Below are positions 1 through 64,000 of a DNA stretch of 64,000 nucleotides, one piece after another. Both the position numbers and the translations under genes were made by a program. The first letter of the stretch is position 1. Each line of letters begins with the position of its first letter. The DNA lies in assembly GCA_007121455.1 (NCBI GenBank), contig SKKN01000011.1, forward strand, positions 1-64,000. The letters are read 5' to 3'. Under the pieces are notes generated by a model that ran no database searches, had not been told where the DNA came from, and worked only from the letters and a program-made list of their open reading frames with translations. This stretch comes from Gemmatimonadota bacterium. Its GTDB lineage: Bacteria; Gemmatimonadota; Gemmatimonadetes; Longimicrobiales; Gaopeijiaceae.

Positions 1-894
1 CGTCCGGGCGGCCTCGACGACCCGTGGGCCGGGGCGGTTGAACAGGTCCGCGTCCACGACCAGGATGCCTCCCTCCTCCACGGCGCGAAGACTGCGCCAC
101 CCCGGGAGCTCGTGAAGCCAGCTCGGCTCCGGCTGCGTACCGTCATGTGCCCCACCCGCGATGATGACATCGGGGTCTCGCCGAACGATCTCCTCCACGC
201 TCACCCGCGGCCATCCGCCGCCGGCATCCGCGAAGGCGTTCCGGCCACCCGCGGCCGTGATCAAGGCGTCCAGGTAGGTTCCGGATCCGGTGGTCACGGG
301 AGGATCATGCCAGACCACATAGAGCACGGAAACCGGCTCCACGTCCGCGACCCGGATGGAGACCTCGCTGAGCCCCTCCTCCATTGCGCCCCGGAGCGAG
401 TCCGCCCGGTCTTCGAGGCCGAGGAGCCTTCCGATGTGGTCCGTGTGCCGGAGGATTTCCTCCACCGTCTGACTCTTCGCAGCGTAGACCTGGATCCCCA
501 GCGCTTCCAGCCGCTCGACCACCGCGCGATCCCCACCGTCCGCCCATGCGATCACGAGATCGGGCCGGAGGCGTCCGAGAGCCTCCAGGCTCGGGTTCAT
601 TCCGTCGCCCAGGGATGGGAGCGCCTCGACGCGGGGGTCGCGGTCGTGTCTCGTGCGGGCGAGGAGACGCTCACTGGCCCCCAGGGCGAGCACGAGCTCG
701 GTCATGGAAGGAAGCAGGGAGACGACGCGTTCGGCCGGGGAGTCGACCGGCACCGCCCGGCCGAGGTCGTCCATCACGAATCCGGCAGCGTCGGGGGTCT
801 CCTCCCGGTCGTTTGCGTCGGTCCGGCAGCCTCCTGCGACGAGAGCGGTGGCCAGAACGAAGGGGAGGATGGGTTGCATGGACAGCATCCTCAT
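1..894 (-). CDS. btuF: Periplasmic cobalamin-binding protein BtuF (3' end cut by window)
   Basis: Helical-backbone metal receptor of the BtuF type, the periplasmic or lipid-anchored cobalamin-binding component of the BtuCD ABC importer. 298 codons are visible and stay open to the window edge. The N-terminus has a lipoprotein signal (hydrophobic stretch ending LVAGGC, Cys about residue 23). It is followed by DDLGRAVPVDSPAERVVSLL and SMTELVLALGA, the usual first strand and helix of this family. Later segments LGDGMNPSLEALGRLRPDLV and VSVEEIVRRDPDVIIAGG are also family-typical. The ATG overlaps the pduX stop codon by 4 bases (ATGA), so translation is probably coupled. It is the last visible gene of the B12 operon, and BtuC/BtuD would be expected beyond the window. 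BtuF rather than a siderophore-binding paralogue is chosen because of the riboswitch and btuB upstream. Confidence 0.88.
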   Translation of the reverse strand, partial: MRMLSMQPILPFVLATALVAGGCRTDANDREETPDAAGFVMDDLGRAVPVDSPAERVVSLLPSMTELVLALGASERLLARTRHDRDPRVEALPSLGDGMNPSLEALGRLRPDLVIAWADGGDRAVVERLEALGIQVYAAKSQTVEEILRHTDHIGRLLGLEDRADSLRGAMEEGLSEVSIRVADVEPVSVLYVVWHDPPVTTGSGTYLDALITAAGGRNAFADAGGGWPRVSVEEIVRRDPDVIIAGGAHDGTQPEPSWLHELPGWRSLRAVEEGGILVVDADLFNRPGPRVVEAART

Positions 895-1850
895 TGAAGC
901 CTCGCCACCTGTCTCGAGGCGGCTCGCGCTCCGCCCCCGACGAGGCGACAGTCCAGGGTCCCCTCCACAGGCAGGCCGCGCCGGTGCAGCATGTCCTCTG
1001 CCGCCTCCGGGCCGTCGGTATCGATTGGAAAGAGCAGGCCCACGACGGTTCCGCTGTGGGCCCGGTTCACACCGACCGCCCCTGCATCGCGAGCTACCTG
1101 GAGGATCTCCGGGAAGAGCGGGTTGGCGAGGACCTCCTGATGCATCACCGCGCTCTCCGTCGCGCCTCTTCCCACCGCCTCGATGTCACCGGAGCGAATC
1201 CCGTCGCGCACGAGGTGGAAGGCCTTCGTCCAACGCCCGATCCGATCGGCTGGGACCCGTGTCATTGCCCGTCGCGTGCGGGTGGCGCCGAGTCCGTTGA
1301 ACGTGAGGGTGTCTACCGTGCCACCCGGGTCGATCACGAGGATGCGAAGGGGGGGTGGCGGACCCAGGGACATGTGGAGTGATCCCTCCCTGTGGTCGAA
1401 GAGCGTGATGCCGGAGAACATCGTTCCGTCCGACGGCTCCACCGAGATCGCCACCTCAGCCAGAAGTTCGGGGCTCGGGAGGGTGTCGAGAGCCGCAGCG
1501 ACCGTCGCTGCCGCGGCTGCCACCACATCCGCTGTGCTGCTGCCCATGCCTTTGCCCCGGAGGAGGGCGGACGCCACCCCCAGGTCCGCCCTCCTCTCTC
1601 GCAGGCCGAGTCTCTCCAGGGTGTGTTCCACTGCGGCTCGGGCCTTTTCGTACCCGCCGGGGGCGTGGACGCCGGTGCCTCGACCGGACTCGATACTCAC
1701 TTCTGCTGTGGAGAAGCGATCGATCGGGCAGGTGATCTGAAGAAGACGGCCATCCGTCCACCCCTGCACCAGCTCACCACAGCTTCCCGGTACGGTCACC
1801 GCCGCCCGTCCGGTCGAGGCCCCCTGCGTACGACTCGAGGTGATCGACAC
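891..1850 (-). CDS. pduX: L-threonine kinase PduX (GHMP kinase family)
   Basis: GHMP-fold kinase of 319 aa that resembles PduX. PduX phosphorylates L-threonine to O-phospho-L-threonine, the precursor of the aminopropanol linker of cobalamin. The N-terminal segment VTVPGSCGELVQG (about residues 18-30) and the ATP-binding GHMP motif RGKGMGSSTADVV (98-110) are present. A C-terminal GHMP segment (AGAVGVNRAHSGTVVGLLF) follows. The start is GTG, two bases after the stop of the upstream propeller lipoprotein, and the end overlaps btuF by 4 bases. Its presence beside btuB and btuF, with no propanediol genes in view, indicates cobalamin salvage or nucleotide-loop assembly rather than propanediol use. 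Other GHMP kinases (e.g. homoserine kinase) are less likely because of the PGSCGE opening and the gene context. Confidence 0.85.
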   Translation of the reverse strand: MSITSSRTQGASTGRAAVTVPGSCGELVQGWTDGRLLQITCPIDRFSTAEVSIESGRGTGVHAPGGYEKARAAVEHTLERLGLRERRADLGVASALLRGKGMGSSTADVVAAAAATVAAALDTLPSPELLAEVAISVEPSDGTMFSGITLFDHREGSLHMSLGPPPPLRILVIDPGGTVDTLTFNGLGATRTRRAMTRVPADRIGRWTKAFHLVRDGIRSGDIEAVGRGATESAVMHQEVLANPLFPEILQVARDAGAVGVNRAHSGTVVGLLFPIDTDGPEAAEDMLHRRGLPVEGTLDCRLVGGGARAASRQVARLQ

Positions 1851-1852
1851 GC

Positions 1853-2980
1853 TCAGTCGTTCGGCTCCAGGATCTCCGAGAAGGCGATTCCGATGGGGCA
1901 GGTTCCGACGGTGATCTCGAGGTCCGGCTCGAACGTGATCGGATCCAGGCGATGGGCGGTGGCGGGGGCCTGGCAGTCCGGCGTGAGGGCGTAGAGTCGA
2001 TCTTCGGAATCGAAGGCGATCCCGGAGCTGCTCGGGACCCCACCAGGTGCGACCGCTTCCTCCGGAGCGCGAATGAACCCTCCCGTGGCTGGATCGAAGA
2101 CCGCCACGCCGTAGGAGAAGGCGGCGACGTACAGGTTCCCATCGGGCCCCATCGCGAGCGCGCCGGGGAAGTCGCCGAACCCCGCGTGGTGCGCGACCTC
2201 GGTGAGGCCCGCAGGGTCCACGACGGAGACGGCGCCGTTCCCTGCGCCGAACGATCCGGCGAGGCTTACGTAGAGGAGTCCGTCGGGACCGAAGTCCCCG
2301 CCTCCTGGGTTGTCACCGGAGACCTCGATCGTCGCGACATGGGAGTAATCCGAAGCGTCGAGAACCGTGATCGTCCCCGTCCGTGCAGGCTGGAAGTCGG
2401 GGCCCAGCTCAGCGTTCAGCACATAGATCCGACCCTCCCGCACGAGGACCCGCTGAGGGAAGATACCGGTGTCGATTTCCGCTTCCAGCGAAGCGGCCTC
2501 CAGATTCACGATCGATACGGAGTTGAGGTTCGGGTTGGCGACCACCGCGAGCGTGTCATCGATGAACGCGACGCCGGATGCGCCGGAGTTCTCCGGAAGC
2601 GCGATGGTTCCGATCCGTGTACGCTCCCTCAGGTCCACGACGGCCACGGCGGGGACGGTGCCGAGGGGGACGAGTGCCCGGTCGCCCCGAACTGCGACGG
2701 TGACCGGGCTTCCGTCGGGTCCGAGGCCGACGCTGGTCGAGGCTTCGGGGTCGTCGACCGGGAAAATCGTGAGCGAGAGGTCCAAAGAGTTCACCACGAC
2801 CCCCACCTCGGTGAGCACGGACGGCTCGGACGACACGCCGTCGTCCCCGCAGGCGGCGAGCAGGAGGAGGACCGGAAGGACGAAGAGAGAGCGGAACGCC
2901 CGCGGAAGAGTCGGACGACGGTTATGGTGGTCGAGCGATGCGTCGAAGTTCATCGGGTTTCCTGTTCGGGTCGGGTTCAT
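1853..2980 (-). CDS. YncE-like beta-propeller lipoprotein, BtuG-like candidate
   Basis: 375 aa lipoprotein. A basic N-terminus and hydrophobic run end in the lipobox LAAC with the lipid-accepting Cys at residue 44, followed by GDDG. The rest is a repeated blade pattern (VAVVDLRERTRIGTIALPE, NSVSIVNLEAASLEAEIDTG, GTITVLDASDYSHVATIEVS, GAVSVVDPAGLTEVAHHAG), as in YncE-type seven-bladed propellers. The ATG overlaps the btuB stop (ATGA), and pduX follows after 2 bases, so it sits inside the riboswitch operon. In Bacteroides, BtuG is a surface beta-propeller lipoprotein encoded beside btuB that captures B12 with very high affinity. This gene has the same location, anchor and fold type. Function as a BtuG analogue is inferred; the fold and lipid anchor are read directly. 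A later ATG at 2953 is a possible alternative start. Confidence 0.75.
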   Translation of the reverse strand: MNPTRTGNPMNFDASLDHHNRRPTLPRAFRSLFVLPVLLLLAACGDDGVSSEPSVLTEVGVVVNSLDLSLTIFPVDDPEASTSVGLGPDGSPVTVAVRGDRALVPLGTVPAVAVVDLRERTRIGTIALPENSGASGVAFIDDTLAVVANPNLNSVSIVNLEAASLEAEIDTGIFPQRVLVREGRIYVLNAELGPDFQPARTGTITVLDASDYSHVATIEVSGDNPGGGDFGPDGLLYVSLAGSFGAGNGAVSVVDPAGLTEVAHHAGFGDFPGALAMGPDGNLYVAAFSYGVAVFDPATGGFIRAPEEAVAPGGVPSSSGIAFDSEDRLYALTPDCQAPATAHRLDPITFEPDLEITVGTCPIGIAFSEILEPND

Positions 2981-5286
2981 GGTCGTTCGGATGACGTGCG
3001 AGCGGAGAGAGAAGTGCCCGGCCGCTCACCGGGGGTCCGGATTCGCAGTTGGAGGGTCCAGGTCCTTCCCGGTTCGGGGAAGGCGAAGATGAAGGAGTCC
3101 TTCGCATCGAGGATCCGGTCCACCTGGAGCGAGGGCTCGAGGAGCCAGTCGCGGAGGGCGAGCCGGCCTCTCAGCCGAAGGTCGACGTTCCAGAAGGGAG
3201 GGAGCGCGTTGAGGGGCGCGGCGACCGGATAGCGCGTCCCGAGGTAGCGGCCCCCGATCGATGCTTCCCACCCCGTCTGCGGCTCCCAGCCCGCTCGGGC
3301 GCTCCCTGTGTGCCTCGGCCGGTAGATCACCTGCACGGGCGTCGGGTCCTCCCGGTCGTAGGTGACGCGGGCGAGGGTGTAGGAGCCGGAGAGGTGGAGC
3401 CCGGTGGTGCGGTGACGAACGGTCGCCTGTGCCTCCGCTCCACTCCGCTTCACATCCACGTTCCGGGGGCTCCAGACGAAGCGGAAGTCCGGGCTCCAGA
3501 CGATCAGGCCCTTCACGTCCCCCCGAAAAAGGGCCGCATGGCCGGAGAAGGAGAGCTCTCGGTGCGACCCCGCTCCCCCGAGTCCCAGCTCCCATTCGTT
3601 CGGCACCCGTTCCGCATCGAGGTCCGGATTGGGCGCCACGGCCACCCCTTCCCGGAAGAATTGGTCCCCCAGGGTCGGCGGACTGTACCCACTCCGGTGG
3701 GCGAGGTGGAGGGAAAGCGGGCCGGGCGAGGCCGAGAGCGTGAGGTCGTGGGTGAAGCCGGAGGCATCGAGCAGCTCGTCGCGGTGAAGGCGGAGGGTAG
3801 CCGTGAGCTCCGGCCGGGCAGGGGCCGCGCTCCACCGCACCCCGGACGTCGCCCGGACGCCGACGTCGGTTCGGGCCGAAGGGGCAGCCTCCGAGAGGGC
3901 CGAAGCGTCGACCCGCTGATGATCGGCGTCGAGTCCCCCACCGAGTCGCACGGATCCCGTCGTCCATCCGAATCGCCGATCCCCTTCCGCACGAAAGGAC
4001 CCGTATGTGAGGCGGGTGCGCTCGTCGTAGGGCCGTCCGAATGGGGGGGTTGGGTCCCTGTGGCTCACCTCCTGACGGGCCCCGGAAAGGGAGAGCCGAA
4101 GGGAGCCGTCGGGCATTGAGCGGGTCCAGGCAGTCGCCGCGCGGGTCCTTGCCAGGTCCTGTCGAGCCAGCGGAGACGGTGCGAAGCTCTTCCCGGGTAT
4201 TCCCCGTTCGAGCTCCTCCACCTGGAGCCGGCCCCGGAGTTCCCCGCCTGCGGCTTCGCCGGTGAGACCCAACCGGAGTGCTCGGTGTCTCACATCGGCG
4301 TTGTCCCGCACCCCCGCTCCCCCTCCCACCTCGGGCGGCTTCTCAAAGGAGAACGAGCCCCTCTGCTCCGACCATTCCGCTGCAGCCCCGAGCTCGAAGC
4401 GACCGGCCGGAACCCCCGCTTCGACCTCCGTGCCGAGCAGCCCGAGCGAACCCCCGGCGAGTCGGCTGCGCACCCCCCGGTCCGCGCCCCGGGTCGTGAC
4501 GAGGATCACCCCACCTTTGGCCCGGGGGCCGTACCGGGCGGAGCGGGCACCGGGGATCACCGTGATCTCCTCCACGGCGGATGCGGAAAGGCTGGACAGG
4601 TCGGCCACGCCGGTCAGCGGATCGTTCAGTGCCACCCCGTCGACGAGGACCAATACCGCATCGTCCCCACTTCCCCGGAGGCTCACCGTCGCGGGGCTGC
4701 CCGGCCCCCGACTCTGAACCGTCACACCGGGGAGTTCGCGGAGGAGTTCATCCGTGCTCCTCGCCCCGGACGCCTCCACGGCCTGTCGTCCGATCCGGTG
4801 AGCGCCCACGTCGAGGCGACGTTCCCCCTCGACCTGGATTCCCTCCAGGCCCAGCGCGTCCGGGGCAAGCTGGAAGACGACCGGCGCCACTTCTGCGTTA
4901 CCTACTGTCACCCGCTCGACGGCTTCCCCGTATCCGATCGTTGCTGCCGTGAGCTCGTAGGTTCCCGGGTCCAGGCCGCGGATCCGGAACTCCCCGGCTC
5001 CGTCCGTGCGCGTGCTTCGGCCCAGCGCCGGGATCTCGACGGTGGCGCCCGGCACCCCGTTTCCGCTGACCAGGTCGACCGCACGTCCCTGGATCTCACC
5101 CGGCCACTGCGCGGAGAGAAGGGAAGGGGAGAAGCCTGCAACTGCGAGGAGCAGGCTCAACGCTGCGCGAAGGGCCGACCCACGGAGGCAGGGGAGAAAC
5201 GTCCGCCATCCGTAAGGCCGGACGGAGCGGACGAGGACCTCCTGTACGGAGGCTTGTAGACTTGGATGGATATGAAAAACCCGCAC
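2977..5286 (-). CDS. btuB: TonB-dependent cobalamin receptor BtuB
   Basis: 769 aa outer-membrane TonB-dependent receptor. After a long N-terminus with a signal peptide (hydrophobic core about 41-58, ending LLSAQ) comes a carboxypeptidase-regulatory-like beta-sandwich (about 62-145, GRAVDLVSGNGVPGATVEIP). A plug domain (about 150-265, with STDELLRELPGVTVQSRG and VLVLVDGVALNDP) and a 22-strand-type barrel follow. The final strand TWTLQLRIRTP is trailed by about 17 residues. The carboxypeptidase-like domain is typical of Bacteroidetes and Gemmatimonadota receptors, not of enterobacterial BtuB. Specificity for cobalamin is inferred from the B12 riboswitch upstream and btuF/pduX downstream. The start is GTG, with GAGGGG five bases before it. 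Both lie inside the riboswitch terminator hairpin. No other good in-frame start precedes the signal peptide. Confidence 0.88.
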   Translation of the reverse strand: MRVFHIHPSLQASVQEVLVRSVRPYGWRTFLPCLRGSALRAALSLLLAVAGFSPSLLSAQWPGEIQGRAVDLVSGNGVPGATVEIPALGRSTRTDGAGEFRIRGLDPGTYELTAATIGYGEAVERVTVGNAEVAPVVFQLAPDALGLEGIQVEGERRLDVGAHRIGRQAVEASGARSTDELLRELPGVTVQSRGPGSPATVSLRGSGDDAVLVLVDGVALNDPLTGVADLSSLSASAVEEITVIPGARSARYGPRAKGGVILVTTRGADRGVRSRLAGGSLGLLGTEVEAGVPAGRFELGAAAEWSEQRGSFSFEKPPEVGGGAGVRDNADVRHRALRLGLTGEAAGGELRGRLQVEELERGIPGKSFAPSPLARQDLARTRAATAWTRSMPDGSLRLSLSGARQEVSHRDPTPPFGRPYDERTRLTYGSFRAEGDRRFGWTTGSVRLGGGLDADHQRVDASALSEAAPSARTDVGVRATSGVRWSAAPARPELTATLRLHRDELLDASGFTHDLTLSASPGPLSLHLAHRSGYSPPTLGDQFFREGVAVAPNPDLDAERVPNEWELGLGGAGSHRELSFSGHAALFRGDVKGLIVWSPDFRFVWSPRNVDVKRSGAEAQATVRHRTTGLHLSGSYTLARVTYDREDPTPVQVIYRPRHTGSARAGWEPQTGWEASIGGRYLGTRYPVAAPLNALPPFWNVDLRLRGRLALRDWLLEPSLQVDRILDAKDSFIFAFPEPGRTWTLQLRIRTPGERPGTSLSARTSSERP

Positions 5287-5319
5287 CTCTTCCCCTCGAA
5301 GAGTGCTTAGGAGTGCGGG
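5275..5319 (-). terminator. Riboswitch terminator hairpin containing the btuB RBS and start codon
   Basis: Read on the minus strand, CCCGCAC (5319-5313) can pair with GTGCGGG (5286-5280). An inner stem CTCTTC/GAAGAG (5303-5298 with 5292-5287) has loop GAGGG, and TTTTT (5279-5275) follows directly. This is an intrinsic-terminator shape. The loop and inner stem contain the Shine-Dalgarno sequence GAGGGG, and the outer stem contains the btuB GTG start. The hairpin could therefore block both transcription and translation. Confidence 0.7.
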
Positions 5320-5486
5320 CGAACAGGTCTCCTGACTCGAGGCGGCTCACCTCGCCTTCCCGAAACGCGTCGGCCGCGTTCCAGTGGCGTCGTTGAGGTG
5401 GCCTTTCCGGATCTCTCCGGGCCTCTCACAGTGGCGGGGCCGTGCCGGATTCACACCGGCTTCCGAGATGCCTCGCCCGCAGATCG
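5314..5486 (-). promoter_or_regulatory. Cobalamin (AdoCbl/B12) riboswitch
   Basis: On the minus strand the leader of btuB carries the conserved cobalamin aptamer blocks in order: GCCGGTGTGAATCCGGCACG, then CCCCGCCACTGTGA, GGAAGGCGAGGTGAGCC, and finally the B12 box GAGTCAGGAGACCTG (about 5339-5324). A closing P1 helix is available between TGCGGGCGA (5481-5473) and TCGCCCGCA (5322-5314). The 3' strand of P1 overlaps the 5' strand of the terminator stem, so the two helices exclude each other at their edges. Such elements repress B12 uptake genes when cobalamin is plentiful. The class is certain from the B12 box; the exact ends are approximate. Confidence 0.93.
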
Positions 5487-5507
5487 AATTTTTTTTCTCT
5501 CAGGTGG

Positions 5508-5537
5508 AAGCTAGATCGAAATGTGAACGGCCGTCAA
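5508..5537 (-). promoter_or_regulatory. Promoter of the B12 riboswitch/btuB operon
   Basis: Minus-strand -35 TTGACG (5537-5532), an 18-base spacer and -10 TAGCTT (5513-5508) put the transcript start near 5501, just before the aptamer. The same -10 hexamer recurs at pyrR and rpsT in this window. Predicted by eye. Confidence 0.6.
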
Positions 5538-5590
5538 GGCAGGAGGATCAGGAGCGGGTCGGTCCAGGCGATGGTGGGCGTCCGGAGGGG

Positions 5591-6838
5591 TCACGCCGAG
5601 TTCCAGGGGAGGTGGAACCAGAAGAGGCTTCCTGCTCCGTCTTCACTCTCGACACCGATCTGTCCGGAGTGGGCTTCCACGGCGAGCTTGCAGAAGGAGA
5701 GGCCGAGGCCGGTGGAGCGAGCTGTGCCCATTCCTTTCCCGGCCGCTCCTCGGGTGAACTGGTCGAAGATCCGGACCTGCTCCTCCTTCGGAATTCCGGG
5801 ACCGGTATCCTCGACCCGAACCTGCACTCCATCCTCCGTGATTCGCGTATCGACCCGCACGATGCCCCCCTCGGGCGTGAACTTGAGAGCGTTGCCGAAG
5901 AGGTTCGTGATCATTCGCCGGATGAGATCCGAATCGCATTCGATGCGGAGGGGATCGGTGGGGAGCCGCACCTCCACCTCGTGGTTTCGGGCAAGTGGGA
6001 GGAGAGGCTCGACACCGATCTCGATGATCTTCCTGAGGTCGACGAGCTCAGTATCGAGTTCGACGGCGACGGCGTCGGAACGGCTTACGTCGAGGATCAT
6101 CCCCACCATGTCCATCAGAACGCCCACGCCCCTCCGAGTGTGCTGCAGGTCCTCGGATACTTCGCGCGTCATCGCGTCCCCCTCGAGGGACATCTCGAGC
6201 AGTTGGAGGTTCGTCGAGATCGCGGTCAGGGGGGAGCGCATGTCGTGGACGAGCATCCGCGTGAAATCGTCCCGGAGTGCTTCGAGCTCCTTGAGCCGGC
6301 CGTATTTGTCTTCGAGGTCGTCGAAGAGGCGCTTCCGGACGACAGCGTTTCGGACCCGGAGCATGACCTCCCCCCGGTCGACGGGTTTATTAAGAAAGTC
6401 ATCCGCTCCTGCCGAGATTCCCTGAAGGCGATCCGCCCGCTCGGAGAGTGCGGTGATCAGGAGGATCGGTACATGTGCGGTGGTGACCTCGCTCTTGAGA
6501 CGGCGGCAGACCTCGAACCCGTCCATTCCCGGCATCATCACGTCCAGGAGAACCGTATCGGGCTGCCATCCATCGACCGCAGCCAGAGCCGACTCACCGT
6601 CCTCGGCGGTCCGGGTCAGGAATCCCTGGGACTCGAGCACTTCGACAAGGAGCTCCCGGTTGATCGCTTCGTCGTCGACGATGAGGATCGCCCCCTTCGC
6701 GGCGTTCGGGAGCTCGAAGGCGTCGTCACGTGTGGAGCCGTCCGGGGGAGGAGGCTTGACGAGGCCGCTCGGGGCACCTCCGCCGAACCTGGATGAGCGG
6801 GCGGGCTTGTCGGATGGTACAGGAACGGGTTCGGTCAT
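5591..6838 (-). CDS. Response regulator-histidine kinase hybrid (REC-HisKA-HATPase)
   Basis: 415 aa soluble signalling protein. A proline-rich N-terminus of about 48 residues precedes a receiver domain (about 50-165; acidic pair VDDE, phospho-acceptor Asp99 in LLDVMMPG, Lys in NKPVDRG). A linker helix leads to a HisKA domain with H-box VHDMRSPLTA (His198), then HATPase_c with N-box Asn316 (ITNLFGNALKF), G1 VEDTGPGIP and G2 STGLGLSFCK. All catalytic residues expected for a working kinase are present. There is no membrane segment. It overlaps the single-domain receiver gene by 4 bases (ATGA) and is the third gene of a three-gene signalling operon. It is plausibly the only intact kinase there, because the first gene lacks HisKA. 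The output is unknown; no DNA-binding domain is present. Confidence 0.9.
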   Translation of the reverse strand: MTEPVPVPSDKPARSSRFGGGAPSGLVKPPPPDGSTRDDAFELPNAAKGAILIVDDEAINRELLVEVLESQGFLTRTAEDGESALAAVDGWQPDTVLLDVMMPGMDGFEVCRRLKSEVTTAHVPILLITALSERADRLQGISAGADDFLNKPVDRGEVMLRVRNAVVRKRLFDDLEDKYGRLKELEALRDDFTRMLVHDMRSPLTAISTNLQLLEMSLEGDAMTREVSEDLQHTRRGVGVLMDMVGMILDVSRSDAVAVELDTELVDLRKIIEIGVEPLLPLARNHEVEVRLPTDPLRIECDSDLIRRMITNLFGNALKFTPEGGIVRVDTRITEDGVQVRVEDTGPGIPKEEQVRIFDQFTRGAAGKGMGTARSTGLGLSFCKLAVEAHSGQIGVESEDGAGSLFWFHLPWNSA

Positions 6839-7215
6839 GATTGCGGGAGATGAGAGAGGACACGGGTGACGAACGATCTTGTGTCGATCGGCTTGGCGAT
6901 GTACCCGACGGCTCCGGCATCCCGCGCCTCCTCGGCATGACGCCGCATAGCATGTGCGGAGAGCACGACGATGGGGATGCCGCGTGTCTCCTCCGATCGC
7001 TTCAGGTGCCGGATCGCGGTCAACCCATCCATTCCCGGAAGCTGAACGTCCATGAGGATGAGGTCTGGTGCTTCCTCCCGCGCGATTTCCATGCCACGTT
7101 CCGTGACGGGCGCCTGGAGTACCTCGATACCCGCCGAGGTCAGAAGCTCCGAGGCGAGCTCCATGTTCATGAGGTTGTCCTCCACCACGAGCACTTTCTT
7201 CGCCGTCGAACTCAT
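6835..7215 (-). CDS. Single-domain response regulator (receiver only)
   Basis: 126 aa stand-alone receiver domain of the CheY/DivK type. It shows VVEDN (acidic residues about 12-13), phospho-acceptor Asp56 in LILMDVQLPGMDG, the Thr/Ser position in VVLSAHAM and the Lys in IAKPIDTR. The VEDNLMNMEL opening is typical of receivers served by hybrid kinases. The ATG at 7215 overlaps the upstream kinase stop by 4 bases, and its own stop overlaps the downstream kinase start by 4 bases. An upstream extension of the frame to 7347 lies inside the neighbour and is rejected. It probably shuttles phosphoryl groups between the two flanking multi-domain proteins. Confidence 0.92.
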   Translation of the reverse strand: MSSTAKKVLVVEDNLMNMELASELLTSAGIEVLQAPVTERGMEIAREEAPDLILMDVQLPGMDGLTAIRHLKRSEETRGIPIVVLSAHAMRRHAEEARDAGAVGYIAKPIDTRSFVTRVLSHLPQS

Positions 7216-9320
7216 GACCGTCTCCCGGAGGCCATGACCCGCTCGAGCGCGTGCAGGAGGCCCGTTCGCGACCCCTTGAGCCCCACTGCCTGGACCCGGC
7301 TGTTGAGCCGGAGGCGATCGGCTTCCGTGAGCTCCTTGGCCGTCCAAACGAGGATCGGGATCGCCTCGGTCTCGTGATCCTTTCTCAAGGCGACGGCGAC
7401 GTCGAAGCCGGTGATGTCGAGCATCAAGAGGTCGAGAATGATGAGATCGGGCTGCTCGCTGCGTGCCCGCTCGATGCCCTCTCTTCCTCCCGCCGCGAGG
7501 ATGACCTCGTGCCCTTCCTCCTCGAGGCTCGACCGAATCAGCGTCCGCGCGTCCTCATCGTCGTCCACCGCCAGGACACGGAGCGCGCCCCCGGGATTCG
7601 GTACGACCCCGGTGACAGCCTCCATGAGCGCGTGCCGGTCCACCGGCTTCGTGAAGAAGCCCGCCGCACCGAGAGTGATCCCCAGTTCCCGGTCTTCGGT
7701 CACCGTAACGGCGAAGACTGGAATCCCCCGAACCTCGGGGTCGCTCTTTAGGGCTCGGAGGACCGTCCAGCCGTCCTTCTGGGGCAGGACGATGTCGAGC
7801 GTGATCGCACCGGGTCGTTCGCTCCTCGCCAGGGTGAGTGCCTCGTTGCCACCCGCCGCCTCGATCACCGCATACCCCTCCTCCGTGAGGTAGGCTCGGA
7901 GGAGTCGGCGAAAGGAGGGGTCGTCCTCCACGACGAGGACCGTGGGCGCACCCGGAAGGATGGAGGTCTCGCTCTGGGAAGGATTCGGAGCCTCGCCTTC
8001 ACTCTGGAGTTGCGGGGCTCCTCCTCCCTCGAGGGGCAACCAGAGGGTGAAGGTGCTTCCTCTGGCGAACTCGCTCTCGACCTCGAGTCGCCCTCCGTGT
8101 AGCGTCACGAGCTTGCGCGTGAGCGGCAGGCCGAGGCCGGTGCCCTGCTGGATCCGTGCATAGGACGACTCCACCTGGACGAATTCCCCAAAGATCCGCT
8201 CCTGGTCCTCTCGGGCGATGCCGATGCCGGTGTCCCGAACCCAGATTCGGAGCTCGTCCTCCACTCGGGGGAGGTCTTCCGGGTGGACGAGGGACTGGAA
8301 GGTCGGGTATTCGTCCTCGAGATCCGCCTCGTCGTAGCCCAGCATCTCCTTCCAGCGGGGTGAGAAGTAGATCTCGTCCGACTCCAGATTCCAATCCCAG
8401 AGGCCGTCACGGGAGCCGCGGACTGCCCGTGCGAGGCGTGCCTCGCTTTCCCGGATTTCGGCCGCCCTTTCCTGGAGAAGCTCCTTCGCGGACTCGATCC
8501 CCAAGGCGAGGCGTCCGATCTCGTCGTTGCAGTGGATCGTCGGAAGGAGAGGCTCATCATGCGAGAGCCGGACGGTGTTTTCCTGCAGGCGCTGGATCCG
8601 CTTCCCCACGCTGGTGCTGAAGAGCACTCCGGCGAGGAGCCCGCCGAACACTCCGAAGAGGCTTGCCGCCCCCACGATCCGGGCGGGGAGGCTCGCCGGA
8701 TCCAGTGCCGAAGCCTCCCGTTCCTCGAGGAGGAGGTCGGGTCGGTCTCGGAGCGGCTGGAGCACGGCCCGAAGAGAGTCCATCGCCGCTTCGCTCGCGC
8801 GGAGAAGCGTTCCGGAGACGGTCTCTCCGGGGATCGGGCCCCCGGCCGCCGATTCGGCTGCGGCCTGCATTCGCTCGAGCTGGTGGAGCTTGGTCGCGGT
8901 CATCCCCTCGACCGCGGAGACGGTCCCGTTTCCTCCTTCGAGCCCTTGCAGCGCCTCCTGAAGCCGTTCGAGGCGGGCCGGCACGAGGCCCCGGTTCAGG
9001 TCGACCACCCTGAGGTAGGCGACGTCCCCGCTCAGGGCGAATCCCTTCACGCCGGCGTCGGCGTTGAGAAGGGGGATCAAGAACTCCTGGCTCCGCTGTG
9101 CGACTTCCACGGCGAGGGTGAGCTCCTCATCGAATGCTTGCGCCCGCTCCTGAGCTGCGAAGAAGAGGAGATTCAACCCGAGGAGCGGGATGACTGGAAT
9201 CCCGACGACGAAGAGCCCCTTGAAGAGGACCGGGCGGTCGTACCACCACTGGCGGATCGTGTCGCCGAGTCGGTTCGCCAAGCGAGATTCTCCCTTTGAT
9301 TGGGCGTTGCAGCGATCCAT
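7212..9320 (-). CDS. Membrane hybrid sensor protein with internal loss of HisKA and N-box
   Basis: 702 aa. Order seen: TM1 (about 33-55); a periplasmic CHASE3-like region (about 60-205, with AGVKGFALSGD); TM2 (about 214-235) and HAMP (to about 285); the start of a PAS domain (from about 298, GSRDGLWDWNLESDEIYFSP to HPEDLPRVE). It then passes directly into the G1 box of HATPase_c (LRIWVRDTGIGIAREDQ, about 357-373) and the G2 box (GTGLGLPLTRKL). Two receiver domains follow (Asp509 in LDIVLPQKDG; a second in ILDLLMLDITG). The second half of PAS, the whole HisKA dimerisation/H-box and the HATPase N-box are missing, with the junction near 8245-8265 and the frame kept. The protein should not autophosphorylate. 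The receivers could still accept phosphate from the downstream kinase. Confidence 0.85.
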   Translation of the reverse strand: MDRCNAQSKGESRLANRLGDTIRQWWYDRPVLFKGLFVVGIPVIPLLGLNLLFFAAQERAQAFDEELTLAVEVAQRSQEFLIPLLNADAGVKGFALSGDVAYLRVVDLNRGLVPARLERLQEALQGLEGGNGTVSAVEGMTATKLHQLERMQAAAESAAGGPIPGETVSGTLLRASEAAMDSLRAVLQPLRDRPDLLLEEREASALDPASLPARIVGAASLFGVFGGLLAGVLFSTSVGKRIQRLQENTVRLSHDEPLLPTIHCNDEIGRLALGIESAKELLQERAAEIRESEARLARAVRGSRDGLWDWNLESDEIYFSPRWKEMLGYDEADLEDEYPTFQSLVHPEDLPRVEDELRIWVRDTGIGIAREDQERIFGEFVQVESSYARIQQGTGLGLPLTRKLVTLHGGRLEVESEFARGSTFTLWLPLEGGGAPQLQSEGEAPNPSQSETSILPGAPTVLVVEDDPSFRRLLRAYLTEEGYAVIEAAGGNEALTLARSERPGAITLDIVLPQKDGWTVLRALKSDPEVRGIPVFAVTVTEDRELGITLGAAGFFTKPVDRHALMEAVTGVVPNPGGALRVLAVDDDEDARTLIRSSLEEEGHEVILAAGGREGIERARSEQPDLIILDLLMLDITGFDVAVALRKDHETEAIPILVWTAKELTEADRLRLNSRVQAVGLKGSRTGLLHALERVMASGRRS

Positions 9321-9489
9321 CGCATGCGTGGGATCGTTCCAACGGCACCATCCTACAGGAAAACCCTATGGGGGTTCCGTTCCGATTCTTCGTGTGCTTG
9401 TGGAGGGCACCAGATAGTTCGCGGCGAGTCGTGCGGAGAGGCCGGCCGTGGCACGGCCCCGGAGGTGGACTGCCTCGAGCCTCGTGCTC

Positions 9490-10899
9490 CTACGGAAAGA
9501 CCCCGCGTTCCCGGTAGGCCACGGCCACCTTCTCGAGGCCGAGGAAGTACGCGGCCGTCCGGAGGTCCGTCTTCCGTGCTCGCGCCGCTTCACGGATGTG
9601 GTGGTACGCGCTCGTCATCGTGTCCTCGAGCCCGGAGTTCACGATATCGTCCTCGCGTGCGCCCACGGCGACCCTGGCGCGCACGGAGCTGGAGAACTCC
9701 TTTCCGATGAGCGTCTCCACCGCGTCGAGGGTTCGGCCGTTCGAGGCCGCCTCGAAGCGGTTGTTCAGCCGCCCGAACCGCACGTTCGAGAGATTCTTGA
9801 GCCATTCGAAGTAGGAAACGGTGACCCCGCCCGCATTGAGGTACACGTCGGGGATCATCATGACCCCGCGTTCGGCGAGGATGTCGTGGGCTTCGACCGT
9901 CACCGGGCCGTTGGCGCCCTCGGCGATGATCCGGGCCTTGATGCGGGGTGCGTTTTCGGCGGTGATCTGATTCTCGAGGGCGGCCGGGATCAGGATGTCG
10001 CAGTCGAGCTCGATGGCTGAGATGCTCTCTTCGATCCGCGTCTTCACCGGAAAGTCGAGGAGGCTGCCCTCCTCGGCACGATGGCGGACCAGCTCCTCGA
10101 TGTCGATGCCCGAAGGATCATGGATCGCGCCCTCCCGCTCGGCGACCGCCACGACTACGGCTCCGGCCTCCTGGAGGAATCGGCAGGCGTGGAAGCCCAC
10201 ATTGCCCAGACCCTGAAGGACGACCCGCTTCCCCTCGAGCCCGGGTGTGAGCCCGAGCGCTTCCATGTCCTCGGCAACTCCGGTCGCTTCCCGGAGCCCG
10301 AAAAACACCCCCCGGCCCGTCGCCTCGACCCGCCCTCGGATGCCTCCCAGTGGGAGCGGCTTTCCGGTCACGCAGCCATGGACGTTCACCTGCCCGGGCG
10401 CCATCGCCATGTAGGTGTCCGCCATCCAGCCGATCTCACGCGCTCCTACGCCCATGTCGGGGCCGGGCACGTCGACGCCGGGCCCGATGAAATTCTTCTG
10501 GATGAGCTCGAAGGTGTAGCGGCGCATGATCCGCTCGAGTTCCCGGTCGGAATACTCCTCCTTCTCGACCCGGATTGCACCTTTGGCCCCGCCGAAGGGA
10601 ATGTCGACCAGCGCACACTTGAAGGTCATGAGCGCGGCGAGGGCCGTGACCTCGTCCTCGGATGCTTTGCTCGAGAGGCGGATTCCACCCTTCACCGGAA
10701 GCTTGTGGACGGAGTGGGCTGCGCGCCACCCGTTGATGACCTTGATCGACCCGTCGTCCCGTTCGATGGGAAACGATACGTGGTAGACGGCGTTGCAGAG
10801 CTTGATCTGCTCGAGCAGGCCCCGGGGGTGACTCGCGAGATCTGCCGCACGGTCGATGTATCGATCGACCTGCTTGAAGAAGGGGATCGTCGAGGCCAT
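9490..10899 (-). CDS. gdhA: Glutamate dehydrogenase (Glu/Leu/Phe/Val family)
   Basis: 469 aa. It catalyses reversible oxidative deamination of L-glutamate to 2-oxoglutarate and ammonia with NAD(P). The N-terminal substrate domain has LPVKGGIRLS (substrate lysine) and MTFKCALVDIPFGGAKGAI (catalytic lysine). GPGVDVPGPDMGVGAREIGWM follows, with the catalytic Asp. The C-terminal Rossmann domain has VVLQGLGNVGFHACRFL, a GxGxxG dinucleotide motif. PDVYLNAGGVTVSYFEWLKN near the end is highly conserved in the family. The start is the ATG at 10899 (MASTIPFF). The frame stays open upstream, but that Arg/Pro-rich stretch is not GDH-like. The Shine-Dalgarno sequence is weak. NAD versus NADP use cannot be decided by eye. 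Confidence 0.95.
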   Translation of the reverse strand: MASTIPFFKQVDRYIDRAADLASHPRGLLEQIKLCNAVYHVSFPIERDDGSIKVINGWRAAHSVHKLPVKGGIRLSSKASEDEVTALAALMTFKCALVDIPFGGAKGAIRVEKEEYSDRELERIMRRYTFELIQKNFIGPGVDVPGPDMGVGAREIGWMADTYMAMAPGQVNVHGCVTGKPLPLGGIRGRVEATGRGVFFGLREATGVAEDMEALGLTPGLEGKRVVLQGLGNVGFHACRFLQEAGAVVVAVAEREGAIHDPSGIDIEELVRHRAEEGSLLDFPVKTRIEESISAIELDCDILIPAALENQITAENAPRIKARIIAEGANGPVTVEAHDILAERGVMMIPDVYLNAGGVTVSYFEWLKNLSNVRFGRLNNRFEAASNGRTLDAVETLIGKEFSSSVRARVAVGAREDDIVNSGLEDTMTSAYHHIREAARARKTDLRTAAYFLGLEKVAVAYRERGVFP

Positions 10900-10972
10900 C
10901 GAAGGGTCCGGGAAAGAGGTGGGTCGAGGGTTGCGTGGGCCTACCCGTCCACGGCCTGCATGGGATGCGACC

Positions 10973-11197
10973 TCACTTCTCCGACGCCCGCTCCACCGCC
11001 GCCTTGGCTCCTTCGAACCCGATCTTGGAGTGGGTACCGTCGCAGAAGGGCTTCCTCGTCGATCCGCCGCAGCGGCAAAGGGCAACGGTTTTGCCCTCTC
11101 GCACGGTGATCTCGTTCCCTTCATGGTCTTCGATCGATACCGGACCCACCAGCTTGTATGGCCCGTCCTTCATCACCGTGATCTCAACCTTCGTCAT
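10973..11197 (-). CDS. CDGSH iron-sulfur domain protein
   Basis: 74 aa. It carries a single CDGSH-type [2Fe-2S] motif: CRCGGSTRKPFCDGTHSKIGF, with three Cys and one His ligand in the C-x-C...C-D-G-T-H pattern. The N-terminal half (VEITVMKDGPYKLVGPVSIED) is the usual beta-strand preface of prokaryotic CDGSH proteins. AAGGAGTG lies 7-8 bases before the ATG. It lies 73 bases upstream of gdhA in the same direction, so cotranscription is possible. Such proteins are redox-active cluster carriers of mostly unknown specific role. Confidence 0.92.
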   Translation of the reverse strand: MTKVEITVMKDGPYKLVGPVSIEDHEGNEITVREGKTVALCRCGGSTRKPFCDGTHSKIGFEGAKAAVERASEK

Positions 11198-11274
11198 GTT
11201 TGGTCACTCCTTCTGGGTTCGGTCGTTCCGTCGTCGCGTCAGCCGGTTTCGAGCTTCGGCCCGTTCAACTCACC

Positions 11275-11778
11275 CTACGACTCACCATGCCCCGCGATGT
11301 CACCGCAGGCGATCGAGGGTCCGTCCTCGGCGTGCACCTGGACGAAGTGGGTTCCAGCGGGATCGAGGGCGTCCGCGTCGAGCGTCGTCGTGCTCGACCC
11401 ATGTCCATCCTGGGATCCGGTGACCGGATTCAGCGGAGCGGCGACGCCTCCCCCTTCCGCGCAGCTTCCCTCGTGGATGTGAGCCGGGTACTCTCCTTCT
11501 CCCGGAAGCCCCATGACATCCAGTACGACGATGATCGCATCCGCCTCGTGCATCGCCATCGCCTCACCGTAAACTCCCGAGTCGTCCACCGGCTCGAGAG
11601 GGATCGTGGCGTGCTCCATGGCGGGATCGGGAGGTGCGGGGGCGGCAGCTCCGGGCTCCTCCGCCGGGTCCGCCGGAGGCATGTCCGGGGAGGGGTCCGG
11701 CTGAGTCTCACAAGCGGCGAGAACGGGAAGGAGTAAAGAGAGCGCGAAAGCGCGTCGATGGAACGGTGGCAGCTTCAT
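11275..11778 (-). CDS. Exported lipoprotein with a CHRD/SodC-like beta domain
   Basis: 167 aa. A signal peptide ends in the lipobox VLAAC (Cys about 22), followed by a long Pro/Ala/Asp linker (about 25-55). The C-terminal domain contains EGEYPAHIHEGSCAEGG, DGHGSSTTTLDADAL and GTHFVQVHAEDGPSIACGDI. This pattern of His-containing strands and two cysteines (about 105 and 158) resembles CHRD domains and Cu/Zn superoxide dismutase-like folds. The full copper/zinc ligand set of SodC is not evident, so enzyme activity is doubtful. AGGAGG sits five bases before the ATG at 11778. Transcribed away from ispG. Specific function unknown. Confidence 0.75.
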   Translation of the reverse strand: MKLPPFHRRAFALSLLLPVLAACETQPDPSPDMPPADPAEEPGAAAPAPPDPAMEHATIPLEPVDDSGVYGEAMAMHEADAIIVVLDVMGLPGEGEYPAHIHEGSCAEGGGVAAPLNPVTGSQDGHGSSTTTLDADALDPAGTHFVQVHAEDGPSIACGDIAGHGES

Positions 11779-11923
11779 CGGGCCTCCTGAATCGAGTACC
11801 ACGGACTGGATGCCGGCTCGAGCGCTGGCGACCAGAAGAACTCATCGTTCAGCATATGGAAAAGCGGCCCGGGGAGCCAGCCATGCCCGGTTCCGGACGG
11901 GCCGGTCAGGCTCGTGGACTGGC

Positions 11924-11952
11924 TTGGATCCGTCGGTCGCCTACCGTAGATT
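11924..11952 (+). promoter_or_regulatory. Likely ispG promoter
   Basis: TTGGAT (11924-11929), a 17-base spacer and TAGATT (11947-11952) lie about 75 bases before the ispG ATG. The -10 fits the TAGnTT shape seen elsewhere in the window. Predicted by eye. Confidence 0.45.
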
Positions 11953-12027
11953 CGTAGCCGATGGTTCGCCGTTCCCGATGCGGCGAGCACGACCCGGAAC
12001 CCCCGGCTTCGCGCCGAGGAGGCAGTG

Positions 12028-13302
12028 ATGAGCGTGTGGCCTCGCAGGAGCACTTTCGCCGTGGACGTGGGAGGGGTGAAGGTGGGCGGCGACCACCCCG
12101 TAGTGGTTCAGTCCATGACGAACACGGATACGGCGGCGGCGCAAGAGACCGTGACGCAGATTCGTGCGCTGGCGGAGGCCGGAAGCGAGCTCGTTCGGGT
12201 GACGGTAAACCATGACGAGGCCGCGAAGGCCGTGCCCGAGATCGTCGCCCGCCTTCGAGGGGAAGGGGTCACGGCGCCCGTGGTCGGTGACTTCCACTAC
12301 AACGGACACCTTCTCCTCGACCGCTATCCGGACTGTGCCCGGGCGCTGGCGAAGTACCGGATCAATCCCGGGAACGTAGGCGCGAAGCGGCGAGATGAGA
12401 ACTTCCAGAAGATCGTCGGGATCGCCGTGCGGAACGAGAAACCCGTGCGGATCGGAGTGAACTGGGGGTCCCTCGATCAGGCGCTCCTGACCGAGCGGAT
12501 GGATCGGAATGCGGGCCTGGCGCGACCGAAGGGCGCCCAGGAGGTCCTACGGGACGCGATGGTGGAGAGTGCGATGCGTTCCGCAGAGCTCGCGGAGGAG
12601 ACGGGGCTCGGAAGCGACCGGATCATACTGAGCGCGAAGGTATCCGAGGTTCCGGAGCTCATCGCCGTGTACCGGCAGCTCGCTCCCCTCTCCGAGTATC
12701 CGCTCCACCTGGGGCTGACCGAGGCGGGGATGGGGGCGAAGGGGATCGTGGCCACCACGGCCGGGCTTTCGGTTCTCCTGATCGAAGGCGTCGGGGACAC
12801 GATCCGTGTCTCGCTCACCCCCCGGCCGGGAGGCGAGCGAACCGAAGAGGTTCGGATCGCCCAGCAGATCCTCCAGTCGCTCCAGATTCGGAGCTTCGAG
12901 CCCCAGGTCGTTTCCTGCCCCGGGTGCGGGCGAACGACGAGCACCTTCTTCCAGGAGATGGCGGAGGAGATCCAGGGCCACATCCGTGCGAAAATGCCGG
13001 TGTGGCGAGAGTCCTTTCCGGGAGTGGAGGAGCTCCAGGTCGCTGTCATGGGGTGCGTCGTGAACGGGCCGGGAGAATCGAAGCACGCGAACATCGGGAT
13101 CTCGCTCCCCGGCACCTTCGAGGAGCCGAAGGCTCCGGTCTACGTGGACGGCGAGCATCATACCACGCTCAAGGGGGAGGGGCTGGTCGCGGAGTTCAAG
13201 GAGATGCTCGATTCGTACGTTGCCCGCCGATACGGCGCGGGGAGTGTCAGCGGTCCACCTCGCGAAGGTATTCCCACATCGCGCGGGTCTGCAGCTCGCT
13301 GA
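12028..13302 (+). CDS. ispG: 4-hydroxy-3-methylbut-2-enyl diphosphate synthase IspG
   Basis: 424 aa. This [4Fe-4S] enzyme converts MEcPP to HMBPP in the MEP isoprenoid pathway. The TIM-barrel domain contains [20 protein letters not shown] and YRINPGNVG. The C-terminal cluster domain has [10 protein letters not shown] and [20 protein letters not shown], which supply the three cysteines and a glutamate for the cluster. Length fits the short bacterial form. The ATG at 12028 is preferred over a GTG three bases earlier because GAGGAGG lies at good distance. Its last 56 bases overlap tail-to-tail with a cytochrome c gene on the other strand. It has its own promoter candidate and no obvious operon partner. 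Confidence 0.96.
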
Positions 13303-13705
13303 CCCCCTGGTTCGGCATCGGAACCCGGAATTCCTGAAAGAGCGCCCGCGCATCCGGATCCATCCGGATCATCGAGTCGGGATTCATGACCATTCCGCGG
13401 AACCAGTCATATTCCCTTCGTACGGTCACCCCGAGCAGGTCGGGCCCCTGGACGTTCCCGCCTCCCAGGGTGTGACACGCAGCACACCCCCTGCGCCCGT
13501 ACCACTCTTCCCCCGCCCTCGCCAACTCGTCGTCCAGAGGGGCGCCCGCCTCGGGAGCTCGGAGAAGTGCTCTGGCTTCCGGACTCTCTGGATCCCACGG
13601 CTCTCCGCCGGGCGTCCAGTCTTCTGCACCACAGCCCACGAAGAGGAGAAGCAGCGGCAGGAGCGGAATCCACGATGGACGGCGGGAGAGGCGGCGCGGC
13701 ATCAT
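13247..13705 (-). CDS. Class I cytochrome c lipoprotein
   Basis: 152 aa. A short basic N-terminus and hydrophobic run end in the lipobox FVGC (Cys about 24), so the protein is probably lipid-anchored outside the inner membrane. One haem-binding motif CAACH occurs at about 74-78 ([16 protein letters not shown]). The C-terminal segment [29 protein letters not shown] holds the methionine axial ligand and the final helix of mono-haem class I cytochromes. The role is electron transfer; the partner is not visible. The start is the first of two adjacent ATGs at 13705, with no good Shine-Dalgarno. The 3' end overlaps ispG by 56 bases in convergent orientation. The frame is open far upstream, but that part is not protein-like. 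Confidence 0.85.
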
Positions 13706-13803
13706 GGGGGAGAAAGTAGTCTTTTCTGCCCGATCGGGAAGGGGGCCGGGCAGCCCGGCGCCGCGGCCATGTAGCGCCCGCACCTTCGGCCGATCGCGAA
13801 TGC

Positions 13804-13846
13804 TACTACGATAATAGTTGACACTCCGTCCGTCGCCTCCTACCTT
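13804..13846 (+). promoter_or_regulatory. Promoter and dyad operator upstream of the M56-TonB gene
   Basis: TTGACA (13818-13823), a 17-base spacer and TACCTT (13841-13846) form a good sigma-70-type promoter. Immediately upstream, ACTACGATAATAGT (13804-13817) is an imperfect dyad (10 of 14 positions symmetric). Its ends ACTA/TAGT recall BlaI/MecI operators. No blaI-type gene is adjacent in the window, so the operator assignment is tentative. Confidence 0.5.
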
Positions 13847-13879
13847 GAAGGTATCGTCCTTCCGACCGGAGGCGCCCAC

Positions 13880-15199
13880 GTGCTCACCGCCTGGATGCTC
13901 TACTCGATGGGGGTCACCGCATTGGTGGCTCTCGGAGCGCTCGCTGCCGAGGGTGCTGCCCGTGCCCTCGGCCGACCCACGCGCTGGGGCTGGCTCGGAG
14001 CGATCCTCGTGTCCCCGTTCCTCATGGCGTTGCCGCTGATCTCGGCTCGGATGAGCTCCGGCACCCCGAGGGGCGGCGAAGCTGCGGGCGCCGCTGTCTC
14101 TTCGGGTGCCGGCGAAGGCGCGGTTTCCGGTGTGGGATGGGCTCTGCCCTCCGTGCAGGTGCCTGCGGAATCCTGGCTCATGGCTTTGGACCTGCCGCTC
14201 CTCCTGCTCTGGATCATCGCCACCGGCGCGTCGGTCGGAGCGCTCGGCCTCGCAGCCCGGAAGCTTCATGAGAGGCTCCAAGCATGCGAGGAGGCCCTCA
14301 CGGACGGTCGGACGGTGCTGCTCTCGGAAAGGACCGGACCCGCCGTGGTGGGATTCGTTCGGACCCGGATCGTCCTTCCCCGGTGGGTGCTGGCGCTGGA
14401 CGTATCCCTTCGCTCGCTCATCCTGGATCATGAGGAGGAACACCGCCGTGCGCGGGATCCCGGCTTTATCCTGCTCGCCTCCCTTCCCGTGCTCTTCCTG
14501 CCATGGAACCTCCCCCTCTGGTGGTGCTTCGACCGCTTCCGGGCCGCAGTGGAGATCGACTGCGACGACCGGGTGCTCCTGAAGCATCCGGAGGAGCGAC
14601 ATCGGTATGGAATTCTTCTGATCGAGCTCGGCCGCCGCGGGCGCCCGCTGCATCCTCCTGTCCCCGCATTCGCGCGCCGCAATGCCCTCTCAGCCACGAG
14701 GAGAATCGAAATGCTCGTACGCACCCCGCCGCCCAATCCCGCTCGTCGCGCCTTCCTCCTCACCGGAGTCAGTGTCCTCCTGCTCGTCGGAGCGTGCCTG
14801 GTGCCCGGCCCCGAGGAAGAGCGCACCGGAATCCTCGACGTCGACGGCCCCTCGCGGGCCGAGTTGGGGGCTGAGCCGCAGTTCACACCCTTCCACCAGG
14901 CACCGGAGGTTCGGAACCGCGGGGAAGTCGCAGAGGTCCTCGACCAGGAGTATCCCGCCCTCCTTCGCGCTGCTGGGATCGGCGGAACGGCCATAGTCCA
15001 CTTCTTCCTCACCGAGAACGGGCAGGTGGGGAACGTGAAGCTCGCCGAGAGCTCCGGCCACGCGCCCCTCGATCAGGCCGCGCTGCGCGTGGCTACCACA
15101 TTCGACTTCAGCCCGGCCCAGTACGAAGGACAGCCCACTCCCGTGTGGATCCAGATCCCGCTCACCTTCGTGGCGGAGGACGAAGTCGAAGGGCGTTGA
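13880..15199 (+). CDS. BlaR1/MecR1-type M56 peptidase fused to a TonB C-terminal domain
   Basis: 439 aa, GTG start with GGAGG seven bases before. Membrane segments at about 5-25, 38-55 and 103-125 precede an M56 zinc-peptidase region with HEEEH (184-188, DHEEEHRRARDP). Another hydrophobic segment lies at about 292-310. The periplasmic C-terminus (about 350-435) is a TonB family domain: VLDQEYPALLRAAGIGG, VHFFLTENGQVGNVKLAESS and HAPLDQAALRVATTFDFSPA. This replaces the penicillin-binding sensor domain of BlaR1. The architecture is common in Gemmatimonadota and Bacteroidetes, usually next to a BlaI-like repressor, but none is adjacent here. It may be a protease-based sensor or an energy-transducing protein; the substrate is unknown. 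The 3' end overlaps the next, convergent gene by 38 bases. Confidence 0.82.
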   Translation: MLTAWMLYSMGVTALVALGALAAEGAARALGRPTRWGWLGAILVSPFLMALPLISARMSSGTPRGGEAAGAAVSSGAGEGAVSGVGWALPSVQVPAESWLMALDLPLLLLWIIATGASVGALGLAARKLHERLQACEEALTDGRTVLLSERTGPAVVGFVRTRIVLPRWVLALDVSLRSLILDHEEEHRRARDPGFILLASLPVLFLPWNLPLWWCFDRFRAAVEIDCDDRVLLKHPEERHRYGILLIELGRRGRPLHPPVPAFARRNALSATRRIEMLVRTPPPNPARRAFLLTGVSVLLLVGACLVPGPEEERTGILDVDGPSRAELGAEPQFTPFHQAPEVRNRGEVAEVLDQEYPALLRAAGIGGTAIVHFFLTENGQVGNVKLAESSGHAPLDQAALRVATTFDFSPAQYEGQPTPVWIQIPLTFVAEDEVEGR

Positions 15200-16268
15200 G
15201 GACCGGGTAGGGCGTCTCCTTCAGCGTGTAGACGCGGTCGCCGAGCCGGACCGCTCGACGAGCTGCATGGGGGAGGAGGTGTGAGCCCAGATACCGGCCG
15301 TCCTCCCAGAGATGGAGATCCAGGATTCGGCGGTTCAGCTCCGAATCTCCTCCGAAATGGATCACGACGAGGGAATCCGTCAGGGAGAGGGCACAGGCCG
15401 AGCAGGAGGGGCGCTCCACCATCTGGAGTACACGCCCGCTCCCGCCTCCGCGCTCCACGAGCCGGGGAAAATCCAGGTGCTCCACGTACCCGCCCAGGAA
15501 GCCCGTGGAAGCGGCTCCTCGGAACGGAAACCAACCGTTCCCGAGCGCGAATGCGTAGACCCAGCGGTCCCCGCGGGCAGCTACCACGCCCTGTCGGCTG
15601 AGCGAGGTGAGCTCGGAGAATCCAGTCCATGGGACGTTCTGGCGGCGGACCGTACGTCCCTCGAGGTCCAGGATTCGAACGGGCTCCTCGCGCTCGGAGG
15701 TCGCCACGAAGGCGAGGAGGGTGTCGGAAAGCACCGCGAAAGAGCTCGAGTGGGGGAGGCCCGGAAGGGGGATCCGCTGCTCGACGTCTCCTTCCGGGCC
15801 GACCACGGTGACCCTTCGGTTGCCCTGGTCGTTCAGGAACGCTTGCCCCCGGGAGCCCACCTGCAGGTCGAGGACCTGGGCCAGCTCGTCGGGCCCGCTC
15901 CCGGGACTTCCGAACGACCAGCGGTGCGATCCGTCCCGGTCGAAGGAGTGCAGACGTACACTTCCCGCATCCCATACCAGGAGACCGCCATGCCACGCTC
16001 TCAGGATGTTCGGGTTGTGGAGGAGCGTGTCCGCGGCCCCGCCGAACGACCAGTCCATCTTCCACTCATCAGCCAGCCAGGTCCGCTCTCCGGGTGTGAC
16101 GGGCTCGTCCCAGAGCGACGGCTCCCGAACGTCCCTGTCGTCGCAGCCGGCGATCGCGAGGGCGCCGACGATGGCCAGGAACGCCCGTAGGCACGTGGCG
16201 GTGCGGAGCGGCAGGAGCCCGCTTCGGAGTGCAGCGTCAGAGTGAAGCATCGAGCACCGCCTCGACAT
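15162..16268 (-). CDS. Six-bladed beta-propeller lipoprotein
   Basis: 368 aa. A signal sequence (hydrophobic 27-40) ends in the lipobox AIAGC (Cys about 42, then DDRD). The body shows repeated blade motifs: GGLLVWDAGSVRLHSFDRDG, FGSPGSGPDELAQVLDLQV, GQAFLNDQGNRRVTVVGPEG and VRILDLEGRTVRRQNVP. This matches the six-bladed propeller (NHL/TolB-like) proteins frequent in Gemmatimonadota and Bacteroidetes. FGSPGSGPDEL is a hallmark segment of that family. It follows a thioredoxin-like gene with overlap and is the third gene of a minus-strand set that begins with a short Cys-containing peptide. The ATG at 16268 has AGGTGG before it; an ATG at 16250 is an alternative. The ligand is unknown. Confidence 0.8.
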   Translation of the reverse strand: MSRRCSMLHSDAALRSGLLPLRTATCLRAFLAIVGALAIAGCDDRDVREPSLWDEPVTPGERTWLADEWKMDWSFGGAADTLLHNPNILRAWHGGLLVWDAGSVRLHSFDRDGSHRWSFGSPGSGPDELAQVLDLQVGSRGQAFLNDQGNRRVTVVGPEGDVEQRIPLPGLPHSSSFAVLSDTLLAFVATSEREEPVRILDLEGRTVRRQNVPWTGFSELTSLSRQGVVAARGDRWVYAFALGNGWFPFRGAASTGFLGGYVEHLDFPRLVERGGGSGRVLQMVERPSCSACALSLTDSLVVIHFGGDSELNRRILDLHLWEDGRYLGSHLLPHAARRAVRLGDRVYTLKETPYPVLNALRLRPPPRR

Positions 16269-16752
16269 GATCCACCACCTGGACCGGGGTGAGCGGAGCC
16301 GTGCCTTCGCCGCTCGGCAGCGCGGCGCGGAGCCGCCCGGAGCGGTCGAAGACGAGGATCACGGGAGTCCTGCGGAATCCCATCGAGCGGAGGAGGCGGG
16401 TCGTGCGCGCTCTTCTCTCGGTGCGAAGAGGGAAGGGAAACGTTTCGCTCAACTCCGTAGGGTGGCGGGGCACCGAAAAGAATCCTGGTCTGCCCAGCAC
16501 GACGCCGCGCACGTCGAAGCCACGAGAGTGCGCCCGCCGGTGGATCGACTGGAGGTGTGCCTGCGCATCGGCGCAGTCCTCGACCTGGAACACGAGCTCG
16601 ATCATCCCCCGCTGACCGGAGTGGACGGTCGCGCGCGGGGACCCTTCGACGGCCGCAGCAGCGCTTCTGTCACCCGTCCAGGCCTCGATGAGCACGACTG
16701 TCCCAGCCAACACAAGTCCCGTGACCGCCGCAAGAATCCACTTTTTTTTCAT
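16237..16752 (-). CDS. Membrane-anchored thioredoxin-like protein without CxxC
   Basis: 171 aa. Start at ATG 16752 with GAGGAGGG before it. An N-terminal signal anchor (KKKWILAAVTGLVLAGTVVLI) precedes a domain with VFQVEDCADAQAHLQSIHRR (about 54-73), which resembles the first strand and helix of a thioredoxin fold. RRTPVILVFDRSGRLRAALP resembles the cis-proline strand and its following hairpin. There is only one cysteine (Cys60), so it cannot act as a classical dithiol oxidoreductase. It overlaps the propeller lipoprotein gene (by about 30 bases with the 16268 start) and lies 75 bases after the short exported peptide gene. The fold call is by pattern; the role is unknown, perhaps handling of the peptide. 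Confidence 0.6.
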   Translation of the reverse strand: MKKKWILAAVTGLVLAGTVVLIEAWTGDRSAAAAVEGSPRATVHSGQRGMIELVFQVEDCADAQAHLQSIHRRAHSRGFDVRGVVLGRPGFFSVPRHPTELSETFPFPLRTERRARTTRLLRSMGFRRTPVILVFDRSGRLRAALPSGEGTAPLTPVQVVDHVEAVLDASL

Positions 16753-16827
16753 CGGGCCCTCCTCGTACGCCACACAGGTGCGGGACCGGGCCGTCCGGCC
16801 CGGTCCCGCTCTTCCTCCTGCGAACGC

Positions 16828-17037
16828 TCAGATGTCATCCCAGTAGTCATACGTGGTCGTGCACGTCGTGAAGAAGAAGAACCCTGCGCAGGAGGTGTTT
16901 TCCTTACACAGGGTCGAACCCGATCCTCCGCACTCCGATGCCTCGAGGGGAGGAGGCTGGATTGCGAAGGAGCCGAGGGCCGCGAATAGGCCCAGAACGC
17001 CGGCGAAGAGGAAGGTGCGAAGTCGATGGGTTCTCAT
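16828..17037 (-). CDS. Short exported Cys-containing peptide precursor (NVEALA-like)
   Basis: 69 aa. A basic N-terminus (MRTHRLR) and hydrophobic core (about 8-26) form a signal peptide. A 36-residue C-terminal part starts PPPLEASECGG and carries four cysteines (36, 44, 50, 59), four consecutive phenylalanines (53-56) and an aromatic/acidic end TYDYWDDI. A near-ideal GGAGGTGA lies before the ATG. Size, leader and an LEAS-like motif before a Gly/Cys-rich tail recall the NVEALA peptides of Bacteroidetes, which are also often encoded near propeller proteins. No PNG or post-translational enzyme typical of RiPPs is adjacent. The coding call rests on the RBS, leader and context; the function is unknown. 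Confidence 0.6.
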   Translation of the reverse strand: MRTHRLRTFLFAGVLGLFAALGSFAIQPPPLEASECGGSGSTLCKENTSCAGFFFFTTCTTTYDYWDDI

Positions 17038-17264
17038 GGTTCACCTCCGGTACGGGCTGTGGAGTTCCGACCTCCGGAAGGTCGGTGCCGCGACCTCGAT
17101 GCCGCGGCGCTCACCGATCGGGTCAGGGAACGTAGAGCCGCAACCGGATCGAACGGATGGCCGGATGGGACTTCCGGACGGTTGCGCGCCCATCCGCTTC
17201 TGGTAAGACTTTTGTCCCGACGCCGTGCGGGTCGACCAGGTGTCACGTCAGCCGCGGAGCCATC

Positions 17265-18665
17265 ATGAGTGGAAGTGTCGAGGAACGGCTCACCCTTCGC
17301 GGAGCCGTCGTTATCTCCGCCCTGGTCGCATGGGCGGCGCCTTCTCCGGCGTTTGCCCAGTACGAGGCCGTGCCGCCCCCTTCCGCGTACGTCCTGGAGA
17401 ACGTCACACTGATCCAGGGAGACGGAACGCAGGAAGAGGGGGTGGCCGTCGTGGTCCGACGGGGAGTCGTGGAAGCCTTCGGCCCCGAAATCACGGTCCC
17501 TCCGGACACCCGTGTGCTCGAGGGTGAATCACTCCACGTCTATCCCGGCCTCGTGGACGCCTTCGGTCGGGCTCCGCTGGAGATTCCGGGCCCGAACCGG
17601 GACGACGAGGTCCTGAGCTGGGATCCTCCCCGGGACGCGCAGGGATTCACGCCCCACCGGCAGGCGGCGCGGTTCCTCTCGGGGCATGGAGGGGATCTGG
17701 TAGAGGAGCGAAGGAGCGGCATCGTGGCGCAGGCGGTCTTCCCGAACCTCGGGTTGATGCCGGGACAGGGCTCCCTCCTCCTCCACCGGCAGGATGCGGA
17801 TGCACCTCGCGACCTGGTGCTCCGCCCCTCGGTCGGTGCGGCGATCCAGCTTCAGGGAGCCTCCGGCGCGTACCCTTCCACGCTCTTCGGTGTGATGGCC
17901 TTCCTGCGGCAGGCATTTCTCGACGCCGACCACCATGGCCTCCGGCTCGCCGAGTCGCAGAACGGCACCTCGGAGGGTTCGCCTCCGGCTGCAGACGAAG
18001 ACTATGAGGTGCTTCGCACCATCGCAGCGGGAGACCTGCCCGTCTACTTCCGGGCGGACGGTGCGGAGGACGTGCGTCGAGCCCTCGCGCTGTCGGACGA
18101 GTTGGGGTTCGAGGTCGTGATCGTGGGTGGAGGCGAGGCGTGGCGGGCTGCCGATGAGCTCCGTGACCGAGGTGTCACCGTCGTCGTGTCCGTCGACTTC
18201 CCCGAACCCCGCGACTGGGATCCGGACGAGGACGGGGATCGAGAGGAGCCGGACCCCTCGGCGGAGCGAGAGCGGGAACGGTTGGAGGGGATCTACCGAA
18301 ACGCTGCCGTGCTGCGGGAGGCGGGGGTGGAGGTGGCCCTTACGAGTGACCGAGGGGCCGGGGACCTGAGGGCGGGGGCCCGCAAGGCGGTGGAGTACGG
18401 CCTCCCGGAGGAGGAGGCGCTCCGGGCGCTCACTTCCGTTCCGGCAGAGCTTGTCGGGGCTCCGGAGCTCGGAAGGATCTCGACCGGGGGTGGCGCGACG
18501 TTCATCGTCACGAACGGGCCTCTCCTCGACGAGGAGACGGAGATCGTCTACACCTTCGTCGCTGGATTTCCCGAGGAGGGGCCGGGAATCGAAGGGGCGG
18601 TGGACGAGGATCCGGTGGAGGGTCGCCGGGGAGTCGACGCGCGTGGCGGAGGGGATGAGCGATGA
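17265..18665 (+). CDS. Exported amidohydrolase-like protein, metal motif absent
   Basis: 466 aa. A signal peptide (hydrophobic about 14-28, ending AFA-QYEAV) is followed by an imidazolonepropionase-like amidohydrolase fold. NVTLIQGDGTQEEGVAVVVRRG begins the composite beta-sandwich, and the barrel ends with RALTSVPAELVGAPELGRISTGGGATFIV. The first metal motif normally reads GLIDxHxH, but here it is YPGLVDAFGRAP, with no HxH. This makes a working binuclear metal site unlikely. The ATG at 17265 has GGAG six bases before. The gene overlaps the next amidohydrolase by 4 bases (ATGA), whose C-terminal half is similarly degenerate. The pair probably works as a complex, perhaps in peptide or cyclic-amide turnover in the periplasm; the substrate is unknown. 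Confidence 0.8.
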   Translation: MSGSVEERLTLRGAVVISALVAWAAPSPAFAQYEAVPPPSAYVLENVTLIQGDGTQEEGVAVVVRRGVVEAFGPEITVPPDTRVLEGESLHVYPGLVDAFGRAPLEIPGPNRDDEVLSWDPPRDAQGFTPHRQAARFLSGHGGDLVEERRSGIVAQAVFPNLGLMPGQGSLLLHRQDADAPRDLVLRPSVGAAIQLQGASGAYPSTLFGVMAFLRQAFLDADHHGLRLAESQNGTSEGSPPAADEDYEVLRTIAAGDLPVYFRADGAEDVRRALALSDELGFEVVIVGGGEAWRAADELRDRGVTVVVSVDFPEPRDWDPDEDGDREEPDPSAERERERLEGIYRNAAVLREAGVEVALTSDRGAGDLRAGARKAVEYGLPEEEALRALTSVPAELVGAPELGRISTGGGATFIVTNGPLLDEETEIVYTFVAGFPEEGPGIEGAVDEDPVEGRRGVDARGGGDER

Positions 18666-21394
18666 GTGGAAGGCGAGGCGCGCGGGTTCGACGGTGGAGG
18701 TCCGTGCTCACGGTGGCGACGTTGGCCCTCCTCGGTTGGGGTGGGGCCCTCGAGGCACAGGAGTGGCTCGTCCAGCTTCCGATCGACGAGGGAACACATC
18801 CGACCGGTGACCTCTTCATCGAGGACCTGGACGCGATATGGAGCGCGACGGGAGAGGTGCTGGAGGATGCCTCGATCCTGATCCGGGATGGGATCATCGA
18901 GGAAATCGGCTCGGGACTGAGCGCGCCCTCCGGTATGGAGGTGGTGGACGGTAGCGGGCTCACGGCCATACCGGGAATCGTGGACGAGCACTCCCACATC
19001 GCCACCGAAGGGGGGCTCAACGAGGGTACGTCGCCGGTCGTGCCCGAGGTCCGGGTGCTCGACGTGCTGGACCCGGAGTCGTTTGGGATCTACCGGGCGC
19101 TCACGGGCGGGGTCACGACGGCCCGCCTCATGCACGGGAGCTCGAACCCGATCGGGGGACAGAGCGCGGTAATCAAGACCCGGTGGGGGATGGAGGAGGG
19201 TCGGGATCTGCTCCTTCCGGGCGCGCCCCGTGCGGTGAAGTTCGCTCTCGGTGAGAACGTCACGCGAAAAAGGCGCCAGGACGAGCCCGACTGGACCTGG
19301 CGGTATCCTGCCTCGCGGCCTGGTGTGGAGGGCATTTACGTGCAGGCGTTCACCGCCGCCCAGGAATATCAGCGCGTTTGGGAGGAGTATCGTGCGGATC
19401 CCGGGGCCTTCCCGGTGCCCCCCCGTCGAGACCTCCGCCTCGAGGCGCTCGTCGACATCATGGAGGACCGGATCCATGTGCATGCCCACTCCTACCGGAG
19501 CGACGAAATCCTCTCGCTCATGCGAGTGGCGGAGCGGTTCGGCTTCCGGATCGAGGTCTTCACACACGTTCTCGAGGGGTACAAGGTGGCCTCGGAGCTC
19601 CGGGAGCACGGCGCGGCGGCTTCGACTTTCTCCGACTGGTGGCAGTTCAAGCTGGAAGCCTACGACGCGATCCCGCACAATCCCACGATCATGCACGAGC
19701 AGGGGGTGCTCACCGGAATCAACTCGGACATTCCGTGGCTCCAGACCTTCATGAATTGGGAGATGCAGAAGCCGGTGCGGTATGGGGGAGCGTCGAGGGA
19801 AGATGCGCTTCGGATGCTCACGCTCCATCCCGCGCAGATGATGCGGATCGATGAATGGGTCGGGAGCCTCGAGGTGGGCAAGCACGGAGATGTGGCGCTT
19901 CTCACAGGAGATCCATTCGACTCCTTTTCCCGTGTACAGGCGACGATCATCGACGGGATCGTCTACTACGACTTCGACGAGGAGGAGGCGACCCGCGGAG
20001 AGCCATTCCGACCTCTTGCGGAGCGGGTGGCGGCGCTCGAAGCCGGCCCGGAAGGGAGTGGGGAGGGCTCGTCGAGTGGCGCGCCCGGGTCTTTCTCAGG
20101 GGGCTCCGTGACTCCGGCTTCACCGCGCGCTCGCGCGGGAGAGGACGACGTGGAGGCGCCGACCGTCGCGCTCGTCGGAGGGACGGTCCACCCGGTCTCG
20201 GGCGCCCCGATCGAAGACGGGGCCGTCGTGCTCGCGGGAGGACGGGTCCAGGAGGTAGGCCCGAGAGATGCGGTGGAGGTGCCCGAAGGCGCCGACGTGG
20301 TGGACGTCACGGGACGGCACATCTACCCCGGGATGATCGATCCCTTCACCTACCTCGGCCTCTTCGAGATGGGCCAGATTCCGCAGGCCACGGACCGCGT
20401 GGAGACCGGGCTTTTGAACCCTCACCTCCGCGCGATTTCCGCATACCAGCCGCACGGCAGGGCGGTGAACGTCTCCCGTGCGGCTGGGATCACTTCCGTC
20501 CTGACGACCCAGAGCTACGGGGTCGTTTCCGGAAAGGGAGGTGTCGTGCAGCTACGCGGCGACACCTGGGAGCGTGCGGAGATTCTGGGAGAAGCCGCCC
20601 TCGTCGTGGACTTCCCCGCACCGGTGGTACCGCCCGACGAGGCCCGTGTCGTCGAGGGGGAGCCGGAGCCGGCCTTGGAAGGCGAATCGATGGAAAAGCT
20701 CGTCGAGCTCTTCGAGCGGGCTCGCCTCTACGCGAGGACCCCGTCCATCGAACAGGCGCCCGACGCCCCGTTCGAGCCCCAGGTATGGGGCGGTGACCGG
20801 GTGGCCCTCGAAGCGATGGTGCCGGTGATCGAGGGAGAGATCCCCGTCTTCTTCAGAGCGGGCTCCGAGTGGCAGCTTCGCACCCTCTTCCACTTCCTCG
20901 ACCGGTTCCCCGAGGTCCGAGGGGTGGTCGTCGGAGGCTCCCAGGCGTTTCGGGTGGCGGACGGGCTGGCCCGCCGCGATCTCCCCGTGATCCTCACGGG
21001 AACCCGCACGCCGACCCCGGATCGTGACGACCCGGTCGCTGCGGCGATGCAAAACCCGTCGATTCTCCACGCGGCCGGGGTTCGGTTCGCTTTCGGCACG
21101 GACGACTCCGCGGATGTGCGGACCCTTCCGGACCACGCGGCGATCGCGGTGGCATACGGGCTCGAGCCCGAGGAGGGGCTTCGGGGGGTGACGCTGAGCG
21201 CGGCCGAGATCCTGGGGCTCGGCGCCGAAATGGGGAGCCTCGATCCCGGGAAGCGGGCGGACGTCATCGTGACGGACGGCAACCCTCTCCAGATTCTGAC
21301 GCAGGTGGAGCGGATGTGGGTGGGCGGCCATGAGGTGGACCCACGGGACAACGCCCACGACCGACTCCACCTCCAGTTTCGCGACCGGCCTTGA
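18662..21394 (+). CDS. Exported double amidohydrolase (one active, one degenerate domain)
   Basis: 910 aa, a tandem fusion. After a signal peptide (ending LEAQ-EW), domain 1 (about 50-450) is an imidazolonepropionase-like amidohydrolase. It keeps the metal motif IVDEHSHIA (His110, His112), a later HVHAHSY segment and INSDIPW near the final Asp. A Ser/Gly/Pro linker (about 468-495) leads to domain 2 (about 500-910), where the first motif reads GMIDPFTYLGL without HxH, although the C-terminal AFGTDDSADVR and DPGKRADVIVTDGNPL segments are conserved. So one of the two halves should bind metal. It overlaps the previous related gene by 4 bases. gltX follows after 16 bases, an unrelated housekeeping gene that may share the transcript. 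The substrate cannot be named from sequence. Confidence 0.85.
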   Translation: MSGRRGARVRRWRSVLTVATLALLGWGGALEAQEWLVQLPIDEGTHPTGDLFIEDLDAIWSATGEVLEDASILIRDGIIEEIGSGLSAPSGMEVVDGSGLTAIPGIVDEHSHIATEGGLNEGTSPVVPEVRVLDVLDPESFGIYRALTGGVTTARLMHGSSNPIGGQSAVIKTRWGMEEGRDLLLPGAPRAVKFALGENVTRKRRQDEPDWTWRYPASRPGVEGIYVQAFTAAQEYQRVWEEYRADPGAFPVPPRRDLRLEALVDIMEDRIHVHAHSYRSDEILSLMRVAERFGFRIEVFTHVLEGYKVASELREHGAAASTFSDWWQFKLEAYDAIPHNPTIMHEQGVLTGINSDIPWLQTFMNWEMQKPVRYGGASREDALRMLTLHPAQMMRIDEWVGSLEVGKHGDVALLTGDPFDSFSRVQATIIDGIVYYDFDEEEATRGEPFRPLAERVAALEAGPEGSGEGSSSGAPGSFSGGSVTPASPRARAGEDDVEAPTVALVGGTVHPVSGAPIEDGAVVLAGGRVQEVGPRDAVEVPEGADVVDVTGRHIYPGMIDPFTYLGLFEMGQIPQATDRVETGLLNPHLRAISAYQPHGRAVNVSRAAGITSVLTTQSYGVVSGKGGVVQLRGDTWERAEILGEAALVVDFPAPVVPPDEARVVEGEPEPALEGESMEKLVELFERARLYARTPSIEQAPDAPFEPQVWGGDRVALEAMVPVIEGEIPVFFRAGSEWQLRTLFHFLDRFPEVRGVVVGGSQAFRVADGLARRDLPVILTGTRTPTPDRDDPVAAAMQNPSILHAAGVRFAFGTDDSADVRTLPDHAAIAVAYGLEPEEGLRGVTLSAAEILGLGAEMGSLDPGKRADVIVTDGNPLQILTQVERMWVGGHEVDPRDNAHDRLHLQFRDRP

Positions 21395-21410
21395 AGGAAG
21401 AGCGTCCACG

Positions 21411-22859
21411 ATGACCATTCGCGTCCGATTCGCACCCTCGCCCACCGGCTACCTCCACGTGGGGGGGGCGCGGACCGCCCTCTTCAACTGGCTCCTCGCC
21501 CGCAGGGAAGGGGGAGTGTTCGTCCTCCGGGTGGAGGATACGGACCGCGAGCGCTCGACCGGAGCGGCCACGGAGGCAATCCTCCAGGGAATGCGGTGGC
21601 TCGGTCTCGAGTGGGACGAGGGGCCCTACTTTCAGGCCGAGGGGGTGGAGCGCCACCGGGCGGACGCGGAGCGGTTGCTTCGCGAGGGCCGAGCCTTCCG
21701 GGACTTCACGACGCCCGAGGAGATCGCCCGGATCCGGGAGGAGGATCCTGCTGCGGCGCTCCGTCATCCCCGTCGGGCGGCGGAGGCGATGGGCCCGGAC
21801 GAGTCGGAGGAGCGTGCGGCGATCGGTGAGCCTCACGCGATCCGCTTCCGGGTTCCGGAGGGCGAGACCGCGTGGGACGACGAGGTGCACGGGGAGCTTC
21901 GCTTTCGAAACCCCGAGATCGACGATCTCGTCATCCTCCGGACCGACGGCACCCCGACCTACAACCTCGCGGTGGTCTCGGACGATGCGGAGATGCGGAT
22001 CAGCCACGTGATCCGGGGGGACGACCACATCTCCAACACCCCGAAGCAGATCCTCCTGCACGAAGCGCTCGGGAATCCCGTTCCCATCTATGCGCACGTT
22101 CCGATGATCCTGGGTCCGGACGGAAAGCGCCTGTCAAAGCGGCACGGGGCGACGGCCGTGGGCGAGTACGAAGGGGAGGGAATCCTGCCGTGGGCGATGG
22201 TCAACTTCCTCGCCCTCCTCGGGTGGTCGCCGGGAGGGGACCTGGAGGTGATGGACGTGAAGGAGATCGTCGAGCGGTTCTCCCTCGACCGGATCGGAAA
22301 GAAGAGCTCCGTGTTCGATTCGGAAAAGCTGGAGTGGCTGAACGGCCGACACATGGAGCGCGCAGCGGGGGAGCGGCTCGAGCCCCTCGTCGCGGCCTGG
22401 CTCACGGGCGAAGGGCTCCGGACGCCGGACGAGCTCGCGGCGGAACGGGGAAGGCTTCTCTCCCTCATCGATCTCCTCAAGTCCCGGGCACGAACGGTGG
22501 GGGATCTGGCCCGGAACGTGCACGTCTATATGGACGATCCGGCGGAGTACGAGGCCGGTGCCGTCCGGAAGCACTGGATGAAGGACCGGGAGGAGACCAC
22601 GCGACGGCTCGAGCTCCTCCAGGAGCGTCTGGCCGATTCACCGTGGACGGAAGACGCGCTGGAAGAGCGACTCCGTGGGTTGGCCTCGGAGTTGGAGGTC
22701 GGAGCGGGGAAGCTCATCCATCCCCTCCGCCTCGCAGTGACCGGGCAGGGGGTGAGTCCGGGCATCTTTGAGGTCCTCGTCGTGCTCGGGAGGGAGCAGA
22801 GTCTTCGCCGGCTGAAGCGGGCGGCCGAGCTCCTCCGCTCGGGGGGGCCGGCTGCTTGA
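21411..22859 (+). CDS. gltX: Glutamate-tRNA ligase
   Basis: 482 aa class I aminoacyl-tRNA synthetase. The HIGH-type motif is in RFAPSPTGYLHVGGARTALFNW at the N-terminus, and the KMSKS-type motif is GKRLSKRHGA. The connecting residues VLRVEDTDRERST and LRTDGTPTYNLAVVSDD are characteristic of GltX. Length is normal for the bacterial discriminating enzyme; tRNA discrimination (Glu only versus Glu/Gln) cannot be read by eye. The ATG at 21411 follows the amidohydrolase gene by 16 bases. Its stop codon lies inside the -35 box of the next promoter, which fixes the boundary with the lexA-like gene. Confidence 0.97.
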   Translation: MTIRVRFAPSPTGYLHVGGARTALFNWLLARREGGVFVLRVEDTDRERSTGAATEAILQGMRWLGLEWDEGPYFQAEGVERHRADAERLLREGRAFRDFTTPEEIARIREEDPAAALRHPRRAAEAMGPDESEERAAIGEPHAIRFRVPEGETAWDDEVHGELRFRNPEIDDLVILRTDGTPTYNLAVVSDDAEMRISHVIRGDDHISNTPKQILLHEALGNPVPIYAHVPMILGPDGKRLSKRHGATAVGEYEGEGILPWAMVNFLALLGWSPGGDLEVMDVKEIVERFSLDRIGKKSSVFDSEKLEWLNGRHMERAAGERLEPLVAAWLTGEGLRTPDELAAERGRLLSLIDLLKSRARTVGDLARNVHVYMDDPAEYEAGAVRKHWMKDREETTRRLELLQERLADSPWTEDALEERLRGLASELEVGAGKLIHPLRLAVTGQGVSPGIFEVLVVLGREQSLRRLKRAAELLRSGGPAA

Positions 22860-22902
22860 CACCTTCTTCGCGCGAGCCTTAGTCTAACGGAACATTTGAT
22901 CC
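22856..22902 (+). promoter_or_regulatory. Promoter and dyad operator of the lexA-like gene
   Basis: TTGACA (22856-22861) overlaps the gltX stop. An 18-base spacer leads to TAGTCT (22880-22885), and the start is expected near 22892. GGAACATTTGATCC (22889-22902) lies on the start site and is symmetric at 10 of 14 positions (GAAC-N4-GATC). It recalls the GAAC-N4-GTTC LexA box of Gram-positive bacteria. Autorepression is a reasonable inference. Confidence 0.5.
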
Positions 22903-22956
22903 CCGCCCGGCGCGACGACCTCATCGGACCCCGGCGGGACTCTCGGAGAATTGCGG

Positions 22957-23610
22957 ATGCCTGGTGCGCTGACGGAAGTGGAGCGGAAGATCCTGGACTT
23001 CATGGTGCACTACCTCCGCGCGAACACGTTTCAGCCCTCGATTCGTGAGATCGGCGAAGAATTCGGGATCAAGAGCACGAAGACGGTCTCGGAGCACCTG
23101 AGAGCACTCGCGGACAAAGGGTATCTGGAGCGGGACCCGTCCCGGTCGAGGGGCGTCCGCATCCTGGGCGAGGATCTGAATGCCCAGACGATCTCGATCC
23201 CCTGTTACACCGAGGTGCCGAGAGAGCGGGATGGATTCCCGCTGAACCGCGCCGAATCCTACCTCTCCATGGACCGCCGCATGGCGGGCCCAAAGGGGTC
23301 GTACTTCGTCCGGGCGAAGGAGGAGGAGCTCGGAGGGCTCGGAATGTCGGAGGGCGACTTTCTCCTCGTCGAGCCGGCCGGCCGGGCGGACCTGGAGGAG
23401 GGGGACGTGATCGTCGCTCGGGTGGACGAGAGGCCCCGCTTCTTCCGGTACACGAGCAACGGGAGCTCCGTGCTTCTCCGATCGGGGCGCCGGGGAGAGG
23501 ACGTGGTCGCGGTAGACGATCCGGAACGGGTCGACGTCCGGGGCCGCGTCACAGCCCTCTTCCGACGGATGGACGGGGGTGTCATGCCCATGAGCCCGAC
23601 CGCGCACTGA
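22957..23610 (+). CDS. LexA-like repressor with inactive S24 peptidase domain
   Basis: 217 aa. The N-terminal winged helix (1-70) is clearly LexA: LTEVERKILDFMVHYLRAN, PSIREIGEEFGIKSTKTVSEHLRAL, KGYLERD, SRGVRIL. The C-terminal domain keeps the LexA/S24 outline (SYFVRAKEEELGGLGMSEGDFLLVEP and EEGDVIVARVDERP). By hand alignment to E. coli LexA, the catalytic Ser119 is Glu (about residue 124), Lys156 is Phe (about 163), and the Ala-Gly cleavage bond has no counterpart (IPCYTEVPRERD). It should not cleave itself on RecA activation. It may be an SOS-independent regulator, as proposed for some cyanobacterial LexA proteins. The ATG at 22957 has GGAGA seven bases before; a TTG at 22951 is less likely. 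tadA follows after 89 bases. Confidence 0.85.
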   Translation: MPGALTEVERKILDFMVHYLRANTFQPSIREIGEEFGIKSTKTVSEHLRALADKGYLERDPSRSRGVRILGEDLNAQTISIPCYTEVPRERDGFPLNRAESYLSMDRRMAGPKGSYFVRAKEEELGGLGMSEGDFLLVEPAGRADLEEGDVIVARVDERPRFFRYTSNGSSVLLRSGRRGEDVVAVDDPERVDVRGRVTALFRRMDGGVMPMSPTAH

Positions 23611-23699
23611 CGAACCCGCACCCTTCGGGCAAGGCGTCCTTCGAGGGTGCGCCCGCCGATCTGACTTCCACTCCGGAGCAGGCCGGGGACCGCGTCTGG

Positions 23700-24131
23700 A
23701 TGGCCCGTGCCCTGGAGCTTGCGCACGCCGCTTCTACAGTCGGGGAGGTCCCGGTCGGAGCGGTCCTCGTCCGCGGAAGCCAACTCATCGCGGAAGGAAA
23801 CAACCGTACGATCCGCGACGTCGACCCGACGGCGCACGCTGAAGTCGTCGCGATTCGACGCGGCGCGGTTCGCGTCGGAGACTGGCGGCTCGGGGGCACC
23901 ACGCTGTACGTGACCCTCGAGCCGTGCGCGCAGTGCTGTGGTGCGGCGGTCCTCGCACGGGTGCCGCGGGTCGTCTACGGGGCCGCCGATCCAAAGGCGG
24001 GCATGGCAGGAAGCTTGGGAAACCTTCTGCAGGACCCGAGGCTGAACCACCGGTGCGAAGTCACCTCCGGCGTCCTGGCGGCGAGAGCGGGAGACCTGCT
24101 TCGGTCCTTTTTCCGGGCTCGACGCCGGTAA
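23700..24131 (+). CDS. tadA: tRNA-specific adenosine(34) deaminase
   Basis: 143 aa zinc-dependent deaminase that converts A34 to inosine in tRNA-Arg(ACG). The zinc-site motifs are intact: PTAHAEVVAI (His ligand and catalytic Glu) and TLEPCAQCCGAAVLARV (two Cys ligands). DPKAGMAGSLGNLLQDPRLNH is a TadA-specific segment. The annotated ATG is close to the usual start (WMxxALELA in relatives). Upstream in frame there is no ATG, GTG or TTG before the lexA-like stop, and the Shine-Dalgarno is poor, so the exact start is a little uncertain. An antiporter gene follows after 17 bases and may be cotranscribed. Confidence 0.93.
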   Translation: MARALELAHAASTVGEVPVGAVLVRGSQLIAEGNNRTIRDVDPTAHAEVVAIRRGAVRVGDWRLGGTTLYVTLEPCAQCCGAAVLARVPRVVYGAADPKAGMAGSLGNLLQDPRLNHRCEVTSGVLAARAGDLLRSFFRARRR

Positions 24132-24148
24132 GCGACGAGGGGTGATCG

Positions 24149-25846
24149 GTGCCTGACATCATCGATCCGGGCTGGTTGAGCCTGGTCCCCCCGCTCGTGG
24201 CGATCCTGCTCGCCCTCTGGACGAGGGAGGTGGTCCTCTCCCTCTTCGCCGGCGTGTGGATGGGGGCTCTCTTTCTCGCCGGGTTCGACCCGCTCTCCGG
24301 CACCGCGGGTGCACTCGACTTCCTGATCGACGCGCTGACGGACCCGGACCACATGGCGATCGTCGCCTTCAGCCTCCTCCTCGGGGGGATGGTCGGAGTG
24401 ATGTCGCGAAGCGGCGGGACGAAGGGCGTCGTGGATGTCCTGGAGCGGTTCGCGACGGATCGGACCCGCGGCCAGCTCCTCACGTGGTTTTCCGCCCTCC
24501 TCATCTTCTTCGACGACTACGCGAACACCTTGATTCGGGGCAACGCGCTCCGGCCGATGACGGACCGGCTCGACATCTCGCGCGAGAAGCTCGCCTACAT
24601 CGTCGACTCGACGGCGGCGCCCCTCGCCGTGAGCGCCGTCGTGACCACCTGGATCGGCTTCGAGATCACACAGATCCGGGATGCGCTCGCGTCCCTCGCG
24701 GCCCAGACGGCGGATCCCGAGCTCGCCCAGCAGCTCCAGGTCGGGGCGGATAACGCGTTCACGATCTTCCTGCACTCGATTCCGTATCTCTTCTACCCGA
24801 TCTTCGCGCTCGGCTTCGTTCTCATGGTCGTTCTGATGCGTCGTGACTTCGGTCCGATGTATCATGCCGAGCGGCGTGCCGCGTCGGGAGGCGGGCTCCT
24901 CCGCCCGGGGGCGATGCCCGCGGCGGACACGAGCCTCGAGGTACTCCAGGCGTCGGACGACCAGCCGCACCGCTGGTACAATGCGGGAGTCCCCGTGCTG
25001 GCCGTCGTCGTGGTGGCGCTCGCGTCGCTCTGGGGGACCGGCGCGGCGGGGCTCGCCCCGGAGGAGCGGACGATTCGCGCCGTGATCGGGCAAGCCGATC
25101 CGTTCGCCGCGCTGCTCTGGGCCTCCTTCACCGGCTGTGCCGTGGCGATCCTCATGGTTGTCGCGCAGAGGATCCTGACCGTCCAGGAGGCCCTCGAAGC
25201 ATGGCTGGGCGGCCTGCAGTCGATGCTCCTCGCGGTGGTGATCCTAGCCCTCGCCTGGGGCCTCGGCGGCGTGACGCAGGACCTCGGAACCGGCCCGTTT
25301 CTCGCGTCTCTCCTCCAGGACACGCTCCCGCTGGCGGTCCTCCCCGGCCTCGTCTTCGTCGTCGCCGCGCTCACCGCCTTCTCGACCGGAACGTCCTGGG
25401 GGACGATGGCGATCCTCTTTCCGGTGGTCATCCCGCTTGCGGTGGCGATGGGGGCCGGCGTCGGTTCTGCTGGAGGTGAACACTACGGCATCCTCCTCGG
25501 CACGGTGAGCTCCGTCATGGCCGGCGCCGTCTTCGGGGACCATAGCTCACCGATTTCCGATACCACGGTGCTGAGTTCCATGGCATCGGCGTGCGATCTC
25601 GTCGATCACGTGCGCACCCAGCTTCCCTACGCGCTCGTGGTGGCCGGCGTCGCCCTCGTCGTCGGAGAGCTTCCGGCCGCTCTGGAGTGGCTCCATCCGA
25701 TCTGGGCCCTCCTGATCGGGTTCGTGATCCTGTACGCGATCCTGAGGCTCTTCGGCCGGGATCCGGTCGCGGGCCTCGAGCTCGATGGAGGGGGCGAGCC
25801 GGCATCCAGGGCAGCATCCGGACGCGAAACGCAACGGATCGACTGA
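24149..25846 (+). CDS. NhaC-family Na+/H+ antiporter
   Basis: 565 aa polytopic inner-membrane protein, GTG start. About a dozen hydrophobic segments are visible, e.g. about 11-25, 28-48, 70-88, 110-118, 205-230, 282-300, 325-340, 353-372, 390-410 and 415-435. Family-typical stretches include LIFFDDYANTLIRGNALRPMTDR, IVDSTAAPLAVSAVVTTWIGFEI, FSTGTSWGTMAILFPVVIPLA and FGDHSSPISDTTVLSSMASACD. These place it in the NhaC (Na+/H+ or related exchanger) superfamily. The exact ion pair, sodium/proton or malate/lactate exchange, cannot be decided. It is 17 bases after tadA and is followed by the pyr promoter, so it probably ends the lexA-like/tadA transcript. The C-terminus (about 545-565) is a short polar tail. 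Confidence 0.88.
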   Translation: MPDIIDPGWLSLVPPLVAILLALWTREVVLSLFAGVWMGALFLAGFDPLSGTAGALDFLIDALTDPDHMAIVAFSLLLGGMVGVMSRSGGTKGVVDVLERFATDRTRGQLLTWFSALLIFFDDYANTLIRGNALRPMTDRLDISREKLAYIVDSTAAPLAVSAVVTTWIGFEITQIRDALASLAAQTADPELAQQLQVGADNAFTIFLHSIPYLFYPIFALGFVLMVVLMRRDFGPMYHAERRAASGGGLLRPGAMPAADTSLEVLQASDDQPHRWYNAGVPVLAVVVVALASLWGTGAAGLAPEERTIRAVIGQADPFAALLWASFTGCAVAILMVVAQRILTVQEALEAWLGGLQSMLLAVVILALAWGLGGVTQDLGTGPFLASLLQDTLPLAVLPGLVFVVAALTAFSTGTSWGTMAILFPVVIPLAVAMGAGVGSAGGEHYGILLGTVSSVMAGAVFGDHSSPISDTTVLSSMASACDLVDHVRTQLPYALVVAGVALVVGELPAALEWLHPIWALLIGFVILYAILRLFGRDPVAGLELDGGGEPASRAASGRETQRID

Positions 25847-25862
25847 CGGTTCGGCTCGTCCG

Positions 25863-25892
25863 TTGACACCCGCTCAGCGGTTCGTCTAGCTT
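25863..25892 (+). promoter_or_regulatory. pyr operon promoter
   Basis: TTGACA (25863-25868), an 18-base spacer and TAGCTT (25887-25892) give a start near 25899. That leaves a leader of about 77 bases before pyrR. The -10 hexamer is identical to those predicted for btuB and rpsT. Confidence 0.65.
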
Positions 25893-25910
25893 TGGCCGGC
25901 CCTGGGCCCG

Positions 25911-25934
25911 GAATGCCCCGCATGCGGGGCATTC
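25911..25934 (+). promoter_or_regulatory. Perfect 24-base palindrome in the pyrR leader
   Basis: GAATGCCCCGCA (25911-25922) is followed at once by its exact reverse complement. In RNA it can form a strong GC-rich hairpin (9-10 pairs with a short loop) about 12 bases after the predicted start. There is no U-tract after it, so it is not an intrinsic terminator, and it does not show the known PyrR-binding-loop consensus. It could be a protein operator, an mRNA stability element or a novel PyrR target. Confidence 0.6.
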
Positions 25935-25975
25935 GGCACCCGTCCTCGGCCTCACCTTCAGCCTCGGGAGCGGCT

Positions 25976-26539
25976 ATGGTCAGCGGTTCAGAACGCGTGA
26001 CGATCCTGAACGAAGACGCCGTCCGGCGCACCCTCTCCAGAATGGCCCGGGAGATCGTGGAGGTGAACGAGGGCACCGAACGTCTCATCCTCCTCGGGAT
26101 TCAGCGCCGCGGAAAGGAGCTCGCCGAGCGCATCCGAGAGGAGATCCAGAAGTCCGAAGGGGTGGCGGTGGCGCACGGCTCCCTCGACATCACCCTCTAC
26201 AGGGACGACCTCGCCACCGTCGGGCCCCGTCCGGTCATTGGAGAATCCCGCCTGCCTCTCTCCGGGATCGACGAGCACGCCGTCGTCATCGTGGACGACG
26301 TTCTCTACACGGGGCGAACAGTCCGCGCGGCGATGAACGAGCTCATGGACTGGGGACGACCGTCCCGGATGCACCTGTGCGTTCTGGTGGATCGTGGCGG
26401 GAGGGAACTTCCGATCCAACCCGACGTCGTGGGCCGAAAGGTCCAGGTCCAAGAGCATCAGAGAGTCGACGTCCTGGTCCCCGAGCTGGACGGACGTCTC
26501 GCCGTCGAACTCGTCACCACCTCACCGGAGGCCGCGTGA
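25976..26539 (+). CDS. pyrR: Pyrimidine operon regulator PyrR / uracil phosphoribosyltransferase
   Basis: 187 aa PRTase-fold protein. The PRPP-binding signature is [37 protein letters not shown] and [20 protein letters not shown] are PyrR hallmarks. PyrR binds pyr mRNA when UMP/UTP are high and has weak uracil PRTase activity. The ATG at 25976 has GGGAG six bases before it; an upstream in-frame extension covers the leader hairpin and is rejected. It is the first gene of pyrR-pyrB-pyrC, and its stop overlaps the pyrB GTG (GTGA). The long leader with a hairpin fits RNA-based or operator control, but no classical attenuator was found. Confidence 0.93.
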
Positions 26540-27507
26540 GCCCAGCCGCTTCTTCCCTCGGCAAGGACCTCGTCGGTCTCGAGGACCTCGACGCCGGCCA
26601 GATCCGCTCGATTCTCGACACCGCCGAACCCTTCAAGGAGATCTCGGAGCGGAAGATCAAGAAGGTCCCGGTCCTCCGGGGCAAGACGATCGTGAACCTT
26701 TTCATGGAACCGTCGACACGCACACGGATCTCCTTCGAGTTCGCGGAGAAACGGCTCTCGGCGGATACGGTGAACATCGCCGCCTCGGGCTCCTCCGTAC
26801 AGAAGGGGGAGACCCTCGTGGACACGGCCCGGAACCTGGAGGCGATGAAGATCGATATGGTCGTGATCCGGCACTGGGCCTCGGGGGCGGCCGGGTTCCT
26901 GGCGGACCGGATCCCTTCGAACGTGATCAACGCGGGAGACGGGTCCCACGAGCATCCGACGCAGGCGCTGCTAGACCTCCTCACGATTCGCGATCACACG
27001 GGCCGGATCGAAGGCCTCAAGGTCTGCATCGTCGGAGACATCCTGCATTCCCGAGTGGCACGCTCGAACATCTTCGGGCTTCTCAAGCTCGGGGCCGAGG
27101 TGGGGGTCTGCGGCCCTCGAACGCTCCTGCCGGCGGGGATCGGGGAGCTCGGGGTCACGGTCTTCCGGAGGGTGGAGGAGGCGATCGAGTGGGCCGACGT
27201 GTTGAACGTCCTCCGGCTCCAGCTCGAGCGGATGAAGGGAGGCTACGTGCCGACCCTCCGAGAGTACAATCGGGTCTACGGGATCAGCACGCGGCGGCTC
27301 GAAGCCGCCTCCGGGGAGACGCTGGTCCTCCATCCGGGACCGATGAACCGAGGCGTGGAGATCGATTCGGACGTGGCGGATGGTCCCCACTCCGTGATTC
27401 TGAAGCAGGTGACGAATGGGGTGGCTGTGCGCATGGCGATCCTCTACCTCCTGGCGGGGGGCGCTCCGGAACAAGCGGAAGCAGCGAAACAGGAGGGGGT
27501 GGGGTGA
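26536..27507 (+). CDS. pyrB: Aspartate carbamoyltransferase catalytic chain
   Basis: 323 aa. It makes N-carbamoyl-L-aspartate from carbamoyl phosphate and aspartate. The carbamoyl-phosphate site is [15 protein letters not shown], followed by [16 protein letters not shown] and the [12 protein letters not shown] segment. The aspartate-loop motif is seen in [10 protein letters not shown], and [13 protein letters not shown] lies near the end. The start is GTG at 26536, overlapping the pyrR stop by 4 bases. pyrC follows with a one-base overlap. No pyrI regulatory chain is in view, so a class with pyrC-associated or unregulated trimers is likely, as in many pyrBC operons. Confidence 0.96.
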
Positions 27508-28796
27508 TGGCTCGTGCGATGCTGATTCGGGGAGGGCGGGTGATCGATCCGTCCCATGACGTGGACGACGTCCTGGATGTTCTCGTGGTCGAGGGGAAGG
27601 TGGCCCGGGTGGGGCGCGGAATCGAAGCGCCCGAAGGGGCGGAGGTGGTGGAGGCAGGCGGCCTCGTGGTCGCCCCGGGGTTCATCGATGTCCATGTTCA
27701 CCTCCGTGAGCCGGGGGGCGAGCACAAGGAGACGATCGCTTCGGGGGCTCGGGCGGCGGCGGCGGGAGGCTTCACCGCAGTCTGCGCGATGCCGAACACC
27801 GATCCGGTCATCGACTCCCCTGCGACGGTGGGATTCGTGCGGTCGGTCGGCCAGGAGGCCGAGGCAGCCCGCGTCTATCCCGTGGGCGCCCTCTCGGTCG
27901 GGCAGAAGGGGGAGCGATTGACCGAGATCGGAGAGCTCGTGGAGGCGGGCGCGGTCGGCGTCACCGACGACGGCAACCCCGTGATGAACTCGGGACTCAT
28001 GCGCCTCGCGCTCGAGTACGCACATGCGTTCGACATCCCCGTGGCGGACCATTGCGAGGACCTCGGGCTCTCCGGCGGGGGAGTGATGAACGAGGGTCTG
28101 GTGGCATCCCGCCTGGGGCTCAAGGGGAAGCCGAACGCGTCGGAGGACGTGCACACGATCCGCGACCTCCTCCTGGCGGAGCTGACGGACGGGCGAATCC
28201 ACCTCCAGCACGTGTCGACCTGGGCCGGGGTGGATGCGATCCGAAGGGCGAAATCCCGGGGGATCAGGGTGACGGCCGAAGCCACTCCGCACCACCTCCT
28301 GCTCACCGAGGAAGCCGTCGGCAACTATCGGACCGACGCGAAGATGAACCCTCCGCTCCGCACGGCTCGAGACCGGGATGCCGTGCGCGAAGGATTTCTG
28401 GACGGAACGCTCGACGTCCTCGCCACCGACCACGCGCCTCACCACTACGACGAAAAGGAACAGGCATTCGACGATGCCCCGTTCGGGATCGTGGGTCTGG
28501 AGACCGCGCTGGGTCTCGTCCACACGCACTTCGTCGTAAGCGGAGAGATGGATCTCCGCACGATGATCGAGCGAATGAGTACTGCGCCCGCGCGCGCGTT
28601 CAACCTCGCGGGAGGCTCGCTCGGGGAAGGGGTGGTCGCGGACGTGACGGTATTCGATCCGAACGAGGAGTGGGAGGTCGATCCTGGGTCCTTCCTCTCC
28701 CGGAGTCGGAACACCCCTTTCACGGGTGACCGGCTCGTGGGGCGGCCGTGGATGACGATCGTGGAGGGTCGGATCGTCTGGCAGCGGGAGAGCTGA
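27507..28796 (+). CDS. pyrC: Dihydroorotase
   Basis: 429 aa amidohydrolase that cyclises carbamoyl-aspartate to dihydroorotate. The metal motif FIDVHVHLREPGGEHKE (HxH) is intact. ADHCEDLGLS, HLQHVSTWAGVDAIR and VLATDHAPHHYDEKEQ carry the remaining His and Asp metal ligands. ATPHHLLLTEEAV and SRNTPFTGDRLVG are typical of class I dihydroorotases. The ATG at 27507 shares one base with the pyrB stop. The operon ends at a hairpin shared with the convergent rpsT gene. No pyrD, pyrE or carAB lie nearby in this window. Confidence 0.95.
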   Translation: MARAMLIRGGRVIDPSHDVDDVLDVLVVEGKVARVGRGIEAPEGAEVVEAGGLVVAPGFIDVHVHLREPGGEHKETIASGARAAAAGGFTAVCAMPNTDPVIDSPATVGFVRSVGQEAEAARVYPVGALSVGQKGERLTEIGELVEAGAVGVTDDGNPVMNSGLMRLALEYAHAFDIPVADHCEDLGLSGGGVMNEGLVASRLGLKGKPNASEDVHTIRDLLLAELTDGRIHLQHVSTWAGVDAIRRAKSRGIRVTAEATPHHLLLTEEAVGNYRTDAKMNPPLRTARDRDAVREGFLDGTLDVLATDHAPHHYDEKEQAFDDAPFGIVGLETALGLVHTHFVVSGEMDLRTMIERMSTAPARAFNLAGGSLGEGVVADVTVFDPNEEWEVDPGSFLSRSRNTPFTGDRLVGRPWMTIVEGRIVWQRES

Positions 28797-28800
28797 GGGA

Positions 28801-28841
28801 AAAGAAAGGGAGGACCCGCCGAACCGTGACGGGTCCTCCCT
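28801..28841 (-). terminator. Intrinsic terminator of rpsT (shared hairpin with pyrC)
   Basis: GGGAGGACCCG (28809-28819) and CGGGTCCTCCC (28831-28841) form an 11-pair stem. On the minus strand it is followed by TTTCTTTT, giving a good rho-independent terminator for rpsT. On the plus strand no T-run follows, so it may only pause or protect the pyr transcript. Confidence 0.8.
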
Positions 28842-28863
28842 CCAAGCCCTCGGTGAGGGAGCC

Positions 28864-29115
28864 TTAGAGGCTGTCTACGTGGCGCTGCAGCTGCGACTTG
28901 AGCCGGGCCACCTTGTTCGGGTGGAAGAGCCTCCGACGTGCGGCCCGGTCGAGGAGCGCTACCGCCGACCTCAGGTGAGCGGTGCCCGTCTCCGCGTCCT
29001 CCGCCTGCCGGACGCGCTTGACCGCGGTCCGGATACGGGATCTCGCGGTGCGGTTGTCTTCGCGCCACTTCCGACTCAACTGCATGCGCTTCTTCGCGCT
29101 CTTGATGTTCGGCAT
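28864..29115 (-). CDS. rpsT: 30S ribosomal protein S20
   Basis: 83 aa basic protein with the S20 start MPNIKSAKKRMQLSRKWREDN. Three helices follow, with VKRVRQAEDAETGTAHLRSAVALLDRAARRRLFHPNKVARLKSQL. It binds 16S rRNA helices 9 and 44 in small-subunit assembly. GAGGAG lies five bases before the ATG, a promoter is predicted 44-72 bases upstream, and an intrinsic terminator follows. It is a monocistronic gene convergent with pyrC. Confidence 0.97.
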   Translation of the reverse strand: MPNIKSAKKRMQLSRKWREDNRTARSRIRTAVKRVRQAEDAETGTAHLRSAVALLDRAARRRLFHPNKVARLKSQLQRHVDSL

Positions 29116-29158
29116 TCGACTCCTCGATCTCCCTCACGGGTGTGCGTGCAAGCAGAAA

Positions 29159-29187
29159 AAGCTACCCCCTCGCGGTGATGAGATCAA
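29159..29187 (-). promoter_or_regulatory. rpsT promoter
   Basis: On the minus strand, TTGATC (29187-29182), a 17-base spacer and TAGCTT (29164-29159) predict a start near 29152, about 37 bases before rpsT. This is the third occurrence of the TAGCTT -10 box in the window. Confidence 0.6.
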
Positions 29188-29352
29188 GTGATACCGGGAG
29201 CCGCGCCTCCAGGACGCGGAAGCTCGCCGTCGGCCCTGTTCCCCTCCCGTCGCCCAGGCTTACCTTTGAGGCGCCTTCGGCTGAGTTGCGGCGGCACCGT
29301 GCCGTCGCCCGCTCCGAGCTACAGCGCCCGCGCACCTTCGATTCGCACCGGA

Positions 29353-29991
29353 ATGCAATTCGCTCTCCTCATCCCGATCCTCATCTTCTCGGTCGTCCTC
29401 CACGAGGTCGCCCACGCCTGGGTCGCGAGACGGGAAGGGGACGACACGGCGGACCGACTCGGGCGAATCACGCTGAACCCCTTCCCCCATCTGGATCTGA
29501 TGGGGTCGGTGATCGTGCCGACGGTCCTCTACCTCCTTCCCACGAGCTTCCTCTTCGGATGGGCGAAGCCGGTTCCGGTGGACCCGCGGAACTACAGGGA
29601 CCCGAAGTGGAGCGACGTGCGGGTGTCCCTCGCGGGGATCGCGATCAACCTCCTCCTCGCCGCGCTCCTCACCGTCGCAGGGGCTCTTCTCGCACGGTAC
29701 GGAACCGGCGCCTGGGTCGACGTGGCGGGAGAGGCGATCATGCTCGGGATCTTCCTGAACCTGATCCTGGCGATCTTCAACCTCATCCCCGTTCCGCCTC
29801 TCGACGGCGGCCATGTCGCCTACCACTTCCTCCCGCACGGTTTCCGGGACCGGTACCGTGCGTTCGGGAAGTACGGCATCATCGCGATCTTCGGTTTCCT
29901 CTTCCTCGTGCCGGGCGGGATCCGGATCCTCCTCTATCCGGTGGAAGTGCTCCTTTTCGCATCGATGGCATTCATCCAGGTATGGATGTGA
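29353..29991 (+). CDS. Site-2 protease family (M50) membrane metalloprotease
   Basis: 212 aa inner-membrane protein. The zinc motif HEVAH (about 19-23) lies in the first membrane segment (LLIPILIFSVVLHEVAHAWVAR). The third metal ligand is in NLILAIFNLIPVPPLDGGHVAYHF (LDGG). Segments AGIAINLLLAALLTVAGALL and FGKYGIIAIFGFLFLVPGGIRILL complete a compact YdiL/FtsH-independent S2P-like core. The ATG at 29353 is chosen because the stretch upstream is Pro/Arg/Ser-rich and not homologous. It overlaps scpA by 10 bases. M50-scpA-scpB-rluB is a widely conserved order. The substrate is unknown. Confidence 0.88.
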   Translation: MQFALLIPILIFSVVLHEVAHAWVARREGDDTADRLGRITLNPFPHLDLMGSVIVPTVLYLLPTSFLFGWAKPVPVDPRNYRDPKWSDVRVSLAGIAINLLLAALLTVAGALLARYGTGAWVDVAGEAIMLGIFLNLILAIFNLIPVPPLDGGHVAYHFLPHGFRDRYRAFGKYGIIAIFGFLFLVPGGIRILLYPVEVLLFASMAFIQVWM

Positions 29992-30821
29992 ACGAAGTTG
30001 CACGCCCTCTCGGGGCTGAGGGCACCTTCGTGGTCGAGCTCGACCGGTTCCAGGGTCCACTGGACCTCCTCCTGCATCTGATTCGCCAGCAGGAGCTCGA
30101 TATCTTCGATATTCCGATCGCGCGCATCACCGATCAGTTCCTGGTCGCGATGCGGGGGATGCCGGTGCACGACCTGGACGGCGCCGGGGAGTTTCTCGAG
30201 ATGGCGGCCACGTTGGTGCGGATCAAGGCCCAGATGCTCCTTCCCCGCCCGGAGGAGGAGGAAGAGGACGATCCGAGGGCAGAGCTCGTCCGGCGGCTCC
30301 TCGAGTACGAGCAGATCCGGGAGATCTCGTCCCGGCTCGAGCGCTCCGAGGCGGAGCGGGCGCGGCGGTTTCCACGGGGGTACGTCCCACCCCGCCCCCC
30401 GCCCCCCATCGAGGAGACGCCGCTCGAGACGATGTGGGACGAGGTGTACGCCGTCGCGCTGCTCGTGTCGGTTCCCGAACAGAGGGAGCGGGGGCATTCG
30501 GTGACCCGTCGGGGGATCGCGATCGAGGAGAAGATCGAGCTCATCCTCGATACTCTCCGGGGAGAGGGCCGGGTGGAGTTCTCGGAGCTCGTGAAGCCGT
30601 GGAAGGAGAGGCTTCACGGAGTCATGACGCTTCTTGCGGGGCTCGAGCTCGCCCGCAGGCACCTCCTCACCCTCCGTCAGATCCAGCCCTTCCACGAACT
30701 CTGGCTCTACCCGCGCGAGAACGCAAAGGAAGATGACGCGGGCGTCGTGGGGGAGCACAACGAAGGCGCAGATGCGTCCGGGGAAGTGGAAACGAACACG
30801 GAGAAGGAGGTAGACGGGTGA
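29982..30821 (+). CDS. scpA: Segregation and condensation protein A
   Basis: 279 aa kleisin of the bacterial SMC-ScpAB condensin. FQGPLDLLLHLIRQQELDIFDIPIARITDQFL at the N-terminus is the signature of ScpA and binds the SMC neck. GEFLEMAATLVRIKAQMLLP follows. The C-terminal winged helix contains EKIELILDTLRGEGRVEFSEL and LLAGLELARRHLLTLRQ. A charged tail (about 255-279) is extra. Its start overlaps the M50 gene by 10 bases, and its stop overlaps the scpB GTG. The SMC gene itself is not in the window. Confidence 0.93.
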   Translation: MDVNEVARPLGAEGTFVVELDRFQGPLDLLLHLIRQQELDIFDIPIARITDQFLVAMRGMPVHDLDGAGEFLEMAATLVRIKAQMLLPRPEEEEEDDPRAELVRRLLEYEQIREISSRLERSEAERARRFPRGYVPPRPPPPIEETPLETMWDEVYAVALLVSVPEQRERGHSVTRRGIAIEEKIELILDTLRGEGRVEFSELVKPWKERLHGVMTLLAGLELARRHLLTLRQIQPFHELWLYPRENAKEDDAGVVGEHNEGADASGEVETNTEKEVDG

Positions 30822-31423
30822 AGCCGGAGCAGATCGTGGAGGCGGTGCTCTTCGCAAGCGACGCTCCTCTCAGGGCGGAAGAGATCGCCCGTGCGGACGA
30901 GTCCCTGGATGAGGACATCGTCGAACGCGCGCTCCAGGGGCTCCAGGCCCTCTACCAGGAGGATGAGCGAGCCTTCGAGATCGCGGAAGTCGCAGAGGGC
31001 TTCCAGCTTCTCACCCGCCCCGAGTTCGCTCCCTATCTGGAGCGGTTCGACACGGTTCCCAGGCCGTCGCGCCTCTCCGGGCCGGCGCTCGAAACGCTCG
31101 CGATCATCGCCTACCGCCAGCCGATCGGTCGGGTGGAGATCGAGTACATCCGAGGCGTCAGCTCATCGGGCGTGATCCGGACGCTCCAGGACCGCGCTCT
31201 CGTGGAGGTCGTCGGAAGGGCCGAGGGGCTCGGCCGGCCGCTCCTCTACGGAACGACGACCCGGTTTCTCGAGCACTTCGGGTTCCGGTCGCTCGAGGAC
31301 CTGCCCCGGACGGAGGAGCTTCCGGTCGTGCTCCGCGACCGGAGAGCGCTCACGGAGGACCAGGCGACCCCGGTCGACCCGGACCAGGAAGAGTTGGGCC
31401 TGAACCTCGGTACCGGCTCATGA
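30818..31423 (+). CDS. scpB: Segregation and condensation protein B
   Basis: 201 aa, GTG start preceded by a perfect AAGGAGGT. It has two winged-helix domains. VEAVLFASDAPLRAEEIARAD and FEIAEVAEGFQLLTRPEFAPYL form the first. RLSGPALETLAIIAYRQPIGRVEIEYIRGVSSSGVIRTLQDR, the most conserved ScpB stretch, forms the second. LLYGTTTRFLEHFGFRSLEDLP ends the core. ScpB dimers stabilise the ScpA-SMC ring. The start overlaps scpA and the stop overlaps rluB, each by 4 bases. Confidence 0.95.
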   Translation: MKPEQIVEAVLFASDAPLRAEEIARADESLDEDIVERALQGLQALYQEDERAFEIAEVAEGFQLLTRPEFAPYLERFDTVPRPSRLSGPALETLAIIAYRQPIGRVEIEYIRGVSSSGVIRTLQDRALVEVVGRAEGLGRPLLYGTTTRFLEHFGFRSLEDLPRTEELPVVLRDRRALTEDQATPVDPDQEELGLNLGTGS

Positions 31424-32136
31424 GGCTTCAGAAGTATCTCTCGCGGGCGGGGGTCGCGTCCCGGAGGGAGGCCGAGGGATGGATCGAAGCCGGGCGAGTG
31501 CGGGTCAACGGGGAAGTGGTGCGGGTCCAGGGGGTTCGGGTACGGCCGGGCCAGGACCGGGTCGAGGTGGACGGTCGAGAGGTCACCCTTTCCCGTCCCC
31601 GCTGGCTCCTCCTCCACAAACCCGCCGGGTACGTGACCACACGGAAGGACCCGCGCGGAAGGAGGACCGTCTATGACCTCCTTCCGCCTGAAGATCGGGG
31701 CCTCGTGTATGTGGGGCGGCTCGACCGGGGGACGGAGGGCCTCCTCCTGTTCACGAATGAGGGGGAGGTGATCCATCGCCTCCTGCACCCCTCCTCGGAA
31801 GTGGAGCGGGAGTATCGGGTCGTCGTCTCCGGGGTCCCACCGGCCTCGACGCTCGATCTTCTCGAGCGGGGAGTCGAGCTCGAGGATGGACCAGCGCGGG
31901 CGGAGAAGGTGCGGATCCTCGAACGAGGGAAGGGGAGGGCGCAGATCAGTCTCGTCCTGAGAGAGGGGCGGAAGCGGGAGGTTCGCCGGCTCATCGAGGC
32001 TGTGGGGCACCGGGTGGAGCGGCTGGAGCGGGTGCGATTCGGTCCCCTCCGGATCGGTGACCTTCCACCGGGGAAGTGGCGGGAGCTCCGATCCGACGAG
32101 GTGGAAGCGCTTCGGAAGGCAGCGCGAACAGATTGA
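31420..32136 (+). CDS. rluB: Pseudouridine synthase, RluB/RsuA family
   Basis: 238 aa. An S4 RNA-binding domain (1-60, RLQKYLSRAGVASRREAEGWI) precedes the pseudouridine synthase domain. The catalytic Asp is in VGRLDRGTEGLLLFTNEGE. Further family motifs are LLHKPAGYVTT, HPSSEVEREYRVVV and LREGRKREVRRLIEAVGH. Position after scpB is typical of the large-subunit enzyme RluB (23S rRNA U2605), although RsuA (16S) cannot be fully excluded. The ATG overlaps the scpB stop (ATGA). Confidence 0.92.
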   Translation: MRLQKYLSRAGVASRREAEGWIEAGRVRVNGEVVRVQGVRVRPGQDRVEVDGREVTLSRPRWLLLHKPAGYVTTRKDPRGRRTVYDLLPPEDRGLVYVGRLDRGTEGLLLFTNEGEVIHRLLHPSSEVEREYRVVVSGVPPASTLDLLERGVELEDGPARAEKVRILERGKGRAQISLVLREGRKREVRRLIEAVGHRVERLERVRFGPLRIGDLPPGKWRELRSDEVEALRKAARTD

Positions 32137-32172
32137 CGTCGCGCGCAGACATCGCGGAGAAGGGGTAGAGGG

Positions 32173-32298
32173 ATGGAGCTCGAGGGAAGAACGGTTCTCA
32201 TTCTGGGAGGTGCGGGGCTCGTGGGGCTCGCAGTGGCGAGGCGCGCCCTCGATTTCGGCCCCGACCGTCTCGTGGTCGGCGAACGGATCAAGCGGTGA
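32173..32298 (+). pseudogene. N-terminal remnant of a Rossmann-fold NAD(P)-binding gene
   Basis: A 41-codon reading frame, ATG to TGA, encodes MELEGRTVLILGGAGLVGLA followed by a short helix and a second strand (DRLVVGERIKR). The GGAGLVG motif at the end of the first strand is a dinucleotide-binding signature of the SDR/saccharopine-dehydrogenase type. Only the first beta-alpha-beta unit is present, so the protein cannot fold as an enzyme. AGAGGG precedes the ATG. It follows rluB by 36 bases. After its stop, the convergent pcm gene begins within 28 bases, so the rest of the gene has been deleted rather than frameshifted nearby. Confidence 0.6.
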
Positions 32299-32325
32299 AG
32301 CTCAGCGGGCTTCGTCCGTGGTCCT

Positions 32326-33018
32326 TCACCACCCTTCCTCCCCGAGGAGGGGAACGAAGCGGCAGCCGACGAGTGTCTCGGAGTCGAAGTCCTCCCCTTG
32401 TCGAGTCACCCGGATGAGGTCCTGTGAGACGAGCGTGCCCACCGGGATCAGGAGGCGGCCTCCATCGGATGCGATCTGTCGAAGGAGCGATCTCGGCACG
32501 TCCGGCGCCGCCGCGGTCACGATGATGCCGTCGAAGGGAGCTTCTTCCGGCCAGCCCCGACTCCCGTCTCCCACCCGGATCTCGACGTTCTCGATCCCGA
32601 GGGTGTCCAGCGCCCGCCGGGCCGCTTCCGCGAGGGAAGCGATCCGCTCGATCGAGCGGACTTCGCGGGCGAGGAGAGCGAGGACGGCTGCCTGATACCC
32701 GCTTCCCGTTCCGATTTCGAGGATCCGGTCCTCGGGGCCGACCTGGAGGGCCTCGGTCATTGCGGCGACCATGTACGGCTGGGAAAGGGTCTGATCCTGG
32801 CCGATCGGGACCGCGCGGTCCTCGTATGCCTCGGGGTGGAGGGACGGGGGGAGAAATGCCTCCCGGGGAACGCGGGCCATCACCTCCAGGACGCGCGGGT
32901 CGGAGATCCCACGCCGGCGGAGCTGTCGCTCCACCATCGCGGCACGCTTCGCTCGGGTCTCCGGGGGATCCAGGGCGACGCCATTGCCGTCCTCTCCTGC
33001 TCGCCTTCCTTTTCTCAC
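32326..33018 (-). CDS. pcm: Protein-L-isoaspartate O-methyltransferase
   Basis: 230 aa with the start chosen here. It repairs L-isoaspartyl residues using S-adenosylmethionine. MVERQLRRRGISDPRVLEVM and VPREAFLPP begin the family core. VPIGQDQTLSQPYMVAAM is the hallmark active-site segment, and ILEIGTGSGYQAAVLA is the SAM motif I. FDGIIVTAAAPDVP and LLIPVG follow. The start is uncertain: GTG at 33018 is used here, an ATG at 32937 would shorten it by 27 residues, and GTG at 33153 would lengthen it. None has a strong Shine-Dalgarno. Divergent from the next gene and convergent with the Rossmann remnant. Confidence 0.92.
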   Translation of the reverse strand: MRKGRRAGEDGNGVALDPPETRAKRAAMVERQLRRRGISDPRVLEVMARVPREAFLPPSLHPEAYEDRAVPIGQDQTLSQPYMVAAMTEALQVGPEDRILEIGTGSGYQAAVLALLAREVRSIERIASLAEAARRALDTLGIENVEIRVGDGSRGWPEEAPFDGIIVTAAAPDVPRSLLRQIASDGGRLLIPVGTLVSQDLIRVTRQGEDFDSETLVGCRFVPLLGEEGW

Positions 33019-33188
33019 AAGAGGTTTCCACCTGCCGGGGGAAGTTGCTCGGACCTGCCTGGTGCATACACGGTCGTCGTCCTCCGGGTTCGGGATCCGC
33101 GGGCGGCCACAGGTGTACCCGCCACCGAGACTGCCCCCCTTCGAATTCGTCACATTCGACAGCGCTTCATTTGGGAAAAGGGAGAGTT

Positions 33189-34289
33189 ATGCTGACGCAG
33201 GACAAGCTCGTCGACCTCTATCGAAATCTTCGTGAGGAGAAGGTCCTCAGCATCTACATCGATGGTCGAGCCTCGGAGTTTTCCGAGAGGGACCTCTGGA
33301 AGAAGCGACTGGAGCGAGGCCTGGCAGAGGCCAGGAAGGACCTGGAGCAGCGGGCGAACGGCGAAGTGCAGCCCTTCGCCCGAACGCTCGCACGGGTTCA
33401 GGAGAAGCTGGGAGAGCACGATGCCTTCCTTCCCAACCGGGGATGGGTCAGCTTTGCCACGCCGGATAAGCTCTGGTATGCCGAGCCGGTCCGGGTTCCG
33501 ATGCCCGATCTGGTCCGGTGGGAGTCCGGGATCCGAGTCGCGCCGTACGTTCGTGCCCTGAAGCAGGGACGGCCGGTGATTACCGTGCTCGTCGACAGCC
33601 GTCGCGGCCGTGTCTTCCAGTATCAGAACGGGGAGATCGCGGAGCCGGTGAACGTGGTCGTCGATGACATCTCCGGTGATCTCTCCGACGTGAACGTCTC
33701 CAAGCGGGCCACCAGCCGGTCCGGGGTGCGCGGCAAGACCGCGACGGATGCGGCCCAGAAGGTGCTGGAGGTCGAGGCCGGCCGCCTGCGGAAGCATCTC
33801 GCGGGGATCGTCCAGGAGCTGGCCGGGACGGCCGGCTTCTGTGTCATGGGCGGGAACCCGGAGGCCGCCCACGCCCTGAGGGACCAGCTGCCGTCAAACC
33901 TCCAGGAGCGTACGCTCGTCGAGACGGGCCTCCACCTCGAGATGTCGGCCTCCGAAGTGCAGTCCATCTCGGAAGATGCCGCCTCACGTCTGACGCAGTC
34001 CCGTCAGGAATCCCTCCTCGAGGAGGTGATCAACCTGACCCATTCCGGAGGGAAGGGAGCTCTGGGGGCGGAGGAGGTGGAGCGGGCGCTCCGTGAGGGG
34101 CGCGTGGAGACGTTCCTCCTGAGCCGGGGCTTCATCCGCGGAAACCCCGACTACGCCGATCACCTCGTCGGTGCGGCCTTCGAACAGCATGCGGAAGTCG
34201 AGGAGCTGTCCTTCGACGGGGCCGAACGGTTGGACACCGAAGGGGAGGGCGTCGCGGCTCGGCTCCGGTTCGTGAACCCCCCGGCGTAG
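33189..34289 (+). CDS. Bacterial archaeo-eukaryotic release factor (baeRF) family protein
   Basis: 366 aa. The N-terminal part (KLVDLYRNLREEKVLSIYIDG) and the central segment (PVITVLVDSRRGRVFQYQNGEI, about 118-139) match the eRF1-domain-2-like fold of baeRF proteins. AGFCVMGGNPEAAHALRDQLP and a C-terminal FETFL-type region with GGKGALGAEEVERALREGRVETFLLS resemble eRF1 domain 3. baeRF proteins are thought to act at the ribosome, in stalled-peptide hydrolysis or rescue, but their role in bacteria is largely unproven. No GGQ motif is seen in this protein. GGGAGA precedes the ATG. The tRNA gene follows 47 bases downstream. Confidence 0.75.
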   Translation: MLTQDKLVDLYRNLREEKVLSIYIDGRASEFSERDLWKKRLERGLAEARKDLEQRANGEVQPFARTLARVQEKLGEHDAFLPNRGWVSFATPDKLWYAEPVRVPMPDLVRWESGIRVAPYVRALKQGRPVITVLVDSRRGRVFQYQNGEIAEPVNVVVDDISGDLSDVNVSKRATSRSGVRGKTATDAAQKVLEVEAGRLRKHLAGIVQELAGTAGFCVMGGNPEAAHALRDQLPSNLQERTLVETGLHLEMSASEVQSISEDAASRLTQSRQESLLEEVINLTHSGGKGALGAEEVERALREGRVETFLLSRGFIRGNPDYADHLVGAAFEQHAEVEELSFDGAERLDTEGEGVAARLRFVNPPA

Positions 34290-34336
34290 GGGCACTGGCC
34301 CCGTCGCCGATGGGGAGCCAGTATTCCTGGCACCCC

Positions 34337-34410
34337 GGGCCCATAGCTCAGCTGGTCAGAGCAGCGGACTCATAATCCGACGGTCCCAGGTTCAAGTCCT
34401 GGTGGGCCCA
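34337..34410 (+). tRNA. tRNA with CAT anticodon (Ile2 or elongator Met)
   Basis: 74 bases fold as a complete cloverleaf. The acceptor is GGGCCCA/TGGGCCC with discriminator A, the D-arm is GCTC...GAGC, and the anticodon loop is CTCATAA (CAT). The T-arm is CCAGG-TTCAAGT-CCTGG. CCA is not encoded. Several positions (AGAGCAGCGGACTCATAATCC, TTCAAGTCC) are closer to tRNA-Ile2, whose C34 is modified to lysidine, than to elongator tRNA-Met. The lack of an initiator-type mismatch argues against fMet. The choice between Ile2 and Met remains open. Confidence 0.95.
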
Positions 34411-34444
34411 CTTGACCGACCCGGTGTGCGCGGCTCGACCGCGT

Positions 34445-35395
34445 TCATCGACGGCGCCCGCGCCCGACGATGGTGTCGATGGCCTCGAGCGCATCGGTCG
34501 CCTCGGAGAGCCGGATGACCTCCCCCTCCAGCTTGTCGCAGCGGGCTTCGATCCGGGCCCGCTCGTCCCGTTCTGCCCGAAGTCGCGCTTCGAGCTCGGT
34601 GATCTCCGCCGACCGGAGCTCGACGAGGTCGCGCATCTCCTCGACCTCCTGAAGAGCGGCCTCCTTTTCGGCGTCTTGTCGCTCGAGCGCGGATTCGGCT
34701 TCCGCAAGCACGGTGGCCTGCTCGTGGTCGAGGCGGCGCCGCTCGGCGAGTTCGGCGAGGACGAGATCGCGCTCGGCCGCCAGCGCCTCGGCTTCCGCTA
34801 CGGCGGCGTCCGCGACTTCCGCACGTTCCTCGGCGAGGGCTTCGACTCCGGCGCGGCTCCGTCGCTCGCGCTCCAGCTCGCTCTCGGCCTCCGCGAGCGC
34901 CGTGCGGGCCTCCTCGAGTTGGCCGGCGATATCCGTCCGCTCCCGGACCGCTGTCTCCATGCGGGCCCTCAGTTCCTCGACCGCCTCCCGAACCGCTGCC
35001 GCCGTGCGTGTGGGCTCGTTCCCCGTGGAAGGGGGACGGGAGGCCAGAGCGAGGCGCTCCCGGAGGGCGGCCAGGCGATCCCGCCCGTCGGAGGCAGGAG
35101 CTGGGGAAGCAGCAGCTGTGGAGGCAGCAACTGGATCCGGGGCCTGCGTGGCCGCCTTCTGGAGACTCGGGTCCGGCCGTTTTGGGGGCGCCTCGGGCTC
35201 TTCCGTCTCCGCCGCGAAAAGCGAAGCCTCGGCTACCTCTTCGACCGCCTCCTCTCCGGTTTCACGAACCTCCTCCCCAGCTTCGCGAACCTCTTCTTCG
35301 GTGTCCACGGAATCCGAGGTGAGCTGCGTCAGCACCCGTCCGATCTGGGTTTTCGGCTTTCGGGCCGGCACGCTGTCGTTAAAGCGGTTTCTCAT
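34445..35395 (-). CDS. Coiled-coil protein in a ParA operon (PomX-like position)
   Basis: 316 aa. The N-terminus is strongly basic (MRNRFNDSVPARKPKTQIGR). An acidic and Ala/Pro-rich linker (about 30-105) follows. From about 110 to the end (LAALRERLALAS..., AVREAVEELRARMETAV, GQLEEARTALAEAESELERE, DLVELRSAEITELEARLRAE, CDKLEGEVIRLSEATDALEA) the heptad pattern of a long coiled coil continues nearly unbroken. The ATG overlaps the ParA stop by 4 bases. Partners of ParA ATPases (ParB, MinE, PomX) typically stimulate ATP hydrolysis through a short basic N-terminal peptide, as seen here. Function in positioning is inferred from this context; no enzymatic motif is present. Confidence 0.75.
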   Translation of the reverse strand: MRNRFNDSVPARKPKTQIGRVLTQLTSDSVDTEEEVREAGEEVRETGEEAVEEVAEASLFAAETEEPEAPPKRPDPSLQKAATQAPDPVAASTAAASPAPASDGRDRLAALRERLALASRPPSTGNEPTRTAAAVREAVEELRARMETAVRERTDIAGQLEEARTALAEAESELERERRSRAGVEALAEERAEVADAAVAEAEALAAERDLVLAELAERRRLDHEQATVLAEAESALERQDAEKEAALQEVEEMRDLVELRSAEITELEARLRAERDERARIEARCDKLEGEVIRLSEATDALEAIDTIVGRGRRR

Positions 35396-36357
35396 GCACT
35401 CCTCTCCTTCGCGTCCCCGTCGGGGGCACGCATGATTTCTGTGACCAACGAACGGATGTCGTGGGCTCCGCGGCACCTCGGAGCGAAGACGGAGATGGGA
35501 AGTCCCTCGCTGGTGGCCTGTGCGAACTGGGTGCACTGGCGCACCACGGTTCGCGAGAGGAACTCCGAATAATGGGTTTCGAGGGCGTGCTTCGCCTCTC
35601 GTGCGATGCGCGTCGTCGGGTTGAATTGATTGAGGAGGATGACGATTCGTTCAAGCGTATGGTCGAGATCCTCTTCGAGCTCTCCCACGGTTTCGAAGAG
35701 GAGCTTGAGGCCATGGAAAGAAAGAAAGTCCGGAAGGACGGGCACGATGAGGTCGTCGGTGGCGATCAGCGCGTTCAGGTTCAGGAGACCGAAGGACGGC
35801 GGAGCGTCCATTACGGCAAAGTCATATCGGTCCGACACCGATTCCAGCGCCTTCTTCAATCGGTACTCTCTGCCGGCCAGCGGCATCAAGGCCAGGTCGA
35901 CCGTGCTCATCCCCAGGTTGGCGGGGATGAGGTCGAAGTTGGTGAGCGGAGTGTCTACGAGCACGTCATCGATCGCGACGCGGTCGATCAGCACATCGTA
36001 GATGGTGCGCTCGTGCTCCTCGCCCTTGAAGCCGAGGTGCTGCGTCGCATGCCCCTGCGAGTCGAGGTCGATGAGCAGGACCCTGTGACCGAGCTCCGCC
36101 AGATGAAACGCGTACCCGACCGAAAGGCTCGTCTTCCCCGTCCCTCCCTTGAAGTTCAGGAAGAGCTGGTGGCGCATCGGGCTTCGGGGTGGCCGCCGGT
36201 TCAACGCCTTGCGGTAGGCGGAGAGGTGAAGGGGGTCGTATTCCTCTGGGCCACCGTCCAGCCGCTTCAGCTCCGGACGGTCGTCTGCCTTGGCGAGCTC
36301 CCGGTCGGAGATCCCCAGAAGCCTGGCGAACTGTCTTCTCCGGTAACGGATCTCCAC
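35392..36357 (-). CDS. ParA/MinD-family ATPase with N-terminal helix-turn-helix-like extension
   Basis: 321 aa. Residues 1-58 (YRRRQFARLLGISDRELAKAD...YDPLHLSAYRKALN) look like a small MerR-type DNA-binding unit. The ATPase core has the deviant Walker A NFKGGTGKTSLS with signature Lys70 and Lys75. LLIDLDSQGHATQHLG (Walker A') and FAVMDAPPSFGLL (Walker B) follow. There is no C-terminal amphipathic helix of the MinD type, so it probably binds the nucleoid as ParA/PomZ do. No ParB with a CTP-binding domain and no parS-like repeats are visible. It sits between two coiled-coil proteins in one minus-strand transcript, with a 4-base overlap downstream and 47 bases upstream. Confidence 0.88.
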   Translation of the reverse strand: MEIRYRRRQFARLLGISDRELAKADDRPELKRLDGGPEEYDPLHLSAYRKALNRRPPRSPMRHQLFLNFKGGTGKTSLSVGYAFHLAELGHRVLLIDLDSQGHATQHLGFKGEEHERTIYDVLIDRVAIDDVLVDTPLTNFDLIPANLGMSTVDLALMPLAGREYRLKKALESVSDRYDFAVMDAPPSFGLLNLNALIATDDLIVPVLPDFLSFHGLKLLFETVGELEEDLDHTLERIVILLNQFNPTTRIAREAKHALETHYSEFLSRTVVRQCTQFAQATSEGLPISVFAPRCRGAHDIRSLVTEIMRAPDGDAKERSA

Positions 36358-36404
36358 GAAATCTCTCTGCGAATGCGAACGGTTCCGGTGAATCGGTACG
36401 TCGG

Positions 36405-37886
36405 TCAGCTTCCCGCGTCCCGGGGTTCCTGCCCTGAAGTCGCGAACGTCCGCTCTCGGTCGTCTGCCGGTACGTTCGTAGGCGACGCGTGGCGCAGGAC
36501 CTCGCGGACGACCCTGCGCACCTGGGGGTCGCGATCAGCTCGGAGCGGGTCGAGCAGCGAATGCAGCTCCAGTCCGCGGGAGGTCGCCGCAGCGAGCACG
36601 GCTCGGCGGCGCACTCGTGGATCCACGTCGGCAAACCCCAGGCGCAGTTGCGCCCCGAGCCGGGTGGGGTCGTCCCGGAGGAGTCGGGCCATCCGTTCAA
36701 GGGCCGCCGCACGCGCGGTGGGATCCCGCGATTGGAGCTCCCCTGCGGCGTTACCCTCACTGGGTGTCTCCTCCCGATCTACTACGTCTGCGCCCTCCGG
36801 CGCAATCGCGGCGCTCTCCGTTGCCTCGTCCACGACGGGCTCCCCCTCTTCCGCCTCCTCGGCGCCCGGAGAGGGCGAGCCGAAGAGGTCCGGGTCCTGA
36901 TCGTGCTCGTCCGGGGCAGCTCCGGGCTCGGACTCGGCGGGATCCTCCAAACCGGAAGCTTCGACTTCGAGCTCCGACTGCTCCCCCGGCGCTCCCTTCG
37001 GCTCGGCGGGCTCCGCATCGGGGAGCGTCTCGCCATCGTCAATTCCATCCGACTCTGCTTCGGGTTCTCCGGCCTGTGCCGCGGTTTCAGTCTCTGCCGT
37101 CGCCTCTGCCGCGGTATCGGTCTCTGTTGTGGCTTCTGCTGCCTGCACCTGCCGGGAAGCCCCAGGCCGTGTCTCCCGTGCATCGGGAGCCTCTCCGCTC
37201 GGAGGTACATCTTCCTCTTCGCGAGAAGGTGCGTCCGGGTCCAGCCCGGCCCGGATCATTCGTTCCCGGAGCTCGGCTTCGTGCCGCTCGCTCGCGGCGT
37301 TTCGCCTTTCCAGGTCGAGGATGTCCTGGCGAAGCTCGGCCATGAACTCCGCGAGATCGACCGCTTCCGGGCCGTCCGTCTGCACGAGTCGCTGCCAGGC
37401 GGCAACCCGCGTCAGGAGAACCTCTCGTGTGAGAAGGAGTTGATCCATTCTAGCGCGGACGCGCGCAAGCGTCTGCTCGCTGGAGAGGGACCTCTCGCGT
37501 AGAGCGAGGACCTCTCGTCGGAGTCGGACCAGCTCTGCTGTATCATCACGGGCACCGGATTCGAAGAGGTGGCCATCGAGTTCCGCTCGAAGCACCTCGG
37601 AGCGGTCCAACCGTTCGTGCAGTGACACGATCTCTTCCCGTGCCTCGGCGAGCTCCTGGTGAAGGAGGCCGTGTCGGCGGGCGTGAGCCGCCTCCCTCGC
37701 CGTGGCGACCGCGAGCGAAGCTCGACTTCGGTCGGCATCGGCGCGCGCCTCGTCCAGCGCCGAGCGAAGGTGCTCCAGGCGACATTCGAGGAGGAGGATG
37801 CGCTCCTCATGATCCGACGGAGGGTTCCGACTCGTGGATTCCCTGTTGCGCTCTACCACTGGAACACGTTCTCCCGTCTCGCTCAT
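36405..37886 (-). CDS. Coiled-coil / acidic linker / HEAT-repeat protein (PomY-like)
   Basis: 493 aa. From about 22 to 195 there is a coiled coil (LLLECRLEHLRSALDEARAD, LLHQELAEAREEIVSLHERL, ALRERSLSSEQTLARVRARM, FMAELRQDILDLERRNAASE). About 200-385 is a disordered, strongly acidic stretch of Glu, Ala, Pro and Asp. The C-terminus (about 388-475) has HEAT-like helices: DPTARAAALERMARLLRDDP, VDPRVRRRAVLAAATSRGLE and RDPQVRRVVREVLRHA. This order of coiled coil, low-complexity and HEAT parts recalls PomY of Myxococcus, although there HEAT is central. GGTGG precedes the ATG. The frame continues far upstream across non-homologous sequence, which is rejected. First gene of the ParA cluster. Confidence 0.75.
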   Translation of the reverse strand: MSETGERVPVVERNRESTSRNPPSDHEERILLLECRLEHLRSALDEARADADRSRASLAVATAREAAHARRHGLLHQELAEAREEIVSLHERLDRSEVLRAELDGHLFESGARDDTAELVRLRREVLALRERSLSSEQTLARVRARMDQLLLTREVLLTRVAAWQRLVQTDGPEAVDLAEFMAELRQDILDLERRNAASERHEAELRERMIRAGLDPDAPSREEEDVPPSGEAPDARETRPGASRQVQAAEATTETDTAAEATAETETAAQAGEPEAESDGIDDGETLPDAEPAEPKGAPGEQSELEVEASGLEDPAESEPGAAPDEHDQDPDLFGSPSPGAEEAEEGEPVVDEATESAAIAPEGADVVDREETPSEGNAAGELQSRDPTARAAALERMARLLRDDPTRLGAQLRLGFADVDPRVRRRAVLAAATSRGLELHSLLDPLRADRDPQVRRVVREVLRHASPTNVPADDRERTFATSGQEPRDAGS

Positions 37887-38225
37887 GTGCACCACCCGTC
37901 GAATCGTGTCGGGACCACCAGGCGACGTGGGACGGGGCTCCACCGAGGGCCCCGCCGACCTGGCGCACGAACCATAGACTCGGCGGTCCCAGCGGGCAAG
38001 GATGGATGGGAGGAGACGCAGGCGGTCGCGCACCGTCTTCCCGAGGGCGTGTGCAAATGCGGGGGGATCGTGTTCTCTTGTGGGTCGGCGTCTCGCTTGA
38101 CGGCGCGAACCTCCACGTCCGAAACTTGAAAGACTCCGTGCTGGCGGTTTGCCCCGGCGGGCGACGATCACGCGTTCATCATCGAGGGGACTGAATCCGG
38201 TGACCGGGAAGGCAAGCAGGAACGG
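37887..38225. other. Intergenic region between the divergent ParA cluster and rhomboid gene
   Basis: 339 bases without a convincing gene. It must hold the divergent promoters of both neighbours, but no strong -35/-10 pair stands out; a TTGACG at 38097 lacks a matching -10. Short reading frames here have no ribosome binding site or protein-like composition. Confidence 0.5.
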
Positions 38226-39047
38226 ATGGGCAAGCGCACGCCGGGCCAGGAGGCTCCGGTGACGCCATGGGTCAAACGACTTCTCCTGGCGAACGTCGGC
38301 GTCTTTATCGGGATGATGATGCTGCCTCGTCCGCAGCTCGAGGCGTTCCTGAGCGCGACGGTCCTCGTGCCGGCTCAGGTGCTCGTCCGGCCGTGGACGA
38401 TCGTGACGTACATGTTCCTCCACGCCGGGCTCTGGCACCTCCTTTTCAACATGATCGCGCTCTTCTTTTTCGGGCCGCGGCTCGAAGCGAGGCTCGGTAG
38501 CCGGCACTTTCTCTACCTCTACCTGCTGAGCGGATTCATGGGGGCGGCGCTCTCCGTCTTCACCCCGTACGCGCGCATCGTCGGTGCGTCCGGTGCCGTC
38601 TTCGGGGTACTCCTGGGGTTCGCCCTGTACTGGCCGCACGAGCGGATCTACATCTGGGCGATCTTGCCGGTGGAGGCGCGCTGGCTCGTGATCTTCCTCA
38701 CCGCTCTCTCCCTCTACGGCGGGATCACGGGTGCACAGGGCGGGATCGCCCACTTCGCCCATCTGGGTGGGTTCCTCGGTGGCTGGATCTTCCTGAAGTG
38801 GCGGGACCGGAACACCGGCGCAGCTCGATTCAAGCGCCAGGTCGAGCAGGCCAGGGCGGGGGCCGGGAGTTTGGGGAGCAGGGAGGTGGAGCGATGGCGA
38901 CACGTGCCGCTGGATCAACTCCATCCCCTGAACCGCGAGGAGTTCGAGAGGATCCTCGAGAAGGTGGGTGCGCGGGGCGCGAGCTCGCTCACACCGGATG
39001 AACGGGGGTTCATGAACCGTTTCGTGCGGCGGAACGAGGAGAGGTAA
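38226..39047 (+). CDS. Rhomboid-family intramembrane serine protease
   Basis: 273 aa. Six membrane segments are visible. The catalytic Ser is in [13 protein letters not shown] (Ser122), and the catalytic His in [15 protein letters not shown] (His179). [22 protein letters not shown] is the rhomboid L1/TM2 hallmark with the WHLLFNM motif. A cytoplasmic tail of about 80 residues (about 195-273) is polar and ends [15 protein letters not shown] precedes the ATG. The next gene starts 22 bases downstream on the same strand but is not functionally related by sequence. The substrate is unknown. Confidence 0.9.
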
Positions 39048-39069
39048 TCCACCACGAAGGAGGGCGCCG

Positions 39070-41328
39070 ATGCCCGGTCCTGTGAATCCGTCCGGCTGGG
39101 CCTCGTTGAGGCCGTTCGGCCTGGGGGAGGTGAAGCCCCACCACCTGGGGGAGATGGCCCAGGTGGCATGGAAGAACCGCGACGAGTTGGCGTTCGCCTG
39201 GAGGATTCTGAACGACGGGGTCTGCGACGGCTGTGCCCTCGGAACGACCGGCCTCCGCGACCACACGATGGAGGGGATCCACCTCTGCACCGTCCGCCTG
39301 AACCTCCTCCGTCTGAACACGATGGGTGCCCTCGATCCCGCTCTCCTCGAGGATGCGGAGGCGCTCCTCGCCCGGGACGAGTCGGAGCTTCTCGAGCTGG
39401 GCCGGCTTCCCTATCCGATGCTCCGGGAGCGCGGTGATCGCGGCTTTCGGCGGGTGTCGTGGGACGAGGCGCTGGACCTCGCATCCGGGCGCATCCGCGC
39501 AACGGACCCCGATCGGATCTCGTTCTACCTCACCTCCCGCGGAATCACGAACGAGGTCTATTACGTCGCGCAAAAGGTCGCCCGGTTCCTGGGGACGAAC
39601 CACGTCGACAACTCGGCGCGGATCTGTCACGCACCGAGCACTATTGCGCTCAAACGCTCCCTCGGCGTCGCGGCCTCGACGTGCTCGTATCGCGACTGGT
39701 TCGGGACGGACCTCCTGATCTTCCTCGGCTCCGACGCACCGAACAACCAACCCGTCTCCACCAAGTACATGTACTACGCGAAGCAGGAGGGGACGCAGAT
39801 CGTCATGGTGAACCCGTATCGGGAGCCGGGGCTCGATCGCTACTGGGTCCCCTCGGTCCCCGAGAGTGCTCTGTTCGGGACCAAGCTCACGGACCACTAC
39901 TACCAGATTCACCAGGGGGGGGACGTCTCCTTCCTGAACGGCGTCCTGAAGCACCTGCTGGCGGAGGACCGGGTAGACGAGGAATTCGTCGCGGCGCACA
40001 CCACCGGCTTCGACGAGGTGAGGAGGAGTGTGGAGGGTGAGGCCTGGGAGGACCTCGAGCGGGGATCGGGAGTCGACCGGGAGAGGATGGCGGACTTCGC
40101 CCGGCTCCTGGCGGAGGCCGAATCCGCGGTGTTCGTGTGGAGCATGGGCCTCACGCAGCACCGGTTCGGCGTGGACAACGTGCAGGCCGTGATCAATGTG
40201 GCGCTCGCCCGGGGGTTCGTCGGGCGGGAAAAATGTGGGCTCATGCCGATCCGGGGGCACTCCGGGGTACAGGGCGGCGCGGAGATGGGCGCGGTGCCGT
40301 GGACCCTCCCGGGAGGGCTCCCGCTCGACGAGGAGAACCGGCGGCGCTTCTCCGACCTGTGGGGCTTCGACGTTCCGGGAGGACGCGGCCTCTCCGCCGT
40401 CGAGAGCATGGACGCCGCGCACCGGGGCGACATCGACGTCCTCTGGGCCGTCGGCGGCAACCACCTGAAGACGCTTCCGGATCCGGACTACTGCCGGGAA
40501 GCCCTCGAGCGGGTGCCCCTGCGCGTCCATCACGACATCATCCTCACGCACCAGATGCTCGTCGAAGCGGAGGAGGCGGTGCTCCTGCTCCCGGCCACGA
40601 CGCGTTACGAGCAGCCGGGTGGGGGCACGGAGACGACGACGGAGCGGAGGGTCTACTTCAGCCCGGAGATTCCCGGCCGGAGGATCGGGGAGGCCCGCTC
40701 GGAGTGGGAGGTCTTCCAGGAGCTCGCCGCCCGGGTGAGGCCCGAGGAAGCGGATCGGATCCGCTTCGCGGATGCGGCGGCGATCCGGGCGGAGATCGCT
40801 CGCGCGAACCCCGTCTACGAAGGCATTCAGGAGCTCAGGAAGAAGGGAGACACCTTTCAGTGGGGTGGCCCCCGCCTCTGCGAGGGAGCCCAATTCACCA
40901 CGGAGGACGGGCGTGCAAGCTTGTACCCCGCGACTCCTCCCCATCTCCGGATCCCGGAGGGGTGGTTCCATGCGACGACGCGGCGGGGAAAGCAGTTCAA
41001 TTCGATCGTGCAGAGTGCGCGGGACCCCCTGAACGCGGCACTTCGGGAGGACGTCCTCATCGCGCAGGGAGACGCGGAGCGGCTCGGGCTGGAGGACGGC
41101 GACCCCCTCCTCCTCCGCTCCGAGTTCGGTGAGATGCGGGGGCGCTGCAAGGTGGCGGACATCCGGGAGCGCAACCTCCAGGTCCACTGGCCCGAGGGGA
41201 ACGTCCTGATTCCGCGGGCGGTGACCGAGCCCGGTTCCGGGATTCCCGAGTACTCTGCGCTGGTCGAAGTCCTTCCGGTCGCGGGGTCACGGACGAAGTC
41301 CCCCGCCGAGCTGCCCGGAGGAGCCTGA
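39070..41328 (+). CDS. FdhF/YdeP-family molybdopterin oxidoreductase
   Basis: 752 aa bis-MGD enzyme related to the catalytic chain of formate dehydrogenase H and E. coli YdeP. The N-terminal [19 protein letters not shown] motif with later LC (about 49-73) may bind an FeS cluster. [39 protein letters not shown] and [26 protein letters not shown] are family-typical. [16 protein letters not shown] follows. The C-terminal molybdopterin-dinucleotide binding domain contains [32 protein letters not shown] precedes the ATG. fdhD and a mobA-mobB fusion follow with overlaps, forming an enzyme-plus-cofactor-maturation module. The true substrate is not known for this family; formate is only one possibility. 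Confidence 0.88.
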
Positions 41329-42185
41329 TGCTCGTACCCCGGCGCGAGACCCGCCGAGTTCGCGTGTGGAGGGTTAGGGCGGACGAGGAGGTCTGGGAAG
41401 AGGACTGGGTCGCCGCGGAGGAGCCTCTCGAGATCCGGGTCACCTACTTCCCGGAGCCCGGACGACCTCCGGAGACCCGGAGCGTCTCCGTCACGATGCG
41501 GACTCCGGGCGACGACTTCGAACTGGCCGCGGGGTTCCTCTTCACCGAGGGACTGGTCGCGAAGCGTGGGGAGATCCGGAAGGTGACGTACTGTTCGGGG
41601 GACGAGCCCCAGGAGTACAACCTTGTGGAGGTGCGCCTCACTCCCCGAGCCGCCTTCGATCCTTCGCGCCTCCAGCGGAACTTCTACATGACGTCGAGCT
41701 GCGGAGTCTGTGGTAAGGCTTCACTCGATGCGATCGAGGTGCAGGGGTGCACGGGTTTCGAGCCCGGTGGGATCCATGTTGCCGGCGCTCTCCTTACCGA
41801 TGTCCCCGACCGCCTTCGGGAATCGCAACCGGTCTTCTCCCGGACGGGAGGGATCCACGCGGCGGCCCTCTTCCGCCCCGACGGGACGTTGGAGGAGATC
41901 CGGGAGGACGTAGGGCGCCACAACGCGGTGGACAAGCTGGTGGGGCACGCTTTCCTCCAGGGAGGGACGCCCCTCTCGGAGCGGTTCATGGCGGTGAGCG
42001 GCCGCGCATCCTTTGAGCTCCTCCAGAAGGCCCTCGTAGCGAGGATCCCGATGGTCGTAGCCGTTGGAGCGCCCTCGAGCCTCGCAGTCGACCTGGCGCG
42101 GCGCTTCGGCATGACCCTCGTGGGATTCGTGGGAGAGGACGGCTACAACGTCTATGCGGGAGAGGAGAGGGTCGGCCCCGCGTGA
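41328..42185 (+). CDS. fdhD: Formate dehydrogenase sulfurtransferase FdhD
   Basis: 285 aa. FdhD passes sulfur from IscS to the molybdenum cofactor of formate dehydrogenase-type enzymes. The sulfur-carrying loop SSCGVCGK (Cys125, Cys128) is intact. TMRTPGDDFELAAGFLFTEG and FSRTGGIHAAALF belong to the conserved core, and EDVGRHNAVDKLVG is the other diagnostic motif. SGRASFELLQKALVARIPMVVAVGAPSSLAVDLA follows. The ATG shares one base with the oxidoreductase stop, which supports a dedicated partnership. Confidence 0.95.
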   Translation: MLVPRRETRRVRVWRVRADEEVWEEDWVAAEEPLEIRVTYFPEPGRPPETRSVSVTMRTPGDDFELAAGFLFTEGLVAKRGEIRKVTYCSGDEPQEYNLVEVRLTPRAAFDPSRLQRNFYMTSSCGVCGKASLDAIEVQGCTGFEPGGIHVAGALLTDVPDRLRESQPVFSRTGGIHAAALFRPDGTLEEIREDVGRHNAVDKLVGHAFLQGGTPLSERFMAVSGRASFELLQKALVARIPMVVAVGAPSSLAVDLARRFGMTLVGFVGEDGYNVYAGEERVGPA

Positions 42186-43387
42186 GCGCTCCCCTCGACC
42201 GTGCTCTTCTGGGGGCCGTGCTCGTGGGCGGCCGGAGTCGGCGGTACGGGGCGCCGAAGGAGCAGGCCCGCGTGGGGGGGCGAAGCATGCTCGAGCGCTC
42301 CGTGAGCGTGCTCGTTCGCGCCGGGGCCGGTCCCGTCGTCATCGTAGGGGATCGAACGTCCCAGGCGGCCTCCTCGGCTACGGATCCCGCCCCCAGAATC
42401 TCCGACCGTCCGTCCGGGCGCGGTCCCGCGGGCGGGCTTCGCGGTGCGCTCCTCGAAGCGGCTCGACTTGGAGCGCCTGGAGTGCTGCTGACCGGGTGCG
42501 ATCTACCGCTCCTCACCCCCGAGGTGCTCCGCCTCGTCGCGGAGGAATTCCTCCGCGACGAAGGACGCGCGGTCGTGCCGGAAAGTCCAGGTCCGCTCGG
42601 GTTCGAGCCGCTTGCTGCAGCGTATCCCGTCTCCCTCCTTCCCGTCGTGGAGGCAAAGCTCAAGGGAGGCAGGACGCCTTCGCTTCGATCGATCTTCGAC
42701 GGGTCAGCGGCCGCGAAAGTGCCGCTGGAGCGGATCGAGGAGGCCGGTGACCCCGAGCGCCTTTTCCTCAACGTGAACAGGCCGGAGGACCGGCGGCGGG
42801 CCGAAGCCCTCCTCGAAACATCGGTGTCGGGCTTTCCACCCATCGTCTCCGTCGTGGGGTGGAAGGATTCCGGGAAGACGACCGTCGTCGTCGCGCTCGT
42901 CGCGGAACTCGTCCGGCGCGGTCGTAGGGTGATGACCGTGAAGCACGGCCACCGCTTCGAGTTGGACCACCTCGGCACCGATTCCTGGCGTCACCGGCAC
43001 GAGGGCGGCGCGGCCCGTGTGGTGCTGGCCGGCCCCGACGACATGGCGGTGGTGGGGGGCTGGAGTCCGGAGGGGGAGCCCGGGTTGGAGAAGCTCGTTC
43101 ACCGCTACCTCCCCGATGCGGATCTCGTGGTGGCCGAGGGGTTCAAGGGCACCGGTGGGCCGCGGATCGAGGTGCATCGCGAGGGTGGACCGGGACCGCT
43201 CCTCGTCGACCCCCGCGATCCGGCCGCCTCCCGCACCCTCGCTCTCGTCACCGACCGCACCGAGCTGTCTCTTTCCATTCCGGTCATCCACCCGGACGAT
43301 CCCACCCTCGCATCGCGACTGGCCGACCGTGTGGAAGAGACCTTCGGGGCGGATAGCGGGCTCACTCCTCCCGGGGTGGTTTCCTGA
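42182..43387 (+). CDS. MobA-MobB fusion (molybdopterin guanylyltransferase / GTP-binding)
   Basis: 401 aa, GTG start overlapping fdhD. Residues 1-215 are MobA-like: [24 protein letters not shown] is the nucleotide-binding loop, and [12 protein letters not shown] carries the metal-binding Asp. [13 protein letters not shown] is the closing motif. MobA adds GMP to molybdopterin to give MGD. Residues about 220-395 are Mob[21 protein letters not shown] is a P-loop, [20 protein letters not shown] is the MobB hallmark, and LVVAEGFK follows. The fusion completes the molybdenum-cofactor module after the oxidoreductase and fdhD. Its 3' end overlaps the convergent GGQ-protein gene by 26 bases. Confidence 0.9.
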
Positions 43388-43700
43388 GCTTCTTCTTCCT
43401 GGAGCGGCGGCGCTTGGACTCCAGACGTTTCCGCTTCTCCTTCTTCGGCACCCGGGTCGGAATGCGGCGCGCCTTCCGCTCATTCCGCTTCTCGAGCTTC
43501 CGGCGGAGACGGCGGAGAGCGGTCTTCCGGTTCCGGTGCTGGCTCGGCGAGTCCCGCGCGACCGCCTGAACGCCCGTGGGGAGATGGGTGAGACGTACGC
43601 CGCTCTCCGTCCGGTTCTGGTGCTGCCCGCCCGGACCGCCTGCGCGGAAGGTCTCCACCCTGCAGCGGGCGAGAAGCTTTTCGTCGGAAACGCTGGACAC
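43362..43700 (-). CDS. Peptide chain release factor-like GGQ protein
   Basis: 112 aa. A stand-alone peptidyl-tRNA-hydrolysis domain: [25 protein letters not shown] carries the GGQ motif (24-26). A Lys/Arg-rich tail ([29 protein letters not shown]..., about 60-112) follows, as in ArfB/YaeJ-type rescue factors and the short release-factor-like family. No codon-recognition domain is present, so it is expected to rescue stalled ribosomes rather than read stop codons. The start is GTG at 43700. It overlaps the mobA-mobB end by 26 bases in convergent orientation. Confidence 0.88.
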
Positions 43701-44008
43701 GGGCGACCGGGTCCTTCAGCGAGGGGCGAACGAGGAAGGATTCCCGGGGCGGACCTTACGGAGCGCCATGGTGTCCCTCGTTCAGGTATGTTGTTTGCTC
43801 ATACGTCGCTTGCTCATAGGAACCTGTCGAACGTCCGGGCCTCCCGAAAGGCCTATCCTGCGTGATCCGCTTCCCCTGTGGCATGACGGAACTCGATCCA
43901 GTAGACTTTCGGCGAAGCTCTTGCAGTCAGGGTGGAAGGGCGGTCGATCCTCCAACATACGTGCTCTACCACTGAGGCCCGAACCGGGGAGAGAGGAAAA
44001 AAAGGCTG
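43701..44008. other. Intergenic region with a tRNA D-arm-like fragment
   Basis: 308 bases without a convincing gene. TTGCTCATA occurs twice, 15 bases apart (about 43795-43820). On the minus strand, 43976-43961 reads CTCAGTGGTAGAGCAC, identical to the D-arm of many tRNAs, but the flanks do not fold as a tRNA. The promoter of the downstream permease must lie here; none stands out. Confidence 0.5.
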
Positions 44009-45148
44009 ATGGTCCGACGCAAGGAGTGGGGACCCGGCGCACAAGCGCTTCTGGTCATGGCGTGCGCGGTGGTGGTGGTTGCCGGCCTTCGGCTGGGTGC
44101 GCCGATCCTGCTTCCGTTTTCGCTCGCCCTCTTCCTCGCGATCCTGTCGCTCCCGATCATGACGTCCCTCCGGGAGCACAAGATCCCGGTTCCTCTGGCG
44201 ATCCTCGCCACGCTATTGGTCAACGTCGCCGTAATCGGGTTCATCGGCCTGATCGGGGCCCATTCGCTCGCCGACTTCCAGGACAATCTTCCCCGCTATG
44301 CCGCCCGTTTCAGCGCCCTCACCGAAGGGTGGTTGACCTTCCTGGAGGAGCGGGGTGTGCCGGTTGGAGAGTACGTCTCCACGGAAATCGTGAGTCCGGG
44401 GGCGATCGTGGACTTCGTCGGGGGAATGTTGGGACGGGTCGCCACGGTCCTCACGACCGCCTTCCTCGTGGGCCTCATCATGGTGTTCATCCTGGCCGAA
44501 GCCGCGATCTTTCCCGAGAAGTTCCGGGCGATCTTCGGGCAGGAGAAGGGGGAGGTCAGTCGGATAGCGACGGTCACCAGCGAGGTGCAGGAATACCTCG
44601 TGATCAAGACGCTGGTGAGCCTCGCGACGGGGGTTTCCATCGGGATGTGGGCCTGGTTCATGCAACTCGACTTCCCGGTCCTCCTCGGGCTCATCGGCTT
44701 CGTACTGAATTACGTCCCGACGATCGGTTCGATCATCGCCGCCGTACCGGCGGTGATCCTCTCGCTGATCCAGTTCGGGAGCTTCGGTACGGCGGCGATC
44801 GTCGCCACTGGTTACCTCGCGATCAACATCGTCTTCGGGAACCTCGTGGAGCCGCACCTCCTGGGCCGGCGTCTCGGGCTCTCGACTCTCGTCGTCATCC
44901 TCTCCCTCATGTTCTGGGCGTGGGTGTGGGGACCGGTGGGCGCCCTTCTCGCGGTACCTCTGACGATGGTCGTGAAAATCATGCTCGAGCACACGCAGGA
45001 TCTCCGGTGGATGGCGATCCTCCTGGACAAGGAGGCGCCGACGGCGCCGCTGCCCCGGCCGTTCGGTCGTGACTACGAGCCTCCCGCGGTGGATCCGCCA
45101 CCGCGGGAATCCCCGCCGCGGAAGCCGGTCGAGGCCGAAAAGGGATAG
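44009..45148 (+). CDS. AI-2E family transporter (PerM/TqsA-like permease)
   Basis: 379 aa inner-membrane protein of the AI-2 exporter superfamily. Early segments (about 12-30, 32-50, 62-85) are followed by a soluble region (about 86-140). A TM region with LTTAFLVGLIMVFILAEAAIFPEKFR comes next. The family-diagnostic stretch VLLGLIGFVLNYVPTIGSIIAAVPAVILSLIQFG follows, and NLVEPHLLGRRLGLSTLVVILSLMFWAWVWGPVGALLAVPLTMVVK closes the core. A Pro-rich tail of about 40 residues ends the protein. The substrate is not predictable; members include quorum-signal exporters and ion exchangers. Confidence 0.9.
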   Translation: MVRRKEWGPGAQALLVMACAVVVVAGLRLGAPILLPFSLALFLAILSLPIMTSLREHKIPVPLAILATLLVNVAVIGFIGLIGAHSLADFQDNLPRYAARFSALTEGWLTFLEERGVPVGEYVSTEIVSPGAIVDFVGGMLGRVATVLTTAFLVGLIMVFILAEAAIFPEKFRAIFGQEKGEVSRIATVTSEVQEYLVIKTLVSLATGVSIGMWAWFMQLDFPVLLGLIGFVLNYVPTIGSIIAAVPAVILSLIQFGSFGTAAIVATGYLAINIVFGNLVEPHLLGRRLGLSTLVVILSLMFWAWVWGPVGALLAVPLTMVVKIMLEHTQDLRWMAILLDKEAPTAPLPRPFGRDYEPPAVDPPPRESPPRKPVEAEKG

Positions 45149-45183
45149 TGGTTGGTCCTGAATCAGGAAACCGGAGGTATACG

Positions 45184-45711
45184 ATGAGCGAATCCACGCA
45201 CGGCCCGTTCGACGAGCTCCCGGGCTCCGCCCGGCTGTGGGTCTTCGGCGCGGACCGGCCCCTCACACCGGCCGAGGAAGAGCGGATCCTCTCGGAAGTG
45301 GACGCCTTCCTGGACGGGTGGAAAGCCCACGGCCAGCCCCTCTCAGCGGCGCGGTCGTGGCGCTACCGCCGCTTCCTGCTCGTGGCCGCGGACGAGCGGG
45401 TCACGCCTCCATCGGGGTGCTCGATCGACGCGTTGGTCCGCACTCTCAAGGGATTGGAGGGCGAACTCGGGGTGACGCTCGTCGACGGGGGAGCCGTCTG
45501 GTTTCGGGATGGAGAGCGGGTCCGAAGCGCGAGCCGTGCGGACTTCTCCTCGCTCGCCGAGCGAGGAGAAGTCGGACTCGAGACCACCGTCTTCGATGGG
45601 AGTGTCACCCGTCTCGGCGAACTCCGGGAAGGTGCTTGGGAGGCTCCGGCCGGAGACCGGTGGCATGCCCGGGCCTTCTTCCGGGACGCCCCCTCACCGT
45701 CCGACGTCTGA
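45184..45711 (+). CDS. Conserved protein of unknown function (often mislabelled ABC transporter ATPase)
   Basis: 175 aa soluble protein. LPGSARLWVFGADRPLTPAEEERILSEVDAFLDGWKAHGQPL is followed by YRRFLLVAADERVTPPSGCSIDALVRTLKGLEGELGV. This pattern (Trp-rich start, a DE...SGCSID segment) matches a small family common in Bacteroidetes and Gemmatimonadota that databases often name ABC transporter ATPase. It has no Walker motifs, so that name is wrong. GGAGG lies six bases before the ATG. It follows the permease gene by 35 bases on the same strand. Function unknown. Confidence 0.8.
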   Translation: MSESTHGPFDELPGSARLWVFGADRPLTPAEEERILSEVDAFLDGWKAHGQPLSAARSWRYRRFLLVAADERVTPPSGCSIDALVRTLKGLEGELGVTLVDGGAVWFRDGERVRSASRADFSSLAERGEVGLETTVFDGSVTRLGELREGAWEAPAGDRWHARAFFRDAPSPSDV

Positions 45712-45733
45712 AGCCGCGCTTACCTCGGGCTCG

Positions 45734-46951
45734 TCACGTCCCGGCCGGAGCTCCCACGTTCAGCGGGACGGGCCGGTAGTCGGCCGGCGCGTCGAACAGG
45801 TCGGCTGAGAGCGCGGACCGATCGAATTCCGTGATCTCCTGCACGATCCGGAGCACGGTGCCCTGAGCGGGCGTCTCCTCCTCGGGTTCCTCTTCTTCCT
45901 CCTCGTCACCTCCGCCGCGGCCGAACATGCCGCCCAGGCGCCCGCGCACGGCGTCACGAGCTGCTCCGGCCGCAGCCCCGCGGGCCTGCTCCCCGGCACC
46001 CTCACGGAGGTCGTCGGAGAGGCTCCGCTCCGCTTCGGCAAGCACCGCTTCGCGGTCGAAGGAAAGGCCCGGTGGGACGAGCACGAAGTGCGTCGTGCTC
46101 TTCATCGCGAGACCGTCCAGCGCTTCGATCGCCTCCCGGTTCTCCTCCATCGCGAGCTCGATCCGGGGGTCGAGGGCGAACGCCTGCTCGAGCGATGCCA
46201 TCGACTGCATGGTCGAGGTTTCGGCCAGGCTTTCGCCGAGTGCCTGCCAGAGCTCGGTGGCCGCTTCGAGCTCGGCGCTCGTGCCGGGGGCCGTCCAGAG
46301 GTCCGAGAGCACGACGAAGCTGCCCTCGAGCGGCGCGTCGTCCTCCTGCTCGACCAGGGTTTCGATCTCGAGGGTCAGGAGGACGCGTTCCACGTCGAGG
46401 CCCTGGAGCGTGCTCCGCTCTCCCGTGCGGTCGGTGGAGATTCGGACGTTCATCTCGATGCCTTCCTCTTCCATCTCCTCACGCGCGGCCTCGAGCTCGG
46501 CCCGGATCTCCTCGAGCGTCATTTCCAGCTCTTCCATCGCTTCGCTCGTGGCGGCGTCCGCGCCCGCGAAGACCCCGGCGAGATCCCCCAGATCCGCGAG
46601 GATGTACTCCCGGGTCTCGTGATTCACGCTCAGGAAGCGGCCCACTTCGAGGTCCAGGATCGTGCTCTGACTTCCGGTGTCCGTCCGCATCCTGTTCCCG
46701 AAGATGTAGATGGTCTCGGGGTCCCCCGACTGGGTGCTGGAGAGGCCCGGGATGCCCTGGAGCGCCCGACCGAGGGCTCCTCCGAGCTCCATGCTCGTCT
46801 GGGAGGTGTAGCGCAGGGATTGCTGCGCTTCGAGTCCTTCCGCCGAGGGGCCGCCGAAGGCGAGGGCGCCGACCAGGGCGATAGCGGAGAGGGGGCCCCC
46901 GTAGGCAGCGGCAAAGGGGCGGCGGGAGCCGCGCTCGCACGTATCGGTCAT
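45734..46951 (-). CDS. Exported protein, DUF4412-like
   Basis: 405 aa. A signal peptide (hydrophobic about 21-35, ending GLEAQ-QS) precedes a domain with IYIFGNRMRTDTGSQSTILDLEVGRFLSVNHETREYILADL. This resembles DUF4412-type periplasmic proteins that show a bound-substrate-report pattern. A helical insert (EELEMTLEEIRAELEAAREEMEEEG) and a second beta-rich part with STDRTGERSTLQGLDVERVLLTLEIE follow. A Gly-rich, then acidic low-complexity segment (about 345-375, GGMFGRGGGDEEEEEEPEEE) lies before the C-terminus. No catalytic motif is recognised and function is unknown. Convergent with the preceding gene, with only 22 bases between. Confidence 0.65.
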   Translation of the reverse strand: MTDTCERGSRRPFAAAYGGPLSAIALVGALAFGGPSAEGLEAQQSLRYTSQTSMELGGALGRALQGIPGLSSTQSGDPETIYIFGNRMRTDTGSQSTILDLEVGRFLSVNHETREYILADLGDLAGVFAGADAATSEAMEELEMTLEEIRAELEAAREEMEEEGIEMNVRISTDRTGERSTLQGLDVERVLLTLEIETLVEQEDDAPLEGSFVVLSDLWTAPGTSAELEAATELWQALGESLAETSTMQSMASLEQAFALDPRIELAMEENREAIEALDGLAMKSTTHFVLVPPGLSFDREAVLAEAERSLSDDLREGAGEQARGAAAGAARDAVRGRLGGMFGRGGGDEEEEEEPEEETPAQGTVLRIVQEITEFDRSALSADLFDAPADYRPVPLNVGAPAGT

Positions 46952-46996
46952 CGAAGGTTTCCGGTCGGAGGTGGGTGCGTCTGTGCTCGTCCGGAA

Positions 46997-47025
46997 CGGT
47001 TAGGTCGTCATCCCGCCGGAGTCAA
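46997..47025 (-). promoter_or_regulatory. Possible promoter of the DUF4412-like gene
   Basis: On the minus strand, TTGACT (47025-47020), a 17-base spacer and TAACCG (47002-46997) lie about 45 bases before the ATG. The -10 is poor, so confidence is low. Confidence 0.35.
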
Positions 47026-47037
47026 GCCTTTTCGACA

Positions 47038-48051
47038 TCACCGGAAGAGCTCGTGAGCGAGGAACCGGGTGGCCTCCTCCTCGGCCCAGAAGGAGGCCGC
47101 CGCGGGATGCTCCCCCTCCACGAACCCGACGTGCCCGCCGACCGGGGTGAACCCGGGGATCAGGGATGGATTTCCCTCCACTTCCTGGCGCGGGAGACCA
47201 TCGGGGAGGAAGGGGTCGTCCCTCGACTGGAGGAGGAGCGTGGGAACACGGATCCCGGGCAGGAACGCGAGGGAGCTGCAGCGGCGATAGTAGTCCAGCG
47301 CGTGCTCGAAGCCGTGGATTCGGGCGGTGTGCGCCTCGTCGTATGCCCGGATCGTTCGCGCGGCCAGCACCTCTTCGAGGTCCACGAGGGATTCCAGGAG
47401 GGCGGCCTTGGAGGCGGCCTTTCTCCGGAGCTGGCGAAGGAAGTAGTAGGTGTAGACCTTCCCCATCGCACCGAACTCGAGCGCCCGGGAGCCCTCCACC
47501 AGGTCGAACGGAACCGAGATGCTCGCGGCGGCGGCCACCTCCGACGGGACACCGGCCTCCCGCTCGCCCAGGTACTTGAGGAGGATGTTCCCGCCGAGGG
47601 AGAACCCCACGAGCCCCAATGGGCGGCCGGGAAAGCGCTCGAGGAGATGCTCGACGACGAACGCGAGATCGTCGGTCTCCCCGGAGTGGTACGCCCGTGC
47701 GGTCCGGTTCATCTCACCGCCGCACGAGCGGAAGTTGAGCCCGACCGGTCGGATGCCTCGCCGGTGGAGCCCCGCCAGGGCCACACGGGCGTAGGAGCGG
47801 TCCGAGGAGCCCTCGAGCCCGTGGAGGACGAGCGCGGTGGGAGCGTCCGGAGCCGGCTCCGGACCCACGTCCAGGAGGAGGAAGTCTCCGTCGGGCGTGT
47901 CGAGCCGCTCCCGCCGGAGTCCAGGGTCCGGAGCCGGCCGAAGGAAGCGTCCCACGACGGTCTGGAGGTGGGCGCCCGGAAGCCACCAGGCCGGCTGGAA
48001 GGGGCGGACTCGGAACGAGGAGGACGTGGGGGGTGGTGAGGGGAGCTCCAC
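47038..48051 (-). CDS. YheT-family alpha/beta hydrolase
   Basis: 337 aa. FQPAWWLPGAHLQTVVGRFLRP at the N-terminus is the hallmark of the YheT/ABHD1-3 family. The fold shows ALVLHGLEGSSDRSYARVALAGL (oxyanion region) and NFRSCGGEMNRTARAYHSGETDD. The nucleophile elbow is GLVGFSLGGNILLKYLG (Ser), the Asp lies in LLLQSRDDPFLP, and the His in PVGGHVGFVEG. The enzyme probably acts on esters or lipids. The start is uncertain: GTG at 48051 is used because the frame upstream is not homologous, and no clear Shine-Dalgarno is seen. Divergent from the EamA permease gene. Confidence 0.88.
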   Translation of the reverse strand: MELPSPPPTSSSFRVRPFQPAWWLPGAHLQTVVGRFLRPAPDPGLRRERLDTPDGDFLLLDVGPEPAPDAPTALVLHGLEGSSDRSYARVALAGLHRRGIRPVGLNFRSCGGEMNRTARAYHSGETDDLAFVVEHLLERFPGRPLGLVGFSLGGNILLKYLGEREAGVPSEVAAAASISVPFDLVEGSRALEFGAMGKVYTYYFLRQLRRKAASKAALLESLVDLEEVLAARTIRAYDEAHTARIHGFEHALDYYRRCSSLAFLPGIRVPTLLLQSRDDPFLPDGLPRQEVEGNPSLIPGFTPVGGHVGFVEGEHPAAASFWAEEEATRFLAHELFR

Positions 48052-48142
48052 TGGTCTCGCGGTTTCGGGGCGGCGTAGGTTCGTTGGATGGTATCGTGCT
48101 ACGCCCGGAAACGGGAAGAGGTCCGGCGCCTCGCGACCCCGG

Positions 48143-49066
48143 ATGAGTAGGCCCGGAGGAAGGCCGCCGCTCCCGCCCACGCTCGTCCTGGGGGCGGCTG
48201 TGGTCGCCTTCTCCTGGGCCGGGCCCCTCGTGCGCCTCACCGACGCGCCGGCGCTCGCCGTGGCGGCGTGGCGGCTTCTCTTCTCGGTGGCGTTCATCGC
48301 GCTCGTGCTGGCCGTTCGCTGCTTCGCCCGAACGGGCAGGGCCGGGTCTGAGGCTCCCCCAGGAGGCGGCCGCCTCACGCGCGCGGAATGGCTGCTCGCC
48401 TGCGTGGCCGGGTGTCTCCTCGCCGCCCACTTCTGGGTGTGGATCGCCTCGCTCCGGTTCACCACCGTGTCCAGCTCCGTGATCCTGGTCTCCACCCAAC
48501 CCCTCTTCGTGGGGATTCTCTCCCTCGTTTTCCTGGGGGAGCGGCCCGCGCCTCGTGAATGGTTGGGGATCGGCATCGCGGTCGTAGGGGCAGGGGTGAT
48601 CGGGTGGGGAGACGTGCGGCTCGGTGGTACGGCCCTGCTGGGCGACGGGATGGCGCTCGCCGCCGCCGTGCTCGCGGCCGGGTACTTCGTCGTCGGTCGA
48701 TCCCTCCGGGAGAAGCTCGACCTCTGGAGCTACGTGGCGGTCGTCTATGGAGTGGCGGCTCTCGTGCTCTCCGCCGGAGTCGTGATCACGCCGGGCGTCC
48801 CGATGGTCGCCTACGACCTCCCCGACTGGCTCGTATTCGTCGCTCTCGCGGCAGGCCCGATGATGATCGGCCACACCGGGATCAACTACGCGCTCCGGTA
48901 CTTGCGCGCCTACCTCGCGAACCTCGCCGTTCTGGGGGAGCCGGTCGGCGCGATCCTGATCGCCTGGCTTCTGCCTGCAATCGCGGAGCCTCCCTCATGG
49001 CAGGTGCTGGCCGGAGGGCTCCTCATCCTGACGGGGGTGGGCACGGCACTCTCTCGCCGAGGGTAG
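48143..49066 (+). CDS. EamA/DMT-superfamily permease
   Basis: 307 aa. Ten predicted membrane segments form two EamA repeats. The first includes LGAAVVAFSWAGPLVRLTDAPALAVAAWRLLFS and LRFTTVSSSVILVSTQPLFVGILSLVFLGERP. The second includes GDGMALAAAVLAAGYFVVGRSLRE, GHTGINYALRYLRAYLANLAVLGEPVGAILIAWLLP and LAGGLLILTGVGTALS. Members export or import small metabolites; the substrate is unknown. The ATG at 48143 follows GGAAACGG and lies 91 bases from the divergent YheT start. A second, unrelated-position EamA gene occurs at 53958. Confidence 0.9.
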   Translation: MSRPGGRPPLPPTLVLGAAVVAFSWAGPLVRLTDAPALAVAAWRLLFSVAFIALVLAVRCFARTGRAGSEAPPGGGRLTRAEWLLACVAGCLLAAHFWVWIASLRFTTVSSSVILVSTQPLFVGILSLVFLGERPAPREWLGIGIAVVGAGVIGWGDVRLGGTALLGDGMALAAAVLAAGYFVVGRSLREKLDLWSYVAVVYGVAALVLSAGVVITPGVPMVAYDLPDWLVFVALAAGPMMIGHTGINYALRYLRAYLANLAVLGEPVGAILIAWLLPAIAEPPSWQVLAGGLLILTGVGTALSRRG

Positions 49067-49210
49067 GCAGGAAGCCGGGCACCACTCGCGCTGCGCGCGC
49101 TTCGTCGGGCGGCAGTTGACGGGGGAGGCGTTCACGAGCACCGTTCTTGCGCACCTCGGAGGGCGAAGGAACCCTCCAGCACCCCGGGGCCGGAGGGCCC
49201 CCGAATCGAA

Positions 49211-51841
49211 ATGACATTCGAACAGATCGCTCCGCTTCTCCTCGGCCTGGGGCTCATGGCCTCCTGCGCTCCAGAACCTCCTCCCGATCTTTCGGAGGAC
49301 GGGATCTCACGCGCCCTCGCCACCCACCGCGAGGCGACGCTCACCGATGTACGCTACCAGATCGAGCTCCGCGTGCCGGAACGCCGGAGCGAGGCCCTCA
49401 CGGGGCGGGTCGTCGTCCGCTTCCACTGGGACGATTCACGCGGTCTGCCCGTCGTGCTCGATCTCCAGGAACCGGAGGAGCGGGTGCGTGCGCTCAGGGT
49501 CAACGGGGTCGAGGCGGAGTGGAGTGCGGAGAACAACCACATCGTTCTCACGCCGGACCAGCTCCAAGCGGATGAAGAAAATGAAGTGGAGATCGAGGTC
49601 CTCGCCGGGGACGGCTCCCTGAACCGGCAAGAGGAGTTTCTCTACACCCTCTTCGTTCCCGACCGGGCGCACCACGCGCTCCCCCTCTTCGATCAGCCGG
49701 GGCTGAAAGCCCGCTTCAGCCTGATGCTCGAGGTGCCGACCGAATGGGCCGCGGTCGCGAACGGCCCGCTCCGGGAGGAGTATGCCTCCGAGGGTGGAGG
49801 CCGGATCCTTCGCTTCGAGGAAACGGAGCCGATCTCAACGTACCTCTTCGCATTCGCGGCGGGGCACTTCGAGCTCGTCACGCGGGAGGTCGGGGGCCGT
49901 ACGATGACCCTCTATCACCGGGAGACCGACTCGGACCGCGTGAAGCGGAACCTGGATGCGATCTTCGAGCTGCATCAGACGGCGGTCGACTGGATGGAGG
50001 AGTACACGGGAGCGAGCTACCCCTTCGCGAAGCTCGACTTCGTTGCGGTGCCGGACTTTCAGTACGGGGGGATGGAGCACCCCGGAAAGATCCTCTATCG
50101 TGCAGCGAACCTCTTCCTCGAGGAGTCCGCGACCCACGTCCAGGAGCTCGGCCGGGCGAGCCTCATCGCCCACGAGACGGCGCACATGTGGTTCGGGAAC
50201 CTCGTCACCCATCCCTGGTTCGACGACGTCTGGATGAAGGAGGTCTTCGCGAACTTCATGGCGGCCCGCATCGTCCATCCCTCCTTCCCCGACGTGGACC
50301 ACGATCTTCGGTTCGTCCTCTCCCACCACCCTCGGGCGTACGCGGTGGACCGGAGCCTCGGCGCGCACCCGATCCGGCAGGAGCTCGGAAACCTGATCGA
50401 GGCGGGGACACTCTATGGCCCGATCGTCTACCAGAAGGCGCCGGTGGTGATGCGGCAGCTCGAAGCCCTGGTGGGTGAAGAAGCCTTCCGCGAGGGCCTC
50501 CGCCTCTACCTCGACCGGTACGCATACGGGAACGCGAGCTGGACCGACCTCGTGGAGATCTTCGACCCGCTCCACCCGGTGGACCTCGAGGAGTGGAGCC
50601 GCGTCTGGGTGCTCGAGGGAGGCCGGCCGGACGTGTCGGTGGCGTGGGAGGAGACGGCAGTGGGGGAGGAGGGCGATGCGCGGATCCGTGCCCTGCGGCT
50701 CCGGCAGACCGATCCTGCGAATCGGGGCCGAGCGTGGCCGCAGCGTCTGGAGCCCGTGGTGGGAGCGGCAGGCGGCCTCGTCCACCTCGAAGTGGATGTC
50801 CTGCAGGAGGAAGCTGTCGTATCGGCCGCGGAGGGGCTTCCGGTCCCCGACTTCGTCCTCCCGGATGCCTCCGGGATTGGGTACGCAGGGTTCCGTCTCG
50901 ACCGCCGGAGTCGGGAATACCTCCTGGAGCATCTTCCCGGTGTGCCCGAAGCCCGGATTCGCGCTGCGGGGCACCTCGCGCTGTGGGACGAGTTTCTCGA
51001 AGGAAGGGTCGCGGCGGAGGAGCTCCTCTTCCTCCTCATAGCGTCGCTCGAGGACGAGGAGGACCTGATCGTGGATGAGGTTCTCTCCCACCTCCGCACG
51101 CTGTGGTGGCTCTTTCTCGACGAGGGAGAGCGGGAGGCCCGTGCGGATGACCTCGAGCGGCGGCTCTGGGACCTCGTCGAGGAGGCGGACGAGACGGCGA
51201 GGAAGGCGCAGTACTTCCGGGCGCTCCGGAGCGTCTTTGTGACGGAGGAGACGGGCGCCCGCTTCGCGGGTCTGCTTGCCGGGGAGGGGAGAATCCGGGG
51301 GTTTCCGCTGACGGAATCCGAGCGGACGGACCTCGCCTTCGCCCTCGCGATCCGGGAGGTGGACGGGTGGGAGGCGATCCTCGACGAGGAGGAGGGCCGG
51401 ATCCAGAACCCCGACCGCGTGGAGCGCTTCCGGTATCTCCGTCCCTCCGTGAGCGACGATCCCGCCGTCCGAGAGGCCTTCTTCGAGCTTTTGCGCGAGC
51501 GGGAGAGCCGGAGCCGGGAGGGTTGGGTCTCGACCGGACTCGCGCATCTCAACCACCCGCTCCGGCGGGAGCATGCGCAACGCTTCGTCCGACCGGCGCT
51601 CGAGATGATGGAGGAGATCCAGCGGACCGGGGACATCTTCTTCCCGCAGCAGTGGATCGGCGCCGTGTTGAGTGGCCATGCGAGCCCGGAGGTCGCGGAA
51701 GAGGTGCTGGCGTTTCTCGCGGAGGAGCCGCGGCTTCCGGAGAGGCTCGAGCAGAAGGTGCTTCAGGCCTCGGATCTTCTCTTCCGCGCGAGCGGCGCGG
51801 AGCCTTCGACGACCGGGTCCGGGGAAGGGGCCGGGCGATGA
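49211..51841 (+). CDS. M1-family aminopeptidase (aminopeptidase N type), lipoprotein
   Basis: 876 aa. The short signal peptide ends in LMASC (Cys19), so the enzyme is a cell-envelope lipoprotein. The zinc site is HETAHMWFGNLVTHPWFDDVWMKEVFANF (His321, Glu322, His325, Glu about 344). The exopeptidase loop is YGGMEHPGKIL, equivalent to GAMEN. TRUE M1 features include LFVPDRAHHALPLFDQPGLKARFSL before the active site and a helical C-terminal domain of about 350 residues. The ATG at 49211 is the first in-frame start before the signal peptide. The stop overlaps the HEAT-cyclophilin gene by 4 bases, so both are likely cotranscribed exported proteins. Role: removal of N-terminal residues from peptides outside the cytoplasm. 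Confidence 0.93.
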   Translation: MTFEQIAPLLLGLGLMASCAPEPPPDLSEDGISRALATHREATLTDVRYQIELRVPERRSEALTGRVVVRFHWDDSRGLPVVLDLQEPEERVRALRVNGVEAEWSAENNHIVLTPDQLQADEENEVEIEVLAGDGSLNRQEEFLYTLFVPDRAHHALPLFDQPGLKARFSLMLEVPTEWAAVANGPLREEYASEGGGRILRFEETEPISTYLFAFAAGHFELVTREVGGRTMTLYHRETDSDRVKRNLDAIFELHQTAVDWMEEYTGASYPFAKLDFVAVPDFQYGGMEHPGKILYRAANLFLEESATHVQELGRASLIAHETAHMWFGNLVTHPWFDDVWMKEVFANFMAARIVHPSFPDVDHDLRFVLSHHPRAYAVDRSLGAHPIRQELGNLIEAGTLYGPIVYQKAPVVMRQLEALVGEEAFREGLRLYLDRYAYGNASWTDLVEIFDPLHPVDLEEWSRVWVLEGGRPDVSVAWEETAVGEEGDARIRALRLRQTDPANRGRAWPQRLEPVVGAAGGLVHLEVDVLQEEAVVSAAEGLPVPDFVLPDASGIGYAGFRLDRRSREYLLEHLPGVPEARIRAAGHLALWDEFLEGRVAAEELLFLLIASLEDEEDLIVDEVLSHLRTLWWLFLDEGEREARADDLERRLWDLVEEADETARKAQYFRALRSVFVTEETGARFAGLLAGEGRIRGFPLTESERTDLAFALAIREVDGWEAILDEEEGRIQNPDRVERFRYLRPSVSDDPAVREAFFELLRERESRSREGWVSTGLAHLNHPLRREHAQRFVRPALEMMEEIQRTGDIFFPQQWIGAVLSGHASPEVAEEVLAFLAEEPRLPERLEQKVLQASDLLFRASGAEPSTTGSGEGAGR

Positions 51842-53961
51842 CGAGGGCGAGGGCGGGGAGGGCAGGGGTTCTCTGGATCGTCGTCGGCTTCCTGCTTCCT
51901 GTAGGCGGCTGCGATCGAGCGGCGGGGCCGGAGTCGATCCCGTGGGACCCGCCGAGGCTCGCGGCTCCGGACGGCCTTCTGGAGGAGGATCGGCTTCAGG
52001 AGGTGGTCGATCTCCAGGTCGCGCGGGACGGGGACGCGCTCCGGGCGCTTCTCTCGGACCCGTCCGGCGCGGTGCGTGCGCGGGCCGCATTCGCCCTCGC
52101 CTCGGTTCAGGATCCGGCGGCGCTCACCGAACTCGCCGCTCTCAGCGGGGACCCCGATCCTGACGTGCGGAAGGCTGCGGCCTTCGCGATCGGGCGACTG
52201 GACGGTGCGGACCTTCCACGCGAGGAGCTCTCCCTCCCGCTCCTCGAGGCGCTCGCCGGCGAGGATGATCCCTCCGTCCGCCTCGGGATCGTGGAAGCCC
52301 TCGGCCTCGCGGGCGATGCGACCGCGCTCTCTGCTCTGGTGGAGGGGGTCCCTGCGTCGGACCGAGCGATGGAGGCCGCTCGCACTCTGGCTGTGAGTCG
52401 CCTGGGCATCCACGAGCTGGAGCACCCGGAGCTTCCCCGGTTCCTCGCCGAGCGGCTGCGTCACGACGATCCCGCGGTCCGAAAGAATGCCGCGTACTAC
52501 TTCGGGCGGGCCGCGATCCCCGATCCGTGGGCGCCCGTCGCGGACGACGTCCGAGAGGCGCTCGACGGCTATGCGATGGACGACCCGGCCGCGATGCACC
52601 TGCTCGTCGGGCTCTGGCAGCTCCAGGAGCCGGCGGACCGGGGCCGGGCGGCGTGGTGGCTGGAGGAGGCACGGGATTGGCGGATCCGCGTCAATGCCGC
52701 CCGCACCTTCGACGCCTCCGCCTGGCTCGAGGACGAGCGGGCCCGGGATGCCGTTTTCCGCGCCCTCGACGACCCTTCGATCCAGGTGGCGCTCGCCGCG
52801 GCCGAGGCGCTCGCTTCCCCCTTTTCTCTGCCGCCCGATGTTCTCGAGCGGGCCCGGGAGTGGATCGAGCGCAATCCGGACCGCTGGCCCGTCGCCGCAC
52901 CCTTTCTGGACGCCCTGGTCCTGGCGGGAGAACAGGCGTTCGTGCTGAGGTGGGGCGAGGAGGTGAGTCAGGCGCACCCACTCGCCCGAGTCCCGGTCCT
53001 GAGAGCGCTCGCCATGGCGCAGGGGGAGGATGCGGACCGGTTCCTCTTCGAGGCCGCGCGCTCCGAGGACCCCATTGTCCGAGGGCAGGCCGTGGCCGTG
53101 CTCCGGGGCCGGTGGAGAGGGGCACGGGACATGGACGAGCTCGAGCTCTACTACGGCACCTTCGCGGACGCTGTCCGGAGTGGAGAGCCCTATGCGCTCA
53201 TGGAGGGAGCGGAGGCGCTGAAGCACCCGAGCTTTCACGCGTTCGGGTCCCTCGACGTCATGGAGGAGGCCTACCGGGAGCACCGGCCCCGCGGAGTCTC
53301 CCCCCGCGCGCTCGGTGAGCTCCTCGTGGGTCTCGGCGAGTCGGGGGATCCTGACCGGGCCGGAGTGCTCGAGGAGGCGTGGGAGGACGAGAATCCGGTG
53401 ATCCGGGCGCACGCCGCGCTCGGCCTCCAGATGCTGATCGGTCAGGACCTCCCCCTCACCACGCCGGAAGAGGCGATCCCGATCCGTCCCGTGGAGTGGG
53501 CCTCCCTCCAGGAATGGGGCTCCCGACCCCGCCTCGTGCTCGAGACGGACCGGGGTCGGGTCGTGCTCCGGCTCGCCGCCGAGGAGGCCCCTCAGACCGT
53601 GAGCGGGCTCCTCCACCTCGCCGAGCAGGGGCGCTTCGACGGCACGCGATTCCATCGCGTCGTCCCCAATTTCGTGGCCCAGGGAGGGGACGTGGGGGAG
53701 GGGGACGGTCTGGGCGGTCCCGGCTTCCGGGTCCGGACGGAGCTCACCCGCATCCCCTTCGTGCGCGGCACCGTCGGGATGGCGAGCTCGGGCAGGGACA
53801 CCGAGGGCTCGCAGTTCTACCTTGCCCACTCGGCCCAACCGCACCTCGAGGCGGGCTACGCAGCGGTGGGATGGGTGGAGGAGGGCATGGAGGTGGTGGA
53901 TCAGCTCCGGGAGGGTGACCGAATCCGGGAGGCGAGGCCGGAGCGGGCCGGAGGGGGGTGA
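51838..53961 (+). CDS. Lipoprotein with HEAT repeats fused to a cyclophilin-type peptidyl-prolyl isomerase
   Basis: 707 aa. The signal peptide ends in LPVGGC (Cys about 25). About 50-545 consists of HEAT-like helical repeats (GAVRARAAFALASVQDPAALTELAAL, DPDVRKAAAFAIGRLDG, DDPAVRKNAAYYFGRAAIPD, IVRGQAVAVLRGRWRGARDM). From about 563 it is a cyclophilin: LVLETDRGRVVLRLAAEEAPQTVSGLLHLAEQG, FDGTRFHRVVPNFVAQGGD, IPFVRGTVGMASSGRDTEGSQFYLAHSAQPHLE and GYAAVGWVEEGMEVVDQL. The catalytic Arg and Gln/Phe positions in FHRVVPNFVAQGG are kept. A membrane-anchored folding helper with a repeat scaffold is a reasonable reading. It overlaps the aminopeptidase and EamA genes by 4 bases each. Confidence 0.88.
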   Translation: MTRARAGRAGVLWIVVGFLLPVGGCDRAAGPESIPWDPPRLAAPDGLLEEDRLQEVVDLQVARDGDALRALLSDPSGAVRARAAFALASVQDPAALTELAALSGDPDPDVRKAAAFAIGRLDGADLPREELSLPLLEALAGEDDPSVRLGIVEALGLAGDATALSALVEGVPASDRAMEAARTLAVSRLGIHELEHPELPRFLAERLRHDDPAVRKNAAYYFGRAAIPDPWAPVADDVREALDGYAMDDPAAMHLLVGLWQLQEPADRGRAAWWLEEARDWRIRVNAARTFDASAWLEDERARDAVFRALDDPSIQVALAAAEALASPFSLPPDVLERAREWIERNPDRWPVAAPFLDALVLAGEQAFVLRWGEEVSQAHPLARVPVLRALAMAQGEDADRFLFEAARSEDPIVRGQAVAVLRGRWRGARDMDELELYYGTFADAVRSGEPYALMEGAEALKHPSFHAFGSLDVMEEAYREHRPRGVSPRALGELLVGLGESGDPDRAGVLEEAWEDENPVIRAHAALGLQMLIGQDLPLTTPEEAIPIRPVEWASLQEWGSRPRLVLETDRGRVVLRLAAEEAPQTVSGLLHLAEQGRFDGTRFHRVVPNFVAQGGDVGEGDGLGGPGFRVRTELTRIPFVRGTVGMASSGRDTEGSQFYLAHSAQPHLEAGYAAVGWVEEGMEVVDQLREGDRIREARPERAGGG

Positions 53962-54896
53962 TCCGGTTCTCGGTGGGCCTCCGTTACATGGTGGGGGCCG
54001 CCTTCTTCTTTTCGGTGATGAGCCTCTTCGTGAAGGGAGCCGGACAGCGGCTTCCCACGATGGAGGTGGTTCTTGCCCGATCCGTCATCACCCTCGTCAT
54101 CACCCTGGCCGTCCTCCGGGCTCGTGGTGTGTCCCCATGGGGGAGGGAGCGGAAGCTCCTCCTCGGGCGAGGTGCGCTCGGGTTCGTCGCGCTTTCCTGC
54201 TTCTACTTCGGCGTGATCCACCTGCCGCTGGCGGACGCCACGGTGATCCAGTACACGAACCCCGTCTTCACCGCGCTCCTGGCGGCGCTCCTGATATCGG
54301 AGCGGATCGGACGGGTGGAGGTGGGGCTCGTCGTGGCCTCCCTCGGGGGCGTCGTGCTCATGGCCCGGCCCACCTTCCTCTTCGGGGGGGAGGGGGGTCT
54401 GGATCCCCTTGCGGTCACGGTCGCCCTCGCCGGCGCCGTCTTCAGCGCCGCCGCCTACGTTTCCGTTCGGCGGCTCGCACGGACGGAGGACCCGTGGGTG
54501 ATCGTCTTCTACTTCGCCCTCGTGAGCACGATCGCCTCCGCACCGATGGCTGCCCCGGTCTACATCCATCCCGTGGGATGGGAGTGGGGCCTCCTCCTCG
54601 GCGTCGGCGTTTCGACCCAGCTCGGTCAGGTCTTTCTCACCCAGGGGCTCCGGAGGGAGCGGGCGGGGCGCGCGATGGCCGTGGGCTACCTCCAGATCGT
54701 CTTCGCCGCGCTCTGGGGCCTTCTCTTCTTCTTCGAAGTCCCCGATCGCTGGACCGTGGCGGGGGCCCTCGTGATCGTGCTCTGCACGTACCTGATCGCC
54801 CGGATCCGGGCCCCGGGCTCGGACGCAGGAGCCGGCGGAGGGGAGGGGGCCGTGGAGCCGGAGATCGGTCGGGCGAGTCCGGGTCGGGGGGGCTAA
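53958..54896 (+). CDS. EamA/DMT-superfamily permease
   Basis: 312 aa, GTG start overlapping the previous stop. Ten predicted membrane segments in two EamA repeats: FFFSVMSLFVKGAGQRLPTMEVVLARSVITLVIT and FGVIHLPLADATVIQYTNPVFTALLAALLISERI in the first half. VALAGAVFSAAAYVSVRRLART and LTQGLRRERAGRAMAVGYLQIVFAALWGLLFFFEVPDRW lie in the second. Substrate unknown. The polar C-terminal tail (about 285-312, Gly/Glu-rich) is extra. Being third in an operon with an aminopeptidase and a foldase may be incidental; a role in amino-acid export is only a guess. Confidence 0.9.
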   Translation: MIRFSVGLRYMVGAAFFFSVMSLFVKGAGQRLPTMEVVLARSVITLVITLAVLRARGVSPWGRERKLLLGRGALGFVALSCFYFGVIHLPLADATVIQYTNPVFTALLAALLISERIGRVEVGLVVASLGGVVLMARPTFLFGGEGGLDPLAVTVALAGAVFSAAAYVSVRRLARTEDPWVIVFYFALVSTIASAPMAAPVYIHPVGWEWGLLLGVGVSTQLGQVFLTQGLRRERAGRAMAVGYLQIVFAALWGLLFFFEVPDRWTVAGALVIVLCTYLIARIRAPGSDAGAGGGEGAVEPEIGRASPGRGG

Positions 54897-54943
54897 GTAT
54901 CGACGGCATCGACGCTTGCGTGCGCGTGCGCATTCCAGCCGAG

Positions 54944-54973
54944 TTGAACGGAAGGCGGGCTCCAGGGTAGCTG
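54944..54973 (+). promoter_or_regulatory. Likely promoter of the PD40-type lipoprotein gene
   Basis: TTGAAC (54944-54949), an 18-base spacer and TAGCTG (54968-54973) lie 70 bases before the ATG at 55044. It fits the TTGAnn-N17/18-TAGnTn form found at other genes in the window. Confidence 0.5.
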
Positions 54974-55043
54974 GGGCGGGGTGAAGCTGGACCGGAGGCC
55001 GTTCTTCCGGCGGCTTCTCAACGTGTCTCACTCCAGGAGAACC

Positions 55044-56006
55044 ATGCGAAGCGAATCCACACGAAATGTCGTCACCACTCTCGCGCTTATCCCGCTGCTG
55101 GTCCTCATCGGCTGTGACGAGCCGGGCCCGGACGAGCCCGAGCCGGAGGCGATCCCCGGCGTCGCCCTTCCCGAGGCAGGGGAGCCGGAGCCCTTCCTGC
55201 CCGGAATTCTGGACGTCGAGGGGGAGGTCCGACGCGTTGCGTTCCATCCTTCGGGGGAACGGATCTACGTCGCGCATCAGCCGGATCCGGCTCAGCCCCC
55301 ATCGTTGCACACCTCGGAGTGGGATGGGGAGAGCTGGAGCCCGCTCGCCCCCGCCCGCTTCACCGATGAGACCGAGGACGTGTCGCCGTTCGTCTCCCAC
55401 GACGGCCAGTACCTCCTCTTCTCCTCCTTCCGGCCGCACGACGATGCGGCGGTGGCGGACGAAAGCATCTGGACCGCGCAGTGGGATCCCGAGCTCGAGG
55501 AATGGATGGATCCGTGGGCCCTCCCCACGGTGAACTCGCCGACATGGGACGGCGCGCCTTCGCTGGCGGCGAACGCGAACCTCTATTTCTCTTCCTTCCG
55601 TGAGGGGCCTGCGGAGGGACGCGACATCTATATTGCGCCGTTCGAGGATGCGAACTGGTCGATTCCGGAGCCTCTCGGGGAGGCCGTGAATTCAGGCGCC
55701 GATGACGTGGATCCATGGGTCTCGCTCGACGAGCGCTTTCTCCTCTTCGCTTCGAACCGTGACGGCGCCTGGAACCTCTACGTCTCGTACCGGGATGAGG
55801 CTTTGGACGAGTGGAGCGAGGCGGAGTCCCTCGACGTCCTGAACACCGAAGTGGACGAGTACGCCCCCACGCTCTCTCCGGACGGGGAGTACCTGATCTT
55901 CAACCGGGGCTCGAACGAGGTTCTCTGGATTGCCGTTTCCGACGCCGGGATCCGCTCCCCCACCTCGGCGCAGCCCGAGGACGGGGAGAGCGACGCCGGA
56001 GCCTGA
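55044..56006 (+). CDS. PD40/WD40-type beta-propeller lipoprotein
   Basis: 320 aa. The signal peptide ends in the lipobox VLIGC (Cys about 24). Repeated TolB-like PD40 blades follow: VSPFVSHDGQYLLFSSFRPH, DGAPSLAANANLYFSSFREG, VDPWVSLDERFLLFASNRDG and YAPTLSPDGEYLIFNRGSNE. These are the PDG-type motifs of exported propellers, often in sensory or scaffold roles. AGGAGA lies five bases before the ATG. An intrinsic terminator follows, so it is probably monocistronic. Ligand and function unknown. Confidence 0.85.
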   Translation: MRSESTRNVVTTLALIPLLVLIGCDEPGPDEPEPEAIPGVALPEAGEPEPFLPGILDVEGEVRRVAFHPSGERIYVAHQPDPAQPPSLHTSEWDGESWSPLAPARFTDETEDVSPFVSHDGQYLLFSSFRPHDDAAVADESIWTAQWDPELEEWMDPWALPTVNSPTWDGAPSLAANANLYFSSFREGPAEGRDIYIAPFEDANWSIPEPLGEAVNSGADDVDPWVSLDERFLLFASNRDGAWNLYVSYRDEALDEWSEAESLDVLNTEVDEYAPTLSPDGEYLIFNRGSNEVLWIAVSDAGIRSPTSAQPEDGESDAGA

Positions 56007-56036
56007 CCGGAAGCATCCGCCCCCCCTGCTTCATCG

Positions 56037-56077
56037 AGGAGCGTCGCCGGATCGCCCGGCGACGCTCCTTTCTCTTC
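56037..56077 (+). terminator. Intrinsic terminator after the PD40 lipoprotein gene
   Basis: AGGAGCGTCGCCGG (56037-56050) pairs fully with CCGGCGACGCTCCT (56056-56069), with a 5-base loop, and is followed by TTCTCTT. A 14-pair stem with a pyrimidine-rich T-containing tail is a good rho-independent terminator. Confidence 0.85.
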
Positions 56078-56142
56078 ATCACGGTTTTCCGTTCGTGAAT
56101 GGCGTTATCCTGCGTTGATGCCGCTATCAGTAGGATGAGGAG

Positions 56143-56170
56143 TTGACAACCTTCGGTCTTGGTTTACACT
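56143..56170 (+). promoter_or_regulatory. Promoter of the TetR-efflux operon
   Basis: TTGACA (56143-56148), a 16-base spacer and TACACT (56165-56170) place the transcript start at about 56177-56178, i.e. at or one base before the TetR ATG. The mRNA is therefore predicted to be leaderless. Confidence 0.6.
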
Positions 56171-56177
56171 GTTCACC

Positions 56178-56969
56178 ATGGCGATTCAAAGAGAAAAGAT
56201 CCTCTCCTGCGCGTCCGAACTCTGCCTGAGCGAGGGTGTCGACGCCTTCTCCATGCGGAAGCTGGCGCGTGCCGTCGGGGTCACCGCTCCTGCACTCTAC
56301 CGTCACTACGAGAGCAAGGAGGAGGTGCTGCTCGACGTGGTGAACGAGGCGTACCGGCTCCACATGGAGTACCTCTCCGGCGCGCTCGTCGGAGCGACTC
56401 CCCTGGAGCGATTCGAGCTCGCGGGTCAGGCGTACCTGAACTTCGCGATGGAGCACCCTCGCTTCTACGAACTCCTCTTTACGTACGCGGAGGTTCTCGG
56501 ACTGGAGGAGATCCCGGAGGGCACGCTCGCTCGCGCGCGGGCCGCGGGGCACTTCTGGCAGGACCGAGTCCGGGAGCTGATGGCCGCGGGGCTCCTCGAG
56601 GAAGGGGACCCGGACCAGGTGTCCGCGACGATGTGGGCCTTCGCTCATGGGCTGATCTCCCTGTACCTGCGTCGCCTCCTTCCCCTCCGAGAGGACGACT
56701 TCCGTGACTTCGTGGACGTCGCCTTCAGTCGCCTGATGTGCGGCCTCGCGACGGAGGAGTTCGCGGCGGGCATCAAGGCGGAGATGGCGGTTGCGGGGCT
56801 CGAGGAGAAGCTGTCCGGTGCGCTTCAGCCCAAGGTGATCGCAGAGCGCAAAGGGGGAGGGGCAGGGGGGGAGAACAGTGGCCACGGGGGAGCGGGAGAC
56901 GGGGGACCCCGGACGGCGCATCGCGTCGATCCGAACTCGCCCGAAACTTGGGGCACGGGGGCTTCGTAG
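56178..56969 (+). CDS. TetR-family transcriptional regulator
   Basis: 263 aa. The N-terminal HTH is typical TetR: REKILSCASELCLSEGVDAFSMRKLARAVGVTAPALYRHYESKEEVLLDVVNEAY. The C-terminal part (about 65-200, PRFYELLFTYAEVLGL...VSATMWAFAHGLISLYLRRLLP) is a helical ligand domain like TetR_C regulators of efflux pumps. About 45 residues at the end (KGGGAGGENSGHGGAGDGG...) are low-complexity. It lies directly upstream of tolC-hlyD-RND genes on the same strand and is expected to repress them and itself. No Shine-Dalgarno precedes the ATG, consistent with a leaderless transcript. Confidence 0.9.
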   Translation: MAIQREKILSCASELCLSEGVDAFSMRKLARAVGVTAPALYRHYESKEEVLLDVVNEAYRLHMEYLSGALVGATPLERFELAGQAYLNFAMEHPRFYELLFTYAEVLGLEEIPEGTLARARAAGHFWQDRVRELMAAGLLEEGDPDQVSATMWAFAHGLISLYLRRLLPLREDDFRDFVDVAFSRLMCGLATEEFAAGIKAEMAVAGLEEKLSGALQPKVIAERKGGGAGGENSGHGGAGDGGPRTAHRVDPNSPETWGTGAS

Positions 56970-57070
56970 AGGATGGGCCTGGAGGGGGGAGCATCGCGCC
57001 CCGAACCGGAAAATGGATAATGGATTCAGACGATCGATACGGTGGAGGAACGAGCCATGGGAACGAGGTC

Positions 57071-58543
57071 ATGATCGGACGGGGCGCGGTGGTGAGGATC
57101 CTTTTGGTTCTGGTGGCGGGAATGCCCGCCCTCCTCGCAGGAAGTAACGTGGCGGGGCAGGAGCGCGTGGAGGGGCAGGAGCGGGAGCCCCTCACCCTTT
57201 CGGAAGCGGTCGGGCGCGCGCTCGATCGGAACCGCGAGATCGATGAGGCCCGCTGGGGCCTTCGCCAGGCCGAGGACCAGGTCTCCGAAGCGTGGGGCGA
57301 GGTCTACCCGCGGATCGATCTCTCGACCACGTACACCCGGAACCTGACTCCCGCGGTGAGCTTCCTTCCCGCGATCTTCTTCGACCCGGGGGCGGACCCG
57401 GATGACCTGATGCGCGTCCAGTTCGGAGCGGAGAACCAGTGGTCCGGGCAGGTTCAGTTCCAACAGCCGCTTTTCGAAGCCCGCGCCTTCATCGGCGTGG
57501 GCGCTGCGGGACGGTACGAATCGCTCCAGGAAGAGGTCCTGCGCGGTCGCACCCACGAGGTGATCACGGGTGTGCGGACCCGGTTCTACGATCTCCTGCT
57601 GGCGCAGGAGCACGCCCGCCTTCTCGAGGAATCCCTCCGGCGGGTGCAGGAGTCCCTGGGGGAGACCGAAGCGCTCTACCGGGCCGGGCTCACCTCCGAG
57701 TACGAGGTGCTCCGGCTCGAGGTGGAGTTGGCGAACCTCCGTCCGGACCTGAGGAGGGCCGAGAACACCTACGCGCAGGCCCGCCGCGAACTGGCGCTCG
57801 AGCTCGACATGGAGGAGCCGGAGTCGATCCGGGTCGCCGGGTCCCTTGCAGAGATGGACCTCGAGAACCCCGGGTCGAACGGGGCGGAGAACCGGGCCAT
57901 CCTCGAGTTCTCCGGGGTGAACGGGGCGAGCGAGGCGGAGCTCGAGCAACTCATCCAGGACGCATACGCCACCAGTTCGCGGGTCCGCCAGGTGGAGGCG
58001 AACGAGGAGCTTCGGCACGCCGAGTACCGGGTGGAGCAGTCGGAGTACCTCCCTCGTATCTCTCTCTTCGGTAACTACGAGGTGCTGGCCCAGCACGACG
58101 GGAGCCCGGAATTCTTCGGCTCGAGCGCTCAACGGGGATATGCCCGAAACGTCGGCATCACGGTGAGCGTGCCTCTCTTCACGGGGCGCCAGCGGTCGGC
58201 ACGGGTGAGCCGGACCCGGGCCGCGGTCCGGGAGGCGCGGATCGAGACGGAGCTCGCGCGGGAGCGTGCGGCGCTCGATGTCCGGAACCTCGTCGAGCAG
58301 GTCGAGGAGTCCCGGATTCGCGCGGAGGGTCAGTCGCTTGCGGTGCGGCAGGCGCGGCGCGGCTACGACATCGCCTCTGCCGAATTCCGCGAGGGAACCG
58401 TGAGCCACCTCGAGCTCACGGACGCGGAGGTGGCGCTCCGCCAGAGCGAGTTCAACTATGCGGAAGCGGTCCACGACTACCTCAGTAGTCGCGCCCGCCT
58501 CGACGAGGCGGTGGGCCGCGTACCGATGGTGGACGCGTTTTGA
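57071..58543 (+). CDS. TolC-family outer-membrane efflux protein
   Basis: 490 aa with the start used here. The signal peptide (MIGRGAVVRILLVLVAGMPALLAG) precedes two OEP repeats: LTLSEAVGRALDRNREIDEARWGLRQAEDQVSEAWGEVYPRIDLS begins the first, and RQVEANEELRHAEYRVEQSEYLPRISLFGNYE begins the second. AGLTSEYEVLRLEVELANLRPDL and EGTVSHLELTDAEVALRQSEFNYAEAVHDYL are the characteristic coiled-coil helices. It forms the outer-membrane duct of the tripartite pump with the next two genes. The start is not sure: an ATG at 57020 is an alternative. Confidence 0.92.
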   Translation: MIGRGAVVRILLVLVAGMPALLAGSNVAGQERVEGQEREPLTLSEAVGRALDRNREIDEARWGLRQAEDQVSEAWGEVYPRIDLSTTYTRNLTPAVSFLPAIFFDPGADPDDLMRVQFGAENQWSGQVQFQQPLFEARAFIGVGAAGRYESLQEEVLRGRTHEVITGVRTRFYDLLLAQEHARLLEESLRRVQESLGETEALYRAGLTSEYEVLRLEVELANLRPDLRRAENTYAQARRELALELDMEEPESIRVAGSLAEMDLENPGSNGAENRAILEFSGVNGASEAELEQLIQDAYATSSRVRQVEANEELRHAEYRVEQSEYLPRISLFGNYEVLAQHDGSPEFFGSSAQRGYARNVGITVSVPLFTGRQRSARVSRTRAAVREARIETELARERAALDVRNLVEQVEESRIRAEGQSLAVRQARRGYDIASAEFREGTVSHLELTDAEVALRQSEFNYAEAVHDYLSSRARLDEAVGRVPMVDAF

Positions 58544-58581
58544 CCCCGGCCGTCGGATCCCCGCACGGGGGACGCATCCCA

Positions 58582-59751
58582 ATGGAGTCGAGAACGATGG
58601 AATCGAAAGCGATGGCGATACAGACGAAGGACGAGGGGGGAATCCGCGTGCGACTCGGGATCCTCGGGACGGCCCTCCTGCTCCTCGGCACGGTGGCCTG
58701 CGGCGGAGACGCCGAGGCCGGCCCGCAAGGGGCGGGTGAGGGTTTCGAGCGCACGATCAACGTGGAAGTGGCCCCGGTGGAGACCTCCTCGTTCACCGAG
58801 CTCATTCGCGTGACCGGGACGACCCGGGCGTACCAGGACGTCACCGTCTCGGCAGAGGAGGTCGGCGTGATCCGGGAGCTCCCCGTGGAGCGGGGGAACC
58901 TCGTCCAGGAGGGGCAGCCCATCGCCCGCATCGACGACCGAGTCCTCAGGGCACAGGTGGAGGAGGTCCGTGCCCAGTCCGAGCTCGCGCGGGAGCGGTG
59001 GGAGCGGCGCCAGCGCCTCTTCGAGGAGGACGGCGTGGGGACCGAAATGGCCTATCTCGAGGCCCGCTACGAAGCCGAGCGGTCGCAGGCGAGCCTCCGG
59101 TCGCTCGAGGAGCGGCTCGACCGCACGGTGATCCGGGCGCCGATTTCGGGCGTGCTCGACGAGCGGGAGGTGGAGATCGGCAGCATGGTATCGTCCGGCA
59201 CTCCCGTGGCCCGGATCGTGCGGATGGACCCGGTCAAAGTGAGGGGCGGAATCCCGGAACGCTTCGCGGAGGACGTGCGCCGCGGATCCAGCGCCCGAGT
59301 CACCTTCGACGTTCTCGACGAGGCGCCCGTCGAGTCGGAGGTCACGTATGTCGGCTCGACCGTCGATCCGAGGAACCGGACCTTCGAAGTGGAGCTCGTG
59401 ATCCCGAACTCCGGCCGCGTCATCAAGCCCGAGATGGTGGCGAACGTCGAGATCGTCCGGCAGCGCCACGAGGACGCTCTCGTGGTGCCCCAGGATGCGC
59501 TCGTCCGGGTCGAAGACGGTTACGTCGCGTTCGTGGCCGAGGAGGAGGACGGGCGGACGGTAGCGCGAAGCCGGCCCCTCACGCTCGGCCCGGCCCAGCG
59601 GAACCTCGTCGTCGTGCGGAGCGGCCTCGAGCCGGGCGACCAGCTCATCGTCGTCGGACAGAGCCAGGTGGCGGACCGCGACCGGATTCGGGTGGTCGAA
59701 GTGAGGGAGCCCGTTCGGGACCGAGTCGCCGACCGCGGAGGTGAGGGATGA
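58582..59751 (+). CDS. RND efflux adaptor (membrane fusion protein, HlyD/MFP family)
   Basis: 389 aa. A signal sequence ends in a lipobox-like TVACGG (Cys about 48 from the first ATG). The family core shows TGTTRAYQDVTVSAEEVGVIRELPVERGNLVQEGQPIARIDD (lipoyl half). A helical hairpin (VLRAQVEEVRAQSELARERWERRQRLFEEDGV) follows, then TVIRAPISGVLDEREVEIGSMVSSGTPVARIV (second lipoyl half), a beta-barrel and a membrane-proximal domain. It links the RND pump to TolC. Several in-frame ATGs lie at 58582, 58597 and 58612; the first is listed. It overlaps the RND gene by 4 bases. Confidence 0.92.
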   Translation: MESRTMESKAMAIQTKDEGGIRVRLGILGTALLLLGTVACGGDAEAGPQGAGEGFERTINVEVAPVETSSFTELIRVTGTTRAYQDVTVSAEEVGVIRELPVERGNLVQEGQPIARIDDRVLRAQVEEVRAQSELARERWERRQRLFEEDGVGTEMAYLEARYEAERSQASLRSLEERLDRTVIRAPISGVLDEREVEIGSMVSSGTPVARIVRMDPVKVRGGIPERFAEDVRRGSSARVTFDVLDEAPVESEVTYVGSTVDPRNRTFEVELVIPNSGRVIKPEMVANVEIVRQRHEDALVVPQDALVRVEDGYVAFVAEEEDGRTVARSRPLTLGPAQRNLVVVRSGLEPGDQLIVVGQSQVADRDRIRVVEVREPVRDRVADRGGEG

Positions 59752-62700
59752 CGGAAGGACCCATCAGGCCCCCTGAAGGTGGAGGGGGGCCCCCGACCCA
59801 CGATCCGGCCTTCCTCGCGCGCTTCAAAGAGTTCGGCCTCACGAGCTTCGCGGTAGCCCACCGGACGAGCGTCGTCATCCTCTTTCTCTTCATCGCGGTC
59901 GCAGGCTACATGGCGTACAACGCCATCCCCCGCGAGGCGGCGCCGGAGATCGAGGTTCCGTTCGTCGCGGTGAATACCGTGTATGCCGGTGTCTCTCCAT
60001 CGGATATCGAGACGCTCATCACCCGGCCGCTCGAAGACGAGCTGAACACGATCGCCGAGATCCGGGAGCTCCGATCGACCTCGGTGGAGGGCTACTCGAG
60101 CATCACCGCGGAATTCGAGACCTCGGTGAACATGGAGGATGCGCTCGCCCAGGTGCGGGAGAAGGTGGACCTTGCGAAGGTCGACCTGCCGTCGGACGCC
60201 GAGGACCCGAGCATCATGGAGTTCAATTTCGCCGAGTTCCCGATCATGCAGGTGAACCTGGCCGGGGAGTACGGCCTCGTTCGCCTCAAGGAGCTGGGGG
60301 AGGAGCTCCAGGACCGTATCGAGCAGGTCCCGACCGTCCTTCGCATCGACCTCTCCGGGGGACTCGAGCGGGAGGTCCGGGTCGATGTCTCGCTCTCCCG
60401 ACTCCAGTACTACGGGCTCGCCCTGACCGACGTCGTGGACGCGATCCGGAATGAGAACGTGAACATCCCCGGGGGCTCCATCGAGGTGGGGACGTACGAC
60501 TACCTCGTCCGCGTGGATGGGGAGTTCGTGGATCCGTCGATCATCGGAGACCTGGTGGTCACCGCTGGAGACGGACGGGCGATCTACATCCGGGACATCG
60601 CGGATGTCGACTTCGGCTTCGCGGAGCGGACGAGCTACGCCCGCCTGAACGGAGCCCCCGTCGTCACCCTCGACGTCGTGAAGCGGTCGGGGGCGAACAT
60701 CATCGAGACCGCGGACGAGGTGAAGCGGATCATTGCGGAGGTGGAGGGCGCCTTCCCGCCGACGACCCAGGTAAGCGTCACCGGGGACATGTCGGAGCAG
60801 ATCCACCTGATGGTGAGCACCCTGGAGAACTCGATCATCTCCGGCCTCCTCCTCATCATCGCGGTCCTCCTCTTCTTCCTCGGGGTGCGGACCTCCGTCT
60901 TCGTCGCGATCGCGATTCCCACCTCCATGCTCCTCTCCTTCATCGTGCTGGGGATCATGGGAGTCACGCTCAACATGGTCGTGCTCTTCTCCCTCATCCT
61001 CGCCCTCGGGATGCTGGTCGACAACGCGATCGTGATCGTGGAGAACATCTACCGGTTCATGGAGGAGGGATGGGACCGGCGCCTCGCAGCCGTGAAGGCG
61101 ACCGGGGAGGTGGCGCTGCCGGTGATCGGCGCGACGGCGACGACCCTCGCCGCCTTCACGCCGCTCCTCTTCTGGCCGGGGATCGTCGGGGAGTTCATGA
61201 GCTACCTCCCCCTGACACTGATCGTCACCCTTTCGAGCAGCCTGTTCGTCGCGCTCGTGATCCTCCCCACACTCTGCGCCCTCTTCATGACCGTGGAGAC
61301 GGTGTCGCCCGAAGGGCAGCCGGATCCCGGGCACCCGGGGAGCCGGGGCGTGTCGCTCACACCCGTCGCCCGCTGGACGCTCTGGGGAGGTGCGGCGCTC
61401 GTGATCCTCATCGTGGGTGCCGCGAACCCGCTCACCGCTGTCCTCTTCGCCGGGATGGCCGTCGCCATCTACGCCCTTCACCGCTTCGTTCTGGACCGGG
61501 CGGGCAAGGTGTTCCAGGCGCGCACGCTGCCCTGGATCGTGGCGCGGTACGAAGGAGGGCTCACCTGGTGCCTCAACCACCGCTTCATCGTGATGGGCGC
61601 GACGTTCGCGCTCTTCGTCGTCACCGTTGCCGCGTTCGCGCGCTTCAACCACGGCGTGGAGTTCTTCCCCGAGGGCGTACCTCCCGCTCAGGCGTGGATC
61701 AACATCGAAGCCCCTGTGGGAACCCGGGCGAACGCCACGGACCGGATCGCCCAACGGCTCGAGACCGAGCTGCCCGGTATACCCGGAATCGGTGACGTCG
61801 AATCTGTCGTCACGACGACCGGGGGCGGCGGGAACATGATGATGGGCACGTCGGGCGGCACGAATCGGGGCCGGATCTCTCTCTCCTTTCTCGACTTCGA
61901 AGACCGGGAGCAGGACTCCTTCGAGACCGTGGCCCTCCTCCAGTCCCGGCTCGGCCAGGACATCGCAGGCGCCGAGATCTCAGTGGACCGGGAGGAGATG
62001 GGGCCGCCTCAGGGCCAGCCCGTCAACATCGAGATCGCCGGTCCCGAGGTGGACGTGCTCCAGCGCCTTTCCGTTCGGACCCTGGAGATCCTCCGAAACT
62101 CCTCCGTGATCCAGAGGCTGGACGGCCTCGAGAGCGACATGGACGAGGCGCGTCCCGAGCTCTCCATTCGGGTCGACAGGGAGAGGGCGGCGCTCTACGG
62201 GCTCTCCACCTCGGACGTTGGCTGGGCGATCCGGGGTGCGATCCAGGGGACCGAGGCCGCCAAATACCGGACCGGCAACGACGAGTTCGACATCATGGTC
62301 CGGCTCCACGAGCAGGACCGACAGGAACTCTCCGCCCTCGAGGAGCTGCGGGTGGTCGCGGACGACGGTTCACAGGTGCCCCTCCTTTCCGTAGCGGAGT
62401 GGGAGGTCGGCCGGGGCCTCGGGTCGATTCAGCGGAAGGACATGGACCGCATGGTCACCGTGAGCTCGGACGTCCGGGCCGGCTTCAACTCGAACGCGGT
62501 CCTCCAGGAGGTCCAGGCGGAGCTCGCGGCCTTCGCGGCCGAGGAGATTCCGCCGGGCTACACGCTCCGTTACACCGGACAGATGGAGGAGCAGACGGAC
62601 GCGCAGGACTTCCTCACGATGGCGTTCCTGATCGCCCTCATGCTGATCGGCTTCATCCTCGTCTCCCAGTTCAACTCCGTCGTGAAGCCGGTGATCATCC

Positions 62701-63320
62701 TCACCTCCGTGATCATGTCGACAATGGGCGTGCTCCTCGGGCTCATCGTCTTCAACATGCCCTTCGTCATCATCATGACGGGGGTGGGGATCATCTCCCT
62801 CGCCGGGATCGTGGTCAACAACGCGATCGTCCTCATCGACTACATCGACATCCTGAGGGAGAGAGACGGGATGAGCCGGAGGGAAGCGCTCATCGTGGGT
62901 GGGAAGACCCGGTTCCGGCCTGTGGTATTGACCGCCATCACCACTGCGCTCGGTCTCGTGCCGCTCGCGATCGGGCTGAACTTCGACTTCCATGGGCTCT
63001 TCACCGCCCTCGACCCGGACCTCTTCTGGGGAGGGGAGCAGGCTGGATGGTGGGGCCCGATGGCGATTGCCGTGATCGTGGGAATCCTCTTCGCCACCTT
63101 CCTCACCCTCCTCGTCGTCCCGGTGATGTACTCGCTCGTCGACGACCTGGGCGAGTTCTTCCGTCGCCACTACCTCGCCGCGGAGGTCGCCGGCGGTGCC
63201 GGCGAGGGCGTCGCGGAACCGGACGGCGAGCCGACCGAGGTGCCCGAGCGGAAGCGGAAGCGGCCCACGCCGATCCTCCGGCGACTGGGACTCCCCTTCG
63301 GGCCGCGTACGACGTCGTGA
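59748..63320 (+). CDS. RND efflux pump inner-membrane permease
   Basis: 1190 aa, longer than the usual 1020-1050. Twelve membrane segments are expected: TM1 (about 33-55), then porter loops. TM2-6 include SGLLLIIAVLLFFLGVRTSVFVAIAIPTSMLLSFIVLGIMGVTLNMVVLFSLILALGMLVDNAIVIVENIYRF; here the TM4 proton relay reads VDN, with one Asp. An insertion of about 60 residues with extra hydrophobic parts lies at about 520-590. The second half has QFNSVVKPVIILTSVIMSTMGVLLGLIVFNMPFVIIMTGVGIISLAGIVVNNAIVLIDY and the end segments. Substrate class (drugs, lipids or other) is not predictable. Last gene of the TetR-tolC-hlyD-RND operon. Confidence 0.93.
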   Translation: MTEGPIRPPEGGGGPPTHDPAFLARFKEFGLTSFAVAHRTSVVILFLFIAVAGYMAYNAIPREAAPEIEVPFVAVNTVYAGVSPSDIETLITRPLEDELNTIAEIRELRSTSVEGYSSITAEFETSVNMEDALAQVREKVDLAKVDLPSDAEDPSIMEFNFAEFPIMQVNLAGEYGLVRLKELGEELQDRIEQVPTVLRIDLSGGLEREVRVDVSLSRLQYYGLALTDVVDAIRNENVNIPGGSIEVGTYDYLVRVDGEFVDPSIIGDLVVTAGDGRAIYIRDIADVDFGFAERTSYARLNGAPVVTLDVVKRSGANIIETADEVKRIIAEVEGAFPPTTQVSVTGDMSEQIHLMVSTLENSIISGLLLIIAVLLFFLGVRTSVFVAIAIPTSMLLSFIVLGIMGVTLNMVVLFSLILALGMLVDNAIVIVENIYRFMEEGWDRRLAAVKATGEVALPVIGATATTLAAFTPLLFWPGIVGEFMSYLPLTLIVTLSSSLFVALVILPTLCALFMTVETVSPEGQPDPGHPGSRGVSLTPVARWTLWGGAALVILIVGAANPLTAVLFAGMAVAIYALHRFVLDRAGKVFQARTLPWIVARYEGGLTWCLNHRFIVMGATFALFVVTVAAFARFNHGVEFFPEGVPPAQAWINIEAPVGTRANATDRIAQRLETELPGIPGIGDVESVVTTTGGGGNMMMGTSGGTNRGRISLSFLDFEDREQDSFETVALLQSRLGQDIAGAEISVDREEMGPPQGQPVNIEIAGPEVDVLQRLSVRTLEILRNSSVIQRLDGLESDMDEARPELSIRVDRERAALYGLSTSDVGWAIRGAIQGTEAAKYRTGNDEFDIMVRLHEQDRQELSALEELRVVADDGSQVPLLSVAEWEVGRGLGSIQRKDMDRMVTVSSDVRAGFNSNAVLQEVQAELAAFAAEEIPPGYTLRYTGQMEEQTDAQDFLTMAFLIALMLIGFILVSQFNSVVKPVIILTSVIMSTMGVLLGLIVFNMPFVIIMTGVGIISLAGIVVNNAIVLIDYIDILRERDGMSRREALIVGGKTRFRPVVLTAITTALGLVPLAIGLNFDFHGLFTALDPDLFWGGEQAGWWGPMAIAVIVGILFATFLTLLVVPVMYSLVDDLGEFFRRHYLAAEVAGGAGEGVAEPDGEPTEVPERKRKRPTPILRRLGLPFGPRTTS

Positions 63321-63411
63321 ATTCGGCTGCGGTGGCGGTCCCGAGGGCCAGGCCGGACCGCCACTCGGCCGAGGGGCCGTAGCCACCGCACGCCCCGCCC
63401 ATCGGAAGGAA

Positions 63412-63440
63412 TCGACGCCGAGGGTCGTTTCTCCTACTTT
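63412..63440 (+). promoter_or_regulatory. Possible fabI promoter
   Basis: TCGACG (63412-63417), a 17-base spacer and TACTTT (63435-63440) lie 50 bases before the fabI ATG. Both boxes are weak matches. Confidence 0.35.
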
Positions 63441-63490
63441 GTCCTTCGTCCGGACGAGGCATCGAGACGACGAAGGGGAGGGGAGTGCAC

Positions 63491-64000
63491 ATGCTCGGGA
63501 TCGATCTTCAGGGAAAGCGCGCGTTCGTCGCCGGAGTGGCGGACGACCAGGGGTACGGGTGGGCGATCACGAAGGCCCTTGCACAGGCCGGCGCCACCGT
63601 GTGCGTCGGCACCTGGCCCCCCGCGCTCCGCATCTTCACGCGGAGCCTGGAGCGGGGGAAGCTCGACCTCACGCTGCCCGGCGGCGGCGAGCTCGAGCTC
63701 GAACGCATCTATCCCCTGGACGCTTCCTTCGACGCCCCCGAGGACGTTCCCGCCGAGCTTCGGGAGGAGAAGCGGTACAAGGATCTGGAAGGGTTCACGA
63801 TCTCCGAGGTCGCGGCCTCCGTGAAGGAGGAGTTCGGAGCGGGCGCCGTGGACATCCTCGTCCACTCCCTCGCGAACGCTCCCGAAGTGCAGAACGCCCT
63901 CCTCGATACGAGCCGGGGAGGCTACCTCTCGGCCGTCAGCACCTCCGCCTACTCCCTCGTGAGCATGGTCCGCCACTTCGGCCCGCTCATGAACCCCGGC
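63491..64000 (+). CDS. fabI: Enoyl-[acyl-carrier-protein] reductase, plant-type FabI (3' end cut by window)
   Basis: 170 codons are visible. It catalyses the NADH-dependent last step of the fatty-acid elongation cycle. MLGIDLQGKRAFVAGVADDQGYGWAITKALAQAGATVCVGTWPP is the N-terminal Rossmann segment of the plant/chlamydial type, with DQGYGWA. The insertion typical of that type (LPGGGELELERIYPLDASFDAPEDVP...KRYKDLEGFTISEVAA) follows. VDILVHSLANAPEVQNALLDTSRGGYLSAVSTSAYSLVSM carries the beginning of the active-site region. The catalytic Tyr/Lys lie beyond the window. GGGAGTGCAC precedes the ATG at 63491. Confidence 0.95.
   Translation, partial: MLGIDLQGKRAFVAGVADDQGYGWAITKALAQAGATVCVGTWPPALRIFTRSLERGKLDLTLPGGGELELERIYPLDASFDAPEDVPAELREEKRYKDLEGFTISEVAASVKEEFGAGAVDILVHSLANAPEVQNALLDTSRGGYLSAVSTSAYSLVSMVRHFGPLMNPG

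Follow-up and report, generated by a model that had tools for sequence, protein, structure and literature searches.

The window analysed here is a stretch of 64,000 nucleotides from a Gemmatimonadota genome of 3.5 Mb in 80 contigs. It carries three genes on the minus strand which, read from position 37886 down to 34445, we assign as homologues of pomY (36405–37886; 493 aa), pomZ (35392–36357; 321 aa, a ParA/MinD ATPase with a GTG start) and pomX (34445–35395; 316 aa). The assignments use hhalign comparison with Myxococcota PomY and an AF2 model for the first, identity to Myxococcota PomZ and a tree for the second, and hhalign comparison with Myxococcota PomX plus alignment of its N-terminal activating peptide (NPEP; MRNRFNDSVPARKPKTQIGRVL; 35330–35395, minus strand) for the third. 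The pomZ and pomX reading frames overlap by 4 bases. An initial annotation of this DNA had described three co-directional genes, and their coordinates and strand were confirmed. On the plus strand, outside the system, lie a tRNA gene with a CAT anticodon found by ARAGORN (34337–34411) and a gene of the rhomboid family (38226–39047), which form the two borders of the cassette. ARAGORN calls the tRNA as Met; it could alternatively be a tRNA-Ile2 reading AUA after lysidine modification.

Compared with the nearest relative, codon position 3 differs in 0.56 (pomY), 0.45 (pomZ) and 0.63 (pomX) of codons, against 0.08–0.35 for positions 1 and 2. Because the differences concentrate at the third position, the trio are real coding genes. 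The longer open reading frame 36405–39320 arises from mechanically extending the 493-aa gene upstream. Two antisense frames on the plus strand, 34424–35572 opposite pomX and 36489–37502 opposite pomY, beat the true genes on a simple GC3 criterion, probably as a result of the E/A/R-rich coiled-coil composition of PomX and PomY, and gene callers may mis-annotate the pom locus in the window.

The ATPase

The product of the middle gene has the deviant Walker motif KGGTGKT and matches AAA_31/ParA (E 2e-47), in agreement with the first description of it as a deviant-Walker ParA ATPase. Among 58 relatives searched, a sharply separated orthologue was present in a few genomes (67–79% identity, full length), all other ParA proteins being only about 30% identical to it. 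A search of the Myxococcota, the phylum of one distant match (L046/G429), returned orthologues in 132 of 195 genomes, with 54–62% identity over most or all of the length. These orthologues are PomZ, because the published M. xanthus pomX primer sequences (PMC7993993) map to the same loci, the lengths agree (319 aa for PomZ and, in two loci, the published 404 aa for PomX), and G62, K66, D90 and K268 of PomZ and V584..M591 of PomY stand at their published positions (K268 and the PomY alpha5 residues 584–591 being taken from PMC13170346). PomZ separates from chromosomal ParA at 100/100 in the tree.

G62, K66 and D90, the residues of ATP binding and hydrolysis, are conserved in every Gemmatimonadota PomZ copy covering them, and the window protein retains D90 as well as the Walker motif. 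Over the PomZ residues for which PMC13170346 lists a predicted contact with the PomX peptide, Gemmatimonadota PomZ is 70% identical to the M. xanthus protein versus 55% overall, and chromosomal ParA is only 25% identical there. Lys268 is important for non-specific DNA binding by M. xanthus PomZ (PMC13170346). The window protein has Gln at this position, as do most copies from Gemmatimonadota, and G022 and G115 have Lys; the residue is not invariant in the Myxococcota either (25 of 33). In M. xanthus models a hydrophobic pocket of PomZ binds alpha5 of PomY. This pocket is 85% conserved on Gemmatimonadota PomZ although Gemmatimonadota PomY has no alpha5, and some other partner may bind there.

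The initial annotation had proposed a small DNA-binding-like unit at the N-terminus of the ATPase. The first ~55 residues are helical and HTH-like by prediction, at modest confidence, and the extension is also present in Myxococcota PomZ; a Pfam search of these residues gave no match. The structure prediction for PomZ, made from three sequences, was poor (pLDDT 46).

The two coiled-coil partners

By profile alignment the product of 34445–35395 is a PomX homologue, composed of the N-terminal activating peptide, an Ala/Pro/acidic linker and a C-terminal coiled coil. Comparison of the window-side PomX with Myxococcota PomX in hhalign gave E 6.8e-27 for the whole protein, E 4.2e-21 when the NPEP was left out, leaving the C-terminal coiled coil, and E 4.7e-11 for the NPEP alone. 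Cross controls pairing PomX with PomY, which measure the coiled-coil background, reached about 1e-5.

No gap is needed to align the window peptide MRNRFNDSVPARKPKTQIGRVL with the activating peptide of PomX, and the two have F5, V9, K13, P14 and a positive residue 15 in common. K13 and K15 of the window correspond to K13 and R15 of M. xanthus PomX, in which positive charge at positions 13 and 15 matters. K13 is found in eight of nine Gemmatimonadota copies and R/K15 in all nine. When 36 Myxococcota sequences are included, F5, V9, P14 and the positive residue 15 are invariant, and only one sequence lacks a positive residue at position 13. The gene downstream of pomZ in the Myxococcota loci begins MKKAFEQNVSRAKPRLRLGAL. 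Taken by itself, the window peptide ranks first by naive profile score among the window's 3066 candidate starts. The score is nevertheless only moderate, being reached by 65 of 200,000 shuffles, so the case for the peptide rests on the orthologues. The initial annotation had seen a long coiled-coil protein whose basic N-terminus resembled peptides that activate ParA ATPases; the protein matches PomX, and its N-terminus is the PomX activating peptide by alignment and by NPEP profile match.

The product of 36405–37886 is likewise a homologue, of PomY, as judged from an hhalign match to the Myxococcota protein (99.7% probability, E 8e-26) that is colinear across coiled coil, DLAxF motif and HEAT repeats. 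Its AF2 model has a coiled coil at residues 23–212, an acidic disordered region at 220–377 and about 2.5 HEAT helix pairs at 380–467, with block means of pLDDT in the HEAT region mostly above 80. These are the three regions already proposed from the letters, although the HEAT_2 match is weak in the window protein alone (E 0.0099) and clearer in its orthologue (E 7e-4). The N-terminal coiled coil contains the motif VDLAEFMAELRQDIL, an instance of the DLAxF(I/M)xxLR motif common to Gemmatimonadota and Myxococcota PomY.

M. xanthus PomY has seven HEAT repeats versus the ~2.5 of the window, and its gD or C-terminal activating region is conserved in myxobacteria; residues 496–682 of the M. xanthus protein activate PomZ (PMC13170346). 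An HMM search detected gD in none of the nine Gemmatimonadota loci. The domain was likewise undetected in three Myxococcota genomes (G444, G446 and G451), so it was not taken as defining PomXYZ. The alpha5 motif, which is confined to a Myxococcus group, is absent from Gemmatimonadota PomY. Given the lack of the activating C-terminus and the smaller number of HEAT repeats, PomX would probably be the sole or main activator of the PomZ ATPase in the Gemmatimonadota version, and as both gD and alpha5 are missing the details of recruitment or activation may differ.

By sequence, then, all three proteins are one-to-one homologues of Myxococcus PomY, PomZ and PomX, encoded in the same gene order. The initial annotation had arrived at a PomXYZ-like system from the list of parts, and homology of each part now bears this out for all three; what did not carry over is the C-terminal activating region of M. 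xanthus PomY.

Distribution and origin of the cassette

Seven Gemmatimonadota genomes have the trio in conserved synteny and two more have it in part, giving nine carriers in four families, and in all seven loci that reach both neighbours pomZ lies between pomY and pomX and adjacent to them. A contig scan with one protein as query had found only two loci. The synteny survey thus showed conservation across relatives, the absence of which the initial annotation had named as an argument against a Pom-like system. Within the order, 6 of 154 genomes are carriers; sampling across the class gave 8 carriers in 394 genomes and sampling across the phylum 8 in 395, or ~2% of Gemmatimonadota. In one carrier genus four of ten genomes have the system. 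Given this patchiness, Gemmatimonadota as a whole do not depend on Pom for division. Flanking genes differ between distant carriers, and only the trio is common to them; no other cargo gene travels with it.

The window trio lies between the tRNA gene and the rhomboid gene. In two relatives that have no pom genes here (G016 and G020), the same tRNA and rhomboid genes are only about 75–105 bases apart, and this junction is an empty site. A duplicated tRNA end or attachment repeat was sought at the far border of the cassette and not found, so we claim no attachment site of the integrase type.

In the tree all PomZ copies from Gemmatimonadota fall into one clade (100/99), nested in a group of 14 rows that also includes five Myxococcota (100/99), and PomZ occurs in 68% of sampled Myxococcota genomes versus the ~2% of Gemmatimonadota. 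Because of the nested clade and this distribution, transfer from the Myxococcota is the simplest reading, and the cassette was probably acquired horizontally from that side. The direction is not firmly settled: a tree holding the Myxococcota together was not firmly rejected (AU p 0.113 and 0.053), and a second tree with nearer ParA, made because of the long gap between the closest outgroup and PomZ, did not settle the root. The Gemmatimonadota system is thus a patchy orthologue, probably acquired horizontally, and not an analogue.

Some loci depart from the common layout. In three of the four carriers of genus g62 (L052 in G408, L053 in G173 and G333:C230), the contig breaks inside pomZ at about residues 95–119; strain variation could explain this, as could a repeat at the break. 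One Myxococcota PomY reading frame (L087, G429:C126, and L046:9026–9979) opens with the HEAT repeats, and no N-terminal coiled coil was found within it. In L123 (G590) the cluster is interrupted, with the pomX homologue ~2 kb downstream of pomZ.

Division context and known systems

Gemmatimonadota divide by FtsZ-based binary fission at unusual positions, and their genomes seem to be without Min, MipZ or PomZ, according to a 2024 study (PMC11271474). Judged by homology, the pom carriers are exceptions to the last part of that statement. FtsZ was found in eight of the nine carriers (once as a fragment; the ninth assembly is itself fragmented). A search of 57 genomes, that of the window among them, gave no MinC, and its controls were positive. 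The presence of FtsZ and absence of MinC are only consistent with mid-cell positioning of FtsZ.

We regard the trio, with good confidence, as the PomXYZ system of these Gemmatimonadota, probably horizontally acquired, and propose for it division placement of the Myxococcus type. In such a system PomX polymers and PomY would form a cluster, which ATP-bound PomZ dimers would tether by binding the nucleoid. The N-terminal peptide of PomX would stimulate ATP hydrolysis by PomZ so that the cluster moves to mid-nucleoid, and there it would promote formation of the FtsZ ring. Homology makes placement of FtsZ the likely function. This reading has three weak points: the window PomZ has Gln in place of Lys268, PomY is reduced, and function is deduced from sequence. 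More tentatively, and with somewhat less than an even chance of being right, the system may be a stripped-down Pom, with PomX its only ATPase activator, in which a horizontally acquired cassette took over division placement in a phylum without a recognised system.

The cassette could instead be truly Pom-derived but position some cargo other than FtsZ, such as a condensate or an envelope or motility complex, PomY having changed accordingly. A PomY with few HEAT repeats and no gD would suit this, as would a patchy system whose non-carrying relatives divide without Pom; however, PomX retains its activating peptide and coiled coil, PomY retains its coiled-coil motif, FtsZ is present, and no gene for another cargo accompanies the trio. 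We consider this unlikely. It is very improbable that the ATPase is a plasmid or chromosome-segregation ParA working with an unusual non-ParB adaptor. It has the ParA fold, and its best curated matches are partition families such as partition_RepA, far below cut-off, but it groups with PomZ and away from chromosomal ParA at 100/100 and its partners are homologues of PomX and PomY. Furthermore, no ParB_N domain lies near the trio; the only ParB_N match of the genome is on contig C42, beside the chromosomal ParA, so that none partners PomZ, as the initial annotation had held in reporting no ParB. A typical partition ParA was rejected on the tree and the missing ParB.

Equally improbable is an artefact of metagenome assembly that placed the trio on a mis-binned Myxococcota contig. 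The carriers with named records are MAGs, but the gene adjoining the pom genes shares 70% and 68% identity with genes of Gemmatimonadota of the same family, the tRNA–rhomboid neighbourhood exists without pom in relatives, and the nine Gemmatimonadota copies come from separate assemblies and form one clade (100/99); contamination was rejected on the neighbouring gene and these nine copies. That a ParA was paired by chance with two unrelated low-complexity coiled-coil proteins resembling PomX and PomY is scarcely credible and was rejected on the hhalign cross controls, for the true pairs score ~20 orders of magnitude better than a background around E 1e-5 and the NPEP match involves no coiled coil.

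In the literature searched, PomXYZ is known only from myxobacteria (PMC7993993, PMC13170346), and no paper was found that names PomX together with Gemmatimonadota, as the initial annotation had supposed. PomXYZ outside the Myxococcota, and with a reduced PomY, is previously unreported within that literature. Here a Gemmatimonadota ParA is identified as PomZ together with both partners, in scattered lineages. Its occurrence in a second phylum means that Pom can move as a three-gene cassette. The divergent Gemmatimonadota sequences should be useful for locating the PomX–PomZ interface, and this Pom is a natural test of the need for the PomY activating region.

Among other systems, MinCDE and MipZ also use a ParA/MinD-type ATPase for division placement, with only distant similarity of that ATPase to the one in the window. 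Chromosomal ParA/Soj of ParABS systems resembles the window ATPase in its ParA fold and its deviant Walker motif, at ~30% identity, but its ParB partner is missing in the window. The likeness to M. xanthus is far more detailed: the order pomY (mxan_0634), pomZ (mxan_0635), pomX (mxan_0636) is that of the window, and the two have in common F5, V9, K13, P14 and K/R15 of the NPEP, the Walker A motif, D90 and N-terminal extension of PomZ, and a PomY with HEAT repeats and a coiled coil bearing the DLAxF motif. They differ in phylum, in the overlap of pomZ and pomX in the window, in Gln for K268, and in the lack of gD and the alpha5 helix from the window PomY. The closest PomZ relatives, those of the 14-row group, belong to deep Myxococcota lineages (G591, G429, G444, G446 and G435). 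G444 and G446 are also without detectable gD, which G591, G429 and G435 retain, and the PomX of G591 is 40% identical over 211 aligned columns.
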